Shown here: one piece after another, positions 1 to 64,000 of the stretch
Layout: each line of letters starts with the position of its first letter
Numbering within the stretch: position 1 is the stretch's first letter
DNA from: Vallitaleaceae bacterium 9-2
Lineage (GTDB): Bacteria > Bacillota > Clostridia > Lachnospirales > Vallitaleaceae
NCBI GenBank assembly: GCA_038396585.1
Contig: CP121691.1
Coordinates: 2,666,001 to 2,730,000 of the forward strand
DNA: 64,000 bases
Direction of reading: 5' to 3'
Position numbers and translations under genes: made by a program
The notes under the pieces: model-generated
The model's database searches: none
What the model saw: the letters and a program-made list of their open reading frames with translations, nothing else
What the model was told of the DNA's origin: nothing

Positions 1-950
1 CTGACCCCTGAAATCAGCGTAATTTTATTTTTAGGTATTTTAACGGATAGATTTTTCAAATTATGAATATGTGCATTATGAATCTGAATATTCTTGGAAT
101 CCTCTTCATGTTCATCCAAAGGAATCTGTTCAAGATCCATGGATAGTTTCTTGAATTTTAAAACCTTTGTTTGCATTGGTCTTGCATCAACCTCTTTAGG
201 CTGTGCAAAGGTTTTTTTCTTTGTCCAATGCGAAACCCAGCTAGGTACACCGGCACTCTTAATACAATCCATTGAAGGTTGATAAAACATCACTTGTAAT
301 ATTTTACTTCCTATAAAGCCATCAAATCCTATAATCTCAATGAAGCCATCATCATGCCAAACATTATTCACACGAACAAGCGTCGACCCTATCGGATTTG
401 GGCGGACTGGTGAACGTGTAGCAAATACGCCTGTACGGGGAGCATGGTTATACGGTGGCATGCATGTCCTGATTTTTCGAAAATTATCTCCATCAAAGCG
501 ATCAAACCACCATAAAACACGTAAGCAGTCTCCTTGTTGAATGTGGTGGATATTTGTATCCGTCTTATTTAATTGAATCCCCATACGCTTGCCATAACGC
601 ATGTATTCACCAATGGAGTCCCCTTGGTAATTTATACAAAATCGTTGGACAGGTTCTTTGGCTTCCTCAATAACTTCCTCAATTGAAAAATACGGCTTAA
701 TATCAACTAATTCTCCTTTAAACTCATGATTATCCATTGTAACTTTAAAAAGAATCTCAGCTCTATCTAGAGAAATATGAATAATTTCAACACTATAGAC
801 TTCAAGTCGGTTATTTGAACGCATGAATAATATACAGTGAGAAAAAAGATCTAGTTTAGTCAATGCTTTGCTATACCCATCTTCCAACTTAAGAATTCCT
901 TCTTGATGTTTACTTTTTCGTTTTACACTTCCTATTTTTAACCATTTCAT
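1..950 (-). CDS. TrmO-like / UvrA-like fusion protein (3' part missing)
   Basis: The gene runs off the left edge; 316 codons without a stop are present. Start: ATG at 950 behind GGAGGG. Residues about 20-90 (FSHCILF, ELVDIKPYF) resemble one part of the TrmO/TsaA (UPF0066) tRNA-methyltransferase fold. Residues 140-225 carry its signature GVFATRSPVRPNPIG (174-188), so TrmO-like sequence occurs in two blocks. Residues 288-316 (IQIHNAHIHNLKNLSVKIP..KITLISGV) match the N-terminus of UvrA just before Walker A. TrmO methylates t6A37 of tRNA using SAM; UvrA is the DNA-damage ATPase. Here the parts are joined, so the role (RNA modification, drug tolerance or repair) is open. It is the last visible gene of a leftward transport operon. 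The TrmO call is firm; the UvrA call rests on about 30 residues. Confidence 0.8.
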   Translation of the reverse strand, partial: MKWLKIGSVKRKSKHQEGILKLEDGYSKALTKLDLFSHCILFMRSNNRLEVYSVEIIHISLDRAEILFKVTMDNHEFKGELVDIKPYFSIEEVIEEAKEPVQRFCINYQGDSIGEYMRYGKRMGIQLNKTDTNIHHIQQGDCLRVLWWFDRFDGDNFRKIRTCMPPYNHAPRTGVFATRSPVRPNPIGSTLVRVNNVWHDDGFIEIIGFDGFIGSKILQVMFYQPSMDCIKSAGVPSWVSHWTKKKTFAQPKEVDARPMQTKVLKFKKLSMDLEQIPLDEHEEDSKNIQIHNAHIHNLKNLSVKIPKNKITLISGV

Positions 951-995
951 AAAAAAAGCCCTCCTTATCGACATCCATTATATCAATAAGAAGGG
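951..995 (-). terminator. Intrinsic terminator overlapping the ribosome site of the TrmO/UvrA gene
   Basis: On the minus strand CCCTTCTTATTGA pairs with TCGATAAGGAGGG (two G-U pairs, 11-nt loop) and is followed by C and seven T. The T-run touches the ATG at 950, and the 3' arm is itself the Shine-Dalgarno of that gene. It can therefore end MATE-operon transcripts just before the start codon and also hide the ribosome site on readthrough. Confidence 0.8.
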
Positions 996-1023
996 TTAAA
1001 GACTTTTCCATTACTGCTATTTT

Positions 1024-2403
1024 CTACTCAAATACTTTTTTCATTGCCCTTGGCTGATCTGTTTTTTTAAGTATCTTAAATTCTTTGAATACAAGAATCC
1101 AAGTCCAGATACATATAATCAAATCTATGCCAAACGCCCCTACATATACTGCAAAAACTCCAAAAAACCTTGGCAGTATTAGCATCAACGGAATGTAGAA
1201 GACAACTTGGCGTGCAATACCTATTAAAGAAGCTACATTTCCTTTATTAATTGCCGGGAAAAATGTCATTGCCATAAAGATAACAGGTAATATAGGTAGC
1301 AGTGACATAAATAATCGAAAATTCATAAGATCACTGGCTAAAAAGGTGCTTTCCGGCAACATTAGATGAAGGACATTGGCTGGTGCTATCATCATAATTA
1401 ACCAAAACGGTAACAATAACAATGTTGCTACAACTGCAAACACATAAAAACTTTGAATGACACGACGATATTTTCCTGCCCCATAATTTATACCCACAGC
1501 TGGCTGCAATGCACGCATCAGTCCAAATACCGGAGTGAGCATAAATGTAAATATGCGATATGCAACTCCGTAAAAGGCCACATCACTATTGGTTCCATAG
1601 GCATTGAGGGCATTTAGCACTAACACCGCTTGAATCAATGTCATGACATTCATAATTAGTGAGGACATCCCCATTGATAAAATACTTTTAATAATCTCCG
1701 GATCACGTCGTATAGAAAATGGATTTGATTTGAAGGATGCCTTTTGACGGGCAAAGTAGATAAATGATGTCAATGTATATACAATCATTCCTATATTCGT
1801 TCCAATTGCTGCACCTTCAACGCCCATCTTAAACAGAACAATAAGGATATAATTGATAAGAATATTTACAACTAATCCGCTTCCCATCATGACTGCGGCG
1901 CGTTTCATTCTTCCTTCTGCCCGAATAATCATATTCCCTGCTAATCCAGCAATCCAAAAGAGTGCCCCATATAAAGTCACCTTAAAGTATGCCACACCAT
2001 ATTCAAGTGCTTCACCTTCTCCACCCATAAAAGCTACAAGTTGACGGGCAAAAATCAACGCTCCTAGGGTAAAGAAAAGACTAGTGATAAGGGTTAAATA
2101 ATTGGCATTCCCCAAAAGTTTTCTCTGTGTAGCTTCATCATTTTTTCCAATAGCAATACTTAATGCTGAACCTGCTCCCACTCCGATAAGCGACCCTATT
2201 CCAAGCGTCATCTGCGTTAATGGATAAGCTAGGGACACACCTGCTAGTGCAGTCTCTCCAACATAACGTCCTACAAAAAACGCGTCAAAAACGGTGTTCA
2301 TGCCATACAATACCATAGCGATAACAGCTGGCCAAGCCAGTCGAATACTGACTTTCCACATATTATCATGTAATATCTGTTGTTTTTGTGATGTCTGTTC
2401 CAT
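1024..2403 (-). CDS. MATE-family multidrug/cation exporter
   Basis: 459 aa, usual MATE length, with about 12 hydrophobic segments in two homologous halves (roughly 15-230 and 240-440). The N-terminal half shows the family pattern WPAVIAMVLYGMNTVFDAFFVG, with ALAGVSLAYP and GVGAGSALSIAIG. MATE proteins export cationic drugs or metabolites across the plasma membrane using Na+ or H+ gradients. The start lies 4 bp after the TetR stop, and the AAGGAGG site is inside the end of the TetR gene (spacing about 12), implying translational coupling. Part of the leftward operon ABC-ABC-TetR-MATE. Substrate cannot be read; the Fur-like box upstream of the operon makes an iron-chelate or siderophore link possible, by inference only. 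Confidence 0.93.
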   Translation of the reverse strand: MEQTSQKQQILHDNMWKVSIRLAWPAVIAMVLYGMNTVFDAFFVGRYVGETALAGVSLAYPLTQMTLGIGSLIGVGAGSALSIAIGKNDEATQRKLLGNANYLTLITSLFFTLGALIFARQLVAFMGGEGEALEYGVAYFKVTLYGALFWIAGLAGNMIIRAEGRMKRAAVMMGSGLVVNILINYILIVLFKMGVEGAAIGTNIGMIVYTLTSFIYFARQKASFKSNPFSIRRDPEIIKSILSMGMSSLIMNVMTLIQAVLVLNALNAYGTNSDVAFYGVAYRIFTFMLTPVFGLMRALQPAVGINYGAGKYRRVIQSFYVFAVVATLLLLPFWLIMMIAPANVLHLMLPESTFLASDLMNFRLFMSLLPILPVIFMAMTFFPAINKGNVASLIGIARQVVFYIPLMLILPRFFGVFAVYVGAFGIDLIICIWTWILVFKEFKILKKTDQPRAMKKVFE

Positions 2404-2407
2404 TATG

Positions 2408-3037
2408 CTATATATCCTCCTTCACGATGTTCACATTCGATGGCTTCATGACGATTTTTCGCACAAGAGGCTCAAAGATTGTACGCAGCTGTTGTCGATT
2501 GGTTTCTAGTACTTTGGGCTCACGACTTGTGTTTTGCGCCATCATCATCCCATTCATCATACGACTGATAAACTTCAATTCATCGATACATATGTCCAAA
2601 TCCACTTCAACACGCGACGTCAACCACTCAAAAAACTGTCTTTCTAAAGTCAAAAACACTTCCCATATTTCTTGATCATATAACATTTCACATAAGAACA
2701 TTGTATAGATCCGCTTTTCATCTGTTTGATAAATAAATTTGTCCAAAATAGCTTCTGTGACCAGCGCAATATTTTCTTCATCTGTATTTTTTGGTTCTAT
2801 CTGAAGCATATGCTTGTTATATTGCATATAAAATATATTGCCTTGGCGCATCATATCAATAAGAATCTGTTTTTTATCCGCATAATAGTGGTATACACCA
2901 CCTTTTGATAATTCTGTATGTGCAATGATATCTTCCATCGTTGTTAAGGGATATCCTTTTTCTAAAAAGCTTTTTTGGGCTCCGGCTAAAATCTCTTGTA
3001 TTCTCTCTTCTCGTGTTTTTCTTGTCTTTGCCATCAT
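2408..3037 (-). CDS. TetR/AcrR-family transcriptional regulator
   Basis: 209 aa. An N-terminal TetR helix-turn-helix spans residues 8-55 (RIQEILAGAQKSFLEKGY..TMEDIIAHTELSKGGVYHYYADK), the strongest family signature, followed by an all-helical ligand domain. Starts with two consecutive ATGs; the second (3034) has the better distance to AAGGAG. It lies 37 bp after the second ABC gene and 4 bp before MATE, so it is inside the operon it probably controls. The perfect 26-bp palindrome at 6650-6675 is the best candidate operator. Its ligand is unknown, presumably a substrate of the exporters. Confidence 0.92.
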   Translation of the reverse strand: MMAKTRKTREERIQEILAGAQKSFLEKGYPLTTMEDIIAHTELSKGGVYHYYADKKQILIDMMRQGNIFYMQYNKHMLQIEPKNTDEENIALVTEAILDKFIYQTDEKRIYTMFLCEMLYDQEIWEVFLTLERQFFEWLTSRVEVDLDICIDELKFISRMMNGMMMAQNTSREPKVLETNRQQLRTIFEPLVRKIVMKPSNVNIVKEDI

Positions 3038-3074
3038 ATCACTCCTTGATTATCCATTTTCAGATAACATATCA

Positions 3075-4808
3075 TTATTGTTGCAACTGCGCCTTAAGCA
3101 TTTTTGCAAATATAGAAGGACGCTCTCTAAGTGCCTGTGGATGTCCCATTTCTGCAATTTTTCCTTCTTTTAGTACAACGATTTTATCTGCACCTATAAC
3201 TGTCCGCATACGATGGGCAATAATAATGACAGTTTTTTCTTTTATCAGCTCACCTAAGGCTTCTTGAATTTTTGTTTCATTTTCAGCATCTAAAGACGCT
3301 GTTGCCTCGTCTAGTAGAATAATCGGCGCATCTTTTAATATTGCACGTGCAATGGAAATTCTCTGGCGCTCTCCTCCTGAGAGCTTATCCCCGTTTTCCC
3401 CTACATGGGTATCATATCCTTGCGGGAACTTTTCGATGAATTCTTCACACCTTGCAAGACGAGCTGCTTCAATAACTTGCGCGTCCGAAGCATCCTTACG
3501 TCCCAAACGAATATTTTCCATAATACTGGAATTAAACAGTGTAACATCTTGAAACACAATGGAATAATTTGACAAAAGTGTTTCTGGATCTATTTTAGAT
3601 ATGTCCTGTCCCCCTAAGGTAATACGCCCCTTATCGATATCCCAAAAACGTGCGGCTAATTTAGCTACCGTACTTTTTCCTCCTCCTGAAGGTCCAATAA
3701 GGGCCGTAACTTCTCCTTGTTTGGCTGTAAAACTGATTTCATCTAAAACCGTTTGTTCCTCATCATACCCAAAGGATACCTTTTTAAATTCAATATCAAA
3801 GTGTTTGGGATAAAACTCAGCTATTCCTTCTTGTCGTGGCATCTTAAGCATCGATTTCATACGATCAATACGTACTTGTAAAAATAGTAGCGCTGCAAAG
3901 TTGTTTAACGCTTCTATAATCGGATTATAAATTCTTGAGGCAACCACCAAAAAGACAATAAAGGTAAACGTACTAATTTCCTTCGTTGAAAGCAGATATA
4001 TCCCAACCAGCACAACACTTGGCAATCCAAGTTTAAGAACTACATAGGACATATTAATAAAAGCCCCAAGAAGCAGTTCTCCATGAATCAACAGTTCTTC
4101 AAGTTTGTCCAAACTCCTCACCATACGGCTTTTAAAATGCCCTTCGCGATTGTATGATTTTATCTCTTGTGCCGAGTCCAAGGATTCTTGCAATAAATCC
4201 GAGATGGTGCGCTTATGATCATAAAGCTTCTGATGTACCGATTCTTGAAATTTCTTAGACAAAGTAAAGACAATAAGCGCAACAGGAATAACCCACAACA
4301 TCGCAACGGCCATTTTCCATTGATACATCATCAAGCTTATTCCAGCTAATACTATAGTAATTGCCGACGCATAAATTTGAGGTACATTATGTGAAAACAT
4401 TGTTTCTACCTGAGTAGCATCTTCCATAATGGTTGAGGATAAGTCTGCAATATCCTTTTTCCCAAAAAAGGCTAACGGAAGTTTCTTTAATGTCTCTGCA
4501 AGATTTATGCGCATTTTTGCACTTTCTTCATAAGTGGTGCTAAATGTTGTATGATATTGAATATATGCTATTACAAACATCACACCAAAAGCAATAAGCG
4601 CAAATGCTACATAAAAGCCTATACTTCGCATCATCTGAGGATCTTCATTGTTTTGGATAACCATAATTGCATCTTCTAAAAAAGCAAAACCTAATATTGC
4701 CGGTGCAAAAAAACTTAAGTTCAGCAGTGCCGTCCAGAGTATAGCCCGTACTAATTGTTTGCTGCCTTCATAACTTAATGCGTATTTTTCTTGAAAAAAT
4801 CTATACAT
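3075..4808 (-). CDS. ABC transporter half (fused membrane and ATPase domains), second subunit
   Basis: 577 aa from the ATG at 4808 (MYRFFQEKYAL); AGAAGG lies 8 nt upstream and the start overlaps the preceding gene by 8 bp. A type IV exporter-fold membrane domain (about 1-315, six helices) is followed by an ATPase: Walker A GPSGGGKST, signature LSGGERQRISIARA, Walker B IILLDEATASLD, H-loop IIAHR. It most likely forms a heterodimer with the neighbouring half-transporter. Such paired half-transporters include drug exporters and the siderophore importers YbtPQ/IrtAB; the Fur-like promoter element favours an iron role, by inference. A TTG/GTG-type start upstream at 4838 is possible but overlaps more and has no ribosome site. 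Confidence 0.93.
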   Translation of the reverse strand: MYRFFQEKYALSYEGSKQLVRAILWTALLNLSFFAPAILGFAFLEDAIMVIQNNEDPQMMRSIGFYVAFALIAFGVMFVIAYIQYHTTFSTTYEESAKMRINLAETLKKLPLAFFGKKDIADLSSTIMEDATQVETMFSHNVPQIYASAITIVLAGISLMMYQWKMAVAMLWVIPVALIVFTLSKKFQESVHQKLYDHKRTISDLLQESLDSAQEIKSYNREGHFKSRMVRSLDKLEELLIHGELLLGAFINMSYVVLKLGLPSVVLVGIYLLSTKEISTFTFIVFLVVASRIYNPIIEALNNFAALLFLQVRIDRMKSMLKMPRQEGIAEFYPKHFDIEFKKVSFGYDEEQTVLDEISFTAKQGEVTALIGPSGGGKSTVAKLAARFWDIDKGRITLGGQDISKIDPETLLSNYSIVFQDVTLFNSSIMENIRLGRKDASDAQVIEAARLARCEEFIEKFPQGYDTHVGENGDKLSGGERQRISIARAILKDAPIILLDEATASLDAENETKIQEALGELIKEKTVIIIAHRMRTVIGADKIVVLKEGKIAEMGHPQALRERPSIFAKMLKAQLQQ

Positions 4809-6606
4809 TAACAACACCTTCTTCCTGTTTCTGCTCACTGATTTTCCATTCTAGGGATTGTTGATATTCTTGCCACATCTTTTCGTAGATCCCGTGTTGA
4901 GCCAGTAATTGTTCATGCTTGCCTGTTTCTACAATCTCACCGTCTTTTACCACAAGAATACGATCTGCATCTTGGACAGTTGTTAGACGATGTGCAATCA
5001 TCAAGGTTGTTTTTCCATGGCTCAGCTCTTTTAGCGCTTGCTGTATAAGATGCTCATTTTCGGGATCTGCAAACGCTGTTGCTTCGTCTAAGATAACTAT
5101 CGGAGCATCTTTGACAATGGCCCGTGCTATGGTAATGCGTTGCTTTTCTCCTCCCGATAGATACGTCCCTTTTGATCCTATAATCGTCTCCAGCCCTTGG
5201 TCTAGACCATCGATAATCTCTCTTGAGCGCGACATATCAATAGCACTATTTAGGGATTGTTCATCCAGATTAGTTTGACCAAAAGCGATATTATCATAAA
5301 GCGTCCCTTTAAAGAGTTGTGTGTTTTGGAAAACCAATGAGATATGATTCATCAGCTCCTCTTTTGGAATTTCTTTTATATTACGTCCGCCAATTAAAAT
5401 CTCACCTTCTGTAACATCCCAAAATCGTGAAGCCAAACGTGCAATTGTTGTCTTTCCTCCGCCTGAAGGACCAACTAAAGCAACGGTCTCTCCTTGTTGA
5501 AGCTTAAAGTTCATCTTCTTAATAACCGGTTCTTTGGACGTCCTATATCCAAAAACAACGTCTTTGAATTCGATACTATATTCATCCAAAGGCTGCTTTG
5601 TCTTTTGGAAAGGCATCGTTTCATACTCAAGTAGTTTATCAAATCGATCAATGGCTTGTTCTGCAATTAGCGCATTTTGCTGAAAATGCATAGAACGCAT
5701 CACTAATACGGTAAACATCGGTGATACTAGAAGATAAAAAATAAAGTCTGTCACTACCAGTTCTAAATTATGTCCTCGTCCCACGAGAAAAATAGCCATC
5801 GGAATCAAAAAAAACGCAACTGCTTGCATAATAACCGTATAGAAAACCATTGGTTTTTGGCAACTCAATGTATACGCATATACCATATCCTTATATCGTA
5901 TAATACTGTCATAAAACCGTTTAAATGAAAATATACTTTGTCCAAATGTTTTTACCACTGGAATTCCACGGATATATTCTACGGATTCAGAACTCATCTC
6001 TTCCAAGGCATCATAATAACGTTCTTGAAAAGCTCTTCCCTTACCACCAATCATAAATCCCATTGAGAGAAAACCTAACACAATCGGCACCAATGAAGCT
6101 AATCCCATGCGCCAATCAATTGTCAAAATCAGTAGAATCAAAATAACCGGAGCAATAACGCTTCCTGCCATATCCGGAAGTTGATGCGCTAAAAACGAAT
6201 GGGTCGTTGATGCTTGATCATCAATAATCTTTCGTATTTTTCCGCTGGAATATTCATCAAAAAATCCCAGTGGCATATCCATCATCTTTGTCATCCCTTG
6301 TTTTCGCATGCCTACCTCCACACGAAAAGCAGCTAAATGTGATGTTAATAAGGCAATAAAATAGATAAGTACTCCTGCAAATGCTGCTGCAAAAGTCATC
6401 CAAGCATATGTTTGAATGCTCCAACCTTCATTGGAAAAATCCGCCGCAAATATTCGCCTAATAATAATCCATATAAATACAAAGGGCAAAATATTTAATA
6501 TTGCAGATAAGGCTGATAAAAAAAGTGACGTCGGAATCAAGATTTTTTTCTTACCCATAAATGGTGTAAACCGACGGATTAGAGATTTTTTTTGCTTCTT
6601 TTTCAT
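4801..6606 (-). CDS. ABC transporter half (fused membrane and ATPase domains), first subunit
   Basis: 601 aa, ATG at 6606 behind AAAGGAG. Six-helix membrane domain (about 20-325) containing FDEYSSGKIRKIIDD and FLAHQLPDMAGS, a pattern I associate with iron-type paired half-transporters. The ATPase domain has Walker A GPSGGGKTT, signature LSGGEKQRITIARA, Walker B IVILDEATAFADPE and an H-loop histidine. The DEATA-F-A-D variant after Walker B is unusual but keeps the catalytic Glu. First gene of the leftward operon, translationally coupled to its partner. Promoter, Fur-like box and palindrome lie within 150 bp upstream. Function: ATP-driven transport across the plasma membrane; direction and substrate unproven. 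Confidence 0.93.
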   Translation of the reverse strand: MKKKQKKSLIRRFTPFMGKKKILIPTSLFLSALSAILNILPFVFIWIIIRRIFAADFSNEGWSIQTYAWMTFAAAFAGVLIYFIALLTSHLAAFRVEVGMRKQGMTKMMDMPLGFFDEYSSGKIRKIIDDQASTTHSFLAHQLPDMAGSVIAPVILILLILTIDWRMGLASLVPIVLGFLSMGFMIGGKGRAFQERYYDALEEMSSESVEYIRGIPVVKTFGQSIFSFKRFYDSIIRYKDMVYAYTLSCQKPMVFYTVIMQAVAFFLIPMAIFLVGRGHNLELVVTDFIFYLLVSPMFTVLVMRSMHFQQNALIAEQAIDRFDKLLEYETMPFQKTKQPLDEYSIEFKDVVFGYRTSKEPVIKKMNFKLQQGETVALVGPSGGGKTTIARLASRFWDVTEGEILIGGRNIKEIPKEELMNHISLVFQNTQLFKGTLYDNIAFGQTNLDEQSLNSAIDMSRSREIIDGLDQGLETIIGSKGTYLSGGEKQRITIARAIVKDAPIVILDEATAFADPENEHLIQQALKELSHGKTTLMIAHRLTTVQDADRILVVKDGEIVETGKHEQLLAQHGIYEKMWQEYQQSLEWKISEQKQEEGVVNV

Positions 6607-6649
6607 ACAATACTCCTTTACAATAAATACTTATGCATGAGGTCATCTT

Positions 6650-6675
6650 AGTTACCGACGTATACGTCGGTAACT
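6650..6675. promoter_or_regulatory. Perfect 26-bp palindrome, candidate TetR operator
   Basis: AGTTACCGACGTA is followed directly by its exact reverse complement. It lies between the promoter and the first ABC gene, 44 bp before the ATG. TetR-family dimers bind such palindromes, and a TetR gene is in the operon. No second copy was noticed in the window. Confidence 0.75.
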
Positions 6676-6683
6676 GTTAAATT

Positions 6684-6707
6684 ATTAAGGGAGAGAACTC
6701 CCTTAAT
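6684..6707 (-). promoter_or_regulatory. Hairpin in the ABC operon leader
   Basis: ATTAAGGGAG pairs with CTCCCTTAAT around a 4-nt loop. No T-run follows in the leftward direction, so it is not a simple terminator. It could stabilise the leader RNA or be a second protein site. Confidence 0.5.
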
Positions 6708-6708
6708 T

Positions 6709-6756
6709 GATATTGATTTTCGTTATCATTCTAATCGTATTTTTTGTATTTGTCAA
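6709..6756 (-). promoter_or_regulatory. Sigma-A promoter with Fur-like box for the ABC/TetR/MATE operon
   Basis: Read leftward: -35 TTGACA (6756-6751), 17-bp spacer, -10 TAGAAT (6733-6728). Directly downstream, 6727-6709 reads GATAACGAAAATCAATATC, which matches 16 of 19 positions of the classical Fur consensus GATAATGATAATCATTATC. A repressor bound there would block RNA polymerase, so the operon is probably induced by iron limitation. Promoter confidence is high; Fur binding is an inference from the motif. Confidence 0.75.
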
Positions 6757-6857
6757 GTTTTTGTATTAATTTTAACAATAATTCATTTTACTTTTCTCTA
6801 AACCTTTCTACCTATTGACCATGTCCTAAAAAAGTTTCATACTAAATATATTGATAA

Positions 6858-7040
6858 TCTATTTCATTTAACCTTGGTCCGGATTCAGAAGCTTCTGCAT
6901 ATGAACTATTCGACAAATTATCCGAAGGCGGCAAGGTCGTTCAGCCTCTACAAAAGGAATTCTGGGGAGCACTCTATGGATCTGTCACTGATCAATTTGG
7001 CATCTATTGGAGTGTGAATTTCCAATTGCCGGCAGAGTAA
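6858..7040 (+). pseudogene. C-terminal remnant of a PhnB/YjdN-like VOC protein
   Basis: An open stretch without a start encodes SISFNLGPDSEASAYELF..KLSEGGKVVQPL..FWGALYGSVTDQFGIYWSVN, the recognisable last third of a PhnB-like glyoxalase-fold (VOC) protein, ending in TAA. In-frame TGA and TAA stops lie just upstream (6852-6857) and the N-terminal part is absent. A decayed gene, convergent with the exporter-MBL gene at 7044. Confidence 0.8.
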
Positions 7041-7043
7041 TAC

Positions 7044-8885
7044 TTACTGTAAGGGATGTATTTTGATTTTAGCCAATTTTTCTTCGTTTTTTATTAATTG
7101 TTTTTTTACAAATGGATTGCCATGGGATGGATACACTTTTTTATAATTCAGTGTTGCCATCTTCGTCCACGAATGTCTATATTCTTTTAAGTTCTCTATC
7201 CAAATAATGACATGATGGCGACTTGGCAATCCATTCATCGTTGCATCTCCACTAAATAAAACTTGCTGTTCAAAAAGTAACCCTATGGAATCTTTGGTAT
7301 GTCCCGGTAGCTCGACAATTTTTGCCCCCAACTTGTTTTCAATCGCAGGTTTATTGTTCGCATCTGCAATCCAATAGCGTGTTGCAGCATTCACCGGCTG
7401 ATATTGGTGCTTTCCTTTTCCAAACACTTTCATCAGCTGACAAAAGCCCCAAGCCAAACGACTACTACAACCACCTTCAAAGGAATTTTGCCCTGTCTTT
7501 AAGCGTGTGATGGCTTCAGGATGTAAAATAACTTTGGCATGGGTTTTTTCAAGTATTTGGTTTAAAAATCCGACATGATCATCGTGAGCATGGGTCAAAA
7601 ACACGTAGCGAATATCCTCTAGCTTAATATGCTGCTTTTCTAATTTTTTGTAAAAATCTTCATACTGCTCTGCATACCCTGTATCAATCAACAAATACCC
7701 TTCCATAAGTTCTATAAGATATAGATTACTTATTCTATTGCCTAAGTTGATGACTCGCTCCTCAATGGGTTTTCGAAGTTCGTACATTTTTCTTAATTTT
7801 TCTGCTGTATCGCTATCTATGGCTAACAATTGTTGAATATAGTCATGAATGTTGACATACGGTTTAATCGAACTTCCAAAAAGTATGCTTTCCATTTGCT
7901 GGCGAATAATATGGGCATAGGCTAATTGATTTTCATTATCTACATGCTCAATAATCCAAAGGGTATCGACCAAACTATCATAAACTTTTTCTTTTGAAAA
8001 AGGCTTCTGTTCATAATCTGCTTTGATTTTTCCCAAAGCTTCAAGTGCTTCTGTTCCGGTCCGCGCCTTATCGATAACTTCCTTGGCGTGTCCAATAGCA
8101 CACTGATTTCCTTTACACTGGGTACAATACGTGCCTCCCACACAAATTTTTGTCAGATCTTTATGGATATGCGCATAATAATCATGAAGCATTTTTGCTT
8201 GAAGTTTAAAGGCTGTCTGAATATTTTCTTGTCTTTGTTTTACTAACTTGCTCATCAAAAAAAGCACACTTAATGTTAATAACAAAACTGTTGGCACAAC
8301 ATAAATCGGTCGTAAGTAAGCTGTTGGAACGGATGTCGCTAATTTTTGCAGTCCAAAAAACATAAAAATAGTTGCTGCAAATACCTTGATTCCAAACTCA
8401 GGTATCTTGTCGCCCATCTTTTTACCTACAAAAATTCCCAACGCCCCTGTAGCAACCATTCCAGACACTGTTCCTACAAGAATAAGCAATGGATAATACG
8501 CATCCGTTGCCAATGTAATGGCTGTTAATTGTGTCTTGTCTCCGAGTTCTCCCAAGAAAAAAGCAAGTGCAACTGTTCCAATCGGTCCCATTTGAATAGT
8601 TGCTTCCTCTTCATCCTCATCTTCTTCTGTCTTTAGCGTCCATAAGGCAAATCCTACGAAAGCGATTCCTGCAATAATCTGCAACCTGTCTATCGGAATA
8701 AAATTAGACAGATAACTTCCGAGTAAGACCGCTAAGCCGTGGTTTAAAAACGATCCAATCGCTATCCCTACCAGAACTTTTTTTACTGGAAATCTTGTGG
8801 CAAATGCCATCGCAAGAATTTGAGTCTTATCCCCCATTTCCGCTACAAAAATCAATAAAAATGCTTGTACAATCTCTTGTGTCAT
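7044..8885 (-). CDS. UPF0016/GDT1-family cation exporter fused to a metallo-beta-lactamase domain
   Basis: 613 aa, ATG at 8885 behind GGAG. Residues 1-215 form a complete UPF0016/GDT1 membrane unit with both E-x-G-D-K-T motifs (EMGDKTQ near 16, ELGDKTQ near 112); this family exports Mn2+/Ca2+. A linker follows, with four Cys (CVGGTYCTQCKGNQC, about 246-260) that could bind metal. From about 370 there is a metallo-beta-lactamase domain: HAHDDH motif, ELPGHTKDS, FSGDATMNG and PSHGNP supply the usual His/Asp ligands. The two activities are usually separate proteins. A yybP-ykoY Mn riboswitch in the leader supports manganese efflux as the main role; the MBL domain's substrate is unknown. Confidence 0.92.
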   Translation of the reverse strand: MTQEIVQAFLLIFVAEMGDKTQILAMAFATRFPVKKVLVGIAIGSFLNHGLAVLLGSYLSNFIPIDRLQIIAGIAFVGFALWTLKTEEDEDEEEATIQMGPIGTVALAFFLGELGDKTQLTAITLATDAYYPLLILVGTVSGMVATGALGIFVGKKMGDKIPEFGIKVFAATIFMFFGLQKLATSVPTAYLRPIYVVPTVLLLTLSVLFLMSKLVKQRQENIQTAFKLQAKMLHDYYAHIHKDLTKICVGGTYCTQCKGNQCAIGHAKEVIDKARTGTEALEALGKIKADYEQKPFSKEKVYDSLVDTLWIIEHVDNENQLAYAHIIRQQMESILFGSSIKPYVNIHDYIQQLLAIDSDTAEKLRKMYELRKPIEERVINLGNRISNLYLIELMEGYLLIDTGYAEQYEDFYKKLEKQHIKLEDIRYVFLTHAHDDHVGFLNQILEKTHAKVILHPEAITRLKTGQNSFEGGCSSRLAWGFCQLMKVFGKGKHQYQPVNAATRYWIADANNKPAIENKLGAKIVELPGHTKDSIGLLFEQQVLFSGDATMNGLPSRHHVIIWIENLKEYRHSWTKMATLNYKKVYPSHGNPFVKKQLIKNEEKLAKIKIHPLQ

Positions 8886-8982
8886 CTTTCAAAGCTCCAT
8901 TTCTTTTTTATTCATAAAGCGACAGCGTCGCATTATCTCATAGAGATATCATTCATCTTAGGAAAATTACCTTGGGCATAAT

Positions 8983-9037
8983 AAAAAAGAGACTTACAGA
9001 TTAAATAGTAGACTACACCATTTAATCTATAAGTCTC
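8983..9037 (-). terminator. Riboswitch-controlled terminator
   Basis: An 18-bp stem (9037-9020 with 9006-8989, one G-U pair, 13-nt loop) is followed by six T in the leftward direction. Its 5' arm contains CTTATAGA, which is also the 3' strand of aptamer helix P1, so aptamer and terminator exclude each other. Confidence 0.92.
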
Positions 9038-9127
9038 GCTCCATTAACATTCATTAACGTAAATAAGACCAGGATTGCTCCAGTATGTTGACCTTATTTT
9101 GGTTTCCCATAGCTACTCCCTTATAGA
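9026..9127 (-). ncRNA. yybP-ykoY manganese riboswitch aptamer
   Basis: The leftward leader contains the conserved GGGAGTAGC, then GGGAAACC, a stem AAATAAG/CTTATTT enclosing GTCAACATACTGG and CCTGG, and closes with GCGAGACTTATAGA. P1 is TCTATAAG (9127-9120) with CTTATAGA (9033-9026). The family senses Mn2+. Because P1 uses the terminator's 5' arm, Mn binding should favour readthrough into the UPF0016-MBL gene. Confidence 0.93.
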
Positions 9128-9137
9128 GTTCTATATC

Positions 9138-9166
9138 ATTCTATCAAGTCATGCATTTATTGTCAA
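9138..9166 (-). promoter_or_regulatory. Promoter of the manganese riboswitch transcript
   Basis: Leftward TTGACA (9166-9161), 17-bp spacer, TAGAAT (9143-9138). Transcription would start about 10 bp before the aptamer. The same -35/-10 pair and spacing occur at the ABC operon promoter. Confidence 0.85.
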
Positions 9167-9195
9167 TCTATTCACATAAAATAAATATATTGCGA

Positions 9196-10035
9196 TTATA
9201 CATTTCTGATTTTTTGTAAGAGCATCAGCACACTGATAACGGTAAATGTCGATCCCACAATGGTTAGTAATATGTCTTCCTCTGTCTTATTGGCAAACTT
9301 TGCCGCAACTTTTGCTCCCACAACTGCCGAAGCACTTGTAATTGCCATAGCCATGGCTAATAGTAACACATTAACAGATCCCATATGAAAAAAGTGAGAT
9401 ACTCCACCAGTTAGTGCAGTAAAAGTCATAATAAGTACCGATGTTCCAATTGCTGTTTTCATATCATAGTTTAACACACCTGTTAAAACAAATAAAATCA
9501 TCAATCCTCCACCTGCTCCGACAATACCACAGACCAATCCTAAAAACAGTCCAAGAACAGAAGATAATACCATTGGGTTTATATCTAATTGCGATATTTT
9601 GCTGACTTTTTTTTCTTTTTTTTGAACAATACCATTTTTGGCATTTTTCCGCATTCTTAATCCATCTCTTAAGAACTTCAATCCTAGAAGAAATGTCATA
9701 AAGCCTCCGACGCCACCAAGTGCTTCATTGTTAAAAAAACTTGAAAGATAGCTTCCTAAAAAGGCACCAATACATGCTGTAATGGTTAAGGCAATTCCAT
9801 CTTTCATATTAATGTTGCCATTCTTTTTATATGTCAGGAACGAAAAAAATGATGCAAACACATCGGTAATCAAACTCACTGCAATAGCGACATATGCTGA
9901 GATTGGGCTAAAACTAACTAAAAGCGGTGTCACAACCGTTGCCGCTGATGCCCCGGCTAAGCCTGTGACAATGCCGGCGCCAAAACCTGCTACGATGAGT
10001 AAAACAAAATTTCCAAACTTTAATATTTCGGGCAT
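9196..10035 (-). CDS. TSUP (TauE/SafE) family membrane permease
   Basis: 279 aa, ATG at 10035 behind AAGGAGG. About eight membrane segments in two repeats, each with the family's glycine-rich motif: VAGFGAGIVTGLAGASAATVV near 15-35 and LGLVCGIVGAGGGLMIL near 163-180. TSUP proteins move sulfite, sulfonates or other organosulfur anions, usually outward. It follows the anti-sigma gene by 65 bp on the same strand and may be cotranscribed, but no link in function is evident. Substrate not predictable. Confidence 0.9.
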   Translation of the reverse strand: MPEILKFGNFVLLIVAGFGAGIVTGLAGASAATVVTPLLVSFSPISAYVAIAVSLITDVFASFFSFLTYKKNGNINMKDGIALTITACIGAFLGSYLSSFFNNEALGGVGGFMTFLLGLKFLRDGLRMRKNAKNGIVQKKEKKVSKISQLDINPMVLSSVLGLFLGLVCGIVGAGGGLMILFVLTGVLNYDMKTAIGTSVLIMTFTALTGGVSHFFHMGSVNVLLLAMAMAITSASAVVGAKVAAKFANKTEEDILLTIVGSTFTVISVLMLLQKIRNV

Positions 10036-10100
10036 ATAGACCTCCTTTTCTAATTTGTCTCTTTTATTTTATAACATATCAAAGTCTGGCACAAGCAAAT

Positions 10101-10793
10101 TTATTTACTCCAAAAAAGCACATGTCCGGTGTCGGACAAAGCAAATACGTACTCCTGTGATTGAAACAATTGATATTGCCTTCCTTGGGCTTTTTGATTG
10201 TAAATCATCTCTCGATAGACATCCCATTCAGGATCTATCGCTTTGGGAAGGTTGTTAAAATCCTTAGCCATTGCTGTTGTTGTTCTTTCTGTAAAAGCTG
10301 TAATTCCTGATTGTGTAAGGTTAAAGGACCCATTAACAACATTATTATCCAAATTATAGGTTACATAAATATTCGTTGTATCTTCAGGAAGATTTTCAGG
10401 AATCCATCCACGCGTAACAATATCTTGAGCATCTAAATAGCTGATAAATGTATAGGATGGTGTCTCTGCTGCTTTCATATGTCGGATATACCCAATCGAA
10501 ACCGACAACAACAATACCAGCACGACAAAAATAGAGATAACCATTTTTCTTACTCGACGCACTCTTTTTGAAAATAATCCCACTGCGCTTTTTGAGTTAT
10601 TCGTTACTTCCTCTTGAATCTTTTCCACGTTTTGCTCTCCTGTACTTTGTTCTGCTTGCAAAGTTTCAGAAAGTTCTCTACATTCTGAGCAGCTTTTTAT
10701 ATGTTCCTCCACAATGTCACTACTCGTTTTTGACAATGCTTGATCATGATACATAGGTAACAAATCTTGAACTAATTCACAATTATATTTCAT
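10101..10793 (-). CDS. Membrane-bound anti-sigma factor with zinc-finger N-terminus
   Basis: 230 aa, ATG at 10793 behind AAAGGAG, overlapping the sigma gene by 11 bp. Residues 1-50 show the anti-sigma zinc-binding pattern (C5, then EEHIKSCSECREL: H-x3-C-x2-C). One transmembrane helix at about 83-103 separates it from an extracytoplasmic domain of about 125 residues unlike anything I recognise. It should hold the neighbouring ECF sigma factor at the membrane until an outside signal releases it. Confidence 0.87.
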   Translation of the reverse strand: MKYNCELVQDLLPMYHDQALSKTSSDIVEEHIKSCSECRELSETLQAEQSTGEQNVEKIQEEVTNNSKSAVGLFSKRVRRVRKMVISIFVVLVLLLSVSIGYIRHMKAAETPSYTFISYLDAQDIVTRGWIPENLPEDTTNIYVTYNLDNNVVNGSFNLTQSGITAFTERTTTAMAKDFNNLPKAIDPEWDVYREMIYNQKAQGRQYQLFQSQEYVFALSDTGHVLFWSK

Positions 10794-11292
10794 AGCCGTA
10801 CTTCTCCTTTAATTTTGCTCTTAACATTTTTTTACCTCTAAAGTAAAACACTTTTGCTGAACTTACAGAAATCTTTTGATGCACTGCAATCGCATTATAG
10901 GATTTATTTGTAAAAATTCGCGACAGCACCACTTCCTTCATCGGACTTTTCATCTCAAAGATAACTTTCAATCCATACTCAAGAAGTTCTTTCTTAATCT
11001 GGGCATTCTCTATGGACTGCTGTTTATCCTCTGTAAATCCCAAAATCTCTTCTACCGAAAAATCGATATGTTTATTGGCGCGCAAATATCCAAAATATCT
11101 GTTTTTTGCTATGCCTAATATCCACGTTCGAATATGGGATTGTCCTTTAAATTTATGGAAAGATAAATACACATGATAAAAAGTCTCTTGTGTTAATTCT
11201 TCTGCGATATGATGATTGTAGTGTGTCAGCTTATTTATAAAGTTATATACATCTGCATAATATAACTTATAAATTTCTTCAAAACCATCCAT
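10783..11292 (-). CDS. ECF-type RNA polymerase sigma factor
   Basis: 169 aa from the ATG at 11292 (MDGFEEIYKLYY) with GGAGGA 6 nt upstream; an upstream start at 11343 would read through this ribosome site. Region 2 spans about 5-75 (YYADVYNFINKLT..ELTQETFYHVYLSFHKF, RTWILGIAKN). A region 4 helix-turn-helix covers about 115-165 (SYNAIAVHQKISVSSAKVFYFRGKKML). It lacks region 3, as usual for ECF factors. Paired with the anti-sigma gene, it lies downstream of the SLH surface protein gene, so cell-surface stress is a plausible signal. Confidence 0.92.
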   Translation of the reverse strand: MDGFEEIYKLYYADVYNFINKLTHYNHHIAEELTQETFYHVYLSFHKFKGQSHIRTWILGIAKNRYFGYLRANKHIDFSVEEILGFTEDKQQSIENAQIKKELLEYGLKVIFEMKSPMKEVVLSRIFTNKSYNAIAVHQKISVSSAKVFYFRGKKMLRAKLKEKYGYEI

Positions 11293-11385
11293 AGTCTCCT
11301 CCTTTCTTTTGAAGATATTTGGTTTTCTGTAAATTAGTAGCAAAACTAAAGGAAAAGTTACACTAATTCTTTTTTTATTTATTCT

Positions 11386-14034
11386 TTAATTTGGTGAAGA
11401 CTCTATAAGTCTTTTAAGCACAGTTGAAATCTCTCCACGGCTGACTGCCGCTTTTGGATCAAATCGTCCCTGAGTTTTTCCTGTAATAATTCCTGTCACT
11501 TGCATATACTCTACTGCTTCTTTTGCCCATGTACTAATGTCTTCATCATCTAAATACCCATGTTCTGTCTGTTGCTTAGGCAACTCAATACCAAAAGCTT
11601 TGACATAATTTGCAATGATAACTGCCATCTGCTCACGGGTAAGTGCCTCGTCAGGTGCAAATATAGTGCTAGATAGACCTTTAACAATACCTTCTGTATT
11701 TGCCCACTCTATATAGCTGCTATAATAAGCGTCATTTTTAACATCGGTAAAGTGATTTTTAGTATATTGATCAACTTCTGCTTTTGCTAACCTGCCAAGC
11801 GCTGTCGTCACCATTCCTCTGGTCATTAATGCATCTGGCGAAAAAGTATTATATCCTGTCCCTTCTAGTATCCCATAATCTGCTACAAAATCAATACTCT
11901 CTTTTGCCCAATGCTTTGTAATATCTGTAAAATGAGAACGTAAAGCTACAGATCCCACTGCAAATCTGGAAAAATGGTCTGTGGAAAATTCAACCCTTTG
12001 CTCTTTAGCGTTATATGTAGCGTCGGGTATTTTGCTTATCTTATCCTCCTGCTCAACAAAGTATGCCGTTATCCCATCGGGCGTCTCACCCTCTTGCAAT
12101 ATATACCCAATCGATACGAACACCTTGCCACTTCCAAATGTTGTTACTTCGTTTTGTTCCTCTCCAATAATGAAAAGATCATATACAGGACGGTCACCTA
12201 GAATTAGTTGTATTTGAGGTGAAAGTGTAGGATTTTCAATTTTTTTCGCTAAAATATTTACATCTGTTTTAAGGTGCATTTGGATTTCTTTTAGAGCTTC
12301 CAAATTGATATGCATGTTTATAATATCGCTTGTAATACGTACTTCCCCTACTTTTTCCTTCACCAATGTATCTACACTCGCTTTGGGAAGATTAACGCCA
12401 AGATGTTTAACCAAGGTGTTTTGCGGTTCTATATTAATCGCCATGACAACATTTTGTTCATCACTATTATGCTCCCTTGCTTGCTTCTGAGCTTTTTTAA
12501 TGGCTTCGTTTACCATATCTGTTGATACTGTCGCTTCAATCGTGTTATCAATAACGTTGGTATTTATCGATGGTATGGTTCCTATGATAGGATCATTCGT
12601 CAGCACTTCCTTATCCCTATAACTATCACCACTAGAAGAAGAGTCTCCACCACCACTTGAAGCTTTCGATACAACTACATAACATACCGCTTGATAGCCT
12701 CCTTCAACCGTTGTCACACTAATTTTTGCTCTCCCCTCTCCGACAGCCTTTACATTCCCGTATGCATCAACTGTTGCCACTAAAGGATTATCACTTGCCC
12801 ATATAACCGATTTTTCTTTGGCCTCAAAAGGAATAGCTGTCGCTCTAAGCCATGCCGTAGAAGGTAACGCGTTGGTATACAAAGACAAACGCTGACTATC
12901 TAGCTCTACTCCAGCCACTTTTATCCCACCAATAGGGATAATCTGTCCATTAACCATCACTGTACCTCCAGTTACAGTGATAAGCCCTGATACAGTTTTT
13001 GTCACTTCCACTGTGCCCTCAGATACATTAAGATTACCATTTTTCCCTATGTATCCATTGATTGTGACCTGAGTATGACTCCCACTCACTGTAAGGTCAC
13101 ATTTTAATACTCCATTATTTTCCCCTTCATCACCGGTAACAACCATGCCTCCTGTAATGATAACCCCATTGTTATATCCACATAACGCCCCTAAATTTCC
13201 ACTCGATTTTGACGTTACCCTTCCACCAGATATAATCAACGCCTTATCAGCTACAATCCCCCCTGTAATTCCTGCATTTGAGACATCCACTACTGCTTCA
13301 TCCTTTATATAAATATCTTGAGATGCAAAAAGGGTATATCCGGATGTTGTAGGATTGGTTCTAACTTGGGATTTGCCGATAATTTTAATATTACCGCCCT
13401 GACAATGAAATCCCTCCCAGTTTCCTTCAATCGTCGACACATATATCTTAGCACCATCCACTATTAAATCCCCATCCACATTAGCTATCCCTATTCCATT
13501 TTCTACATCGATATAAGCCGTAATATCTTCAATGACCAGTTCTGAAACTGAAGAAATCCCCGCATTATCTTTGTTCAAAATATTTAGTACTGCGTCTTTG
13601 GAACCTTTGATGTCAAGCTCCCCTGAACAAAATATCTTTCCCTTAATATCTACCTCCCCTTCAATAACAATGGTTGCTTTTCCAACACCATTCATAATAT
13701 CAATTCCATATTCCACTTTGCAATTTGTCAACGTAAGGGTATTTGAACTGGCATCCCAATTCCAACTCCACGCTTTTCCATCTGAATGTGTACCTGAATC
13801 CGATTGATTCACTGAAGCATTATACTGAGGTTGTCCAACTTCAAGTATGCCAAAGGCTGCTCCTGTTGTACTTGTCGGCTCTGATGCAACTAAGTTGGGT
13901 TCTAAAACCCTCGCTTGTATGCTCTCTTTTGTATCCATGTTTTTTTCCGTTGCACTTATCCCGCTAATTGGCATGATACATACCATGCATAGGGCAAGCG
14001 CGAAACTGATCAGTTTTTTCACTTTTTTGTTCAT
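11386..14034 (-). CDS. Secreted S-layer-homology surface protein
   Basis: 882 aa, ATG at 14034 behind AGGAGG. A signal peptide (residues 1-29, KKVKKLISFALALCMVC...ISA) precedes about 340 residues of short Gly/Ile/Val-rich repeats that look like a beta-helix (DGAKIYVS, GGNIKIIG, GGRVTS). A Big_2-type Ig domain follows (about 375-455, WASDNPLVATVDAYGNVKAVGEGRAKISV), then a Ser/Gly linker and a mixed domain. Three C-terminal SLH domains (about 695-880: HFTDITKHWAKESIDFVADYGI and two more) anchor it to cell-wall polymer. Probably a wall-bound adhesin or structural protein; no catalytic motif seen. Confidence 0.93.
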   Translation of the reverse strand: MNKKVKKLISFALALCMVCIMPISGISATEKNMDTKESIQARVLEPNLVASEPTSTTGAAFGILEVGQPQYNASVNQSDSGTHSDGKAWSWNWDASSNTLTLTNCKVEYGIDIMNGVGKATIVIEGEVDIKGKIFCSGELDIKGSKDAVLNILNKDNAGISSVSELVIEDITAYIDVENGIGIANVDGDLIVDGAKIYVSTIEGNWEGFHCQGGNIKIIGKSQVRTNPTTSGYTLFASQDIYIKDEAVVDVSNAGITGGIVADKALIISGGRVTSKSSGNLGALCGYNNGVIITGGMVVTGDEGENNGVLKCDLTVSGSHTQVTINGYIGKNGNLNVSEGTVEVTKTVSGLITVTGGTVMVNGQIIPIGGIKVAGVELDSQRLSLYTNALPSTAWLRATAIPFEAKEKSVIWASDNPLVATVDAYGNVKAVGEGRAKISVTTVEGGYQAVCYVVVSKASSGGGDSSSSGDSYRDKEVLTNDPIIGTIPSINTNVIDNTIEATVSTDMVNEAIKKAQKQAREHNSDEQNVVMAINIEPQNTLVKHLGVNLPKASVDTLVKEKVGEVRITSDIINMHINLEALKEIQMHLKTDVNILAKKIENPTLSPQIQLILGDRPVYDLFIIGEEQNEVTTFGSGKVFVSIGYILQEGETPDGITAYFVEQEDKISKIPDATYNAKEQRVEFSTDHFSRFAVGSVALRSHFTDITKHWAKESIDFVADYGILEGTGYNTFSPDALMTRGMVTTALGRLAKAEVDQYTKNHFTDVKNDAYYSSYIEWANTEGIVKGLSSTIFAPDEALTREQMAVIIANYVKAFGIELPKQQTEHGYLDDEDISTWAKEAVEYMQVTGIITGKTQGRFDPKAAVSRGEISTVLKRLIESSPN

Positions 14035-14065
14035 TCTTTATTCTTCCTCCTTTTATGAATCACCT

Positions 14066-14308
14066 TTATACTTTTCCTGCCAATATGACTTCTATAACTT
14101 CCTTTGCCGTAATCTTAAGTCCCCCTTTTTCCCAAAAAATATAATTCCCATCGGTACTGACCGCTTCAAAAATCTCTATATCCTTTAGAATGATATATTT
14201 TGCTGAATATAGTTTCGGCTTAAAATCTACAATAAGGATATTGTCATTTGTCATCATCACTTTTAGGCGATAATCCGACAGGGGAATGACCTTTTGAATA
14301 TAGTCCAT
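14066..14308 (-). CDS. DUF2442-like small protein
   Basis: 80 aa, ATG at 14308 behind AAGAAGG. The pattern YIQKVIPLSDYRLKVMMTNDNILIVDFKP, a central ..FEAVSTDGNYIFWEKGGLKI and a short helical end fit DUF2442, small proteins often of regulatory or toxin-antitoxin-linked context. It ends 31 bp before the SLH gene and shares its direction. Function unknown. Confidence 0.7.
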   Translation of the reverse strand: MDYIQKVIPLSDYRLKVMMTNDNILIVDFKPKLYSAKYIILKDIEIFEAVSTDGNYIFWEKGGLKITAKEVIEVILAGKV

Positions 14309-14375
14309 CTATTCACCTTCTTTCTTAGGTCTGTAACCTATTTTTATATTTACAATTTTATGGCTTTTCCTCTAA

Positions 14376-14408
14376 TGACACATCACCCATTATGGGGTGA
14401 TATTGTCA
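14376..14408. repeat. Interrupted inverted repeat upstream of the DUF2442 gene
   Basis: TGACA-c-ATCACCC, 6-nt centre, GGGTGAT-at-TGTCA. No T-run in either direction. Placed 68 bp before the DUF2442 ATG, it could be an operator for the DUF2442-SLH-sigma unit. Confidence 0.5.
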
Positions 14409-14438
14409 CACAAAAATACTTTGGCAAAATTTCACTAC

Positions 14439-14475
14439 AAAAAAAAGTGCCTCCTACAAACGTGGAAGCACTTTT
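14439..14475 (-). terminator. Terminator of the LuxR-type regulator gene
   Basis: Leftward AAGTGCTTCC pairs with GGAGGCACTT (one mismatch), with a T-run of eight overlapping the end of the stem. Lies 9 bp after the stop of the regulator gene. Confidence 0.85.
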
Positions 14476-14483
14476 ATATGTAC

Positions 14484-16973
14484 TCATAAACTATGTAATT
14501 CTTTTTTTGAATTGACCCCTAACTTCGAATAAATGTGTGCAAGATGGGTTTTTACCGTGTTTTCAGAAACAAATAATGTATTTGCAATATCCTTATTTTT
14601 CTTTTGAAGTGCCGCCAGTTTATATACCTCGTATTCACTAGGTGTCAGTTCTATCAACGCTTCGTTAGAATACAACGACTTGCTTAACAATTGTACTCCT
14701 TTTTTATAACGATTGCACACCTGAGTAACATACAAAGGAACCTCAAGTCCAGTTTCATTTGACACTTTTTTTAATAAGTCATAATTTTCTGCAAAGGGCA
14801 GAATAATTTTATCAGGTAGCGCAATATCGAATGCCTTGGATAAATATTCTTGGGCCATCTCTATCTGATTGGCTTGCATCTTAGCAATGGCCATATAGAG
14901 AGTAAAGTACACTTTTGTCAACTGACTGTTTAAGGCTTCGGCTACCCCCATCGCTTCTTCAAAAAGCATTTGCACCTCAACATGCTTTCCTTGTAACAAC
15001 AGCGCTCTAGCGAGCAGACAAAAACCGAACGTACTGCTCATAGGCAAAATTTTATCTATAACTTTTTTTATGGCTTCTTCATGATCGAATTGAACTTGAA
15101 GCTGTAAATGCATATGTTCATTAATTAAAACAATTTCACTAAGCTCATAATGAATGGCTCGTGTTTTTTCGCTATCATATAAATACGATTGGCAAAGTTC
15201 ATACATATGCTTGCTTCCATAAAATATCGCCACACGTTGTAATACAAAGACAGCTGCAAGATAGAGGCTCTCCTGATTCGTACTCCTTGCCTGAGAAATC
15301 CCCTTATAACAAAGATTTTCTGCAAGGTGTTCTTCCCCTCGAAACAGTGCAATCTCTGCTCGAAAAATCGTATCCGCCCCCATGCCATGCCCTTTTACCA
15401 TAGAAGAATAAAGGGGCATACACCGACCCATATCTTCCATATGCTCTTCTAACTTTCCAACAGCACTCCAATACAAAGACACGACACTGGGATTGCCAAA
15501 CGTCCATGGATCACGGGGCAAAATAGCACTGCTTTTTCCTTGCAATAAGTTATAGGCTTTTTGTTGATATAAACCCATTTTTGCAATATGATTAAAGACG
15601 CTAAAGGATTCAATAAGCGCCAATTCTCCTTTAATCTTTTCTATGCTATCACGCTCTATACCTTCATCCTCAATAGCTGCATGAAGCATTTGGCAAATCA
15701 TCCCATACTCTTCATAACAATTTTGTGTAAAAAATTCAAAAGCAATAAGAATATACGCTAATGGATACAGATAAACCGATTCTTCTATATGTGTCAAAGC
15801 AATTTTTCGCAGCCATAAAAGATAACTTTCTTTTGAATAGCGTAAAGAAATATTATCAAAAATTAATGAACTATCGATGAGCGAAAGGACTTTGTTATAT
15901 TGTTCTATTTTGCAATACATTAAAATTGCATTGGCTATATTTTGAGTGCTAGCATACCACTGGGCTGATTGAAGAACAATCTGTGTTTGATGGGTTTTTG
16001 ACAACTTAGAAAACTCCAGTTGTAATACTTCCCGCAAAATTGAGTGGAACGTATACGTTGCCTCTTTATCATTGTAGGCGAGCAGTGGAATTTTTTCAAA
16101 CCGATAATTCGAAGCTTCTATCGAACCATCAAAGTAAATCAACTGTTCTTGTGTGAATGTATCAAAAAATGACAGGGCAATCAATAGCTGCCTTTGCCGT
16201 TTTTCAAGTGTATCTAAAATCACATTCTCAATCATGGCATGTATGGCCACTGTAGACTGAAATTCTTGGTGCTTTGAATAATGAAGCAGTTGAAGATATA
16301 AAGGAGCAATCCAACCTTCCGAGTAGGTCAATAAAAAATCCAGTTGACTATTTGTCAATATAACCCCAGCTTTTTTAAAATATGCCACAATATCCGTCTT
16401 TTTGAATGTCAATTCCTCACTAGATAGGTATAAACATTTTGCACAATGTGTTAAAAACTCGGACTCTCTATGAATAATTTGTGTGAGCACAACAATATGC
16501 AAATACTCGGAATTATTAAACAGAAAAGCTTCCCATATGCCTTTGGTAAAGTATTTTTGAATGCATTGAAAGTTATCAAAAACTATATACGTCGGTTCTT
16601 CACAACGAATCTCACAAAGTAACTGAGATATTTCATCAATATTATAAAGACTTGGAAGACCAAGTGCCGATAGACGCGTCCCAGTATCGGCATCAATCCT
16701 TTTAAGCGTATGGCACCACCTTTCCCATGCTTGTATTGCCGTATCATTCTCACTAAAGCTAATCCAACGTACATCAGCATCGTTAAACGACTTAAAAAAA
16801 TACCGAATACAAGTTGTCTTTCCATAACCGGAGGCGGCTTCAACCACCGTCACCGGAAACATTGGAATATTATACATTGCTTCTTTAAGCGTCGTTGAAA
16901 AATAGTGTATATTGGTTTTTATAGTGGCTTGTTTTTTTAAGGATCGCACATTGTTTTGTCTAGAATGAGCCAT
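14484..16973 (-). CDS. MalT-like STAND ATPase, LuxR-family transcriptional regulator
   Basis: 829 aa, ATG at 16973 behind GGGGGAGG. N-terminal P-loop NTPase (VVEAASGYGKTTCIRYFF, about 43-60; Walker B-like YIVFDNFQ near 130), a winged-helix and a long helical TPR-like sensor region (about 330-750). A C-terminal LuxR helix-turn-helix follows (about 765-825: LTPSEYEVYKLAAL.KKNKDIANTLFVSENTVKTHLAHIYSKLGV). Such proteins bind an inducer and ATP, oligomerise and activate sugar or secondary-metabolism genes. No target is obvious; the neighbours are the HAD hydrolase and the SLH cluster. Preceded by its own short gap and followed by a terminator, so probably a single-gene unit or joined to the HAD gene. 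Confidence 0.9.
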   Translation of the reverse strand: MAHSRQNNVRSLKKQATIKTNIHYFSTTLKEAMYNIPMFPVTVVEAASGYGKTTCIRYFFKSFNDADVRWISFSENDTAIQAWERWCHTLKRIDADTGTRLSALGLPSLYNIDEISQLLCEIRCEEPTYIVFDNFQCIQKYFTKGIWEAFLFNNSEYLHIVVLTQIIHRESEFLTHCAKCLYLSSEELTFKKTDIVAYFKKAGVILTNSQLDFLLTYSEGWIAPLYLQLLHYSKHQEFQSTVAIHAMIENVILDTLEKRQRQLLIALSFFDTFTQEQLIYFDGSIEASNYRFEKIPLLAYNDKEATYTFHSILREVLQLEFSKLSKTHQTQIVLQSAQWYASTQNIANAILMYCKIEQYNKVLSLIDSSLIFDNISLRYSKESYLLWLRKIALTHIEESVYLYPLAYILIAFEFFTQNCYEEYGMICQMLHAAIEDEGIERDSIEKIKGELALIESFSVFNHIAKMGLYQQKAYNLLQGKSSAILPRDPWTFGNPSVVSLYWSAVGKLEEHMEDMGRCMPLYSSMVKGHGMGADTIFRAEIALFRGEEHLAENLCYKGISQARSTNQESLYLAAVFVLQRVAIFYGSKHMYELCQSYLYDSEKTRAIHYELSEIVLINEHMHLQLQVQFDHEEAIKKVIDKILPMSSTFGFCLLARALLLQGKHVEVQMLFEEAMGVAEALNSQLTKVYFTLYMAIAKMQANQIEMAQEYLSKAFDIALPDKIILPFAENYDLLKKVSNETGLEVPLYVTQVCNRYKKGVQLLSKSLYSNEALIELTPSEYEVYKLAALQKKNKDIANTLFVSENTVKTHLAHIYSKLGVNSKKELHSL

Positions 16974-17006
16974 TGATCCTCCCCCTCATCTGTAATTGGA
17001 TTGCTT

Positions 17007-17612
17007 TTATACGGATATATGATACTGTTCTAACGCCGTCTTTAGCTGTTCATAGTTATCGAATACGATTCCATGAAGACCCGCTTTTTTTGCACCGGCG
17101 ATATTTTCTTTTGTATCGTCAATAAATACACATTCTTCAGCTGGCACCTGAAGTGAATGTATAACATAATCATATATCTCACGATGAGGTTTCATAAGCT
17201 TAAGATCACAAGAACAATATGTTGAGTGAAAGATCTCAAAAAGCTTTAGTTCTTCTTGAATGTAGCGTTTGGCTTCCATGTTAATATTGGACAACAGTGC
17301 CACATGTCCTACTGTTGTCCTTAGCCGCTTAATCAGTTCAACCACCTTCTGATTAATTCGCGTCCAACTATGATAATCTTCCGTGACCAATGCCTCAAGT
17401 GTTACTGAATCCAAATCTTTTCCACTAATGCGCTGCCAATATTCTTCTTTGTTAATAAGTCCTTCATCATATGCTGTTCGATGATAAAAATACGCTTCCT
17501 CAAAGTCTTCAACCTTCATTTGAACAAGTTCTGCCATTGTCTTTACACGCTCTTTATCATGGGGATATCCTATAACTCCTCCAAAATCAAAAATAATGCA
17601 CTGTATCTTCAT
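17007..17612 (-). CDS. HAD-superfamily phosphatase (IA type)
   Basis: 201 aa, ATG at 17612 behind GGGAGG. Motif I IIFDFGGVIG (residues 5-14) with Gly in place of the second Asp, as in many YihX-like HADs. Motif II is LLSNIN, motif III the Lys of LMKPHREIYDYV, and motif IV VFIDDTKENIAGAKKAG. The helical cap lies between about 20 and 85. Likely hydrolyses a sugar phosphate or similar small phosphate ester in the cytoplasm. Stands between the sugar-operon end and the LuxR regulator; an extended -10 promoter (TGC-TATAAT) lies 53 bp upstream. Confidence 0.88.
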   Translation of the reverse strand: MKIQCIIFDFGGVIGYPHDKERVKTMAELVQMKVEDFEEAYFYHRTAYDEGLINKEEYWQRISGKDLDSVTLEALVTEDYHSWTRINQKVVELIKRLRTTVGHVALLSNINMEAKRYIQEELKLFEIFHSTYCSCDLKLMKPHREIYDYVIHSLQVPAEECVFIDDTKENIAGAKKAGLHGIVFDNYEQLKTALEQYHISV

Positions 17613-17664
17613 ATATTTTGCCCTCCCATTTTATCTAAATGCATATTATATTTTCTATGCATCA

Positions 17665-17670
17665 ATTATA
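17665..17670 (-). promoter_or_regulatory. Extended -10 promoter of the HAD gene
   Basis: Leftward TATGC-TATAAT at 17674-17665; no good -35 at 17 bp, consistent with the TGn extension. A direct/inverted ATGCAT pair lies just downstream. Confidence 0.55.
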
Positions 17671-17714
17671 GCATAAAATATATGAAGCTCATTATTTTAT
17701 ATACACTATTTTTT

Positions 17715-19754
17715 CTATTTTGACTCCCATTCAAAGACATAATCTACGCTGATGTCTTCGCCAAACCACATTGGAAAGTTTGTTCCCCATACATTATTGT
17801 GAATATTAAAGTAAAATCCTCTATCCAAATCTCCCACGACATTATCAAATTGGAGAAAGTTTGAACTTCCTATTCCAACAAGAGGGGTATGTATAGGCGT
17901 TATCTTCATGTGCTTATCTGCTCCATCATAGGTGACATATTCTGTACAATGCAATTTTTTTGCTCCATCACGAACCACGTTATAGCAAGAGACTTCACTG
18001 TCTAGTTTATTCAACTTATATTGATATTTGTTATCTATCTTTGGTGCGATAATTAACCATGATGCTTCTGGAATTCGACTGATATCTTTCTTTTTCCATG
18101 AGAGATTGATTTCAATCTTATGTGCATAAATACGATATGCTATGTTAATTTCTCGAGGACAGCCATATACCTCACATGCCCGGGGTTCCATTGCAAGCTT
18201 CATCACCGCTAAAACATGTGTCTTTTTTTGTTGATAGCACAAATCAATTCCAAAAGGATAAAAACATTCTCGCTCATAAGCATCGTCTACAAATTCATAT
18301 CCGGGTTTTGAAAAATCTGAGATACACCAACGATAATTCTCTTTTGTATCCATATATTTTCCAAACCAAGCTTCATAATCGGCAACACCTATTTTTTCAT
18401 ACAAAAATCTACCGATAGGGTTATCCGTTCCGGCAATTTCTTGCTCTTTTCCATCGACAAGTTTAATAATACTTCCGTCGGCGCCAAAAACTATTTGATT
18501 TTCCATAAATACATATTCTTTTCCCGGGATAATGCTATCAAACCCTTCTGTATTCATGCTATTGTCCGTTTGACATGCTTTATTTGCCTCTTGCTGTTGA
18601 GCTATATCTAGGCTCGAAACCGCTTTTTGTATATATTCCCTTTGTTCTTTCCATGACTGCTCAATAACCTTATATCCTCGTTTATTAACCTCGTTATATG
18701 TAAAAGGTGTTATAAAACCATACTTATCCGTAACACAGTTTTCTACATCATCTATCGCCCGCGCCCGCATAAAATCCTCTTTTGCATAATGCTTATAATC
18801 CGGTAGATATTTTTTTAAGTCCATCCCCCACGTATGTTCACAAACCAGTAGCAGGTTATCCATAAATCCACAATATTGTTGACTGTCTTTGACTATATCT
18901 CCATTTTTTATCCATTGGTCTTTTAACTTTAATAACGTCTTGTAGTTGGCTACTTTGATCGGATCCGTTGCGACACCGTGAATCCACGTATCTCCAATCT
19001 CTTCAGTAACCACAGGAAGTATATGGCGTTGTTCCCATGCCGCTTTTGCATATGCATCCAATGTCGAACCATAAACTTCACACTCTCCATAGGTTTCTTG
19101 CACACGGGCATATTCTTTTTCAATGGTCTGTCTATCCAGATAACCACAATTATCCCCAGCATGGCAAAAAGTCAAAATATCATCTAACCCATCAATACAT
19201 AAACTTTCGCCATATACATTGGAATAATTCACAATAATTTCTCTTCCTTCTTGGTCACGCCATAAAAAGGCCTTAGGTACATGAGGCATTTTGGATGCAG
19301 GATTAACACCAATATGCAGGTATTTAATCCCTGCCTTTACCAAATGTTTTATGATGCCAATCGTGTGTCCCGGAACGTCGGTCATCTTTGCCGCTATGGT
19401 TTTTTGGTTAAACATTGCATCTAGTTTTTGACTATAGCTAAGTCCATAATTAAGTAAAGTACTATCCATAAGCTCTGTATGGGTGGTAAAGGGTATACCA
19501 TGCCACTTAATATATCCTTTTTCCACAGCTTCCCTTAATTGAGTCAACTCATGCTCATCTTTGGATTGAACATAGCGATAGATAAGCCAAGACCCTGTAG
19601 TCCATACAAATTTTTTATGGGTCGTATTCATTTCAAAAGCAATCTTAATCGCATTGTCGATATAATTGTTTAGATATTGTTGTTCCACATTTTCTGCAAA
19701 ATCAGTAAACCCAATATCAAGATGGGTTTTATAAATTATATGTACTTTTTTCAT
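17715..19754 (-). CDS. DUF5054 protein, GH38-like sugar hydrolase relative
   Basis: 679 aa. N-terminus HIIYKTHLDIGFTDFA carries the His-x-Asp of the GH38/GH57-type zinc fold, and KMTDVPGHTIGIIKHL (about 140) places an Asp where GH38 has its nucleophile (DVFGFS region). The rest is a beta-rich C-terminal half. I recognise it as DUF5054, a family found with glycan genes but without a firm assigned activity. No signal peptide, so cytoplasmic. Last gene of the operon; its ATG follows the GH38 stop by one base. It may act after the mannosidase on the same imported glycan. Confidence 0.85.
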   Translation of the reverse strand: MKKVHIIYKTHLDIGFTDFAENVEQQYLNNYIDNAIKIAFEMNTTHKKFVWTTGSWLIYRYVQSKDEHELTQLREAVEKGYIKWHGIPFTTHTELMDSTLLNYGLSYSQKLDAMFNQKTIAAKMTDVPGHTIGIIKHLVKAGIKYLHIGVNPASKMPHVPKAFLWRDQEGREIIVNYSNVYGESLCIDGLDDILTFCHAGDNCGYLDRQTIEKEYARVQETYGECEVYGSTLDAYAKAAWEQRHILPVVTEEIGDTWIHGVATDPIKVANYKTLLKLKDQWIKNGDIVKDSQQYCGFMDNLLLVCEHTWGMDLKKYLPDYKHYAKEDFMRARAIDDVENCVTDKYGFITPFTYNEVNKRGYKVIEQSWKEQREYIQKAVSSLDIAQQQEANKACQTDNSMNTEGFDSIIPGKEYVFMENQIVFGADGSIIKLVDGKEQEIAGTDNPIGRFLYEKIGVADYEAWFGKYMDTKENYRWCISDFSKPGYEFVDDAYERECFYPFGIDLCYQQKKTHVLAVMKLAMEPRACEVYGCPREINIAYRIYAHKIEINLSWKKKDISRIPEASWLIIAPKIDNKYQYKLNKLDSEVSCYNVVRDGAKKLHCTEYVTYDGADKHMKITPIHTPLVGIGSSNFLQFDNVVGDLDRGFYFNIHNNVWGTNFPMWFGEDISVDYVFEWESK

Positions 19755-19755
19755 T

Positions 19756-22700
19756 TTATTTTTTCATCTCCATCTTCAATGTTTTGATTTCATAAGGTGA
19801 TAGCTCACATATAATATCCTTCGTAGCATTATGCCACTTATCTTCTTCTTCCAATATATTGGAGAATGCGTAGCGACTTATACCAAAACTACTACTTATC
19901 TTGATTTTCTCACTACCTCCTCCATACTCATGTAACCGAAGAATCAAAAATTCACCATCTTCCGAGCGTTTAATGGCATCCACTTCAACATTTTTTCCAT
20001 CAATCTCAACAAGACTTTGACACACTTGGCTTTTTTTCCCAAAGTAAGGCACGAGCTTGTTATTTAACTTTCTAGCTTCACTATTGACTCGCCCCTCGAC
20101 AAAGTCGCCTCTATGAGGGTATAGGCTATATATAAAGGATTGCTCACCAATATCGGCTTTGACGTCAGGGTGAATCGATGATTTAATTAATGACAGTCGA
20201 ATACATCCATCTTCAACATCATACCCATATTTGCCATCATTAAGCAAGCTTATACCAAAATCTCTTTGAGATAGGTCCACATAACGAATTGCGCAGGTTT
20301 CAAATTTAGCCTTATCCCATGAAGTTGTCCGATGTGTAGGTCTTTTAATATTTCCAAAGGATACATCATGGGTCGCCTCTCGTGCATAGATATTTAGAGG
20401 GAATTTCACCTTAACTAATTTTTCTTGGGTCTGCCAATTCATATGTGTCTCAAAATCAATACGATTGGAGTAATTATATATCTTCATCGTTTGTAAAACC
20501 GTACTGTTTTTATAGCGGTATCTAAATTCAATGGATGTAAACAAATCGCCTTTTTCTAAAACGGTTACGCTCTCAAGCTCTTTAATAACGTCCATAGTAT
20601 GAAACGTATCTTCAAGTGTTTCAAGCTTGATTTCCCATGCTTCAAATTCTCCCGGCTTATCATCAAACACCTGAAACTCATTGGCATAACTACCTTCTAG
20701 AATCAATTCCCGGTCCAGCTGTTTGCTGTAGATTCTTGTAAGACTTCCTCTTGGTGACCATTGGATAATATAGAGATTATTCTCAAAATATCGTCCATGA
20801 ATATCCACCTGGGCTGTATTTAAGTGTGGCCTCTGCCCACTAACTACCTTATAATTATTAAATGCAAAAGGCGTCAAGTTTTTGGCATATATCCATGTCC
20901 CTTCACGGGTGAGCTGAGATAACAGCACATTTTGATGTTCATCGATGATAGATTCATCAATAAATACATCGTTAAGCAGCATGATATTTTCCCTATCCAT
21001 AATAGGATTATACACGGTTAACATATTCTCCGCATCAACACTGATTCGACGAAGCATATGGGTTATAATCTCGTCTGCCATGGACGCACTTTGCTGATAA
21101 TCGCCTAGTGCATCTTCTGCCACTTGCCTTGTACAAGACCCTGGCAAAATGTCATGAAACTGATTCGTTAACAGGATTTTTATTCCTTGTTCAATCTGTT
21201 CAAAAGGATATACATTCCAATCCTTACAAAAAAGGCTAGCCGTAGCCGCTACCATCTCTGTGTAGCGATATATACTCTCTAGCTTACGATTCCATTTTTT
21301 AATTTTTCCTTGAGTTGTATATGTTCCCCGATGAAATTCCAAGTACAATTCATTATTCCATATTGGTTTCACACCTTCATATGCATTAAAATTAGCTGTT
21401 AGCTTTTGGATATATTCTCGTATGGAACTATGCTTAACCTTTGGGAGTGTCGGTATCTGATCAACAATATCAATAGAGTTGACCATCTCCATATTAGCTC
21501 CACCACCACCATCACCATAACCATAGGCTATGAGCATGGAAGGATTAATTTGTTTGCTTTGATAATTTTCCCATGTACCTAACAAACTGTTGCTGTCAAT
21601 CACCGCATTATATACATAATGCTTTTCTCCAAATGGATGTGGTGTGGTGATGAGATGACAAAGAACCTGACTAGCATCCATTCCTTTCCATAAAAAAGTA
21701 TCTTGCGGCATCTTATTATACTCGTTCCAACTCAATTTTGTTGTCATGATGCAGTCAATATTAGCACTTCGCATCAATTGAGGCAGCGCAAAGTTAAATC
21801 CAAAAACATCTGGGAGCCAAATAAAATCTTTTTTATATTGTTCTCCAAATTCTTCCCGAAAAAACTTTTCGCCATAGAGCAGTTGGCGTACAAGGCTTTC
21901 GCCATTTGGCATGTTCATATCGCATTCGACCCATAATCCCCCGCCAACTTCCCAGCGCCCTTGTTTGACCCTATCTTGAATTGCCTCATAAAGTCCCGGT
22001 TCTGTCTCTTTTATCCATTGATATATTTGTGGCTGACTCTGAAAAAAAACAAAGCTCTCATGTTCTTGCATCATTTTATATACTGTACTAAATGTTCTTT
22101 TCGCCTTTTGCTTACTATGTCGGATTCTCCATAGCCAAGCCAAATCTAGGTGTGAGTGGGCGACACAATAAGACTCTATCAAATTATTTTTATTGTACTT
22201 ACTTAATTGTTCTTTGATATAGTCTAGTGAATTATCCACATTTTCATTGGTGTAGATACTTAAAGCTTGCTTTAGTATCTTTTGATATACATATTTATAT
22301 GTATTGCTCGCATCAAGACGTTCATACTCATCCAGAATATGCTTCAAATAATAATACAAAGCATTATAGTCCGGACGATACAGCGCAAAAGAAATCTTTT
22401 TAAACGTATGCTCTTGCTCTTTCTCCTCGCCTCCGGCTTCAACTCCACTCCATGTCAAAATGTAAAACACATTATTGGCAATATCAAAATTCTCAAGAAT
22501 AACCTCTTGATGGTTTCTATCTACACCTTGGCATACGGTCCCATCCTTTAAATATAAAAGCCCTTCCATACCCTTTTCAAACCAAACGCCTGTTTTACCT
22601 ATGTCAAAAAAACACCGAATCGCTTTATGCATATAATTTAATGGCCATTGAACCTTTATCTTAAGCCAGTAATATTGGTCTCGCCCAATAAATGTATCGC

Positions 22701-22863
22701 CTTTTTTGAAAGAAAAAAAATCACAGGTATCTACCAAGCCAATATCTAAGACCGTGTCACTTGGCTTAGATATTTCTATTTCATCTACTGTGATTTCTTC
22801 ATAATACCTTGACGCATATATCTCTTGAATTTTATCTCTAAATAGTTTTATATCTTTTTCCAT
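19756..22863 (-). CDS. Glycoside hydrolase family 38 alpha-mannosidase
   Basis: 1035 aa, the usual length of bacterial GH38 enzymes. Catalytic domain from about 235: VAHSHLDLAWLWRIRHSK (zinc His-x-Asp), QPQIYQWIKE, WEVGGGLWVECDMNMPNGESLVRQLL, and WLPDVFGFNFALPQL with the nucleophile Asp. The helical middle region contains NQFHDILPGS (second zinc His/Asp). C-terminal beta domains fill 600-1035, and an N-terminal accessory domain spans 1-230. Hydrolyses alpha-mannosides in the cytoplasm. Lies in a six-gene transport/hydrolase operon, 14 bp after the PHP gene, so it should process the glycan brought in by the ABC importer. Confidence 0.94.
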   Translation of the reverse strand: MEKDIKLFRDKIQEIYASRYYEEITVDEIEISKPSDTVLDIGLVDTCDFFSFKKGDTFIGRDQYYWLKIKVQWPLNYMHKAIRCFFDIGKTGVWFEKGMEGLLYLKDGTVCQGVDRNHQEVILENFDIANNVFYILTWSGVEAGGEEKEQEHTFKKISFALYRPDYNALYYYLKHILDEYERLDASNTYKYVYQKILKQALSIYTNENVDNSLDYIKEQLSKYNKNNLIESYCVAHSHLDLAWLWRIRHSKQKAKRTFSTVYKMMQEHESFVFFQSQPQIYQWIKETEPGLYEAIQDRVKQGRWEVGGGLWVECDMNMPNGESLVRQLLYGEKFFREEFGEQYKKDFIWLPDVFGFNFALPQLMRSANIDCIMTTKLSWNEYNKMPQDTFLWKGMDASQVLCHLITTPHPFGEKHYVYNAVIDSNSLLGTWENYQSKQINPSMLIAYGYGDGGGGANMEMVNSIDIVDQIPTLPKVKHSSIREYIQKLTANFNAYEGVKPIWNNELYLEFHRGTYTTQGKIKKWNRKLESIYRYTEMVAATASLFCKDWNVYPFEQIEQGIKILLTNQFHDILPGSCTRQVAEDALGDYQQSASMADEIITHMLRRISVDAENMLTVYNPIMDRENIMLLNDVFIDESIIDEHQNVLLSQLTREGTWIYAKNLTPFAFNNYKVVSGQRPHLNTAQVDIHGRYFENNLYIIQWSPRGSLTRIYSKQLDRELILEGSYANEFQVFDDKPGEFEAWEIKLETLEDTFHTMDVIKELESVTVLEKGDLFTSIEFRYRYKNSTVLQTMKIYNYSNRIDFETHMNWQTQEKLVKVKFPLNIYAREATHDVSFGNIKRPTHRTTSWDKAKFETCAIRYVDLSQRDFGISLLNDGKYGYDVEDGCIRLSLIKSSIHPDVKADIGEQSFIYSLYPHRGDFVEGRVNSEARKLNNKLVPYFGKKSQVCQSLVEIDGKNVEVDAIKRSEDGEFLILRLHEYGGGSEKIKISSSFGISRYAFSNILEEEDKWHNATKDIICELSPYEIKTLKMEMKK

Positions 22864-22877
22864 TTTTCGGTCCCACT

Positions 22878-24098
22878 TTACTTATATATCGGATTGCTTA
22901 ACAGTATAGTTTCATGTCGATTGGTCACATCTATAAATCGCTTCACTTCTACTCTTAAAAATATATCTGTTCCAAAAGCTTTTTCCATTTGAAACGTCGT
23001 CGTATCTCCAATTTCTATTTCTTGATAGCTCTCACTTCCAATGATGTGAACCACATCTGCCTGTGCTACGCCCTCTATCTCTATAGTCACAAACTCATCT
23101 GTTGTCTTTTCTCCTATCACATTATGCTCTGTATAAAACTCTAAATGTGTATCAAAGATGGACATATAACTATTTCCTTTTTTCATTGCTTCTAAGATAT
23201 CGTGTTTGCAATAACTCTGTGCCAACACATACAAACTAGGTATACCATGTTTTACATATATATCATCCCGATGGACATCACTACCACCTACTGCCGGTAT
23301 TTGATATCCCTCTTGCAACATTTGCTGCCATAATTTTACCGCTTCATAATTATCATTATGCATCGGTCCATTCCAGACCTCTATCCAATCAACTACATCC
23401 AAATCAATGGCATACTGCCATGTATTTCCTTTGTGATAGGGGTGATTGATTCCAATATATCCACCTTGTTTTTTCGCTTGCTCAAAAACCGCATATACAT
23501 CCTCATTATTAAGCACCCTAAAGTCAAAATCAAAGTTTTTGATACCTACGATGTTGCTATGCCCCTTATACGTCGTCAATTCGACTCCTTCAATAAAAAT
23601 CAGCCCTTTATCTGTTGGCAAATTATTATGATGCGAAACCGTCGTATGGTCTGTACAAATAATAAAATCCATATGCTGTTCATGCATAAGTCTTGAAGCA
23701 TCATCTAGACTATACTTACCGTCACTATGGAACGTATGTGTATGGGTATCACCTTTTAGCCATTGTCTGTGTTTTTTTACCACATTAATCTCAAGTGTAA
23801 CCATACACCCATCTTGAGGAACCTCATATGTACCTAATATAACCTCCCATTGTCCTTTCATCAACTCTCCGGAAATATATCCAGGTGTCGCATGGTCTAG
23901 ACATATATAGAAGTTGTCTCTAGCTCCTCCACTAAAACCACGTATCCTTTTTGGGTCTTTGACGCCGATATCTATTGTCGCATCACGTGCATCGACGCGA
24001 TAGGCGACTTCAATTTTTTCCACGTCATCATCCACGCTAAAAGGTATCATGACATAATCTTTTTCTTGTTCTTTTTTAATAAACTCTTTTATTATCAT
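22878..24098 (-). CDS. PHP-domain (CehA/McbA-like) metal-dependent hydrolase
   Basis: 406 aa, ATG at 24098 behind AAAGGAT, 1 bp after the permease gene. An N-terminal beta domain (1-115) precedes a PHP trinuclear metal core: GDTHTHTFHSDGKYS (about 117-131), FIICTDHTT, GINHPYHKG, and GGSDVHRDD. The family cleaves phosphoesters or related bonds. Position between importer genes and the mannosidase suggests removal of a phosphate (for example from a phosphorylated mannan) before or after mannoside cleavage; this is inference. Confidence 0.88.
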   Translation of the reverse strand: MIIKEFIKKEQEKDYVMIPFSVDDDVEKIEVAYRVDARDATIDIGVKDPKRIRGFSGGARDNFYICLDHATPGYISGELMKGQWEVILGTYEVPQDGCMVTLEINVVKKHRQWLKGDTHTHTFHSDGKYSLDDASRLMHEQHMDFIICTDHTTVSHHNNLPTDKGLIFIEGVELTTYKGHSNIVGIKNFDFDFRVLNNEDVYAVFEQAKKQGGYIGINHPYHKGNTWQYAIDLDVVDWIEVWNGPMHNDNYEAVKLWQQMLQEGYQIPAVGGSDVHRDDIYVKHGIPSLYVLAQSYCKHDILEAMKKGNSYMSIFDTHLEFYTEHNVIGEKTTDEFVTIEIEGVAQADVVHIIGSESYQEIEIGDTTTFQMEKAFGTDIFLRVEVKRFIDVTNRHETILLSNPIYK

Positions 24099-24099
24099 T

Positions 24100-24954
24100 T
24101 TATCCTTTCACTGCGCCTGCAAGCAGTCCTTTTGCAAAGTGTTTTTGAAGTGCAAAGTATAGGATGACAAGGGGAAGCATTCCAACGACAACACCTGCCA
24201 TCTGCACATTGGGGGTAATCAAATTACTTGATGATGTTGCATCATCAAATGCGACTATTGCTTTAATTGCCTGTTGAATCGTGTATTTTTTGGGTTCTGT
24301 GATAAATAAAACAGCTGCACTATAATTATTCCATCTCGCCACCGCATCAATTATAATAATTGTCGCAAGACCTGATTTAACCATCGGAAGATATATCTTT
24401 TTAAAAATCAACAGATTGCTTGCTCCATCCATTTTTGCCGCTTCTGCCATTTCCTTAGGAACACCCATATAATAGCTTTTCATTAAAAGTATGCTAAATC
24501 CTGCCGCCATGTTATAGATAATCATCCCCGATAATGTATTGGTAAGGCTAAATTGCTTATACAAAATATACTGAGGCATCATCAAAATTTGTTGAGGTAC
24601 CGACATGGTCGCTATTATAAAGATTGTAATTATCTTAGCTCCCGGCAGATTTTTTTGCGCTAGCACATATGCCGCCAAGGAACATGTTACTACATGAAAA
24701 AAAGTTCCAAAGACCAAAATAATCGTTGAATTGATAAAGGGTCGTAAAAACCCTACCTGTTTAAATAATTTTACAAATCCTTCAAGACTGAATTCTCTGG
24801 GAAAGAGCATAAACCCACCCTTTAACGAATCCTTTGAAGAATCAAAGGCCACCGCAAAAGCTGATAAAATCGGTATTACCAGTACCAATAACAATAAAAT
24901 CAACATTGCGACTATACCTGCTTGTAGATAAGAACTTCGCTTCATCATCATCAC
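24100..24954 (-). CDS. Carbohydrate ABC importer permease, MalG type
   Basis: 284 aa with six membrane helices and the EAA loop EMAEAAKMDGASNLLIFKKIYLPM (about 170-193) that docks the ATPase. Starts in a run of GTG/ATG codons behind AGGT, so the exact start is one of three adjacent ATGs. C-terminal GLLAGAVKG is typical of MalG-like sugar permeases. Pairs with the MalF-type gene 10 bp upstream. No ATPase gene is in the operon; a shared MsmK-like ATPase elsewhere is expected. Confidence 0.93.
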   Translation of the reverse strand: MMMMKRSSYLQAGIVAMLILLLLVLVIPILSAFAVAFDSSKDSLKGGFMLFPREFSLEGFVKLFKQVGFLRPFINSTIILVFGTFFHVVTCSLAAYVLAQKNLPGAKIITIFIIATMSVPQQILMMPQYILYKQFSLTNTLSGMIIYNMAAGFSILLMKSYYMGVPKEMAEAAKMDGASNLLIFKKIYLPMVKSGLATIIIIDAVARWNNYSAAVLFITEPKKYTIQQAIKAIVAFDDATSSSNLITPNVQMAGVVVGMLPLVILYFALQKHFAKGLLAGAVKG

Positions 24955-24964
24955 CTATTTTCTC

Positions 24965-25852
24965 TTATTGATATCTTATGATTCTTTTTACAATCAACAC
25001 TAACAGCAATGTTCCGATAAATACAATCGAAGCACTTGCTGTTGCAATTCCCAATTCAAACTTAAGTACACCTTTTTCAAATGCGTACACAACAACAGAT
25101 GTAACTTCTCTATAAACCGATGAATTGGCTAACAGCAGCGATTGATCAAATGTTCGAAGAGAACCCATAAGAATCATAATCGTCATTATTTTTATTGTCG
25201 GGACTAATGCCGGCAATGAAACATACCTTGACCGTTGAAAAAAATTGGCACCATCTATGCTCGCCGTCTCATACAGTGTCTGATCGACGGTAGATAATCC
25301 TGCAAGATAGATTAATGTCGTATATCCAATATCTTTCCAGACAGTAAGTAATATCAACATCGGTCTTGCGTATTTTTCTGTTGTAAAAAAACCAACAAAA
25401 GTTTCCGTAATCCCTGTTCCTACCAAAAAGGAGTTTACTGCACCTGTAGGGGAAAATAAGTTCAAGAAAATACCGATAATAATGACCCAAGAAAATAAAT
25501 AAGGTACAAAAATCAGCGTTTGAACTGTACGTTTAAACCTTTTAAAGACTAATTCGTTAATCCCTAAAGAGATGATGATAGGTATTGTAACCCCAAAGGT
25601 TACAATACCTATCGATATCTTAAGGGTGTTTGTAATCGTCTTTAAAAAGAACTTATCTTGAACCAGCACTTCATAATTGTCCATACCAATATATCCCATC
25701 GAGCCCATAAGTCCATATTTTTGCATGCTCATTAAAAATCCATTTACCAATGGATAAGCAATAAAGATCAAGAAAAATATAATTGCCGGTGCAATAAAAA
25801 GGTAGAACATTTTCATGCTGATTATTCTTTTTAGTAGACTATGCTTTTTCAT
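24965..25852 (-). CDS. Carbohydrate ABC importer permease, MalF type
   Basis: 295 aa, ATG at 25852 behind AAGGAGA. Six to seven membrane segments and the EAA-like loop LYETASIDGANFFQRSRYVSLPALVP (about 194-219). Partner of the MalG-type permease. It follows the solute-binding protein by 26 bp, the standard order of CUT1 sugar importers. Substrate set by the binding protein; likely a mannose-containing oligosaccharide given GH38 in the same operon. Confidence 0.93.
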   Translation of the reverse strand: MKKHSLLKRIISMKMFYLFIAPAIIFFLIFIAYPLVNGFLMSMQKYGLMGSMGYIGMDNYEVLVQDKFFLKTITNTLKISIGIVTFGVTIPIIISLGINELVFKRFKRTVQTLIFVPYLFSWVIIIGIFLNLFSPTGAVNSFLVGTGITETFVGFFTTEKYARPMLILLTVWKDIGYTTLIYLAGLSTVDQTLYETASIDGANFFQRSRYVSLPALVPTIKIMTIMILMGSLRTFDQSLLLANSSVYREVTSVVVYAFEKGVLKFELGIATASASIVFIGTLLLVLIVKRIIRYQ

Positions 25853-25878
25853 GTTTCTCCTTATATCCTTAAATATCG

Positions 25879-27315
25879 TTAGTCAATTAAGCCGCCATCT
25901 TTAAGTTCTTGTTGCATACCGCTAACTGCTTCTTCACCACTAACCTCACCTTTAATTGCTTTAAATCCCCAATACTCAACAATCTTCTTCGCATCATCCC
26001 ATTGAGCCGGTTGATAAAGCGGTGTGGCATACGCGTTAATGACAACTTCTGCCTCGCTTACACCTGGAAGTGGCGGAAATGGGTGTTCCCAAGTTTTTGA
26101 CTGTACTCTTGGACTTCCATGATCCATATTGTGTTCAGTCCCAATATCTGTCAACGTATATTCCTCTCCTGACACCGTATAGTCATGCCCTTCAATACCT
26201 ATAGTTCCTAAAAGATATCCTTTTTCACTGTTCCAAAACTCTAAGAACTTCACTGCCAAATCCACATTTTCAGCATTTGCAGGAATCGCCCAAAGAGAAG
26301 AATCTCCTCTTGTTAGGATAATCTCTCCATCCTCTGATGGAACTCCGGCATAGCCTTTCATCTCAAATGTTCCAGCTTCATATCGTTCACTTTCTTGGGC
26401 ATTAAACAATCCGACCCAGGCATCCCAATAAGCCATTGTTCCATTCATATCACCAAAGATTAGACTTCGCGCTTCACCCGTTCCATTGGTTTCATAATTT
26501 GGTTCGAAGTACCCTTTTTCATACATTTCATTAAGCCAATCCCACATAGCTGCCGCTTCGTCACTTGCATAAGGCACCGTAAGCTTACCTTCATCTAAAA
26601 CCATGGCATCCTTTAAGCCCCAAGCACTCGCCCATGGCTGAATATCATACAATCCGGCAGTTGCAATCCCCCATGCTCCTTTTTCTTCTTTGCAAAGCTT
26701 CCAATAGTTCTCCCAATCTTCTAATGTAACCGGCGCATCAATACCAAATTCTTTGAGCCAATCTTCGCGTACAATCGCCAATCTTCCACCTTCATATTTT
26801 GATGGTGTTCCATATAACTTTCCATCCATTCTAAACAAATCATATTCCGAAGAAGGAATCACTTGTTCATCAGAAAGCACTGGCGAATCAGCAATTAATT
26901 GTGTCATGTCCATTAGTGCCCCTTGCTCTACTAATAAGGGGATTTTTCCACTTACTGTATAGATAATATCGTATTTTTCTCCTGAACCTAACTTTTGAAG
27001 CAATACATTGTCGTAGTCGGATGCAGGTTTTGTCATTTCCACGTCCACGCCTAATGCTTCTTCAATTGCTGCTACAAATAGTTCATGTTCTTCAGGATTT
27101 TTTCCTCCAACAACATTGGTTAGAATCTTAAGTGTTCTTCCGTCTTCTGCCATCGCATCGTCATCTGTAACTGAACTATCATCCGTTCCAGTTGTCTGCT
27201 CTGTTTGCACATCCTGTTCTTCCCCTGTTGTACCTTGTTGTGTCCCCTCTTCTTTTGAACATGCTGTTAACACCATTAACATTACTAATAACAACGGTAA
27301 AAATCTTCTCATCAT
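25879..27315 (-). CDS. Sugar-binding lipoprotein of the ABC importer
   Basis: 478 aa from the ATG at 27315 (MMRRFLPLLLVMLMVLTACSKEE); AAGGAG lies just ahead. The ATG at 27327 would place that ribosome site inside the gene. Lipobox LTAC gives lipid-anchored Cys near residue 19, then a Thr/Glu/Asp-rich linker and an extracellular solute-binding fold (TLKILTNVVGGKNP..., later DIIYTVSG, WAIPANAENVDLAVKFLEFWNS). First gene of the operon. Upstream are repeats of TTAAGTAT shared with the divergent regulator. Confidence 0.92.
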   Translation of the reverse strand: MMRRFLPLLLVMLMVLTACSKEEGTQQGTTGEEQDVQTEQTTGTDDSSVTDDDAMAEDGRTLKILTNVVGGKNPEEHELFVAAIEEALGVDVEMTKPASDYDNVLLQKLGSGEKYDIIYTVSGKIPLLVEQGALMDMTQLIADSPVLSDEQVIPSSEYDLFRMDGKLYGTPSKYEGGRLAIVREDWLKEFGIDAPVTLEDWENYWKLCKEEKGAWGIATAGLYDIQPWASAWGLKDAMVLDEGKLTVPYASDEAAAMWDWLNEMYEKGYFEPNYETNGTGEARSLIFGDMNGTMAYWDAWVGLFNAQESERYEAGTFEMKGYAGVPSEDGEIILTRGDSSLWAIPANAENVDLAVKFLEFWNSEKGYLLGTIGIEGHDYTVSGEEYTLTDIGTEHNMDHGSPRVQSKTWEHPFPPLPGVSEAEVVINAYATPLYQPAQWDDAKKIVEYWGFKAIKGEVSGEEAVSGMQQELKDGGLID

Positions 27316-27348
27316 ATTCTCCTTCATTCAAATAAAATCTTGGCAATT

Positions 27349-27384
27349 ATTAAGTATGTTTATTCTATATTAGATATACTTAAT
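27349..27384. promoter_or_regulatory. Inverted TTAAGTAT pair, candidate operator of the glycan operon
   Basis: ATTAAGTAT (27349-27357) and its exact reverse complement (27376-27384) lie 27 bp apart (repeat to repeat) upstream of the binding-protein gene. The same word recurs at 27540-27548 over the regulator's promoter. Confidence 0.65.
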
Positions 27385-27512
27385 ATTACCTTGGCTTGTT
27401 TCATGTTTTTACCTGCACATAAATAATACCAATTTTAACGCCTCAAGTCAACATTTTTCGGTAGTTTTTAACATTTGTTTTACCCTTTTTTTACTTTTTA
27501 TTAAAAAAACAG

Positions 27513-27550
27513 TTGAATTATACCTAATTTTGTTTTATAATTAAGTATAC
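27513..27550 (+). promoter_or_regulatory. Promoter of the GntR/LacI-type regulator with overlapping operator word
   Basis: TTGAAT (27513-27518), 17-bp spacer, TATAAT (27536-27541). ATTAAGTATAC (27540-27550) covers the end of the -10 and the start point, which suggests autorepression. Confidence 0.75.
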
Positions 27551-27611
27551 TATTAACAATCTCCTAAAAAAAGCAGTTATAAAAAATATATGATGAAAGG
27601 ATTCGCATGAT

Positions 27612-28733
27612 ATGAGCCAAAAATTTTTATATCTTAAAGTGTATAATGCTATAAAAGAGAAAATTACTAATCAAGAATATCTCCCTAACGAAAAGTTGCC
27701 AACAGAACAAGAGCTCTCTCAACAGCACCAGGTAAGTAAGATTACTGTTAAAAGAGCTTTGCAAATGTTAAGAGATGATGATTATATTTATAGTATCCGT
27801 GGTAGCGGTATTTACGTAATGGGAAGCGATAGTTCACCCCAAAAAAATACGCCTACTCTCCCCCTCACAACAACTGATCATAGCAATATCATTACATTGA
27901 CTATGCCCTTGAATATGAATGAATCCAGTTTTACAGGAACAATTACAGGCGTATCACAGTATTTAGGTGAAGCCGGATATTTTTTAAATGTTCGAACCGG
28001 TTTCAAAACGATCAACGAAGAAAAAGGCATCTTAAATCAGATGTATGATACGAAAGTCGCCGGCATCATTCACTTCCCTCTATTTCCCAATAAAACCATC
28101 AATATTCTTAACAAGCTTTTTATTGAGAACTTTCCTATTATTACATTGGACAGGTATGTCGAGTGTTTACCCATTAGTTCAATTACAACGGATAACTTTA
28201 AGGGCGGCTATGATGCCGTGCATTATCTACTCCGTCTTAATCATGAAAAAATCGGATTCTTATGTGATGTAGGTCTTGAAAAGTTTGTCTCAATTAGAGA
28301 TCGCTACTTAGGCTATTGTCAAGCAATGCGAGAAGGCTCCACTTTAAAAAGCGAATGGATTCACGTAGGTTTTAATCATGGCTATCTTCACAAACATAAC
28401 GAAAAAATCATGTCCAACATCGTTGAAGACTATAAGAAGAATGGCATTACGGCCATTTTTGCCGCTAATGACCGTATCGCATCCTTCTTCATATTATCCG
28501 CTTTAAAACTAGGTTATCAAATTCCTGATGATTTTTCTATTATAGGGTTTGATAATGATACAACCCTTAATACTATTCATTCAAAACAAATCACAACGAT
28601 GAGTCAACAATATGACAAAATCGGAAAACTGGCAGCTCACAACATCGTCAATTTAATTGAAGGAAAAACTGACAACGTCAAAATCACCGTTGAAGCTAAA
28701 CTTATCGAAAAAGAAACCTGTATCAAAAGATAA
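27612..28733 (+). CDS. GntR-type DNA-binding domain fused to LacI-type sensor (AraR-like) regulator
   Basis: 373 aa. Residues 1-70 are a GntR winged helix (YLKVYNAIKEKITNQEYLPNEKLPTEQELSQQHQVSKITVKRALQML). From about 95 a periplasmic-binding-protein sensor of the LacI class follows (GIIHFPLFPN, ITTDNFKGGYDAVHYLL, AIFAANDRIASFFILSALKLGYQIPDDFSIIGFDND). This combination is the AraR type, a sugar-responsive repressor. Divergent from the GH38/ABC operon; repeats of TTAAGTAT flank both promoters, so it most likely represses the operon until a sugar from the imported glycan binds. Ends 2 bp from the convergent acyltransferase gene. Confidence 0.93.
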   Translation: MSQKFLYLKVYNAIKEKITNQEYLPNEKLPTEQELSQQHQVSKITVKRALQMLRDDDYIYSIRGSGIYVMGSDSSPQKNTPTLPLTTTDHSNIITLTMPLNMNESSFTGTITGVSQYLGEAGYFLNVRTGFKTINEEKGILNQMYDTKVAGIIHFPLFPNKTINILNKLFIENFPIITLDRYVECLPISSITTDNFKGGYDAVHYLLRLNHEKIGFLCDVGLEKFVSIRDRYLGYCQAMREGSTLKSEWIHVGFNHGYLHKHNEKIMSNIVEDYKKNGITAIFAANDRIASFFILSALKLGYQIPDDFSIIGFDNDTTLNTIHSKQITTMSQQYDKIGKLAAHNIVNLIEGKTDNVKITVEAKLIEKETCIKR

Positions 28734-28735
28734 GT

Positions 28736-29851
28736 CTATAGATCGACCATATCAAAAAATAGAGGATTTGCCTGTTCTTGAACATAACATTTTTCAAGGA
28801 AATGATCGCTTATTCGTTCGCCCACATCATCGGTTAACTGATATGTCTCCCACCCATTTTCCTCTTCAACAAGCCAATGGATTCTATACGTGCATGTCGT
28901 TGTATCCATTACAACGGTCTTAATGGTTCCAAAAAAAGCATCATAAAAGCGAGAAGATAATCCCTTCGGATACCTATCCAAAAATAGGGTTGTTATCTCT
29001 TCTTCCCGAAAGCTTTTTTGGCTTTCCATAAAACTTTCTATTGCCTGCAGGCGAACGACGGAATTTTTCATAGCAAACGGTTCGTATTTTTTAAAAGAAT
29101 CAATAGCAATATGGTTTGTCCCACACAAATATTGTTTTGAGTGTTTTGCATCCATCTTTTCATAGGCAGTTTTACCGTCCATGGTCTCAAAAATACACCC
29201 CTGCCCATGTGCATCTGCCAAATAGAGATTAATATTGTATGCAATCGGCATCTTTTGAACCAAAGCCAAGGCTTCCTCCACATTTTTACAATTTTCCAAC
29301 ACACTTCGAATGACCGCCCAAAACTGCAAACCCTTGATTTTTGGTCGCCGCATTCCACTCATATTACTTACAGGCAGGCCGCAAGAGGACATTGACACCG
29401 CCAACCCACATTCATTGATCCCTTCACTTCTTCCAAAAAGAACAACACTACCTCCAATATGTGCATATTTTCCTTCCGGTCTTGTCTCAAGCACCATAAG
29501 GTCTTCATGTTCCAAATCAAATTCATAATTTCTAAAAAGTTTTGTATGTCCATCTTCCATCATATTCCCTGCAACAATAAGCCCTGAACATCTTGGTATC
29601 AGATACGTCATCCACGTATATGCAATATCTCGCATTGGCACTTGACATGCTTTTGCAAACCCTTTCAGTTCACTGACGATTCCCGGACAATACTCTTCGT
29701 ATAACGTAAGTGCTTCATCAAGCTCTTCTTCACCAAAATTTTTCGGTGCAGCTGCAAGCCCCGGTTTCTTATTTGTTTTTAATGCCATTTGGCGTCCTAT
29801 CTGTTCATATGTTCCCTCAAGCGTAAAATAAGATATGTTTTTCGTCTTCAT
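28736..29851 (-). CDS. C45-family autoproteolytic acyltransferase/hydrolase (isopenicillin N acyltransferase-like)
   Basis: 371 aa, ATG at 29851 behind AAAGGAG. The N-terminal nucleophile family mark is LIPRCSGLIVAG (about 102-113), where the Cys becomes the new N-terminus after self-cleavage. KLFRNYEFDLEH, GINECGLAVSMSSCGLP and the Asn-rich NINLYLADA segment are typical. Members hydrolyse or transfer amide-linked acyl groups on peptides and beta-lactam-like compounds. No signal peptide. It stands alone, 2 bp from the convergent regulator's stop, so transcripts must overlap or terminate inside the neighbour. Substrate unknown. Confidence 0.87.
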   Translation of the reverse strand: MKTKNISYFTLEGTYEQIGRQMALKTNKKPGLAAAPKNFGEEELDEALTLYEEYCPGIVSELKGFAKACQVPMRDIAYTWMTYLIPRCSGLIVAGNMMEDGHTKLFRNYEFDLEHEDLMVLETRPEGKYAHIGGSVVLFGRSEGINECGLAVSMSSCGLPVSNMSGMRRPKIKGLQFWAVIRSVLENCKNVEEALALVQKMPIAYNINLYLADAHGQGCIFETMDGKTAYEKMDAKHSKQYLCGTNHIAIDSFKKYEPFAMKNSVVRLQAIESFMESQKSFREEEITTLFLDRYPKGLSSRFYDAFFGTIKTVVMDTTTCTYRIHWLVEEENGWETYQLTDDVGERISDHFLEKCYVQEQANPLFFDMVDL

Positions 29852-29930
29852 AGAATTCTCCTTTCTTATGCCTCCATTCTATAACGAAACCCATATCCTA
29901 TCTTGTCATTCTTTGCTTTTATATGTCCCA

Positions 29931-30791
29931 TTATTTTTCTATCTTCTTCACCGGCAGCCATATCTCACATGTATAATTTATATCGTTAATATCGCCTGGC
30001 TTATACACTTCAATATTATAGCCTGCACTAATCTCATATACTTTGTTGCCTGGCAGCCACTCATTAAAAATACGCGTGTTAAGGGATTGTAGCGATGTAG
30101 GCATTGGGCCTATACAAGAAAACTTAACCCACTCTAATGCAGGAATTTCAAGAATTTCCCATTCATTATTGACATGCGCCGCATCAAAATCACCTGCAAT
30201 ATAATACTCAAACATTTGTCCATTTTTTCCTGCATCAACACTAATGCCATATTTCCCCATATTAACTGTAGTTTCTAGGCATTGTTTTTGGTACTGCTTC
30301 TGCCATTTTCCCCAATACTTCGGCACTTCATCAAAAGCATTTTCATAGGTGAAGCGCTGCTTAATTCCCATCACTTTAAAGGCTTTAATTGTCTCTAAGG
30401 TGTACTCAAGCTTTGTTCCTCCTTTGACAAAAACACTGATTTCAATGGGATGAAAGGTTTTAATTTTATATGGCTGTTTTTTCAATTTCATTGGCGACAA
30501 GCCATGAAAACGTGTGAATGCTTTCGAAAAACTCTCCGGTGTCTCATAGCCATATCGATAAGCCACATCGATGACTTTTTCTTTTCCCTCGATTAGGTCA
30601 ATTGCAGCTAGGTACAGTCGCCTATTCCTAATATACTCACCCATTGCATATCCTGTCATAATGTGAAATGCTTTTTGAAAATAAAATGGTGAGATATGAA
30701 CATGGTTTGCGAGCGCATCCGCTGACAAGTCTGTATACATGTTCTTTTCAATATATTCAATCGATTCTTTTAATGCTTTTGTCCATTCCAT
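29931..30791 (-). CDS. AraC-family regulator with GyrI-like effector domain
   Basis: 286 aa, ATG at 30791 behind AGAAGGT. Two helix-turn-helix motifs fill residues 5-105 (LSADALANHVHISPFYFQKAFHIMTGYAMGEYIRNRRLYLAA; VIDVAYRYGYETPESFSKAFTRFHGLSP). A GyrI/SOUL-like ligand domain covers about 120-285. This Rob/BmrR-style layout senses small molecules or drugs. It shares direction with the AHSA1 gene 63 bp upstream and may be cotranscribed. Confidence 0.9.
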   Translation of the reverse strand: MEWTKALKESIEYIEKNMYTDLSADALANHVHISPFYFQKAFHIMTGYAMGEYIRNRRLYLAAIDLIEGKEKVIDVAYRYGYETPESFSKAFTRFHGLSPMKLKKQPYKIKTFHPIEISVFVKGGTKLEYTLETIKAFKVMGIKQRFTYENAFDEVPKYWGKWQKQYQKQCLETTVNMGKYGISVDAGKNGQMFEYYIAGDFDAAHVNNEWEILEIPALEWVKFSCIGPMPTSLQSLNTRIFNEWLPGNKVYEISAGYNIEVYKPGDINDINYTCEIWLPVKKIEK

Positions 30792-30854
30792 ACCTTCTAC
30801 GTCCCTATCACTTTTTCTAGATCCGAAATATTGATTTTCTTCATTATTCTCTTC

Positions 30855-31265
30855 CTACGCTTGCTCTACATATTTTTTGAATTGGTTCAGTATTGCCTGC
30901 CATCCTTGCTGCTGCAAATCAGCAGATAATGTATCTTCAACATCAAATACTTGTCTAACTAAAACCCCGTCTCGTCCTATTTCAAAAGTTGTTGTCACTT
31001 TTCTTTGATCTTCCAAGACATATACAATGCATGTGTTTTGTTCGATTTGTGTGAATTCCCCTGCAAAATCAAAGCCAACACTTTCATCTTTCGCTTCCAT
31101 CCTATAGATAAAGCGCTTTCCAATCTCAAGGTTTTGTTCTACCCATGGAACCCACCAATCTTCACTCGCAAAATACCATTGCTTTATATGTTCAGCCTTC
31201 GTCCATTTTAGCCAAACCGTTTCTATATCACTATTAATAATTACTTCTACTGCTATTGTATCCAT
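30855..31265 (-). CDS. SRPBCC/AHSA1-family protein
   Basis: 136 aa from the ATG at 31265 (MDTIAVEVIINSDIETVW) behind AGGAGG; an in-frame start at 31292 lies upstream of that site and is rejected. The pattern VWLKWTKAEHIKQWYFASEDWWVP and the terminal GWQAILNQFKKYVEQ are those of AHSA1/START-like proteins that bind hydrophobic ligands. Function in the cell unknown; cotranscription with the AraC gene is likely. Confidence 0.88.
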   Translation of the reverse strand: MDTIAVEVIINSDIETVWLKWTKAEHIKQWYFASEDWWVPWVEQNLEIGKRFIYRMEAKDESVGFDFAGEFTQIEQNTCIVYVLEDQRKVTTTFEIGRDGVLVRQVFDVEDTLSADLQQQGWQAILNQFKKYVEQA

Positions 31266-31360
31266 AATTTTCCTCCTAATGATATGATCCAATTAAAAAT
31301 ACTGTTACTCTAATTATAACTCAAGTGAAAATCCTTATCAATGCTATACCTTTGAGGATT

Positions 31361-31387
31361 AAAAAAAGAGCGGTATTCGCTCTTTTT
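31361..31387 (-). terminator. Terminator downstream of nrdG
   Basis: AAAAAGAGCG pairs exactly with CGCTCTTTTT around GTATT, with A and T runs on both sides, so it can work in both directions. It lies 8 bp after the nrdG stop. Confidence 0.9.
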
Positions 31388-31394
31388 CCCTATA

Positions 31395-31874
31395 CTACAT
31401 ATGAATGATGCGCTGATTACTTGATCCCCTAAACTGTAAGCCAATCTCACTTAGCTCACTCATGAACGGTCCATCCACAACAACATCTACCATTGATAAT
31501 AATTCATCTGTATATGCTGTGTATTTTCTTCCGCCTTTTATTAAATCCTGATCCAACAGATATCCCGTATATAGCCAGATTGTCTTGTTCGAGAATCTAT
31601 GTTTAACCTCTTTGAATATAGCTAATAACGCCTCTTGATTTTCCGGCTCCATAGGCTCACCCCCAAGAACCGTCATTCCGCTGATATAACCGGGTCTTAA
31701 GCTTTCAATCATTTGCTCTACAACTTCATCCGTTAATACTTGCCCATAATTAAAATTCCAAGTTTCTCTATTAAAACAGCCTTTGCATCCTACTCGACAC
31801 CCGGATACAAATAACGAAGTCCGTATCCCTTCACCATTGGCAATGTCATTGTATTTAATCTTTCCATAATGCAT
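31395..31874 (-). CDS. nrdG: Anaerobic ribonucleotide reductase activase
   Basis: 159 aa radical-SAM protein. The Fe-S cluster motif is SGCRVGCKGCFN (C-x3-C-x2-C, about residues 26-36), followed by a glycine-rich SAM region (VLGGEPMEPENQEALL). It uses SAM to install the glycyl radical on NrdD. Its ATG overlaps the nrdD stop (TAATG), so the two are translationally coupled. 159 aa is normal for NrdG. Confidence 0.96.
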   Translation of the reverse strand: MHYGKIKYNDIANGEGIRTSLFVSGCRVGCKGCFNRETWNFNYGQVLTDEVVEQMIESLRPGYISGMTVLGGEPMEPENQEALLAIFKEVKHRFSNKTIWLYTGYLLDQDLIKGGRKYTAYTDELLSMVDVVVDGPFMSELSEIGLQFRGSSNQRIIHM

Positions 31875-34024
31875 TATAAATGTAACACTCTTTCTTTAAT
31901 CTCTTGTGTCCGTCCTTGATTCCAAAACTGAGTTCCTATATACCCACAAGTTCTTCTGGTAACTGACATATGGTCTTGGTCTGTATTCCCACAATTTGGA
32001 CACTTCCACAATAATTTTTCTTCCGATTCAACGATTTCTATCTCACCATCAAATCCACACTTATGGCAATAATCCGACTTCGTGTTAAGCTCTGCATACA
32101 TGATATTTTCATAAATATATTGCATCACAGAAATCACCGCCGGGATATTATTTAGCATGTTTGGAACTTCAACATATGAAATCGCTCCTCCCGGACTAAG
32201 CTCTTGGAATTTTGATTCAAAACCTAATTTGGTAAAGGCATCGATTTCTTCTGTTACATGCACATGATATGAATTCGTTATATAATTTTTATCGGTAATC
32301 CCATCAATAATGCCAAATCTTTCTTTTAACGCTTTTGCGAACTTATATGTCGTTGATTCTAAAGGTGTCCCATATACACTAAAATCAATATTGTGCTTCG
32401 CCTTCCATCTTGCACAGGCATCATTCATATATTGCATAACAGACAACGCAAAAGGTTCTGCGGAAGTATCTGTATGGGAACGTCCCGTCATATATTTTAC
32501 ACATTCATATAATCCTGCAAACCCTAAAGAAATAGTTGAATATCCTCCAAATAGCAGATGATCAATCGTCTCTCCTTTTTCCAAACGTGCAAGCGCACCG
32601 TATTGCCATAAGATTGGAGCAACATCAGATTTTGTTCCTTTTAATCTATTGTGTCGAGCTAATAAGCCTCGATAACACAAATCCAACCGTTCATCAAAGA
32701 GCTTCCAAAACTTTACCAAATCCCCGCCAGAGCTTAGTGCCAAGTCTACAAGGTTTAAAGTCACTACCCCTTGATTAAAACGCCCATAATATTTTGGCTT
32801 TCCATTTTCATCTTTATAAGGTGTTAAAAATGACCGACATCCCATACACGTATAGACATCACCATTTTTTAATTCACGCATTTTCTTTTCAGAAATATAA
32901 TCCGGTACCATACGCTTGGCAGTACATTTAGCCGCTAATTGGGTGATTTCAAAGTATTTTGAGCCTTCTGTAATATTATTTTCTGATAGAACATAGATTA
33001 GCTTAGGAAACGCAGGTGTCGTCCAAACCCCTTTTTCATTTTTCACGCCTTTAATACGTTGTTTGAGCATTTCTTCAATAATCAACGACAAATCATCACG
33101 CAAGCGTCCGTCTTCAACTTCATTAAGATACATAAACAGGGTAACAAAAGGTGCCTGTCCATTCGTTGTCATTAAGGTAATAATCTGATACTGAATCATC
33201 TGAACACCACGGTTAATCTCTTCTTTTAATCGTTTGTGCACCAGCGCATTAAACTTCTCGCTCTCCAGCACAACCCCTGCTATATTCATTTCATTTTCTA
33301 TGTCCAGCATGATTTTTTTCCTTGAAATATCCACAAAGGGCGCTAGATGACTTAACGATATTGATTGTCCGCCATATTGTGTGCTGGCTACCTGAGCAAT
33401 GATTTGTGTTGTTATATTACATGCTGTAGCAAAACTATGTGGCTTTTCTATCATCGTTCCACTAATAACTGTACCATTTTGCAGCATATCTTCCAGATTC
33501 ACTAAGTCACAGTTATGCATATGTTGCGCAAAATAATCTGTATCATGAAAATGAATAAGCCCTTCATCATGCGCTTTAGAAATATCTTCTTCTAATAAAA
33601 ATCTTCTCGTTACATCTTTACTGACTTCTCCAGCCATATAATCTCTTTGAACTGAAACGACTGTAGGATTTTTATTGGAGTTTTCTTCCTTGATTTCTTC
33701 ATTTTTAGTCTCAATCAATGTTAGAATCTGTTCATCTGTCGAGTTCGATTTACGAACTAGATCTCTCTTATATCGATATTTTATATAGGTTTTTGCAACT
33801 TTAAAAGCACCCTTGTCTAACAAAGCATCTTCAACACTATCTTGAATCGTCTCTACGTGTGTTCCTTCTACGACTTTTGCTGCAACTTTACCTGCAATGT
33901 TTTTTATATCCTCAGCCTGAAGCTGGTGCTCTTGCTCTACTTCTTTATTTGCTCCGGCAATGGCTGCTATGATTTTAGTAATATCAAATACTGCGTTGTT
34001 CCCATTTCGTTTTAAAATATTCAT
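31874..34024 (-). CDS. nrdD: Anaerobic (class III) ribonucleoside-triphosphate reductase
   Basis: 716 aa from the ATG at 34024 (MNILKRNGNNAVFDI) behind GGAGA; an upstream start at 34084 lies within the NrdR-box palindrome and is unlikely. An ATP-cone occupies about 1-95 (allosteric control). The catalytic barrel holds the Cys residues of THDTDYFAQH-type and VYTCMGCRSFL segments. A zinc site follows (CHKCGF and CPNCG), then the C-terminal glycyl-radical loop RRTCGYIGTQFWNQGR. Makes deoxynucleotides from NTPs without oxygen, which supports an anaerobic lifestyle. Confidence 0.96.
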   Translation of the reverse strand: MNILKRNGNNAVFDITKIIAAIAGANKEVEQEHQLQAEDIKNIAGKVAAKVVEGTHVETIQDSVEDALLDKGAFKVAKTYIKYRYKRDLVRKSNSTDEQILTLIETKNEEIKEENSNKNPTVVSVQRDYMAGEVSKDVTRRFLLEEDISKAHDEGLIHFHDTDYFAQHMHNCDLVNLEDMLQNGTVISGTMIEKPHSFATACNITTQIIAQVASTQYGGQSISLSHLAPFVDISRKKIMLDIENEMNIAGVVLESEKFNALVHKRLKEEINRGVQMIQYQIITLMTTNGQAPFVTLFMYLNEVEDGRLRDDLSLIIEEMLKQRIKGVKNEKGVWTTPAFPKLIYVLSENNITEGSKYFEITQLAAKCTAKRMVPDYISEKKMRELKNGDVYTCMGCRSFLTPYKDENGKPKYYGRFNQGVVTLNLVDLALSSGGDLVKFWKLFDERLDLCYRGLLARHNRLKGTKSDVAPILWQYGALARLEKGETIDHLLFGGYSTISLGFAGLYECVKYMTGRSHTDTSAEPFALSVMQYMNDACARWKAKHNIDFSVYGTPLESTTYKFAKALKERFGIIDGITDKNYITNSYHVHVTEEIDAFTKLGFESKFQELSPGGAISYVEVPNMLNNIPAVISVMQYIYENIMYAELNTKSDYCHKCGFDGEIEIVESEEKLLWKCPNCGNTDQDHMSVTRRTCGYIGTQFWNQGRTQEIKERVLHL

Positions 34025-34064
34025 AATCTTCTCCGTTTTAAATAATTGATTTTTTGGGACATGC

Positions 34065-34080
34065 ACACTACATATAGTGT
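34065..34080. promoter_or_regulatory. NrdR box 1 within a 30-bp palindrome
   Basis: ACACTACATATAGTGT matches the NrdR consensus (acaCwatATatwGtgt). It is the core of a longer perfect palindrome, 34058-34087, with 13-bp arms and a CATA centre, just upstream of nrdD. Confidence 0.8.
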
Positions 34081-34137
34081 GCATGTCTTCATTTACCCCC
34101 GATAATTTGTGTTTTACATTGTCACGTTACCTACTAT

Positions 34138-34153
34138 ATACTAAATATAGTTT
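34138..34153. promoter_or_regulatory. NrdR-like box 2
   Basis: ATACTAAATATAGTTT matches about 13 of 16 consensus positions. Centre-to-centre distance to box 1 is 73 bp, close to seven helical turns; known pairs usually lie about three turns apart. Confidence 0.55.
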
Positions 34154-34289
34154 TGATTCAAGTCCTTATAAAAAAATGTTTAAATTTTTTTTGCCCTATT
34201 CCAAGTATCCATTATTTTATGGTTATAAGTGCATGCATTATACCAATAAAATGGAATAGCTAGAAATCATCTCATCGAAGAATTAATCC

Positions 34290-34318
34290 TTGACACGGAT
34301 AAAATATTATGTTAACCT
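34290..34318 (+). promoter_or_regulatory. Promoter of the lysine riboswitch transcript
   Basis: TTGACA (34290-34295), 17-bp spacer ending in TGT, -10 TAACCT (34313-34318). The extended TGn element compensates for the weak -10. It lies 20-odd bp before the aptamer. Confidence 0.65.
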
Positions 34319-34340
34319 AACATTCGAATTGAATAATCAT

Positions 34341-34520
34341 ACCTCATCGTATATGAGGTAGAGGCGCAATGCTTATTAGTAATTTCAGTGAAGCCGGAAG
34401 CTATTGATCTGTTATGAAAGGAAGCATTGCCGAAGCATTAAATTCCAAACTTAATGCTGGGTCTGCATTAAACAAATGCAGGACTGTCAATATAGGTGAC
34501 TATATTGTTGAGCTATCTTA
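34341..34520 (+). ncRNA. Lysine riboswitch (L-box) aptamer
   Basis: All conserved words are present in order: GAGGTAGAGGCGCAA, TTAGTAA, GAAGCCGGAAGC, GAAAGGAAGCATTGCCGAAG, AATGCTGGGTCTGCATT, AGGACTGTCA, TTGAGCTATC. The aptamer binds L-lysine; the terminator at 34554 forms the expression platform. Lysine should switch transcription of the downstream transporter off. Confidence 0.96.
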
Positions 34521-34553
34521 ACCAATGCGATGTGATGTATATGTAAATGTATT

Positions 34554-34588
34554 GCACTTAACTTTGGTTAGGTGCTTTTTGTTTTTTT
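34554..34588 (+). terminator. Lysine riboswitch terminator
   Basis: GCACTTAAC pairs with GTTAGGTGC (one G-U) around TTTG, followed by TTTTTGTTTTTTT. CTTAACC at the aptamer's 3' side can instead pair with GGTTAGG, giving an antiterminator. Confidence 0.9.
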
Positions 34589-34631
34589 GGAACACATATT
34601 TTGCACTTTGTATATTATAGGAGATATTATT

Positions 34632-36143
34632 ATGAATTGGTTAGCATTACTCCCCCCTTTAATCGCCATTGTTATGGCACTATTAACACGCGAGGTGTTA
34701 CTTTCCCTCGTTGTTGCTGTTCTTATAGGATCAACAATCATTACCGGCAATCCCATTACCGGTTTTACTGAATTGTTAAACAACTATTTAGTCGGTTCAT
34801 TAACCGATAGCTGGAACGTATCAATCCTTATTTTCTGTTTACTCATTGGCGGTTTGATTGGAATCGTCGATAAAAACGGCGGGACAAAAGGACTCGCTGA
34901 TTTATTAGTAAAGCGTGCCGTTACGACAAAATCCGCACTTTTTTCAACATGGTTACTTGGCGTTGCCATTTTCTTTGACGATTATGCCAATTCCCTTATT
35001 GTCGGAAACTCCATGCGAGGTATTACTGATAAACTAAAAGTTTCCCGAGAAAAATTAGCATATATTGTCGACTCTACCGCTGCCCCCGTTTCATCGATGG
35101 CTTTGATCTCTACATGGGTTGGTATGGAACTTGGTCTTATTCAAGAAGGTCTTGAAAAACTCGGATTGGAGATGGGTGCATATGATGTCTTTCTTCAAAG
35201 TATTCCTTACCGTTTTTATAGTATCCTTGCACTAATCTTTGTGCTTATGATTATCTTTACCGGAAAAGATTTTGGTCCAATGAAAAAAGCAGAACTTTTG
35301 GCAAAAAGCAAGAGCTATACCGATCATGCACAAGCAGATACTCGCACTGACAGTCACTGGTATAACGCAGTCATTCCTATTGTCTCTGTCATTGTTATCA
35401 CGATCATTGGATTATACCAAAACGGCGGCGGTTTTGAAGGTGCATCCATTCGTGAAGCATTTTCAGCTGCTGATGCCAGTGTTGTTCTTTTATGGGCTTC
35501 TTTTTGCGGCATCATCATTGCTTGGATAATGTCACTTGCCACGCGCACATTAAAAATAACCGAAATTGCAGATGCTTTTGTTGAAGGTGTAAAATCCATG
35601 GCTGTTCCTTCAATGATTCTTGCTCTAGCATGGACCTTGGGCTCTATCAATAGCGAGCTTAAAACTGCAGAATTAATGGTGCAACTTATTGGAAATAACT
35701 TGCCTGCATTCTTGATTCCGGCGATTCTGTTTATCGTACCTGCCATTGTTGCTTTCTCAACAGGTACTTCTTGGGGAACCAATGCCATCGTTATGCCTAT
35801 CGCCATTGAGCTAAGTTATCTTACCGGAGGCGCTGAGCTCGTTGTCCCTGCAATCGGAGCTGTTCTTACCGGAGCTGTTATGGGCGATCACTTGTCTCCA
35901 ATCTCTGATACAACGATTATGTCTTCGATGGCATCTGGATGTGATCACATCGCTCACGTTCGAACCCAAATCCCCTACGCCGCAACGGTTGCCGCTATTG
36001 CGCTAATCTTTGGCTTTATCCCGGCAGGGCTAGGATTCAACCCATTTATCTCATTGATTCTTGGAATCGTAGCACTTTACTTTATCCTTAACTTTTTGGG
36101 TGATACCTCCGAAGCCACTTCTGCTGCCTATACTTTAGATTAA
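34632..36143 (+). CDS. lysW: NhaC-family transporter, probable lysine transporter LysW
   Basis: 503 aa from the ATG at 34632 (MNWLALLPPLIAIVMALLTREV) behind AGGAGA; the upstream in-frame ATG at 34572 lies in the riboswitch terminator. About 11-12 membrane segments with the NhaC/ion-transporter patterns FDDYANSLIVGNSMRGITD (about 115) and STGTSWGTNAIVMPIAI plus MGDHLSPISDTTIMSS (about 375-440). Family members were annotated as Na+/H+ antiporters. Control by a lysine riboswitch is the established hallmark of the LysW branch, so lysine uptake is the likely role. Terminated by a strong bidirectional hairpin. Confidence 0.9.
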   Translation: MNWLALLPPLIAIVMALLTREVLLSLVVAVLIGSTIITGNPITGFTELLNNYLVGSLTDSWNVSILIFCLLIGGLIGIVDKNGGTKGLADLLVKRAVTTKSALFSTWLLGVAIFFDDYANSLIVGNSMRGITDKLKVSREKLAYIVDSTAAPVSSMALISTWVGMELGLIQEGLEKLGLEMGAYDVFLQSIPYRFYSILALIFVLMIIFTGKDFGPMKKAELLAKSKSYTDHAQADTRTDSHWYNAVIPIVSVIVITIIGLYQNGGGFEGASIREAFSAADASVVLLWASFCGIIIAWIMSLATRTLKITEIADAFVEGVKSMAVPSMILALAWTLGSINSELKTAELMVQLIGNNLPAFLIPAILFIVPAIVAFSTGTSWGTNAIVMPIAIELSYLTGGAELVVPAIGAVLTGAVMGDHLSPISDTTIMSSMASGCDHIAHVRTQIPYAATVAAIALIFGFIPAGLGFNPFISLILGIVALYFILNFLGDTSEATSAAYTLD

Positions 36144-36145
36144 AC

Positions 36146-36189
36146 AAAGCCCCTAAACATTGTATCTTCAACATATGTTTAGGGGCTTT
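36146..36189. terminator. Bidirectional terminator between lysW and the GH31 gene
   Basis: AAAGCCCCTAAACAT and its exact 15-bp complement flank a 14-nt loop; further T-run rightward. Serves the two convergent genes. Confidence 0.92.
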
Positions 36190-36196
36190 ACATTTT

Positions 36197-38548
36197 TTAA
36201 TTAATAACAAGTATTCTCTTATCTTTTGTCCCAAGTTCGTATGCAACTTCTTTATAGGGTAATTCATAGGGTCCTTCAACACGTCGCGTTACTGTGACCG
36301 TGTCTTTGGTGCAGATTACTTTTAACGTAACCAATGCATGAACCCCGTTTTTATAATCCATCGTTTTTCCATCATCTTCATAGAAGCTTACCTCAAACTC
36401 ACCATCTTCCTGAAGAGGAAAAATCCGATACGTTCTCGCTTCTTTTTCTTTGGTTTCAAAGCCTTGAACTGCCGTGTTTAACGGTAGTATGCTACCTGCC
36501 CGTAGGAAAAATACTGCTTTCTCCAACGGCGCCTCCACTTCAATCTCCTGACCACCTGCATACCACTTCCCACTGTAATACTCATACCAGCCATTAGCGT
36601 CTTTAGGTAAATAGAGCTTACGAGTTGTTTGCCCTTTATTAAATACTGAAGCCACTAAAATATCCTTGCCGACCATGAACTCATCATTTTCTTCAAATGT
36701 TTTTTCATCCGTTTCATAATTTAAGAAAGTAGGTCGAATGATAGGCTCATAGTTGGCGTGTGCCTTATAGAGAAGATCATACAAGTAAGGTACTAGCTGC
36801 ATTCGAAAGATCATCAAGTCTCTGATTGGCTCTAGGTATTCTTTATACATCCATGGTTCATTAACCGTGGCATCATCATTCCATGAATGAATGGTAAATC
36901 TTGGATGAAAAATACCATTTTGAATCCATCGTATAAACAATTCCGGCTCTGGCGCATCACCTGCAAATCCACCAACATCATGACCGATATTATAGATTCC
37001 GCTAAGACTTAGTCCAATTCCCATTTTCGAATTAAAGCGAATCGTCTTATAATCTGTTCTGTTGTCACCAGACCAGGTTTGAACATAGCGCTGCATCCCC
37101 GGGCATCCGGAACGCGATATAAGATAAGGTCGTATATCCCCATTAAATTCTGTCTGAGCTTCAAAGGATGCTTTCATCATAAGAAGGGAAAATAACGGTT
37201 TAATCAATTCTACCGCCAGCTCTTGACCAAATCCAAAGGTTTTGGCTTGTCCATCCCATATCTCATACTCATTGTTATCATTCCAGGTGGAGTCGATACC
37301 TTTTTTTAGAAGTTGCTGTGTCACTTGATCTTTCCACCATTGAAAAGCTTCCGGGTTCGTAAAGTCTACATATGCTCCGATCTCGTCCCAGAACATAGCC
37401 GTCTCTGTCTTTTGACCTGTTGCATCTTTTATAAATAACCCTCGTTGCTCAAGGTCTTTATACATCGGATGATCAATAAGCAGTGCCGGTTTAATATTTG
37501 CACAAAGGCTAAGCCCTGCGTCATGGAAACCTTTGCTCATTTTTTTTGCATCCGGTATTTTATCTGTATTCCAGTTAAAGACATAACGCTTGTCGCCAAT
37601 AGATGTATAGCCTGAAGATAGCTGAAAGGACTGACAAGGTATGTCATATGTCTTACAGTCTTCTACAAATTGCTGAAGTTGTTCTTGAGCGTTAGGCGCG
37701 TCAGTATAGTGCATGGTAGAACCTGAATAACCTAGACTCCACTTGGGTGGAAAAATAGTTTTTCCTGTCATCCAAGAAAATGTTTTGGTCACTTTTTCCA
37801 CTTCAGGACCAAGGATAACGTAGTAATCCAAGTCCCCCGCTTCAGCATAATAATATCTATAGGCACCATGATAGTTGTCTAACTCTTTACCCATGTCAAA
37901 ATGTGATGTTGCCAAGTTGTCATAAAAAATCCCATAGGCAATCTTTTTTTCATGATTTCTTGTAATATAAAACGGTACATGCTTATAAAGAGGGTCTGTA
38001 AACTCAGCATCATATCCCATCGGGTCAACATTTTCCATCTTAAAGCGACTTCCATACTTATCTACATGCCCTGCACGTTCACCTAAACCATAATAGGACT
38101 CATTTTTTGTTCTTTGAATATAGTGATAAACTCCCCGTCCAAAGGCTCCATCTAAGTTATAGGCTTGTGTTTTTCGATCTTGGAGAAAAAGTTCTTCTTT
38201 TCCCTCTTTTTTGGCAAACCATTCCATTTTCATCCCATCTAGATGAATCACAAGTTTTATACGCGTAGTTTCAATAATTACTCTGGTCTCTTCTTCGACA
38301 ACTGTAAAATCAGGACATGAAAAAGGACTGATGTCCATTCTCTCTCGACCTTCAAGGGGTATATCTTCCATGCCAGGAGCAATCATCCAGGTTTTGTCAA
38401 GAATTGGCTTGTCTTTATAATTCATAACACGAATGATGTTCTCATCCAGTACAAAAACTTTAAAGATTTCCTTACTGTTTTCAAGTCCAAAGGATACACT
38501 ATGTGCATCCTTTTTTAGTCTTTGAAAATTATATGCTGATAAAATCAT
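36197..38548 (-). CDS. Glycoside hydrolase family 31 (alpha-glucosidase/alpha-xylosidase type)
   Basis: 783 aa, ATG at 38548 behind GGGGAGA. N-terminal beta-sandwich (1-240), then the catalytic barrel: FPPKWSLGYSGSTMHYTD, nucleophile region GIDSTWNDNNEYEIWDG (about 355-371; WNDNNE for the usual WNDMNE), acid region WSGDNRTDYKTIRFN (about 490), and HDVGGFAGD and FHPRFTIHSWN. C-terminal beta domains complete it. No signal peptide, so cytoplasmic. Last gene of the glucuronide/TRAP operon; an alpha-linked sugar next to glucuronic acid may be its target. The exact specificity cannot be read. Confidence 0.92.
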   Translation of the reverse strand: MILSAYNFQRLKKDAHSVSFGLENSKEIFKVFVLDENIIRVMNYKDKPILDKTWMIAPGMEDIPLEGRERMDISPFSCPDFTVVEEETRVIIETTRIKLVIHLDGMKMEWFAKKEGKEELFLQDRKTQAYNLDGAFGRGVYHYIQRTKNESYYGLGERAGHVDKYGSRFKMENVDPMGYDAEFTDPLYKHVPFYITRNHEKKIAYGIFYDNLATSHFDMGKELDNYHGAYRYYYAEAGDLDYYVILGPEVEKVTKTFSWMTGKTIFPPKWSLGYSGSTMHYTDAPNAQEQLQQFVEDCKTYDIPCQSFQLSSGYTSIGDKRYVFNWNTDKIPDAKKMSKGFHDAGLSLCANIKPALLIDHPMYKDLEQRGLFIKDATGQKTETAMFWDEIGAYVDFTNPEAFQWWKDQVTQQLLKKGIDSTWNDNNEYEIWDGQAKTFGFGQELAVELIKPLFSLLMMKASFEAQTEFNGDIRPYLISRSGCPGMQRYVQTWSGDNRTDYKTIRFNSKMGIGLSLSGIYNIGHDVGGFAGDAPEPELFIRWIQNGIFHPRFTIHSWNDDATVNEPWMYKEYLEPIRDLMIFRMQLVPYLYDLLYKAHANYEPIIRPTFLNYETDEKTFEENDEFMVGKDILVASVFNKGQTTRKLYLPKDANGWYEYYSGKWYAGGQEIEVEAPLEKAVFFLRAGSILPLNTAVQGFETKEKEARTYRIFPLQEDGEFEVSFYEDDGKTMDYKNGVHALVTLKVICTKDTVTVTRRVEGPYELPYKEVAYELGTKDKRILVIN

Positions 38549-38560
38549 AATACATCTCCC

Positions 38561-39859
38561 CTATATTAATCCAAATAATCTAGGTAATATTAAGCTAATT
38601 TCAGGTACATATGTTAGAAGCATTAGTACTGCAACCAGCGCACCAAAGAATGGCAACAGCGGCTTAATAACTTCTTCTATGGTTACATCTCCAATAGAAC
38701 ATCCTACAAACAATACACTACCAACCGGTGGCGTCATGATACCAATACACAGGTTAAATACAAGTACAATACCAAAATGAACCGGGTGCAAACCTAATTG
38801 TGTAGCGATTGGTAAAAAGATTGGTGTGAAAATAAGTACTGCAGGAGTTAAATCCATAAATGTTCCTACAATCAATAGAATAATGTTCATGATTAATAGG
38901 ATGAGAATTTTATTATCTGTTAAGCTAAGAATACCATTAGAAATAGCTTGTGGTATTTTTGTATAAGCCATTACCCATGACATCGCTGATGATGATGCAA
39001 CAAGGAACATGATAACACCTGTTGTTACCGCTGTTTTAAGAACAATTTCTTTTAATTTATCAAAAGTTAGTGTCTTATAAATCAGCGATAATACAAACGT
39101 ATAAAGAACCGCAACTGCTGCCCCTTCTGTCGCTGTAAAAGCTCCAAGTACGATACCGCCGATAACAATAATAATTAACATCAAACTTGGTAATGCACGA
39201 AGGAATGTCATAAACCCTTCTTTAAATGTGATTTTTTCTGATGTTGGATAATTATTTTTCTTCGCATAACGATATGCTACCACCATAACAGCAAGTCCCA
39301 TAAGAATTCCGGGGATATATCCTGCGATAAAAAGTGCTGAGATGGATACACCACCTGCAACTAATGAATATAGGATAAGAACACCACTTGGTGGGATAAG
39401 CATCCCTGTTGCACAAGATGCAATGTTAACCGCTGCTGAAAATGAAGGCTCATATCCTTCTTCTTTTTCAAGCGGAGCCATAGTACCGCCAATGGCAGCA
39501 CATGAAGCAACCGCTGATCCTGACAAGGAACCAAAAAGCATATTTCCCATAACGTTAGTGTGTGCTAAGGAACCTGGCATTCTTCCACCAACAACTTTGG
39601 CAAAATCAACCAATCTACGGGCGATTCCCCCGTTGTTCATAATGTTACCTGACAATACAAAAAGTGGTACAGCAAGCAATGAGAAACTGTTAATTCCGTT
39701 AATCATTTTCTGTGGCATAGTAAATATTGCCACCTCAAAAGGTGTTACAACTAACGCCGTTACGATAGATGAAATACCGATACTTACAGAAATCGGCACA
39801 CCAAATATTAACAGCATAATAAATACAAAGAATAATATAAGTGCAGCTTTTAAAGCCAT
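38561..39859 (-). CDS. dctM: TRAP transporter large membrane subunit
   Basis: 432 aa, ATG at 39859 behind AAGGAGC. About 12 hydrophobic segments; typical DctM/SiaM motifs PLFVLSGNIMNNGGIARRLVDFA and NIASCATGMLIPPSGVLILYSLVAGG, and the C-terminal FNLCIGIMTPPVGSVLFVG. Forms the Na+-coupled translocation channel with DctQ and takes ligand from the DctP lipoprotein. In the operon dctP-uidA-dctQ-dctM-GH31. Substrate inferred to be a glucuronide or uronate from the enzymes alongside. Confidence 0.94.
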   Translation of the reverse strand: MALKAALILFFVFIMLLIFGVPISVSIGISSIVTALVVTPFEVAIFTMPQKMINGINSFSLLAVPLFVLSGNIMNNGGIARRLVDFAKVVGGRMPGSLAHTNVMGNMLFGSLSGSAVASCAAIGGTMAPLEKEEGYEPSFSAAVNIASCATGMLIPPSGVLILYSLVAGGVSISALFIAGYIPGILMGLAVMVVAYRYAKKNNYPTSEKITFKEGFMTFLRALPSLMLIIIVIGGIVLGAFTATEGAAVAVLYTFVLSLIYKTLTFDKLKEIVLKTAVTTGVIMFLVASSSAMSWVMAYTKIPQAISNGILSLTDNKILILLIMNIILLIVGTFMDLTPAVLIFTPIFLPIATQLGLHPVHFGIVLVFNLCIGIMTPPVGSVLFVGCSIGDVTIEEVIKPLLPFFGALVAVLMLLTYVPEISLILPRLFGLI

Positions 39860-39915
39860 GATAAGCTCCTTCCTGAAGAAAATATAAATTGTGGTGTTAA
39901 TATATCTATCATTGT

Positions 39916-40395
39916 CTATTCTGCAGTTTTGTTAATCTTAAAATCTTCAACAATGTTCATGACTTGATATATTAGTGTAATGATACCTGCTACAAAAAAT
40001 GGGGAATACATCCAACCTTTGGAAATATCTAGAATCGGAGTTTTAATATCGATAACATTTTTTGTGGCAATATATCCTCCATAGACAAGAATAACCGCTG
40101 TAAAAATAATAATGATGACATCAATAGCCACTGCTATAAATACATGCAACGATCCCTTGGCTCCGTTTTTTAAAAATACAAGTGCCATATGCTCTCTTTT
40201 TCCAAATGCATACGCTGCTCCAACAAAAGATGTCCAAAGAAGGATAATTCTTACTAATTCTTCTGTGAAAATACTTGGATCTCCCAGAATATATCGTGTA
40301 AATACCTGCCATAAAACCAATCCTGTCATTACAACGAAAAGAATGGATAATGAATAGGATAAGATTTTATCCATGATTTTACGTAATGCTTTCAT
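39916..40395 (-). CDS. dctQ: TRAP transporter small membrane subunit
   Basis: 159 aa from the ATG at 40395 (MKALRKIMDKILSYS) behind AAAGGAG; it begins 2 bp after the beta-glucuronidase stop. Four membrane helices and the DctQ pattern LVLWQVFTRYILGDPSIFTEELVRIILLWTSFVGAAYAFGKREHM. Lies 56 bp ahead of dctM. Confidence 0.92.
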   Translation of the reverse strand: MKALRKIMDKILSYSLSILFVVMTGLVLWQVFTRYILGDPSIFTEELVRIILLWTSFVGAAYAFGKREHMALVFLKNGAKGSLHVFIAVAIDVIIIIFTAVILVYGGYIATKNVIDIKTPILDISKGWMYSPFFVAGIITLIYQVMNIVEDFKINKTAE

Positions 40396-40397
40396 AA

Positions 40398-42206
40398 TTA
40401 TCTCCTTTCGAATTTCCAACGCTTTCTTAATTCATGAGCAATCATTTTTGGCTGTCTTTGTCTTGTGAAGACACCTTTTTTATTACCATCTATCCGTACA
40501 ATATCTTCTCCTGTCATAAAGTCAGCAAAGTTCCACACATGCTCTCCAATGACACAAGGAAGTTCATCAAATATCTTGTGATAGGAATCCAAAAATTCAA
40601 CTTGGTATTCTTCAGTAAACATAATGCTTGGAAGTTTATGAAGTCCAGGAATCGTATCTACGCCATACTCTGTTACAATCATAGGTTTACCTTCTGCTTC
40701 ATACCACTGCTCTAACCACACTTTTAATCGCTTGCTTCCAGCTTCTATGTTTCCTCTTTCAGAATACCAGCCAAAATAAAGGTTTAATCCAATAACATCA
40801 AAGTATTTTGATACATTACATTTACCTGGTTCAATCAGCATAAGGTTAACATTTAATAATGGTCTGTCATCCATTTTTCTTGTTGCTTCAACAAGTGTCT
40901 TAAAATATGGCTCTGCCTTTTCTTCCATAGTTGAAGCTTCATTGGCAAGCGACCACATAACAACCGATGGATGATTTTTATCTCTTGCAATCATCTCTTT
41001 TGTCAGTCTGATATGCTCTTTTAATGTCGCATCGTTGATTTTATCTTCACGAAAGACTCCATCAAGTTCACCTACTGCCGGCACTGACTGACCTAACATT
41101 CCAACTGCGGGCACTTCACCAATGACAAGAATTCCATGTCTATCTGCAAGGTCCAACACTTCTTCTGCATAAGGATAATGTGACGTTCTAAAGGAGTTTG
41201 CTCCAATCCAGTCCATCAACTCAAAGTCTCTTAAGTTCATCGCATGGTCAAGTCCCTTGCCTTTAATATCCATATCTTCATGTTTTCCAAATCCTTGGAA
41301 ATAAACCGGCTTGTTATTAACTAAAAATTGTCCGTCTTTGATCTCAACTTTTCGGATTCCAATCTCTAAATCATATTGATCAATTAACGTATTCTCTTTA
41401 TCTAAAGCATCCGTTAGTTCAACTTCCATACGATATAGATAAGCCTTACCTGGTTGCCATAAGTTCGGGCTATCTATTTTAATACTTCCAGATGCACCAA
41501 GCATTGTCGCCACTTGCTTATTGTCTTCATCATATATTTTTACTTCTACTTGCATAGATACATCTGTATTATTTATCGTTTTAACATCATATGCAATAAT
41601 TCCTGCGTGCTCTTGAACATCTGTTTTTACCGTAATATCTTCAATGTAATTTTTAGGTCGAGTATATAAATAAACCGGACGATGAATACCTGCATAATTG
41701 AAAAAGTCATGCTGTTGTGTAATTTTTTTATAGGTGTTGCCATACTCATCTTCAATCAGCTTCGTCTCGCCAGGTGGGAATGACTGCCATGTAAGTTCAT
41801 TATTGACACAGACCACAATGTGGTTTTTTTGATCCCATTGTACATAATCGGTTATGTCTGCTTCATACGGGAGAAAACCTCCGATGTATCTGGTAACTTC
41901 TTCTCCGTTAATGTATACAATAGAATTATGTGACGCACTACCAACCCGAAACATAACTTTTTTGTCTGCCCAACTCTTTGGAATATAGGTGTATTTTTCA
42001 TACCATACATCGCCTACATGATACTTAACATCCTTATTCACAGTAATGTCATTATAGCTAGCAGGGACAGCCATGAGGTCTGCTTCTTCCAGCTTTTTTT
42101 GATACCATTTTTCATTTTTACCAATATTATCTTTATCTATCTTAAAATTCCATAAGCCGTTTAAACTCATAACTTCCCTTGTCTGGGATTGTTTCGGATA
42201 TAGCAT
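40398..42206 (-). CDS. uidA: Beta-glucuronidase (glycoside hydrolase family 2)
   Basis: 602 aa from the ATG at 42206 (MLYPKQSQTREVMSLNG) with GGAGG 8 nt ahead; a TTG at 42221 would swallow that site. GH2 sandwich, Ig-like and barrel domains in order. The acid/base Glu is in VVMWSLANEAS, the nucleophile in MIVTEYGVDT. The glucuronidase-specific N-x-K-G motif is present (GNKKGVFTRQRQPK near the end), which binds the carboxylate, so the substrate is a glucuronide rather than a galactoside. No signal peptide. It sits between dctP and dctQ, implying uptake of intact glucuronides by the TRAP system followed by cytoplasmic cleavage. Confidence 0.95.
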   Translation of the reverse strand: MLYPKQSQTREVMSLNGLWNFKIDKDNIGKNEKWYQKKLEEADLMAVPASYNDITVNKDVKYHVGDVWYEKYTYIPKSWADKKVMFRVGSASHNSIVYINGEEVTRYIGGFLPYEADITDYVQWDQKNHIVVCVNNELTWQSFPPGETKLIEDEYGNTYKKITQQHDFFNYAGIHRPVYLYTRPKNYIEDITVKTDVQEHAGIIAYDVKTINNTDVSMQVEVKIYDEDNKQVATMLGASGSIKIDSPNLWQPGKAYLYRMEVELTDALDKENTLIDQYDLEIGIRKVEIKDGQFLVNNKPVYFQGFGKHEDMDIKGKGLDHAMNLRDFELMDWIGANSFRTSHYPYAEEVLDLADRHGILVIGEVPAVGMLGQSVPAVGELDGVFREDKINDATLKEHIRLTKEMIARDKNHPSVVMWSLANEASTMEEKAEPYFKTLVEATRKMDDRPLLNVNLMLIEPGKCNVSKYFDVIGLNLYFGWYSERGNIEAGSKRLKVWLEQWYEAEGKPMIVTEYGVDTIPGLHKLPSIMFTEEYQVEFLDSYHKIFDELPCVIGEHVWNFADFMTGEDIVRIDGNKKGVFTRQRQPKMIAHELRKRWKFERR

Positions 42207-42253
42207 TTTCTTAACCTCCAAAAAAACTTTTTAGTATATTATTTGTGTAAATT

Positions 42254-42334
42254 GAGCCGATTAAATCGGCTCTACTATCAATACGATATATTTCCCGGGT
42301 TATTCTTTGTTAATCAACTTATGAATAACCCAGG
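42254..42334 (-). promoter_or_regulatory. Two hairpins between dctP and uidA
   Basis: Leftward, GGGTTATTC/GAATAACCC (42331-42297) is followed by GAGCCGAT/ATCGGCTC with a 3-nt loop (42272-42254). Neither has a strong T-run. Such hairpins after a binding-protein gene commonly protect its mRNA 3' end and lower downstream expression. Confidence 0.6.
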
Positions 42335-42347
42335 ATTTTCATAAAAA

Positions 42348-43379
42348 TTATTCTAAACCTTTGAATTCATCAAGAAGCGCTTTAACTTCTGGCATTTCTG
42401 AAGTATATTTGTCTAACATTGGTTGAACTGCTTCACGGAATGGCGCTTTGTCCACTTCTACAAATTCAACACCCATGTTTGTTTTTGCATCTTCAATCGC
42501 TTCATCAATAGCAGTTGCCCATATACCTTTATGGTAATCTGTTGATTCTTTAGCCGCTTCTTTAACAGCTGTTTGTTGTTCTTCGCTTAGTCCATCCCAA
42601 ATTTTAGAAGAAATAACTAAAATATCAGGAATACGTGTATGTTCGTCATAAGAGAATACTTTGGCAACTTCACCATGCTTACCATTTGTAAGAGCTGTTT
42701 CATTACTTTCAGCACCATCGATTACGCCTGATTGGATTGATGTATACACTTCACCATATGCTAATCCTACAGGTGTTCCACCTAGAGCTTCAACCATGTC
42801 TGTTTGAGATTGGAATCCCATCACACGTATTTTAACACCCGCTAAATCGTCTGGATGAAGGATTGGTTTATCCACTGTATAGAAAGATCTTGCACCTGAG
42901 TTGTAGAATGTAAGTCCCATAAATCCGTTGTCTTTTGTATTTGCATACAAATCTTCAACTGCAGCTGAATTCATGCACTCGAAGTAGTGGTCTTCATCAA
43001 CAAACACGTATGGAAGTGTAAAAGCATTATAACCATCATTATAGCTTGTAAGTGCAGCCGCTGATACTTTTGTCATCCCAACCGCTCCTGCTTGTAATTG
43101 TTCAAGTACTTCTGATTCTGAACCCAATTGTCCGTTTGGAAAAATATCAACTTTTACTGAACCGTTTGACTTTTCTTCAACTCTGTTCGCAAAGTCAACA
43201 AGTGCCAAGTGAACTGTGTGCTCTTCATTTAGGTTATGAGCTAATTTTAATGTTTGTGCCTCAACTTCTGAACTTCCCCCGTCAGTCGCTGCTTCATTTT
43301 TTGTTTCGCTATTGTCACCACATGCTACAAGTGACATTGCCATTGTTAATACTAGAATTAGTGCTAGAACTTTTTTCAT
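42348..43379 (-). CDS. dctP: TRAP transporter substrate-binding lipoprotein
   Basis: 343 aa, ATG at 43379 behind AGGAGG. Lipoprotein signal KKVLALILVLTMAMSLVACGDN (Cys near 20). DctP fold: LKLAHNLNEEHTVHLALVDFANRVEEKSNGSVKVDIFPNGQLGSESEVLEQLQAGAVGMT, and the carboxylate-binding Arg region VKIRVMGFQSQTDMVEALGG. Ligands in this family are mostly organic acids, bound by that conserved Arg, which suits a glucuronate-bearing sugar. First gene of the operon, directly behind two LacI-type operators. Confidence 0.94.
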   Translation of the reverse strand: MKKVLALILVLTMAMSLVACGDNSETKNEAATDGGSSEVEAQTLKLAHNLNEEHTVHLALVDFANRVEEKSNGSVKVDIFPNGQLGSESEVLEQLQAGAVGMTKVSAAALTSYNDGYNAFTLPYVFVDEDHYFECMNSAAVEDLYANTKDNGFMGLTFYNSGARSFYTVDKPILHPDDLAGVKIRVMGFQSQTDMVEALGGTPVGLAYGEVYTSIQSGVIDGAESNETALTNGKHGEVAKVFSYDEHTRIPDILVISSKIWDGLSEEQQTAVKEAAKESTDYHKGIWATAIDEAIEDAKTNMGVEFVEVDKAPFREAVQPMLDKYTSEMPEVKALLDEFKGLE

Positions 43380-43399
43380 TGTTCTTCCTCCTGTTTTTT

Positions 43400-43415
43400 A
43401 TGGTACTAGTACCAT
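43400..43415. promoter_or_regulatory. LacI-type operator O1
   Basis: ATGGTACTAGTACCAT, a perfect 16-bp palindrome 21 bp upstream of the dctP ATG. Confidence 0.9.
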
Positions 43416-43432
43416 GAATAGTTTTTTAAAAA

Positions 43433-43448
43433 ATGGCACTAGTACCAT
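43433..43448. promoter_or_regulatory. LacI-type operator O2
   Basis: ATGGCACTAGTACCAT, one base off a perfect palindrome, 33 bp from O1 (about three helical turns). Confidence 0.9.
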
Positions 43449-43497
43449 TTTTGTTAAAAAAAAATAATATTTTCTTTTTTTTACACTATTCTTTTAG

Positions 43498-43526
43498 GTA
43501 TAACTACCAATTAATTTATTTGACAA
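43498..43526 (-). promoter_or_regulatory. Promoter of the dctP-uidA operon
   Basis: Leftward TTGTCA (43526-43521), 17-bp spacer, TTATAC (43503-43498). O1 and O2 lie downstream and O3 about 60 bp upstream, allowing roadblock or looping repression. Confidence 0.65.
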
Positions 43527-43577
43527 AACCAATTATATACGAACATGTCAGTTTTGTAAATAGTTTTTTTAAAAATA

Positions 43578-43593
43578 ATGGCACTAGTTCCAT
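43578..43593. promoter_or_regulatory. LacI-type operator O3
   Basis: ATGGCACTAGTTCCAT, a third copy with two changes from the O1 palindrome, between the divergent promoters, 145 bp from O2. Confidence 0.85.
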
Positions 43594-43633
43594 TATCAAA
43601 GATTTATATGCGAGTTTTGTTGCCAGTCCCCAC

Positions 43634-43662
43634 TTCACAAGTCGTCAAAAATACTATATAAT
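43634..43662 (+). promoter_or_regulatory. Promoter of the LacI-family regulator
   Basis: TTCACA (43634-43639), 17-bp spacer, TATAAT (43657-43662), about 70 bp before the regulator's ATG. Confidence 0.75.
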
Positions 43663-43739
43663 ATTATGCAACCAGATGAGGGGCTATTTACACCCTAATA
43701 AAACTCGTCTTGGTAACTTTTAAAGAAGTTGGTGATACG

Positions 43740-44744
43740 ATGAGTTATACAATTTATGACTTGGCCAAAGATGCTGACGTGTCTGTATCTACAGTGTCTA
43801 GGGTACTTAACAAAAGTGGTCCAGTAAAAGAATCTACTAAGCAAAAGATTCTAAAAGTAATGAAGGAAAAAAATTACAAACCAAATGTATATGCAAGAGC
43901 TTTAAATAATATTGGACTAAAAACGATTGGCGTTGTTGTCAGTGATATTGCCAACCCGTTTTTTGCTGAAGTAATCAAGGGTCTTGACACTATTGCAAGA
44001 GAACATGAATATAACCTTGTCCTATGCTCTACCAGCAATAATCCAGAAACTGAACGTAAGGAGTTAACCCTTTTACTTGAAAAACAAATTGAAGGTTTAA
44101 TCATCATCGGGAGTCGACCAACAGATGACCCCAACCGAGAGTTTCTTCTAAAAATCAGCCACGATTTTCCTGTCGTATTGATTAATAGCTACATTCGTGG
44201 CGGCGACAAAATGTATTCTATACTTGTCGATGAAAAAAAAGCGACTTATGATGCATGTCAACATCTCATTGATAGAGGATATGAACGCATCTTTCTGTTA
44301 GGAGACCCTGCCTGGGCTACGACTCTAAAAAAACTGGATGCACTAAAAGATTGTCTTAGCGACAATCACTTACCATATGAAGATGAACAGTTTATTGGCA
44401 CTTACTATAGTTATACAGCAGGTAAACCTGCTGTTAATGAGCTCATTAGCAAGTATAATAAAGAGCGTTTTGCCATCTTTTGCTGTTCAGATATGATTGC
44501 TCTAGGCGCACTTAGAGAGTTAAAAGCTATGAATATCAGTGTACCTTCTCAAGTTGCTGTTGTTGGCTATTCCAACACCCCTGTATCCGGTTTAACCTCC
44601 CCCTCGCTTACAACGGTTGATCAGAGGATGAATGAATTAGGTGAAAAGGGAATGCTACTTTTTATTGACATTCTTAAGGGAAAAAAACCAAAGCATCGTA
44701 AAACGTATTGTGACTATGAATTAGTCATCCGTGAAACAACTTAA
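43740..44744 (+). CDS. LacI-family repressor of the glucuronide operon
   Basis: 334 aa from the ATG at 43740 (MSYTIYDLAKDADVSVSTVSRVLNKSG). An in-frame TTG at 43710 adds ten residues before the classical LacI start and is less likely. LacI helix-turn-helix 1-55 including the hinge helix (NVYARALNNIGLKTIGVV), then the sugar-sensing domain 60-330 (VVSDIANPFFAEVIKGLD, ILVDEKKATYDACQHLIDRGYERIFLLG, CSDMIALGALRELKAMNISVPSQVAVVGYSN). Divergent from the dctP operon with three matching operators between, so it most likely represses that operon and responds to a uronate or glucuronide. Confidence 0.94.
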   Translation: MSYTIYDLAKDADVSVSTVSRVLNKSGPVKESTKQKILKVMKEKNYKPNVYARALNNIGLKTIGVVVSDIANPFFAEVIKGLDTIAREHEYNLVLCSTSNNPETERKELTLLLEKQIEGLIIIGSRPTDDPNREFLLKISHDFPVVLINSYIRGGDKMYSILVDEKKATYDACQHLIDRGYERIFLLGDPAWATTLKKLDALKDCLSDNHLPYEDEQFIGTYYSYTAGKPAVNELISKYNKERFAIFCCSDMIALGALRELKAMNISVPSQVAVVGYSNTPVSGLTSPSLTTVDQRMNELGEKGMLLFIDILKGKKPKHRKTYCDYELVIRETT

Positions 44745-44751
44745 TACCCTC

Positions 44752-44789
44752 AAAAAACCTAGATTCATTCATAGAATCTAGGTTTTTTT
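44752..44789 (+). terminator. Terminator of the LacI gene
   Basis: AAAAAACCTAGATTC pairs with GAATCTAGGTTTTTT around ATTCATA; T-run after the stem. Confidence 0.92.
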
Positions 44790-44974
44790 ATTAGCATTCA
44801 AAATTGACTACTTTCATCTCTATACATTTTATTCTCACATGATAACATATCCTTTGTCAATTATTCTATTTAAAGAGAATGCTATTTGTCAGAAACAGGG
44901 GTATATGGTAAAATTTCTCTTATATAATAACTATTATGTAGTAATCATTTGCTTTTTAGTCAAAGGAGCCCTGA

Positions 44975-45790
44975 ATGAACTATCAAACGTTTAAACCACA
45001 TCCAGATTTAGAATCCTTGGTAAATATATATTGGACTTTAGAAGTACCAAGGGAAGATAACGCAAAAAAGCAGCGTATCATTCCCGATGGCTGCATTGAG
45101 ATGGCTTTTATCTTGGGCGAGGATATTAAGAGATATACTTCAGAACATGATTATATTCTACAGCCTCGAGCCATGGTGCTTGGACAAACCATTAATCCTT
45201 TTTATATTCAGCCAGTAGGATACGTTGATACCTTTTCAGTAAGTTTTTATCCCTATGGTTTTGCAAATTTTATTTCAGAGCCTTTACAGCATTTAGCGAA
45301 CAAAGAAACACCTTTGCATCATGTATTTGAAGAATTCATTGCCAAGGAACTTGAACAAAACATCATACATGCACATAGCACAAAAGAAAGAATAGCAATT
45401 ATTGAAAAATTTCTTTTTGATAAATTAAACGACGAAGTAACCATTCACTCTATTGTAAAAAATACCATTGATACACTTTTATCCACCAAAGGAAATGCAA
45501 AAATCAATAAAATTCTACAACAAGATTTATACAAACAAAGACAACTCGAAAGAAAGTTTTTAGAACAAATAGGAATCAGCCCAAAACAATTAGCCAAAGT
45601 CATTCGGCTACAATCCGCTTTAAAACTATTACTTAATGCGGATGCACAAAGCCTAACGAGTATTGCATATAAAAGCGAATACTATGACCAATCACACTTT
45701 ATCAAAGACTTCAAAGAGTTTACAGGCATTAGCCCAAAAGAGTTTTTAGGAAATGAACATATGGCTCTTTCTTCCCTTTTCTACAAATAA
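44975..45790 (+). CDS. AraC-family regulator
   Basis: 271 aa, ATG at 44975 behind AAAGGAG. An N-terminal sensor domain (FKPHPDLESLVNIYWTLEVP, IIPDGCIEMAFILG, the DUF6597-like opening) spans about 1-170. Two AraC helix-turn-helix motifs follow (about 175-265: KQRQLERKFLEQIGISPKQLAKVIRLQSALKLL; LTSIAYKSEYYDQSHFIKDFKEFTGISPKEF). It precedes the VOC protein gene by 86 bp in the same direction; the two may form a unit. Signal unknown. Confidence 0.9.
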   Translation: MNYQTFKPHPDLESLVNIYWTLEVPREDNAKKQRIIPDGCIEMAFILGEDIKRYTSEHDYILQPRAMVLGQTINPFYIQPVGYVDTFSVSFYPYGFANFISEPLQHLANKETPLHHVFEEFIAKELEQNIIHAHSTKERIAIIEKFLFDKLNDEVTIHSIVKNTIDTLLSTKGNAKINKILQQDLYKQRQLERKFLEQIGISPKQLAKVIRLQSALKLLLNADAQSLTSIAYKSEYYDQSHFIKDFKEFTGISPKEFLGNEHMALSSLFYK

Positions 45791-45876
45791 CATATAGCTG
45801 TCGCATTTTTACAATTTTTTATTACATGACTTGTATATACTATGATTGTATCACCATAAAAAGGAGGAGAATTACT

Positions 45877-46245
45877 ATGAATAGCTTTGTTCCAATTTTT
45901 GAGATTCCTGCACTCGACCTATCACGCGCTATTGATTTTTATCAATCCATTTTAGATATTAAAATCGAAAAAATCGACATCCCCCAAATGCAAATGGGAC
46001 TCTTCCCAACTCAAGAGCAGATGTCGTTTGGCGTTATCATGCAAGGAGAGGGATATATTCCTTCGTCAAACGGTGTCACCATCTATCTTGATGGCGGAGA
46101 TGACCTTCAAATCATTCTAGATAAGATTGAAAAAAAAGACGGCAAAATCTTAACTCCGAAGACTCTTCACGCTGATGAAAGTGGATATTTTGCAATATTT
46201 ATTGATTCAGAAGGCAATCGGCTTGGACTACATTCGCCAAAATAA
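45877..46245 (+). CDS. VOC (glyoxalase/bleomycin-resistance) family protein
   Basis: 122 aa from the ATG at 45877 (MNSFVPIFEIPALDLSRAIDFYQSI) behind AAGGAGGAG; a start at 45826 is rejected because that site would fall inside. The beta-alpha-beta-beta-beta VOC repeat pattern ends in YFAIFIDSEGNRLGLHSPK, where the Glu after DS is a usual metal ligand. Members bind or modify small molecules. It follows an AraC regulator of the same direction, a common pairing for VOC proteins with unknown substrates. Confidence 0.9.
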   Translation: MNSFVPIFEIPALDLSRAIDFYQSILDIKIEKIDIPQMQMGLFPTQEQMSFGVIMQGEGYIPSSNGVTIYLDGGDDLQIILDKIEKKDGKILTPKTLHADESGYFAIFIDSEGNRLGLHSPK

Positions 46246-46271
46246 TTCTAGATAAATATGTAAAAAATCCA

Positions 46272-46307
46272 AGTAAAAAGCGATAGGAGATCCTATCGCT
46301 TTTTACT
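46272..46307. terminator. Bidirectional terminator between the VOC and YdbC genes
   Basis: Perfect 17-bp arms (AGTAAAAAGCGATAGGA and complement) around GA. It overlaps the last two bases of the YdbC-like gene's stop. Confidence 0.93.
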
Positions 46308-46527
46308 ATAATTCAATATTATTCAGTATATCTTTTAGTGCAATAACTTCTTCTTTCGAAAGCGTTACACCTTTACCCATCTTATCTCCCTCTGGAGACC
46401 AATCCCGAATATCATATTTAGATTCACGTTCATTCCAACTGATACTTCGAAATTCTTTTGTCCATCCTTTTGATGTTTGTGATAGAACACCATGTTTTTC
46501 TGTTACTTCGTATTTAAAATCAGCCAT
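46306..46527 (-). CDS. ydbC: YdbC-like PC4-domain nucleic-acid-binding protein
   Basis: 73 aa, ATG at 46527 behind TGGAGG. Sequence FKYEVTEKHGVLSQTSKGWTKEFRSISWNERESKYDIRDWSPEGDKMGKGVTLSKEE is typical of the bacterial PC4/YdbC family, small dimeric single-strand DNA-binding proteins. Full length. It is followed directly by the terminator and lies alone. Confidence 0.92.
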   Translation of the reverse strand: MADFKYEVTEKHGVLSQTSKGWTKEFRSISWNERESKYDIRDWSPEGDKMGKGVTLSKEEVIALKDILNNIEL

Positions 46528-46579
46528 ATAAATCCTCCATATTCAGGACCCTGATTCATGAATCACTACATAGTTTAAA

Positions 46580-47755
46580 TCAACCTATCTTTTTGCCCTC
46601 ATATAGTTTTTTCCAGTCATCAAACAAAGGATTATCCCACGTTGTTCCATCAAATGTCTCATAAGAGACAACAATTGCTTTAAAAGTTTCAATTGTATGA
46701 TGTTCATCCAACTCAAAACCCGACTCACTTCCATAAGTATTTCCTGGAACTAAATTAATATCACTATAATTTACAAGCTTAACATAAGACCCATCAGAAA
46801 AATCCATATTTCCTTTTATTTTCACCGGCAATTTATTTTCATCCCAAGCAACAAAGGCTATTACAGCATTCTTAATGTCAAACTCTGTATCATTTTTAAG
46901 CACTGCTTGTAAAAGGTCTGGGTACAGGCTTTTATAATTTTCATCTTGGATTGTATATTTCGTTTCAGTAACTTTTAACTCTTGTTGCTCTAACTGTCCA
47001 AGTAGCTCTGCTTCTGAAGCCTCGTCATTTGTACTCTCTTGAGATTCTTCTGCATCAGATTTCTCAAATACATGCTGTGATTCGTCAATAATTACTTCAA
47101 CCTTCATATCTTCAACGAGTTTTTCACCTTCAAAGAGTGCTGTCCATTCATCATAATATGGATTCATCCATGAATCGCCATCAAATGTTGTAAAACTTAC
47201 TGGGACTACTTTAAAAGTTGAAATTTTAATGCTTTCTGCTACTGCAAATCCGTAGCCTTCGCCAAAATTGGAACCTGCTGCAAGATTAATATCACTATAA
47301 TTAACTTCTTTTATATATGTACCATCAGCAAAGTCAATATTTCCTTTTATTTTCACCGGCAAATTATTTTCATCCCAAGCAACTATAGCAATAACAGCAT
47401 CTTTAATATCTTGATCTGTATTATTTAGTATAACTGTTTCTAGTAGGTCCGGATAAAGTGATTTATATTCATCATCTTGAACTACATAATTTGTCGAAAC
47501 AACTGCTAATGGTAGCTTTGTAAGTAACTCTTCAAAATCGATAGCACTCATCTCTATTGCTTCAACTTGAGTTGTTTCTGTTTCATTTTCTGTATTTTCA
47601 CTTTCTACATTTTCACTTTCCACATCAGCTGAACCACTTACTTCATCTGAAGTAGAAGCTGTATCCTTTGCTGGCGCATCACTCACTTTTGCGCAACCTG
47701 ATAAAAAAGTCATCAGACTAAACACCATTACAATTAGAAATACTCTTTTTTTCAT
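46580..47755 (-). CDS. Lipoprotein with duplicated DUF5780-like domain
   Basis: 391 aa, ATG at 47755 behind AAGGAG. Lipobox FLSGCAK near residue 21, a Ser/Glu/Thr-rich linker (30-70), then two copies of the same domain at about 80-215 and 255-390. Both read YKSLYPDLL.., VAWDENNLPVKIKGN/VAWDENKLPVKIKGN, VNYSDINL and end in a FDG..W-N-P signature. The identical VAWDEN-LPVKIKGN blocks show a recent duplication. I assign it tentatively to DUF5780, surface lipoproteins of Firmicutes without known role. Confidence 0.85.
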   Translation of the reverse strand: MKKRVFLIVMVFSLMTFLSGCAKVSDAPAKDTASTSDEVSGSADVESENVESENTENETETTQVEAIEMSAIDFEELLTKLPLAVVSTNYVVQDDEYKSLYPDLLETVILNNTDQDIKDAVIAIVAWDENNLPVKIKGNIDFADGTYIKEVNYSDINLAAGSNFGEGYGFAVAESIKISTFKVVPVSFTTFDGDSWMNPYYDEWTALFEGEKLVEDMKVEVIIDESQHVFEKSDAEESQESTNDEASEAELLGQLEQQELKVTETKYTIQDENYKSLYPDLLQAVLKNDTEFDIKNAVIAFVAWDENKLPVKIKGNMDFSDGSYVKLVNYSDINLVPGNTYGSESGFELDEHHTIETFKAIVVSYETFDGTTWDNPLFDDWKKLYEGKKIG

Positions 47756-48173
47756 TTTTAATACTCTCCTTCTTTACACTTATTCATTTTAATTAACCCG
47801 AATTATTCATCGAGCTGTTCTTAATTGCGCCTAATGGCGCATCGTTACAATGTTTTTACTTACATTTGCATTTCACTGAATTCTCAAAGAAAAGCAATAG
47901 AAAAGAGTTTCGACTTTGATAGAATGAACTTACCTCAACAATCATATGCAAAGGAGAAACTATATACATCTAGTTTAACTGTACCTCTATCAAAAAGCAA
48001 TAGAAAAAACAAAATATATTTAGATTTTATAATTTCTACCGCTTTTATGACGTCACTTCCTTTGCGGATACATTTATACACTTTTGATTAAACTTCTCAT
48101 ATGTTTTTTTAGCAAGTTGTTTTACTTAGATGGTCAAGCTTTTGTGTTACACTAAGACTGAAAAGTTATTAAA
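47756..48173. other. Gene-free stretch
   Basis: Only a small TGCGCC/GGCGCA hairpin near 47827-47842 stands out. Short open frames on the plus strand show no family resemblance and lack good ribosome sites. It probably includes the degraded edge of the IS3 remnant that follows. Confidence 0.4.
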
Positions 48174-48415
48174 TTATTGATGCCTCTTTTCAAATGGTGT
48201 AAGTTCTCCATTTGATGAACGTGGTCTTATATGATTGTAATATCCAAATACATAATCATTTGTTTTTTTATTCAATATCTCTTCCGTTTCAAACTAGTAC
48301 ATCCAAATAAATTCACCTTTAAATGTTCCGCGAAAACTTTCCATAGGAATATTATCATAAGGACATCTAGCTCTACTCTTGCTTTGGGTTACTATTCTAG
48401 TGAAACAAAATTGTA
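48174..48415 (-). pseudogene. IS3-family transposase (OrfB) C-terminal remnant
   Basis: Leftward translation gives TRIVTQSKSRARCPYDNIPMESFRGTFKGE, an in-frame TAG, then FETEEILNKKTNDYVFGYYNHIRPRSSNGELTPFEKR and a stop. This is the end of the DDE integrase core; PYDN..MESF includes the catalytic Glu. The rest of the element is missing. Marks the left side of the accessory island. Confidence 0.88.
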
Positions 48416-48617
48416 ATACCGAGGGTTTAACAACTTTATTGTATCAGAACAAATGAAAAGAGATAGCACAATACAAACTATCCCTAGAATGCTTCTGTTT
48501 TAAAGAAATTTCATTTTGTTTTTCTCCTTTATATTTTCAAAGTATCAAATCATGCTTTGAATCCATACTCTTCAACAATATTAAAAGGGCAGACGATTGT
48601 ATCTGCCCTATTAAAAA

Positions 48618-50789
48618 CTATATTGTGATAAACATTTTATTAACTATATCAGTCATAGCATTTCCTATTTCCTCGAGAACAATGTAATCAAATTTCTGTG
48701 AGGTAAATATCTTTAAAAAAGATTCTTGTAACATTCTCATTGTTTCATCGTATCCTAAAGGCTTATTATATATTTTAGCAAGATGTTTTTTAATTTCATT
48801 ATTGCCATATGATAGTTTAAAAGCTACTTTATCAATTACCATATAATATTTACCACTCTTCATGAAATAATCTTTAAATATCACATGTAAAATCTGCATG
48901 TATCTCTCGTCATCAGACATAGCCTTTATCAACACAGGATTTATGTCATCAAAGGCAATAGCTTTGTACTTGTCTTCACTATCTAATTGCTCTATCAAAT
49001 TATGCAATTCTTCTGTACAAAGGTTGCCTACCACTGTTTCTATCGCTTGATTTTCATATAATGACATCATATGGGGAATATTTTCATTTAGAACTTTTCT
49101 CAACATAGCTTTCATATTTATACTAAAGTTGCCATATACCCTCGCTCTAGTTGTATGTCCAAGTCCAATTTGAAGTTTCCTCCAATAGGTTGTAACACTT
49201 CTACCATTTATAGTGTACTCTGTTCTAATCTGATAGCCATTAACAATTTCAACGTCTTTAGTGAGTCTATACTTCATATTATCCAAGACATCTGACATTT
49301 TCTCTTTACCTAAAGCAATTTTTACCGCAGGAAAATTGGGTTCATTTGCAGTAACGAAAATTGGTTTTGTGATACCATCTGGCAAAATTCGTTTCTGAGT
49401 ATCCTTCGCAATGTAATCTATAACCTTATATAATCCGATAGGTTTAAAATTATCAATTCGATCATCCATATTGTTTCTTAATGCCTTTTGAACTGGATCA
49501 ATTTTTTCTTCCAAGTATCTCAAGGAAAGCCAATTTACACTTTGACTAGAAATTCCTTCAAGGTATCTTTTAATATCCATTTCCACTTCTGTAATTACTT
49601 CTAAAACATGTCCATCATAATCCTCTTGAGATAATTCTACATTACTATCATTTCTGCTATTTTTTTTCTTATAGATTTTATTCCCAATAATGCGATCTGC
49701 CTTAGTAAATATTACATTAATCGGGATATCCATCTTTTTAGCTTTTAATAATTTATCTTTAATTGCCTTACAACTTTCAGCTAAAATATCATCTCTTTCT
49801 TCTAAACTTAGTAGTAAAAGAATGCTATCAGGACTACAATTCAATGCCACATCTAATGCATTTTTAATTGATACGCTATCCATACCTACCTGAGTTAATC
49901 CCATTGTATCTCGGAGACAAAATCTTGTTGGGATACTTTCCTCTCCCATTTTTATAATTTCTTCTCTGGGACGACAAGATAGTGTTAAATCATTAATTAT
50001 AAGACTATATGGTTGAAATGGATCAAATAAATTTTGTAACACGTTCCCCCCATATTGTAGATCATCGTGTTCATCAACACTTAACTCCAATATGTTTTCA
50101 TCTTGCAACTTTTCGCCTAACAAATCCTTAAGTTGTGTTTCAATCAAATCACCGATTCCCTCAAGCCATTCAATGTAATCTACTTTTAGTTCTGGTTCTA
50201 TTTCATTCCACACTTCTTCAAAAACAATTTTACGTACTTCAGATATACTTATTTTTTGTTGGCTCAACTCTTTCTTTTTCATTTTAACTCTGCTCGAAAA
50301 AGATGGTTCAACCATTTCAAAAGCTTCAAAAATTTTTTCCATAGCCTCTTTAAAAGCATCAATAGAAATTGAATCAGCTAATTTCCCGAGATGAAAAGAT
50401 GCTTCTTCCGGTTCTAGAACTGAATATAACCATTCCGCATTAATCGATTCCACTGTATCTTCCATGTCAGCACCATTGCTCACATAGAGTTGTGTTAGTT
50501 TCTCAAGAACAATGATATGAACTGCTTTTGAATCAAACTCTTTTGTCTTCACACAAATAGCGAATTGTTCATTTTTTTCAATTCTTGAATCAAACACAAA
50601 ATCACATGGAATAATTGTTGTCTGGCTTTTATCGCCAATTCCAATAGATATATAACCTATAATTTTATGATTAACCAATAAGTATACTAAAGTGCTTTTC
50701 CCTGATGTCGATGGTCCGATAACCACAACTGATGGTGCTGTACTACTTCGTTTCAATGCATCATTTGAACTTAATTTTTTTTGCTTCAT
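48618..50789 (-). CDS. Large P-loop GTPase of unknown function
   Basis: 723 aa from the ATG at 50789 (MKQKKLSSNDAL) behind AAGGAGG. Walker A/G1 GPSTSGKST at 25-33, a G2-like SQTTIIP at 53-59, G3 DTMG at 294-297 and G4 TKAD at 362-365. The motif set is that of a TRAFAC, dynamin-like GTPase, but 240 residues separate G2 from G3, far more than in ordinary small GTPases. The region is charged and helical. No membrane helix seen. I do not recognise the family. The leader before it carries a short peptide ORF, a terminator and a hairpin hiding the ribosome site, so expression appears tightly gated. It lies in the mobile/defence island. Confidence 0.8.
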   Translation of the reverse strand: MKQKKLSSNDALKRSSTAPSVVVIGPSTSGKSTLVYLLVNHKIIGYISIGIGDKSQTTIIPCDFVFDSRIEKNEQFAICVKTKEFDSKAVHIIVLEKLTQLYVSNGADMEDTVESINAEWLYSVLEPEEASFHLGKLADSISIDAFKEAMEKIFEAFEMVEPSFSSRVKMKKKELSQQKISISEVRKIVFEEVWNEIEPELKVDYIEWLEGIGDLIETQLKDLLGEKLQDENILELSVDEHDDLQYGGNVLQNLFDPFQPYSLIINDLTLSCRPREEIIKMGEESIPTRFCLRDTMGLTQVGMDSVSIKNALDVALNCSPDSILLLLSLEERDDILAESCKAIKDKLLKAKKMDIPINVIFTKADRIIGNKIYKKKNSRNDSNVELSQEDYDGHVLEVITEVEMDIKRYLEGISSQSVNWLSLRYLEEKIDPVQKALRNNMDDRIDNFKPIGLYKVIDYIAKDTQKRILPDGITKPIFVTANEPNFPAVKIALGKEKMSDVLDNMKYRLTKDVEIVNGYQIRTEYTINGRSVTTYWRKLQIGLGHTTRARVYGNFSINMKAMLRKVLNENIPHMMSLYENQAIETVVGNLCTEELHNLIEQLDSEDKYKAIAFDDINPVLIKAMSDDERYMQILHVIFKDYFMKSGKYYMVIDKVAFKLSYGNNEIKKHLAKIYNKPLGYDETMRMLQESFLKIFTSQKFDYIVLEEIGNAMTDIVNKMFITI

Positions 50790-50797
50790 AACAAAAA

Positions 50798-50842
50798 CCT
50801 CCTTATTGGATATGTTTAAGACATAAGTATCCAACAAGGAGG
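50798..50842 (-). promoter_or_regulatory. Hairpin sequestering the GTPase gene's ribosome site
   Basis: Leftward, CCTCCTTGTTGGATA pairs with TATCCAATAAGGAGG (one mismatch, 15-nt loop). The 3' arm holds the AAGGAGG used by the ATG at 50789. Confidence 0.85.
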
Positions 50843-50848
50843 TAAAAT

Positions 50849-50874
50849 AAAAAAACTATGCACGGATGCACAGT
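50849..50874 (-). terminator. Leader terminator (attenuator) of the GTPase gene
   Basis: ACTGTGCA-TCCG-TGCATAGT (one G-U pair) followed by seven T. Its stem begins 6 nt after the stop codon of the 8-residue leader ORF. Confidence 0.78.
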
Positions 50875-50880
50875 ATCAAT

Positions 50881-50907
50881 TCACGCTCTCATGATCACTC
50901 CGCACAT
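50881..50907 (-). CDS. Candidate leader peptide MCGVIMRA
   Basis: ATG TGC GGA GTG ATC ATG AGA GCG TGA, preceded by GAGGGATTTT, a good ribosome site. A ribosome at or near its stop would cover the 5' arm of the terminator at 50874. This is the layout of translation-controlled attenuators such as those of antibiotic-inducible genes. Translation is not proven. Confidence 0.55.
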   Translation of the reverse strand: MCGVIMRA

Positions 50908-50999
50908 AAAATCCCTCGAATTTAAGGACTATGTATCAGTATAAATTTCACTCACCGTTTCCGTATTTCGGTTCTCGTGGAACTTACATCTTTTCAATA

Positions 51000-51028
51000 A
51001 CTTTAGCATATTTTACCACCTAGGTCAA
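51000..51028 (-). promoter_or_regulatory. Promoter of the GTPase leader transcript
   Basis: Leftward TTGACC (51028-51023), 17-bp spacer ending in TGC, TAAAGT (51005-51000). Gives a leader of about 200 nt before the GTPase ATG. Confidence 0.65.
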
Positions 51029-51062
51029 CTCTATTTTCACTTTACTTATATTTATAATCTCA

Positions 51063-51412
51063 TCAACTTACAAAGCTATAGAAAATATATCCTATTCCCC
51101 AATAAGGTATTAATGCAATCTTTCCAGTATAATCCAATCGCATGTAGCTAAGGTATATCACATTTGCCAGTCTTCCACCATCCTCTGTATATCTTCTACG
51201 AATATAGATATAACCACTCTTTTCTAATCGCCAAAGATTTTTGCGTACAGTTGTTTTATATCCCCCAAGAATCTTATTTAGCTTTTTCTGTGATATCTGT
51301 GAACACCACCTTCTCTATTTGCTAACTTGCTTAATAGCATATAGATCATTTTAGCCGATACCCTAGAATTTATTTTCCCTGCTATTTTAAATTGATGAAT
51401 ACCATCAGTCAT
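51063..51412 (-). pseudogene. Frameshifted winged-helix protein of a mobile element
   Basis: Frame one: MTDGIHQFKIAGKINSRVS..KMIYMLLSKLANREGG, then it runs into a stop at about 51278. Frame two continues the same protein: CSQISQKKLNKILGGYKTTVRKNLWRLEKSGYIYIRRRYTEDGGRLANVIYL and on to TGA at 51063. A single frameshift near 51310 separates them. It resembles helix-turn-helix proteins carried by integrative elements and plasmids. Start ATG at 51412 behind GGAGAGG. Confidence 0.75.
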
Positions 51413-51746
51413 GTTTTCTCCTCTCCATCCCATAGACATACTTGTATTTCTTTTGTCCAAATTGATATCTAATAATAAAGCACATCTGAACAACAACCGA
51501 TATGTTGGACTTATCTTTAGTTAGCATACGAACAGCTCCTGATACAGCGCCCAACATAAATACAATGATGATTACCGTATTTCTTGTTAAAAAGAACTGT
51601 AAAGAAGACAAAGATTGGCTTATGGAATTGATACCAGGTAGGGTGTCCATATACCTTTTAGCATAAAGCACCATTGGTACAAGCCCTTCTAAAAGGGCGT
51701 CTACATAAACGAAACCATCTGATAAAATAGCACTTATAAGGAGCAT
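51405..51746 (-). CDS. Small membrane protein, mobile-element fragment, unknown
   Basis: 113 aa from the ATG at 51746; overlaps the start of the winged-helix pseudogene by 8 bp. Two hydrophobic stretches (about 1-25 and 52-75, RNTVIIIVFMLGAVSGAV), a basic tail. It could be the rest of a conjugation-type membrane protein, but I see no firm family mark and it may itself be a fragment. Confidence 0.4.
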   Translation of the reverse strand: MLLISAILSDGFVYVDALLEGLVPMVLYAKRYMDTLPGINSISQSLSSLQFFLTRNTVIIIVFMLGAVSGAVRMLTKDKSNISVVVQMCFIIRYQFGQKKYKYVYGMERRKHD

Positions 51747-51887
51747 AATTACAACTTCCAAATGTCCGCCTCTTACATATTCTCTTAAGTCTATTCAAAG
51801 TGATAAAACACTGAATAAATGTATACGGTAACTAGTCGCTACTAACCTTTATATAAGCCTCCACCAGTGGCTTGACGGTTAACTATC

Positions 51888-52428
51888 TTAGTTTTTGCCT
51901 TTCATAAGGTTCCAGTTCTGACACTTCGTTATCCTGGTGATATATGACAGCGATCTGTTTAAATGTCTGATAGGCAATGGTTGCCTTCTCATTTTACTTC
52001 TTTTCTTTTGGTAAAGCCTTAGCATCAGAGAATCGTCAGCTGCTGTGAGCCCAACTTCCTGCAAAGGTAATATAAGAATTTTCCTTATCCAACTTTTTAT
52101 AGGCTGAATATCCACCGGTAACAACAATACCTTTGAAGTCTTTAATGAACTCCTTGGAATGGTCGCTCTTACTAGTTTTCTGATAGTCATACAGGATAAT
52201 GGGGCTATTATTGTAATGTTTACAGGTTCGGTAAACCCACATGTAACTGGTATTGTTTGCCGGTCGACCGTCTTTTGAAACTTTTCCCGGCGTTTCCTCT
52301 GCCTGTAATACATGGAATGTATACATTTCAGCATGAAGTCGGTCATATACGGTCCCGAGATATCTATCACCACATTGGATCATCCAATTGACCATCACTT
52401 GCTTAGCTACATGAATATCATTTCTCAA
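51888..52428 (-). pseudogene. IS66 transposase (tnpC) fragment
   Basis: Frame 52428-52036 has the IS66 DDE core: VNWMIQCGDRYLGTVYDRLHAEMYTFHVLQAEETP.KVSKDGRPANNTSYMWVYRT...ITFAGSWAH. It then stops; the C-terminal part continues in a second frame to 51888. Frameshifted and lacking the N-terminal half. Confidence 0.9.
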
Positions 52429-52463
52429 CTATTCCTGGCTGATTCGGTACAATAGCATTCCAT

Positions 52464-52713
52464 TTACAAATTTCGTCCGTCAGTTGTGGACCAACGGAAG
52501 CCACCAACTTCCCCCTTCTTATATAAAAGCCAAAATCCGTTCCTTCCCAAAGCAATCCATTCAGGTGGTCCATTCTTCTCCCGCAGAAGAAAAAAAGGTA
52601 TTCTTCTCAAAAGGATCAAGATTGAAATAATTCTTAACGATGGTTGCCACGCCATAAATCTGTACGCCAGTGGCAAGATGTATTTTACGTAAACCTTTTG
52701 CATCATTGAACAT
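52464..52713 (-). pseudogene. IS66 accessory gene tnpB, frameshifted
   Basis: MFNDAKGLRKIHLATGVQIYG...NLDPFEKNTFF in one frame, then FLLREKNGPPEWIALGRNGFWLLYKKGEVGGFRW in the next. This is clear IS66 Orf2 with one frameshift near 52600. Confidence 0.9.
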
Positions 52714-52719
52714 TAGCAA

Positions 52720-53043
52720 GGGCTCTAAGAAGTCGTTGTATAAAAGGTTCAGATGCTGTTTCGAATAATTCAATCCTACATCCATTGACCTGAATGATTA
52801 CGACAATGTTATTTACAAAGAGTTGTTGAGAAACAACTGGCGTATGCGCCGTCAACTCAACGAAGTTTCCAGTAGCAGGGGGCAACGAATATTCAGACTA
52901 GACTTGAACCGCCTGTTTTCGAATACATCTTTGCCAATAATAGAATACCTTTTCATGGACACCATTTTGCAATACCATTCTTTTTTGGTCATTCCTCTGT
53001 TATTACATTCTTTAATTATTAGTTGCCAATGATTAATCCGCAT
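52720..53043 (-). pseudogene. IS66 accessory gene tnpA, degenerate
   Basis: MRINHWQLIIKECNNRGMTKKEWYCK matches the start of IS66 Orf1 (TnpA). Frame is lost soon after. Boundaries are approximate. Confidence 0.65.
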
Positions 53044-53227
53044 TTCTGTGTTATTTTGTCTATAAAGTAACCCCCTAGATAATTTTTCATCTATTATCTC
53101 ACGAAGGTGGTTAGTTGACACGGCACCTATAATTTACCGTATACAAAAAATTATAGGGATTTACCAAAAAAGTCCTCCCCATCTATAAATTGAAAATAGA
53201 TAGGGGGGGGACCGAAAATATTTTGTT

Positions 53228-53564
53228 TTACTCTCCGTCAAAATGATCTGTGTCGCTTTTTTTTAATCAAATATGTATTTTCTATTGAAACACCAAGATT
53301 GTGTTTCACCATAAGTGCGGCTAAAGAGTTAACATCAATTAAGATAATTTTGATCTACAATCTCTGAAACCTAAGTCAGTGCCCATCCTATTCTGTTTTT
53401 ATAAACCAATTGTTTACCACTTGGCAGCCACTCTTCAAGTTCTTCCTCAGCTAATTGAAACTGCATTGCCAAAACATTATACATATCTACACGCTTATGG
53501 ATTTGAATATCTTTCAATAACTCCAATACAGGTTCATAAATTCATGATATTTTGGTATTGCTAC
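53228..53564 (-). pseudogene. mrr: Mrr-type restriction endonuclease pseudogene with nuclease core deleted
   Basis: Leftward: IPKYHEFM, one-base deletion, EPVLELLKDIQIHKR...AEEELEEWLPSGKQLVYKNRIGWALT and a stop. This is the Mrr N-terminal winged helix (LPSG-Q..-NR-GWA). About 60 bp later comes KIILIDVNSLAALMVKHNLGVSIENTYLIK, the Mrr C-terminal end (LIDG..LA.LM....GV), broken again at an A8 run. The central PD-(D/E)xK nuclease domain is absent. The expected start codon reads GTA behind GGAGG. A dead restriction gene beside a live type I system. Confidence 0.82.
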
Positions 53565-53609
53565 AGAACCTTGCCTCCTGTCTCCTCATATATTTCGTTC
53601 AATTTGACC

Positions 53610-54890
53610 TTATAAGTGTCCTAATTCCATTGACTCATTAAGGTAATAATATTTTCCATCTTTGATAATAATCTGAACGTCTTCATCGTATAAATTTTTT
53701 GAACTATTAACCATTAATCGATTCTCCGCTCTTTGTCTATTTATTTTATCTAATAATCCAACTGCAAGCTCATTGTATTTCAAATCCTCATTGACCACTC
53801 CAAGAGCAGTTGCAAAAAATCCTTTTTTCATAACTCTATTCTTATCAATTTCTATACCAAGGTGCCCGACTTGTTCTTCATGCCATACCTCTAGCATTTC
53901 CATCGTTTGATTGGATTGGTTTAAATAAGTATTATAAATAGAGTAACTCATTTCATTTGATATTTCGCCTTTGCCTAATAAGTATGTCAACTTGCATATT
54001 TCCTCTAAAAGATTGATTAAAATTCTCTGATATTCAACTAAAATAGAGAACTCATCTACTTTCACTTGATAAGTTTTATAATCCAGTTTATGATTCTTAT
54101 TTATTAATTCGCTAATCGTTAAATTCACTTGTTGGAGTAATTGAGTTCCTTCACCTTCTAAGTCATCCAAAGTCTGCAACTTAAGAATTCCCAACTCATC
54201 ATTCTCTAGAATTTCCATACTATAATTAGAAATTTTTTCAACTCTTGTAATCAGTGACAAAATACGACTTTGAAACTCACGATTTTGAAACTCACTAATT
54301 TGACTAATGCTATTACTAATACTTTCAAGCTTTGAGCTAATCTCTGTCATGTAATATTGTCCCACGACCAAAGAACCCACAGACATTATGTTTGCAACCC
54401 CATTAGCCATCGTACTCATTTTCGAGGTTTTTTGAGGATTCGTTTTAACAAAGTTAGCATGTCCTTTTATGCTATTTTTACCTCTGTAAAATCCTCTTGA
54501 TGCACCTTTCATTTGTTTTGAATCAACAAGCGATACACCACTAGGTATAACCGCTCTGTATAATTCAACTTTATCTAAAGCCCTATTATTCATTGTTTTT
54601 GCAAGTTTATCTGCAGCAGTAGGTATCGTTTTAGAGATTCGTGCAATAACATTTTTGTCTTTAATCTCAAATAGCATTTTATCATCAATGAAATGCGTCA
54701 AAGACAATTGTTCTAATTTGACAATAGCACTACTTTGAAATCGTTCTTCTTCAGGTAAATTAATCTCAACAAGTCCTTTTGCATTGTCGCCCTCATCCCT
54801 TGAAATCGTTGTTTCTGTTCTTTTCCTTTGGACAACGAAAATCAAAGCAACTATTAAGATTGTTATTATTCCGATTAGAAAATACTCCAT
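53610..54890 (-). CDS. Membrane-anchored protein of unknown function in the restriction locus
   Basis: 426 aa from the ATG at 54890 (MEYFLIGIITILIVALIFVVQRK) behind GAGGTG. One N-terminal membrane helix (about 3-22), a long cytoplasmic part with mixed segments (LTHFIDDKMLFEI, FYRGKNSIKGHANFVKT), a hydrophobic patch near 165-180 (GVANIMSVGSLVVGQYYM) and predicted coiled-coil helices from 180 to 330. I recognise no family. It lies 43 bp after hsdR in the same direction, so it is probably part of the defence operon. Possible membrane effector or sensor; this is inference. Confidence 0.75.
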   Translation of the reverse strand: MEYFLIGIITILIVALIFVVQRKRTETTISRDEGDNAKGLVEINLPEEERFQSSAIVKLEQLSLTHFIDDKMLFEIKDKNVIARISKTIPTAADKLAKTMNNRALDKVELYRAVIPSGVSLVDSKQMKGASRGFYRGKNSIKGHANFVKTNPQKTSKMSTMANGVANIMSVGSLVVGQYYMTEISSKLESISNSISQISEFQNREFQSRILSLITRVEKISNYSMEILENDELGILKLQTLDDLEGEGTQLLQQVNLTISELINKNHKLDYKTYQVKVDEFSILVEYQRILINLLEEICKLTYLLGKGEISNEMSYSIYNTYLNQSNQTMEMLEVWHEEQVGHLGIEIDKNRVMKKGFFATALGVVNEDLKYNELAVGLLDKINRQRAENRLMVNSSKNLYDEDVQIIIKDGKYYYLNESMELGHL

Positions 54891-54933
54891 GATTTTCACC
54901 TCTCATTTTGTACAACCAATACTGTTAGGTTTT

Positions 54934-57900
54934 CTAAACACTTAGCCTACAATTAATCTGATCAATAGCACCAATAATACGCTTTGCCACATCAAGCTTA
55001 CCATCAAATAGGTTCATCACATTACCACGCTTATTAAAGGGATGCTCATTGAGAACCCGCTTGTCTAAGCTACCGTTTTTAATCATATAATTAACCACTA
55101 ACTTCACAAATTCCATTTGATTGATATTAAGGCTTTCGTCAGATAAGAACTCTGAAAATACTTCATTGGCTGCTTGTGGGTCTAAGCCTACAATTTTACT
55201 CACCAGTTTGAGTAGTGGCTCATCACCAAATTCTTTGACATAGTCGTCTTTTGTTCCTAAGTCTTGCCATAATACTTTTTCTAGGTATTTGATATCTTCT
55301 TCTGTTAAAGGATTATTATTTCTAAGCTTGTAGATGACCAGATCATTTTGATGCTCCATCAAATACTTATTCACCTTTTTACGGTAACTTTGCATATCAT
55401 TCACGGAGTACTCCCCTGGCCTTTCCTTGGATTCCATAATTTCATCCATAAAATTGGTATAGTAGATTTCACCAGATTTGCTGTCTAAAAACTTAATCAA
55501 TTCTCTAAAGGCTTCACGGACTTCTTCATGATCAAAGATATCTGCTTCTTCCCAGTGTTCATTGGTCTGAACTTTATATATTAATGCTTCCTGCTTCTTT
55601 ACCTTTTCAATAGTTCCCTTAAAAGTTAGCTTCTCTGCTGTTGTTACCACTCGGTTTTTCGGTTTTGATGCAGGGACTCTTTTTAAGTCTGCATATTCAA
55701 TGGTATACATCAAATAATCAAACCGCTTCGCCAGTTCGTCATCATCTATGGCTGGTACAAGTAGTGCAACATGTTCTTCTAATTCTCTGACATCAGCATC
55801 TGTTAAACTTTCAAAAGCACTCTCCTGATTGAATTTGTGTAGGAATTGAAGCTTCATTCTGGCATTGAATTTTGTTTCATCAATAGCCTTCACTTCTTTC
55901 AAAATCCCTTCAATCAATGCCTTTCTGTGATTTATATACTCATCTGTTTGATAATCCAAGTTTTGAAGCTCTTTAATAATGCCTATGCGGATATTGAAAA
56001 GATTTTCTGTCAGTGACTTCATCATCTTGGCTTCTTTACCATTTTTATTGGTTCTAAAAAATTCAAAATTACCACAGTAATCAAAGATTCTAAAGCTTTC
56101 TTTATCAATTCCAGCACCATACAAATCTTCGCATAGTCTGGTACCACGGCCAATCATCTGCCAAAACTTAGTCTTTGAACGCACCTTCTTAAAGAAAACA
56201 AGATTAAGAATCTCAGGAATATCAATCCCAGTATCCAGCATATCTACCGATACAGCAATCTGAGGCAGTTTGTTTTTCACTTCAAAATCATCCATGGTAC
56301 TTTCCACATAATTAACACCGGTATAAACTGGTTTTGCAAAATCACCTTTATACTCCGGATAAAGTGCATTAAAGCGCTTTACTATAAAATCTGCGTGTTT
56401 CTTATTCTTAGCAAAGATAATGGTCTTCCCTAATTTGTCCCCTCCTTCTACTTTAAGACCTTTTTCCATTAATTCCTGTATAACTGTATCAATGGTATTG
56501 TCATTGAATAAGAATGAATTTAAAGCTTCACCACTGATGTCTTTTACATCATCATCAAAGGTCTCTTCAAACATTTCTTTTTCTTCTTCTGTAAGGTCAT
56601 CATAATGAATGCCTTGTTCTAAAAACTTCATCTTTGTCTCAATGGTATGATAAGGCACCAAATACTCATCTTCGATGGCTTCACCTAACTCATAGGCATA
56701 GGTTGGCACATTGTTTTCAAGTTCAAAAATAGTATAGGTATTTTTATCAAGGTCACTTTTAGGTGTTGCTGTTAAGCCTAGTAAAATGGCATCAAAGTAA
56801 TTAAAAATATCCTGATATTTTTTATAAATGCTTCGGTGACTTTCATCAATTATAATCAAATCAAAGTGACCACTGGTAAATAGCTTTTCACTACGTTTGT
56901 TCTTTACATCATCAATGGCATTCATCATAGTTGGATAAGTTGAAAATATCATTCTGCTCTCAGGGTTATCTTTACTATCTAAAAGATTACACAGAGACAG
57001 TTCCGGTAAAAGTGCCTTAAAATTCTTCTTTGCTTGCTTCACAAGGGCTGTACGATCTGCAAGAAATAGAATATTTTTTACCCATCCTCTTTTAATCAGT
57101 ACTTCCACGGTTGATATAGCAGTTCTTGTCTTACCCGAACCTGTTGCCATAACAAGTAGCGCCTTACGATTGCCTTTTTCAAGGGTATCGCACACTGCTG
57201 TAATGGCCATCTTTTGATAGTGACGATTGGTGATATCATCGTTGATTACAGGGTCTTTTAAAGACACTTTGTTTTGTCTTTTGAAATGAAGCCACTCTAG
57301 CTCTTCCTTGGTGTAAATACCTGAGACTAAGCGCTCTGGATAGCTGGCATCATCCCATAAATAATATTCAAAGCCATTCGTATAGAAAATAACCGGTCTT
57401 ACTTTATATTGCTTTTCCAAACAATCTGCATAGCGCTGGGCTTGTATCTGGCCAACACGTGGGTTCACACTGGTTTTCTTAGCTTCAATAACCGCCAGTG
57501 GTTTACCATTATCTCCAAATAGGACATAATCTACATAGCCTAAACCTGCCTGATTAGGCATGCCTTCTACTTCTACTTCTTCAAGGCAATCCTTACCGAT
57601 TATCCAACCGTTAAGCTCAATTTCTAAATCAATATACATTTTCCGTGTCTTGAATTCAGAAATTTCATCAACCTTAAAGTCACGGTTTTTCTTATTATCA
57701 ACACGCTTTGCAGCGTTCTCACGTCTTAGATTTTCATTTTCCTTAATGATTTCTTCAAGTTTACGGTCTTTAGCACCCAATCGGTCATAAAGGTCTTTAA
57801 GCTCATCTCGAGTCTTTTTCTCTTTTTCGTTATCCCCGAGTAGACTTTCATCAAAGGCAATCTCAACATATTCATCTGAATAACAGTAATCTATCCAAGA

Positions 57901-58257
57901 CACAAATTCAAATAGATTATGAAGGGCAAGGACTGCCTGCTCTCTTGTGATAGGCGCAGCCGAATGAACCGTTTTATTACCGATTTGTTGAATATATTTA
58001 ATCATTGGAAAGAGTTTCGTATCAATGATCCCTTTGAACCGATAATCATGAATCAAGGAAGCTAAATTATCCTGATATGGTGCTTCTAGTTCATGGTCGT
58101 AAGAAAAAACCCACTTTACAGCCAATTCCAAAGCTCTACGTGCAAGAATCGCTGTACTGGCATAGGAAATCACCAAGCTCTTTTCAGCTTCGATACAGGC
58201 GTATGTAAAGTCCTTATATTTATCTTCTTTTTTTAGGAAATCAAAGTTGTAGCACAT
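54934..58257 (-). CDS. hsdR: Type I restriction enzyme, R (translocase/nuclease) subunit
   Basis: 1107 aa, ATG at 58257 behind GGGGGA. DUF4145-like N-terminus (about 1-130), a coiled coil (145-200), then the PD-(D/E)xK nuclease (VDYVLFGDNGKPLAVIEAKKTS, Asp...Glu-x-Lys). The SF2 motor follows: Walker A VMATGSGKTRTAI, DESHRSIYKKY, LGLTATP, IGRGTRLC. An EcoEI-like C-terminal domain completes it. It cuts unmethylated DNA with HsdM and HsdS. Unlike most loci, two extra genes (ATPase, HNH) lie between hsdS and hsdR. Confidence 0.96.
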   Translation of the reverse strand: MCYNFDFLKKEDKYKDFTYACIEAEKSLVISYASTAILARRALELAVKWVFSYDHELEAPYQDNLASLIHDYRFKGIIDTKLFPMIKYIQQIGNKTVHSAAPITREQAVLALHNLFEFVSWIDYCYSDEYVEIAFDESLLGDNEKEKKTRDELKDLYDRLGAKDRKLEEIIKENENLRRENAAKRVDNKKNRDFKVDEISEFKTRKMYIDLEIELNGWIIGKDCLEEVEVEGMPNQAGLGYVDYVLFGDNGKPLAVIEAKKTSVNPRVGQIQAQRYADCLEKQYKVRPVIFYTNGFEYYLWDDASYPERLVSGIYTKEELEWLHFKRQNKVSLKDPVINDDITNRHYQKMAITAVCDTLEKGNRKALLVMATGSGKTRTAISTVEVLIKRGWVKNILFLADRTALVKQAKKNFKALLPELSLCNLLDSKDNPESRMIFSTYPTMMNAIDDVKNKRSEKLFTSGHFDLIIIDESHRSIYKKYQDIFNYFDAILLGLTATPKSDLDKNTYTIFELENNVPTYAYELGEAIEDEYLVPYHTIETKMKFLEQGIHYDDLTEEEKEMFEETFDDDVKDISGEALNSFLFNDNTIDTVIQELMEKGLKVEGGDKLGKTIIFAKNKKHADFIVKRFNALYPEYKGDFAKPVYTGVNYVESTMDDFEVKNKLPQIAVSVDMLDTGIDIPEILNLVFFKKVRSKTKFWQMIGRGTRLCEDLYGAGIDKESFRIFDYCGNFEFFRTNKNGKEAKMMKSLTENLFNIRIGIIKELQNLDYQTDEYINHRKALIEGILKEVKAIDETKFNARMKLQFLHKFNQESAFESLTDADVRELEEHVALLVPAIDDDELAKRFDYLMYTIEYADLKRVPASKPKNRVVTTAEKLTFKGTIEKVKKQEALIYKVQTNEHWEEADIFDHEEVREAFRELIKFLDSKSGEIYYTNFMDEIMESKERPGEYSVNDMQSYRKKVNKYLMEHQNDLVIYKLRNNNPLTEEDIKYLEKVLWQDLGTKDDYVKEFGDEPLLKLVSKIVGLDPQAANEVFSEFLSDESLNINQMEFVKLVVNYMIKNGSLDKRVLNEHPFNKRGNVMNLFDGKLDVAKRIIGAIDQINCRLSV

Positions 58258-58277
58258 GGTATTCCCCCTTATATAAT

Positions 58278-59219
58278 CTATAATGCTTCTAAAGCCGCTT
58301 TCTTAATAAATTTATGATCTTGCATTTTATTTGATTTACATCTTTCTATTTCAGCATTTTTAGCTGTTTCTAAATCAACATTGTATAATCCAACAGCTTC
58401 TGAGACATTTGACACCCATCCACTAAGATTATCTTCAGCATAATTTTTAATTCTGTCTTTAACGTCAAATACTTTATCCCAAGTCTCTACCTCTTCATGA
58501 AAATGCTGAGTAATAATTTCAATATTTTCAATTACACCTGTTCTAATAGTAAAAACAGGTTCACAATCATTATCGTCTCTCATAAATGGATAGAATACTT
58601 TACCATAATCTCTAGGATTCTTGTCACCTTTATATGTAGAATTACATGTATGGCAAATAGGAAAAAGGTTCTTCCTAAGCAATGAAACAAAAGGATATTT
58701 CGATCTTGGTAAATAGTGATCAAAAGCTTCACGAAATTTGTCCTTTGATGTTAACATAGGACCTATTCCGCAAAATGGGCATACATATTCTATTGACTCA
58801 TCATAAAATTTTTCATAATAATTCTTGAGCGTTCCTACTTCTTCAACAAGGCCCTTTAATTTCAATAAATTATCATATAAATAATCCTGTATCATTTTTA
58901 AAGCACTTATACATCGTATAAAATCTTTGCTTGAGCCATTTAGTAAATCTTCATAAGAAACTGGATCAACAGTCATATTACATACATTTTCAACTTGAAT
59001 ATTCTTGCTGAAGGCATCAATTAACTTTTCTCTTTCCTCTGGGCGACTTAACTCAAACGCACCTTTAAACGCTTCAAAATCACTTTTGAGTTTGATCTCA
59101 TTCATCCAGCTTGGATACTCAAATACTACCGATATGAAAATATCGGTAAATACACTATTGATTTGATTTATAAGGCCCTCTAATTCTTCATTTTCAAATT
59201 CATTGTAAAAGTACCACAT
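58278..59219 (-). CDS. HNH nuclease, PtuB-like partner of the adjacent ATPase
   Basis: 313 aa; its ATG abuts the ATPase stop (TAA-ATG). The zinc-type HNH core is YVCPFCGIGPMLTS..FREAFDHYLPRSKYPFVSLL..NLFPICHTCNSTYKGDKNPRDYG (about 144-205). It has CxxC pairs, the catalytic His of DHYLP and the N-K-NP end seen in PtuB-like nucleases. With the ATPase it makes a Septu-like pair. In Septu, PtuA forms a complex with PtuB that stops phage. Its place in an hsd operon suggests the pair works with or backs up the restriction enzyme. Confidence 0.88.
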   Translation of the reverse strand: MWYFYNEFENEELEGLINQINSVFTDIFISVVFEYPSWMNEIKLKSDFEAFKGAFELSRPEEREKLIDAFSKNIQVENVCNMTVDPVSYEDLLNGSSKDFIRCISALKMIQDYLYDNLLKLKGLVEEVGTLKNYYEKFYDESIEYVCPFCGIGPMLTSKDKFREAFDHYLPRSKYPFVSLLRKNLFPICHTCNSTYKGDKNPRDYGKVFYPFMRDDNDCEPVFTIRTGVIENIEIITQHFHEEVETWDKVFDVKDRIKNYAEDNLSGWVSNVSEAVGLYNVDLETAKNAEIERCKSNKMQDHKFIKKAALEAL

Positions 59220-60758
59220 TTACGTCATCCTCTTTTGAATCTCAATAATCAACATCAAGCGTTCTGATGAATCCCCTAGAGTATTTTCAATTTCACGTTT
59301 AAGTTCTTCTAATTCCTGATCATTAGTAGCTTGATTAATTTTACTTCTAAATATGCTTATTTCCTGTTTAGCCAATTCTGCTACAGTGTTTCTCTTGTCA
59401 AATAGATTAGCACTAATCATATTCGGATTAGCACCAAAAGTCTCAATTTGCAAACTGCTTTGTAAGCCTCGTTTCATACTCACAACACTTGTTTTTCTTA
59501 AGTCTGTTATTACTTCAGGATTATGAGATGAAAATATAGCCTGTGACATCGGATCAAGCATAGACTTTACCTTTGAGACAAATAAAGACTTCCAACTCGG
59601 ATTAAAATGTGTCTCTGGCTCATCTAACAAAAATAGAATGTTACTTCCGTAAAAGATATTGAGTATGCTAATTAGTTGGAGCACTTGATACTCACCATCA
59701 GAAAAGTTTCTCAAATCCAGTTCAGACCCGCTTTCTGTTACAAAAGTCATTTCAAGTAGTTCAAACACTCTATTATTTGCTATGTTCCAATCTACTAAAG
59801 ATTTCTTGTTTTTTTCATTTCCATATATAATTCTGTTTCGAGTCCTTTTCTTAATCTTATAAATATTGTAGTCATAAAGTCTTTGTAATCCTTCAAAAAA
59901 GGCTAATAAAGACATTTGTTCACGTTCTCTATTCTCTGGTACATGAAACTCATAATACTTAAATCCGTTTTCATTTACATGACCTGTATTTGCATAACTC
60001 ATAATTTCATTTAACAGATACAATGCCTTCTCATCGAAGTAAATATCTTCATCATATATATCTTTCTTATCAAGTCTTATTTTAAATGAAGTAACTAACG
60101 CATTCTCAAAGAACTCTGACAGAACTTCTTGATTTTCAGACTCAAACATAAATGACGTAAGGATTCCCAATTTACTTATCGTATCATCAAAATAGTAAAA
60201 CAGCTCATTATAGCGATCAAGTATACCCTTATTAATAACCTCGCCATAATTGTTTCTCTTAACCTTTTGACTGTCTTTTTCTGCCAAAGAATAAAGCTTA
60301 TAGTTAATGATTTCATCGCTAACCCCTTCATTATGGCCAGATGAGTAAACCACAATCTTTCTGGGAAAGAATACATAATGCATGTTAATATTTCCTATTT
60401 CAAACTCATTGTTTCCATTTGAAATAGTCATTTTAAAATTCTGAGATTTATTTTCTAACTTAATCAACACATGATCAGTATCTTCCCATTCTCCACCTAT
60501 TCCTATTAGAACACTTTCAATCATATGGTCTTTCTGTAATGAATAAGTAGCTTCATAACTTATATCACTTGAGTAATTCTCTTGAGTTATTTGATTACTG
60601 GCATCAACAAATATCTTGGATATCAGTTCAAGAAGAATTGATTTACCACTACCATTTATTCCAACTATTCCAAGGGTGGAGTCATCGCCAAAAATAAACT
60701 CTTGATTTTGCTTGAAAATCTTATAATCACTCAGCAATTTTATTTTTACTAATCTCAT
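59220..60758 (-). CDS. PtuA-like / restriction-associated AAA ATPase
   Basis: 512 aa. ATP-binding cassette of the SMC/OLD/PtuA kind: Walker A GIVGINGSGKSILLEL (about 32-47), signature NFSDGEYQVLQLI (about 365-377), Walker B ILFLLDEPETHFNPSW (about 390-405) and H-loop IFSSHNPEVI. No TOPRIM domain, unlike OLD nucleases. The nuclease is supplied by the adjoining HNH gene. Start ATG at 60758 (GTG at 60761 also possible) behind GGGGGGAG. It resembles the group annotated as restriction-system-associated ATPase. Likely senses phage or DNA damage and licenses the nuclease. Confidence 0.88.
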   Translation of the reverse strand: MRLVKIKLLSDYKIFKQNQEFIFGDDSTLGIVGINGSGKSILLELISKIFVDASNQITQENYSSDISYEATYSLQKDHMIESVLIGIGGEWEDTDHVLIKLENKSQNFKMTISNGNNEFEIGNINMHYVFFPRKIVVYSSGHNEGVSDEIINYKLYSLAEKDSQKVKRNNYGEVINKGILDRYNELFYYFDDTISKLGILTSFMFESENQEVLSEFFENALVTSFKIRLDKKDIYDEDIYFDEKALYLLNEIMSYANTGHVNENGFKYYEFHVPENREREQMSLLAFFEGLQRLYDYNIYKIKKRTRNRIIYGNEKNKKSLVDWNIANNRVFELLEMTFVTESGSELDLRNFSDGEYQVLQLISILNIFYGSNILFLLDEPETHFNPSWKSLFVSKVKSMLDPMSQAIFSSHNPEVITDLRKTSVVSMKRGLQSSLQIETFGANPNMISANLFDKRNTVAELAKQEISIFRSKINQATNDQELEELKREIENTLGDSSERLMLIIEIQKRMT

Positions 60759-60776
60759 CACTCCCCCCCGTTTCCC

Positions 60777-61913
60777 TTAAAATAATTTTCCAACGAATGC
60801 CTTTTGCAAAATTGAAGAATAATTATCTTCATAATTTCTTATTGATTCACTAAGTTTTTTTCTTTCTTTTTCTATTCTAGATACAATATCTGCGAAATCA
60901 TTCTGCACATCTATTGGTGGCAGATTTATTCTTATCTTCTTTAGCTCTTCAGCATTAATATTAGCCATTCCAACAATACTTTTTGCCATATTTAATAAAG
61001 TAGCCTTGCCATGTTGAGAATTCAAGTATGCAGAAATATACTCGGTATTCCCTTTTGTGTTTGTTATAAGTTTGACCAAGTATCCTGCATACGCCATCGG
61101 TTTACTTTCTCTATAAACAGCTGTCTTGCCTACTAACTCTTTGCTATTAGTCCTGTTAAATAATAGTTCCCCTTCATAAACCAAGTACTTTTCTAACTCG
61201 TTTTCATCTAAATCAACATACTTTAGACTTGAAAAATCCCAGCCGCCCGTATAAGAAATATTATTCATTCTTAGCATAGGATACTCACCACCAGTCTCAT
61301 GTGCCTTTTTACTTGTTCCATATTGTGTTTTTAAAGTTAAATCATTAATAGTTCCAGTTTCCCACCCTTTCGGATTCGTCACAGGATCACCAAACATCTC
61401 ATAAAACACCGACTGAATCAACTCATCCATCAACCTAATTTGCTCTTTTCTTGCATCAATAAGCCCCTGAGCCATGTCCAAAACTTCAACGATTTTCTTT
61501 TGGGTTTCTAGTGGTGGTAGTGGGATTGATAGATTTTCTAATACAGTCTTACTAATATGAGGTATAGTTGCACCCGTACAATTGTCTCTTAAATACTGAA
61601 ACTTTGATTGAAGAAATCTTGCTGCATAATATGGATTGACTTTATTATTTTTCAACTCAAGTCTCGCTAATGTGCTTCCAATAACACCTTCCAATCCAAC
61701 ACCTATTGTTCCGGCATTAGCACCATCCCAAGCAATAATTAAATCATGTTTATTTACATATACACTTTTCTTATTAGGAATACAGTACTTAAGATTATCA
61801 TTATGGCGCAAATCTTCAATTTGAATATATCTTGGAGAGAGCCTAGATTCATTTTCTGTCTCTTCTTCCTTCTTGCCTTTTGATATTTTAAATATTTCTT
61901 TTAATGCTACCAT
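60777..61913 (-). CDS. hsdS: Type I restriction-modification specificity subunit
   Basis: 378 aa, ATG at 61913, 2 bp after hsdM. Two target-recognition domains, residues about 1-125 and 180-325, each followed by a coiled-coil spacer (LPPLETQKKIVEVLDMAQGLIDARKEQI; LPPIDVQNDFADIVSRIEKERKKL). It sets the DNA sequence for both methylation and cutting; the sequence itself cannot be read from the protein. It has no inverted-repeat partner gene nearby, so no sign of phase switching. Confidence 0.95.
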   Translation of the reverse strand: MVALKEIFKISKGKKEEETENESRLSPRYIQIEDLRHNDNLKYCIPNKKSVYVNKHDLIIAWDGANAGTIGVGLEGVIGSTLARLELKNNKVNPYYAARFLQSKFQYLRDNCTGATIPHISKTVLENLSIPLPPLETQKKIVEVLDMAQGLIDARKEQIRLMDELIQSVFYEMFGDPVTNPKGWETGTINDLTLKTQYGTSKKAHETGGEYPMLRMNNISYTGGWDFSSLKYVDLDENELEKYLVYEGELLFNRTNSKELVGKTAVYRESKPMAYAGYLVKLITNTKGNTEYISAYLNSQHGKATLLNMAKSIVGMANINAEELKKIRINLPPIDVQNDFADIVSRIEKERKKLSESIRNYEDNYSSILQKAFVGKLF

Positions 61914-61915
61914 CT

Positions 61916-63379
61916 CTACACCATCCTCTCAATGTCATTAAGACCATTAAGAATCTGCTGTTCCAGTTCTTTGATTCTTTGTATAATCACTTTTGGTGCT
62001 TCATATTGCACTTCATCATATTCAACTTCTTTATATCTATTGATAGACAAGTCATAATCATTCTTTACAATTTCCTCTTTAATAACAAAGAACGACTTCT
62101 CTGTACGCTTTCTGTCCTCTTCATTCTCAAGATTATGATAACGACTGATAATATCTGGAATATCGTTCTCTTCAACTAGTTGACGCTTATCATCAAGGGA
62201 TAAGCCATCTGCCTGCATATCATAAAACCAGACTTTATCCGTGCCACCAGCACCCGTCTTAGTAAAGATCATAATAGCAGTAGAAACACCTGCATAGGGT
62301 TTAAATACGCCACTAGGCATGGAGATAATTGCTTGTAATTGATGGTTCTCTACAATCTCCTTACGAATGGATTTATGGGCATTAGAACTACCGAATAATA
62401 CACCATCTGGTACAATTGATGCACATCTGCCACCTTTTTTAAGCGTTCTTAAGAAAAGGGCTAAAAACAATAGCTCTGTCTTCTTAGTTTTAGTTACTTT
62501 AAGTAAGTCTGCTGATACACTGTCATAGTCTAGTGATCCTTTAAATGGTGGATTGGCAAGAACAAGCGTGTATTTTTCTCTGTCTTTATTGGTTTCCGAT
62601 AAGGAATCTCTATATTCGATATTAGGTCTATCTACACCGTGAAGCATCATATTCATTGCGCCAATACGAAGCATGGTTCTGTCCATGTCATTACCAAAGA
62701 ACATATCTCTATGATAGTGGTCTTTCAGTTCTTTTATAGTGAACATATCCTCATTATTTCGCTTTAAATACTCCCCTGCCTCAACAAGGAATCCTGCCGA
62801 ACCAGCTGCAGGGTCAACAATAATATCCGTTGGTGTTGGTTGCATCAAGTCCACCATCATTTTGATGATGTGTCTAGGTGTTCTAAACTGACCATTGGTA
62901 CCTGCGGTTGCTACCTTAGAAAGTAAATACTCGTATAAATCCCCTTTGGTATCATCCGTTGTATTACCTTCTTTAATTGGTAGTCCATCAATATTCGTCA
63001 CAATTTTTTCTAACATTTGAGGTGTTGGGATCATAAAGATGGCATCGTCCATATATCTTGTAAATGCTGAATCCTTGTTCCCATGCATGGTTTTGATAAA
63101 TGGGAATACTTTCTTTGAAACCATATCATACATGTCAGAAGCACTCAGTTGTTTAAACTTATGCCATCTCAGATTTTCTTGCTCGTCGCTAAAAATTTTA
63201 TCTACTTCAATCCCAAGCAGCTCCGCATTTTTTTCTAAATCCGTTTGTTTTTCGTCCAGTCCCTTTATAAATAAAAGGTAGGTAAACTGCTCAATAACAG
63301 ACAAGGGATTGGTAATCCCACCTGTCCAGAATATCTCCCATATTTTATCTACCTTGCTTCTTAATTCACCTGTAATCAT
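61916..63379 (-). CDS. hsdM: Type I DNA adenine methyltransferase subunit
   Basis: 487 aa from the ATG at 63379 (MITGELRSKVDKIWEIFW), with GGGAGG ahead; a start at 63394 would place that site inside. HsdM N-terminal helical domain (1-130), SAM-binding motif I DPAAGSAGFLVEAG (about 200), catalytic NPPF (LVLANPPFKGS) and VPDGVLFGS. It methylates adenine at the sites chosen by HsdS. It follows the small XRE regulator by 30 bp. Confidence 0.96.
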   Translation of the reverse strand: MITGELRSKVDKIWEIFWTGGITNPLSVIEQFTYLLFIKGLDEKQTDLEKNAELLGIEVDKIFSDEQENLRWHKFKQLSASDMYDMVSKKVFPFIKTMHGNKDSAFTRYMDDAIFMIPTPQMLEKIVTNIDGLPIKEGNTTDDTKGDLYEYLLSKVATAGTNGQFRTPRHIIKMMVDLMQPTPTDIIVDPAAGSAGFLVEAGEYLKRNNEDMFTIKELKDHYHRDMFFGNDMDRTMLRIGAMNMMLHGVDRPNIEYRDSLSETNKDREKYTLVLANPPFKGSLDYDSVSADLLKVTKTKKTELLFLALFLRTLKKGGRCASIVPDGVLFGSSNAHKSIRKEIVENHQLQAIISMPSGVFKPYAGVSTAIMIFTKTGAGGTDKVWFYDMQADGLSLDDKRQLVEENDIPDIISRYHNLENEEDRKRTEKSFFVIKEEIVKNDYDLSINRYKEVEYDEVQYEAPKVIIQRIKELEQQILNGLNDIERMV

Positions 63380-63409
63380 TGTTGTTCCTCCCATAGTCTT
63401 TCATCTATT

Positions 63410-63622
63410 TTAATAATCCAATAAATGCTTAATCATTTCTTCTTCAAGTCCCTTTGTTTTACAAAAATCATAAAGTGCCTTTTTTGCCATTCTATTGGGA
63501 CTGTTTTTACCATTTTCCCAGCGGTTGACCGTGGCAAAGCTCACTTGAAGCTCTCTTGCCAGTTGTTCTTGACTCATATTCAGTTTACTTCTGATTTCTT
63601 TAACCATTTGAGCAAATTCCAC
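63410..63622 (-). CDS. XRE-family controller protein of the restriction operon
   Basis: 70 aa if GTG at 63622 (8 nt after GGAGG) is the start. One helix-turn-helix: FAQMVKEIRSKLNMSQEQLARELQVSFATVNRWENGKNSPN. Small XRE proteins ahead of restriction genes (C-proteins) time nuclease expression. A perfect palindrome 24 bp upstream of its start fits autoregulation of the whole hsd operon. Confidence 0.88.
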   Translation of the reverse strand: MEFAQMVKEIRSKLNMSQEQLARELQVSFATVNRWENGKNSPNRMAKKALYDFCKTKGLEEEMIKHLLDY

Positions 63623-63646
63623 TTTATACACCTCCAGCTCGTCACT

Positions 63647-63674
63647 TTATATTATAACAAATGTTATAATATAA
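63647..63674. promoter_or_regulatory. 28-bp palindrome, candidate controller operator
   Basis: TTATATTATAACA, AA, then its exact complement. TATAAT words inside make it likely to overlap the -10 of the hsd promoter. Confidence 0.75.
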
Positions 63675-63704
63675 TCATACGATAATTTGAAAATTATCCC
63701 AAAG

Positions 63705-63734
63705 AAAAATCCACCGATAATATACCAGTGGATT
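63705..63734 (-). terminator. Terminator downstream of the RNA methyltransferase
   Basis: AATCCAC pairs with GTGGATT over a 13-nt loop, followed leftward by TTTTTC. It separates the chromosomal gene to the right from the hsd operon. Confidence 0.65.
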
Positions 63735-63888
63735 CACATTTATTATTCAGTTTCTTATGTCCCTACATTTCACATCCAAAAGCCAAGCCTTACAACAATT
63801 TCATCTGTCAGTTCCTTATTGCGATAATTCAAGACATCTGTCTTAAACATGAAAAGCTTTGTTTTTAGGGGTATTTGGGCAAATACAA

Positions 63889-64000
63889 TTAGTTTTTTTT
63901 GTATAGTGCTACTATAGTCTCCACATGTGTCGAATGGCTAAACATATCTACCCCACACCATTTATCAATAGCATAACCACTTTGATTTAATATTTTCACA
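63889..64000 (-). CDS. TrmA/RlmD-family RNA uridine methyltransferase, C-terminal end (partial)
   Basis: Leftward KILNQSGYAIDKWCGVDMFSHSTHVETIVALYKKN and TAA. VDMF-H-T-HVE is the C-terminal signature of 23S rRNA m5U methyltransferases (RlmD/RumA) and TrmA. The gene continues past the right edge. Probably the chromosomal flank of the defence island. Confidence 0.85.
   Translation of the reverse strand, partial: VKILNQSGYAIDKWCGVDMFSHSTHVETIVALYKKN

Follow-up and report, generated by a model that had tools for sequence, protein, structure and literature searches.

Layout of the locus

The window, a 64,000-nucleotide stretch of Vallitaleaceae bacterium 9-2 (GCA_038396585.1, contig CP121691.1, positions 2,666,001 to 2,730,000), carries on its minus strand a gene for a 723-residue GTPase (48618–50789) preceded by a leader of about 204 nt, counted from a promoter-like site to the GTPase start. 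The promoter-like site, TTGACC-17-TAAAGT with an extended −10 element (TGC; 51000–51028), is a pattern match only, and such sites are not enriched near the leader (11 found vs. a shuffle mean of 17.1). The 5′ part of the leader RNA, the P1/core domain (50930–50993), starts near the predicted transcript start and contains a core hairpin, CG(AAAUACGGAAA)CG, with an 11-nt loop (50956–50970) that is recognizable in four of five leaders compared. It is followed by a second predicted hairpin, P2 (50900–50935), in which UACAUA is paired with UAUGUG and whose 3′ strand, UAUGUGCGG, is also able to pair with an arm of the downstream terminator.

Overlapping the 3′ strand of P2 is an eight-codon ORF for the peptide MCGVIMRA (50881–50907; read from 50907 to 50881 as ATG TGC GGA GTG ATC ATG AGA GCG TGA), with GAGGG 5 nt upstream; three further ORFs of at least three codons are found in the window leader. 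An intrinsic terminator within the leader (50849–50874) consists of a stem at 50874–50855, beginning six bases past the stop codon of the eight-codon ORF, and a U-tract at 50854–50849 (TTTTTT); terminator-like sites numbered two, compared with a shuffle mean of 0.7. Between the terminator and the gene, a hairpin followed by UUUU (50797–50843) covers the GTPase Shine–Dalgarno sequence, AAGGAGGT, which lies in its 3′ arm. The arms of this hairpin are 16 nt long with one G–U pair (50843–50828 with 50812–50797), and folding of the surrounding 77 nt gave −27.3 kcal/mol, a stability reached by none of 500 shuffles. The 201-nt stretch 50960–50760 gave a more stable fold than all 200 of its shuffles (z = −4.6). 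A further terminator-like site lies 3′ of the GTPase gene (48586–48609).

The features named in the preliminary description of this DNA, which were a promoter-like site, a short ORF with a ribosome site, a terminator, a hairpin and the GTPase gene, are all present on the minus strand. Considered as a whole, the locus is at about even odds best explained as a two-part module, in which a predicted structured leader RNA of ~145 nt (about 50993 to 50849) accompanies a P-loop GTPase.

A rare GTPase with a long insert

Outside the species, we found four full-length relatives that are 24 to 48% identical to the window protein. They are encoded on a Paenibacillus peoriae plasmid (35.8% identity) and in genomes G705 (locus L014; 24.4%), G960 (locus L018; 44.5%) and G1237 (locus L043; 47.7%; fetched by protein alone); copies from the same species are found in L003 (UBA4039) and G952. 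The family is rare. Full-length relatives were found in 1 of 146, 1 of 398, 2 of 391, 1 of 40, 1 of 67, 3 of 295, 1 of 24 and 1 of 240 genomes in the different searches, counts that include the own genome where it was searched and come from overlapping sets with different cut-offs; in the sets of 146 and 398 genomes, one further match each was set aside. Phage records and viral contigs gave no relatives. Two candidates were rejected: one (L002, genome G091) matched over 73 residues of a protein that is otherwise organized differently, and the other (L005, genome G165) over 79 residues of a protein resembling, by eye, an aminoacyl-tRNA synthetase.

The window protein has the motifs GPSTSGKS, QTT, DTMG and TKAD, and the G1, G3 and G4 motifs are conserved in all five homologues, with AKS in the G1 of G705. 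The preliminary description had noted an extreme distance between G2 and G3, and this holds: QTT and DTxG are 238 residues apart in the window protein and 241, 247, 243 and 238 residues apart in those of L018, P. peoriae, G705 and L043, respectively. As the spacing is 238–247 in all five proteins, the long insert, a conserved stretch of ~240 residues, is a family trait.

The same description had assigned the protein to no known family. For the window protein this stands, as it fell below every curated cut-off shown in the profile scan; it does not extend to the G705 relative, which scored above the Pfam cut-off of MMR_HSR1. This general GTPase family was listed for all five proteins scanned with Pfam (window, L003, L018, P. 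peoriae and G705, with L043 left out; best E = 3.5e-5), and other P-loop families matched single proteins (GTP_EFTU and AAA, at best 3.2e-5 and 9.4e-5). NCBIfam yielded nothing beyond weak matches, for the most part at the P-loop, with the window, P. peoriae and L043 proteins, and PADLOC similarly gave weak, mostly P-loop matches for all five proteins, the best with E = 7.9e-4 at residues 28–46 of the L018 protein. Structure prediction, which the description had proposed as a check, produced a single-sequence model with pLDDT 36.4 and a four-row model with mean pLDDT 52.8, in which the G domain was poor. A fold search with these models returned nothing with E < 0.001, the best PDB match being a dynamin with E = 0.18. 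The closest known class is that of the TRAFAC-type (MMR_HSR1/dynamin-like) GTPases. The window protein shares the P-loop, DTxG and TKAD motifs with that class but differs in its ~240-residue G2–G3 insert, in scoring below every cut-off and in having no fold match.

Terminator and ribosome-site hairpin in related loci

A predicted intrinsic terminator is located 20–130 nt before the start codon in all five GTPase genes, compared with 11 of 280 control ORFs (at least 150 aa long and carrying a ribosome-site motif) taken from 400 kb of the window's genome, and with 2 of the 85 that have 250 nt free upstream. For these counts the detector was loosened by one base to allow for an A between stem and U-tract in L043; the stricter first version gave 10 of 280, 1 of 85 and 4 of 4 loci, L043 being not yet known. 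The 60 nt immediately preceding the start codon folded at −20 kcal/mol or lower in three of the five GTPase loci vs. 1 of 280 control ORFs, and this strong fold is absent in P. peoriae and G705. By these comparisons, a transcription stop signal is conserved upstream of the GTPase, and a predicted hairpin over the ribosome site is conserved in three of the five loci. Premature termination and a hidden ribosome site, both suggested from the window alone, thus recur as predicted features in the homologues.

A conserved RNA domain at the 5′ end of the leader

Within the 5′ 64 nt of the leader, the window and L018 are identical at 48 positions (75%), including one run of 21. Their coding DNA agrees at 54.3% of positions, the longest identical run being 17, and 19 of 2,082 coding windows reach 48 of 64. 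Minimum-energy folding predicted the same two hairpins in both leaders, and a covariance model built on the two (R1) matched the L043 leader with 38.2 bits (E = 4.3e-8 in 5,154 bases). Of the five leaders, only these three align over the domain, and 4 of the 12 pairs were changed on both sides in the three-row alignment, which was fitted to the model and is favored by it; slid controls contained no such pairs. For five measures of covariation, 0, 3, 1, 17 and 1 of 500 shuffles scored as high. At its minimum energy (−31.2), the L043 leader adopts a different fold, in which P1 and the terminator hairpin are both missing; forcing P1 to form yields both at −27.5, and P1 also forms, at −4.3, in the isolated 64-nt domain.

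The more distant loci differ in this respect. The G705 leader contains the core CGAACUUCGAAAACG, identical to that of L043 at 14 of 15 positions and located at offset 23 from the predicted 5′ end; the offset is also 23 in the window and L018 and 22 in L043. Leader starts were placed by hand, a few bases past the predicted −10, or taken from the match to the model. None of 2,000 shuffles gave as good a match, and no match with at most one mismatch was found in 800,000 strand-bases. At the level of the whole leader the G705 signal is weaker, with E = 0.15 for a second RNA model (R2) and 23 of 200 shuffles folding as stably. In the P. peoriae leader the core is absent: the best site agrees at 9 of 15 positions, which 1,269 of 2,000 shuffles equaled. 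Overall, the alignments and foldings identify the 5′ 64 nt of the leader as an RNA conserved, with paired base changes, among three leaders.

Close copies of this RNA were seen only beside the GTPase. A search of 391 Clostridia genomes with R1 under strict filters gave one match, the window's own, although such a search is blunt for diverged copies (R1 missed G705, matched in an equally sized class draw; R1 covered Clostridia only). Searching the window's own genome with R2 gave one match. The idea that the leader is copied elsewhere in that genome was rejected: apart from itself, the leader sequence found only short matches there, the best with E = 0.0055 over ~34 bases, and there was one core site. 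On plasmids, leader DNA was found in the P. peoriae record itself only, and the exact 18-base core pattern had no occurrence in viral contigs. We considered a known RNA family as an explanation for the leader and rejected it: Rfam scans of the window, P. peoriae, L043 and L018 leaders gave weak matches far below the family cut-offs.

Alternative pairing and a possible ligand sensor

Pairing between the 3′ strand of P2, or the segment replacing it, and the terminator arm was equaled by 13 of 1,000 shuffles in the window, 9 in L018 and 23 in G705; it was not significant in P. peoriae (120 of 1,000) and L043 (660 of 1,000). These numbers partly support a putative antiterminator, in three of the five leaders. 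When UACAUA of L018 was held unpaired in folding, the terminator was still intact. Pairing with an upstream segment that would open the ribosome-site hairpin was also considered and rejected, because it did not exceed chance (336 and 159 of 500 shuffles).

A conserved core whose loop is nearly invariant, an expression platform made of a terminator and a ribosome-site hairpin, and alternative pairing significant in three of five leaders are also what would be expected of a purely cis-acting sensor. The core would then bind a small ligand, an ion or a host factor, as an orphan riboswitch-like attenuator, and the GTPase would not touch the RNA. Like riboswitches with terminator platforms, the window leader has a conserved folded domain upstream of a terminator; it differs from them in being associated with one gene family, as far as searched, and in lacking an Rfam match in the four leaders scanned, and a ligand role is hypothetical. 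The lack of an Rfam family and the lack of close copies beside other genes, the latter judged by the blunt search above, both count against the sensor, and we consider it possible but clearly the less probable explanation. That close copies were seen only beside the GTPase favors, without proving it, an RNA acting together with this protein over a general ligand sensor.

The short ORF as a possible ribosome sensor

The MCGVIMRA ORF was found in the window and the same-species L003 only. Its AUG is present in L018 too, but there it begins a frame of 36 codons that passes the terminator and stops at the GTPase ribosome site; the first three codons, AUG UGC GGN, are shared with the window. In L043, the same AUG has no Shine–Dalgarno sequence by eye and no stop, its frame continuing into the GTPase, and no candidate short ORF was listed for the G705 leader. 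The ORFs of the P. peoriae leader are unrelated; one of these, a 33-codon frame without a listed Shine–Dalgarno sequence at its ATG, stops 9 nt before the terminator, a geometry similar to that in the window. The leader peptide is thus ruled out as the conserved part by the relatives' leaders. The conserved element is an RNA fold and not a peptide. The preliminary description had made the eight-codon peptide the switch and had named loss of the ORF in homologous loci as grounds for abandoning the idea; the ORF is not conserved in L018, L043, G705 or P. peoriae.

A layout in which a ribosome could act is known from attenuators of the vmlR/cplR kind. According to PMC9226507, the region before vmlR contains a hairpin carrying a uORF, a terminator and a hairpin that covers the ribosome site, and the window has the same arrangement. 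An excerpt of PMC10201436 describes uORFs of the cplR type as retaining about three codons, a number that AUG UGC GGN of the window and L018 would match. In constrained folding of the window leader, a ribosome held at the stop codon of the ORF made the antiterminator form, and the mechanism proposed earlier, in which a stalled ribosome blocks the terminator, is therefore mechanically possible there; it has no clear counterpart in the relatives. If stalling of a ribosome within P2, on the short ORF, caused read-through, translation inhibitors would induce the GTPase, and the unrelated P. peoriae frame ending shortly before its terminator could be read in the same way. Such sensing is nevertheless unlikely: a ribosome placed on the AUG left the terminator in place in the window and L018, no related ORF exists in L043, G705 and P. 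peoriae, and the conserved core would be left unexplained.

Genomic surroundings

On one side of the window gene is a type I restriction system with a PtuA-like ATPase and an HNH-like gene, separated from it by TrbL and IS66 remnants. The G705 gene adjoins JetA/B/C-like genes and, by eye, an IS256-like transposase and a resolvase; the region of the G960 gene contains a serine recombinase, an S24 peptidase and a Schlafen AlbA_2 protein; the P. peoriae gene is plasmid-borne; and the G1237 gene adjoins a Tet-like ribosomal protection protein that scored under its cut-offs. PADLOC recognized genes near two of the five loci, in a scan that covered neighbors of the window and G705 genes and one neighbor of the G960 gene. 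A role of the GTPase in defence is, from these neighborhoods, a guess. The protein at 53610–54899 was considered as a partner shared with G705 and rejected, as no similarity was found.

Mobile-element remnants upstream of the gene raise the question of whether the terminator and the hairpin regulate anything, or merely insulate the gene from read-through after its insertion near mobile elements. Attenuators derived from mobile-element terminators have been described (in a portion of PMC2965389), and the IS66 and TrbL remnants would suit such an origin. The predicted promoter, however, lies upstream of the terminator, and the terminator position and the core RNA recur in different surroundings, which makes mere insulation very improbable.

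Comparison with known systems

In C. difficile, AbiF has a structured RNA of 132 nt upstream, ended by a terminator, that binds and neutralizes the protein in trans (as described in part of PMC12373285). The same portion of that account places the start site of this RNA, RCd22 (Rfam RF03085 motif), 168 nt before the ATG, compared with a predicted ~204 nt in the window and an RNA of ~145 nt. It also describes a promoter, a structured RNA ending in an intrinsic terminator and expression of the gene by read-through, an arrangement that the window locus shares as far as predicted. In line with the AbiF type, the structured RNA and terminator lie directly upstream of the gene and are found with it, the P. 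peoriae leader lacking the core. The proteins differ, AbiF being an Abi_2 protein and the window protein a GTPase without Abi_2, and no RF03085 match was found in the window.

The vmlR and cplR attenuators share with the window the upstream hairpin, the intrinsic terminator and the hairpin over the main ribosome site, as far as covered by the passages cited above (PMC9226507, PMC10201436). The window differs from them in that its uORF is not conserved, a conserved core RNA precedes the uORF, and the gene encodes a GTPase and not an ABC-F protein. By the features tested, the window locus has a layout in common with AbiF, vmlR and cplR and is a member of none of them; we infer that the closest in layout are AbiF with its RNA or the vmlR/cplR attenuators.

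Discussion

The leader is predicted to have its own promoter, the P1/core hairpin, P2 and an intrinsic terminator, at which most transcripts would end. For transcripts that read through, the hairpin covering the ribosome site would be a second block, and the GTPase would normally be off or made at a very low level. The leader RNA thus probably keeps the GTPase gene off. Displacement of P2 would free its 3′ strand, which could then pair with the terminator and allow the GTPase to be made.

Because the RNA was seen in close copies only beside this GTPase, the conserved core may bind a specific partner, most likely the GTPase itself. Binding could serve autoregulation, or the RNA could restrain the protein, as the RNA of AbiF does. 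We give a probability of about one half to this reading, an RNA-controlled GTPase whose leader combines the core, P2, the terminator and the ribosome-site hairpin and whose core would most likely bind the GTPase. An extension of it, more speculative than the ligand sensor considered above, is a mobile class of RNA-guarded GTPases. Here the leader RNA would accumulate separately, binding and inactivating the GTPase in trans in addition to silencing it in cis, and a disturbance of the RNA supply or structure, for example by phage takeover of transcription, would free the active GTPase.

In this locus, an RNA fold that has no Rfam match is joined to a GTPase family for which the libraries searched contain no specific model; in one case, this pairing of RNA and GTPase persists down to 24% protein identity. 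A defined RNA and a defined protein are thereby offered for direct tests of binding, of the transcript and of the response to phage. Among the papers listed in searches of the open-licence literature, there was no report of an RNA-controlled GTPase in bacteria; if the RNA guards the protein, this family would provide one.

Leader variation within the species

When the GTPase locus of the same-species strain UBA4039 (L003) was aligned with the window, we found two differences in 733 aligned bases, both of which fall within the leader (L003 1000-1070). One is an A within the U-tract of the terminator, and the other is located in the hairpin over the ribosome site.

Related loci and other genes of the window

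In genome G1237, a gene for a Tet-like ribosomal protection protein, with scores under the curated cut-offs shown, lies immediately upstream of the GTPase locus (L044 4567-7539, plus strand). The stretch from genome G091 encodes a different P-loop protein, 326 aa long (L002 1327-2307, minus strand), which carries a DTMG motif and is accompanied by two further genes; it was set aside because it falls short of a full relative.

Within the window, a Lysine riboswitch (111.9 bits; 34351-34523, plus strand) stands immediately 5' of an antiporter gene showing likeness to NhaC and Tet(35), at scores under the curated cut-offs. The type I restriction system carries a PtuA-like ATPase gene and an HNH-like gene between hsdS and hsdR (58278-60761, minus strand). 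Adjoining hsdR is a gene for a 429-aa protein (53610-54899, minus strand) whose N-terminal segment appears hydrophobic by eye and for which family searches gave no noteworthy match. Upstream of the GTPase lie remnants of mobile elements (51405-52428, minus strand): pieces of a TrbL-like conjugation protein together with pieces of an IS66 transposase.
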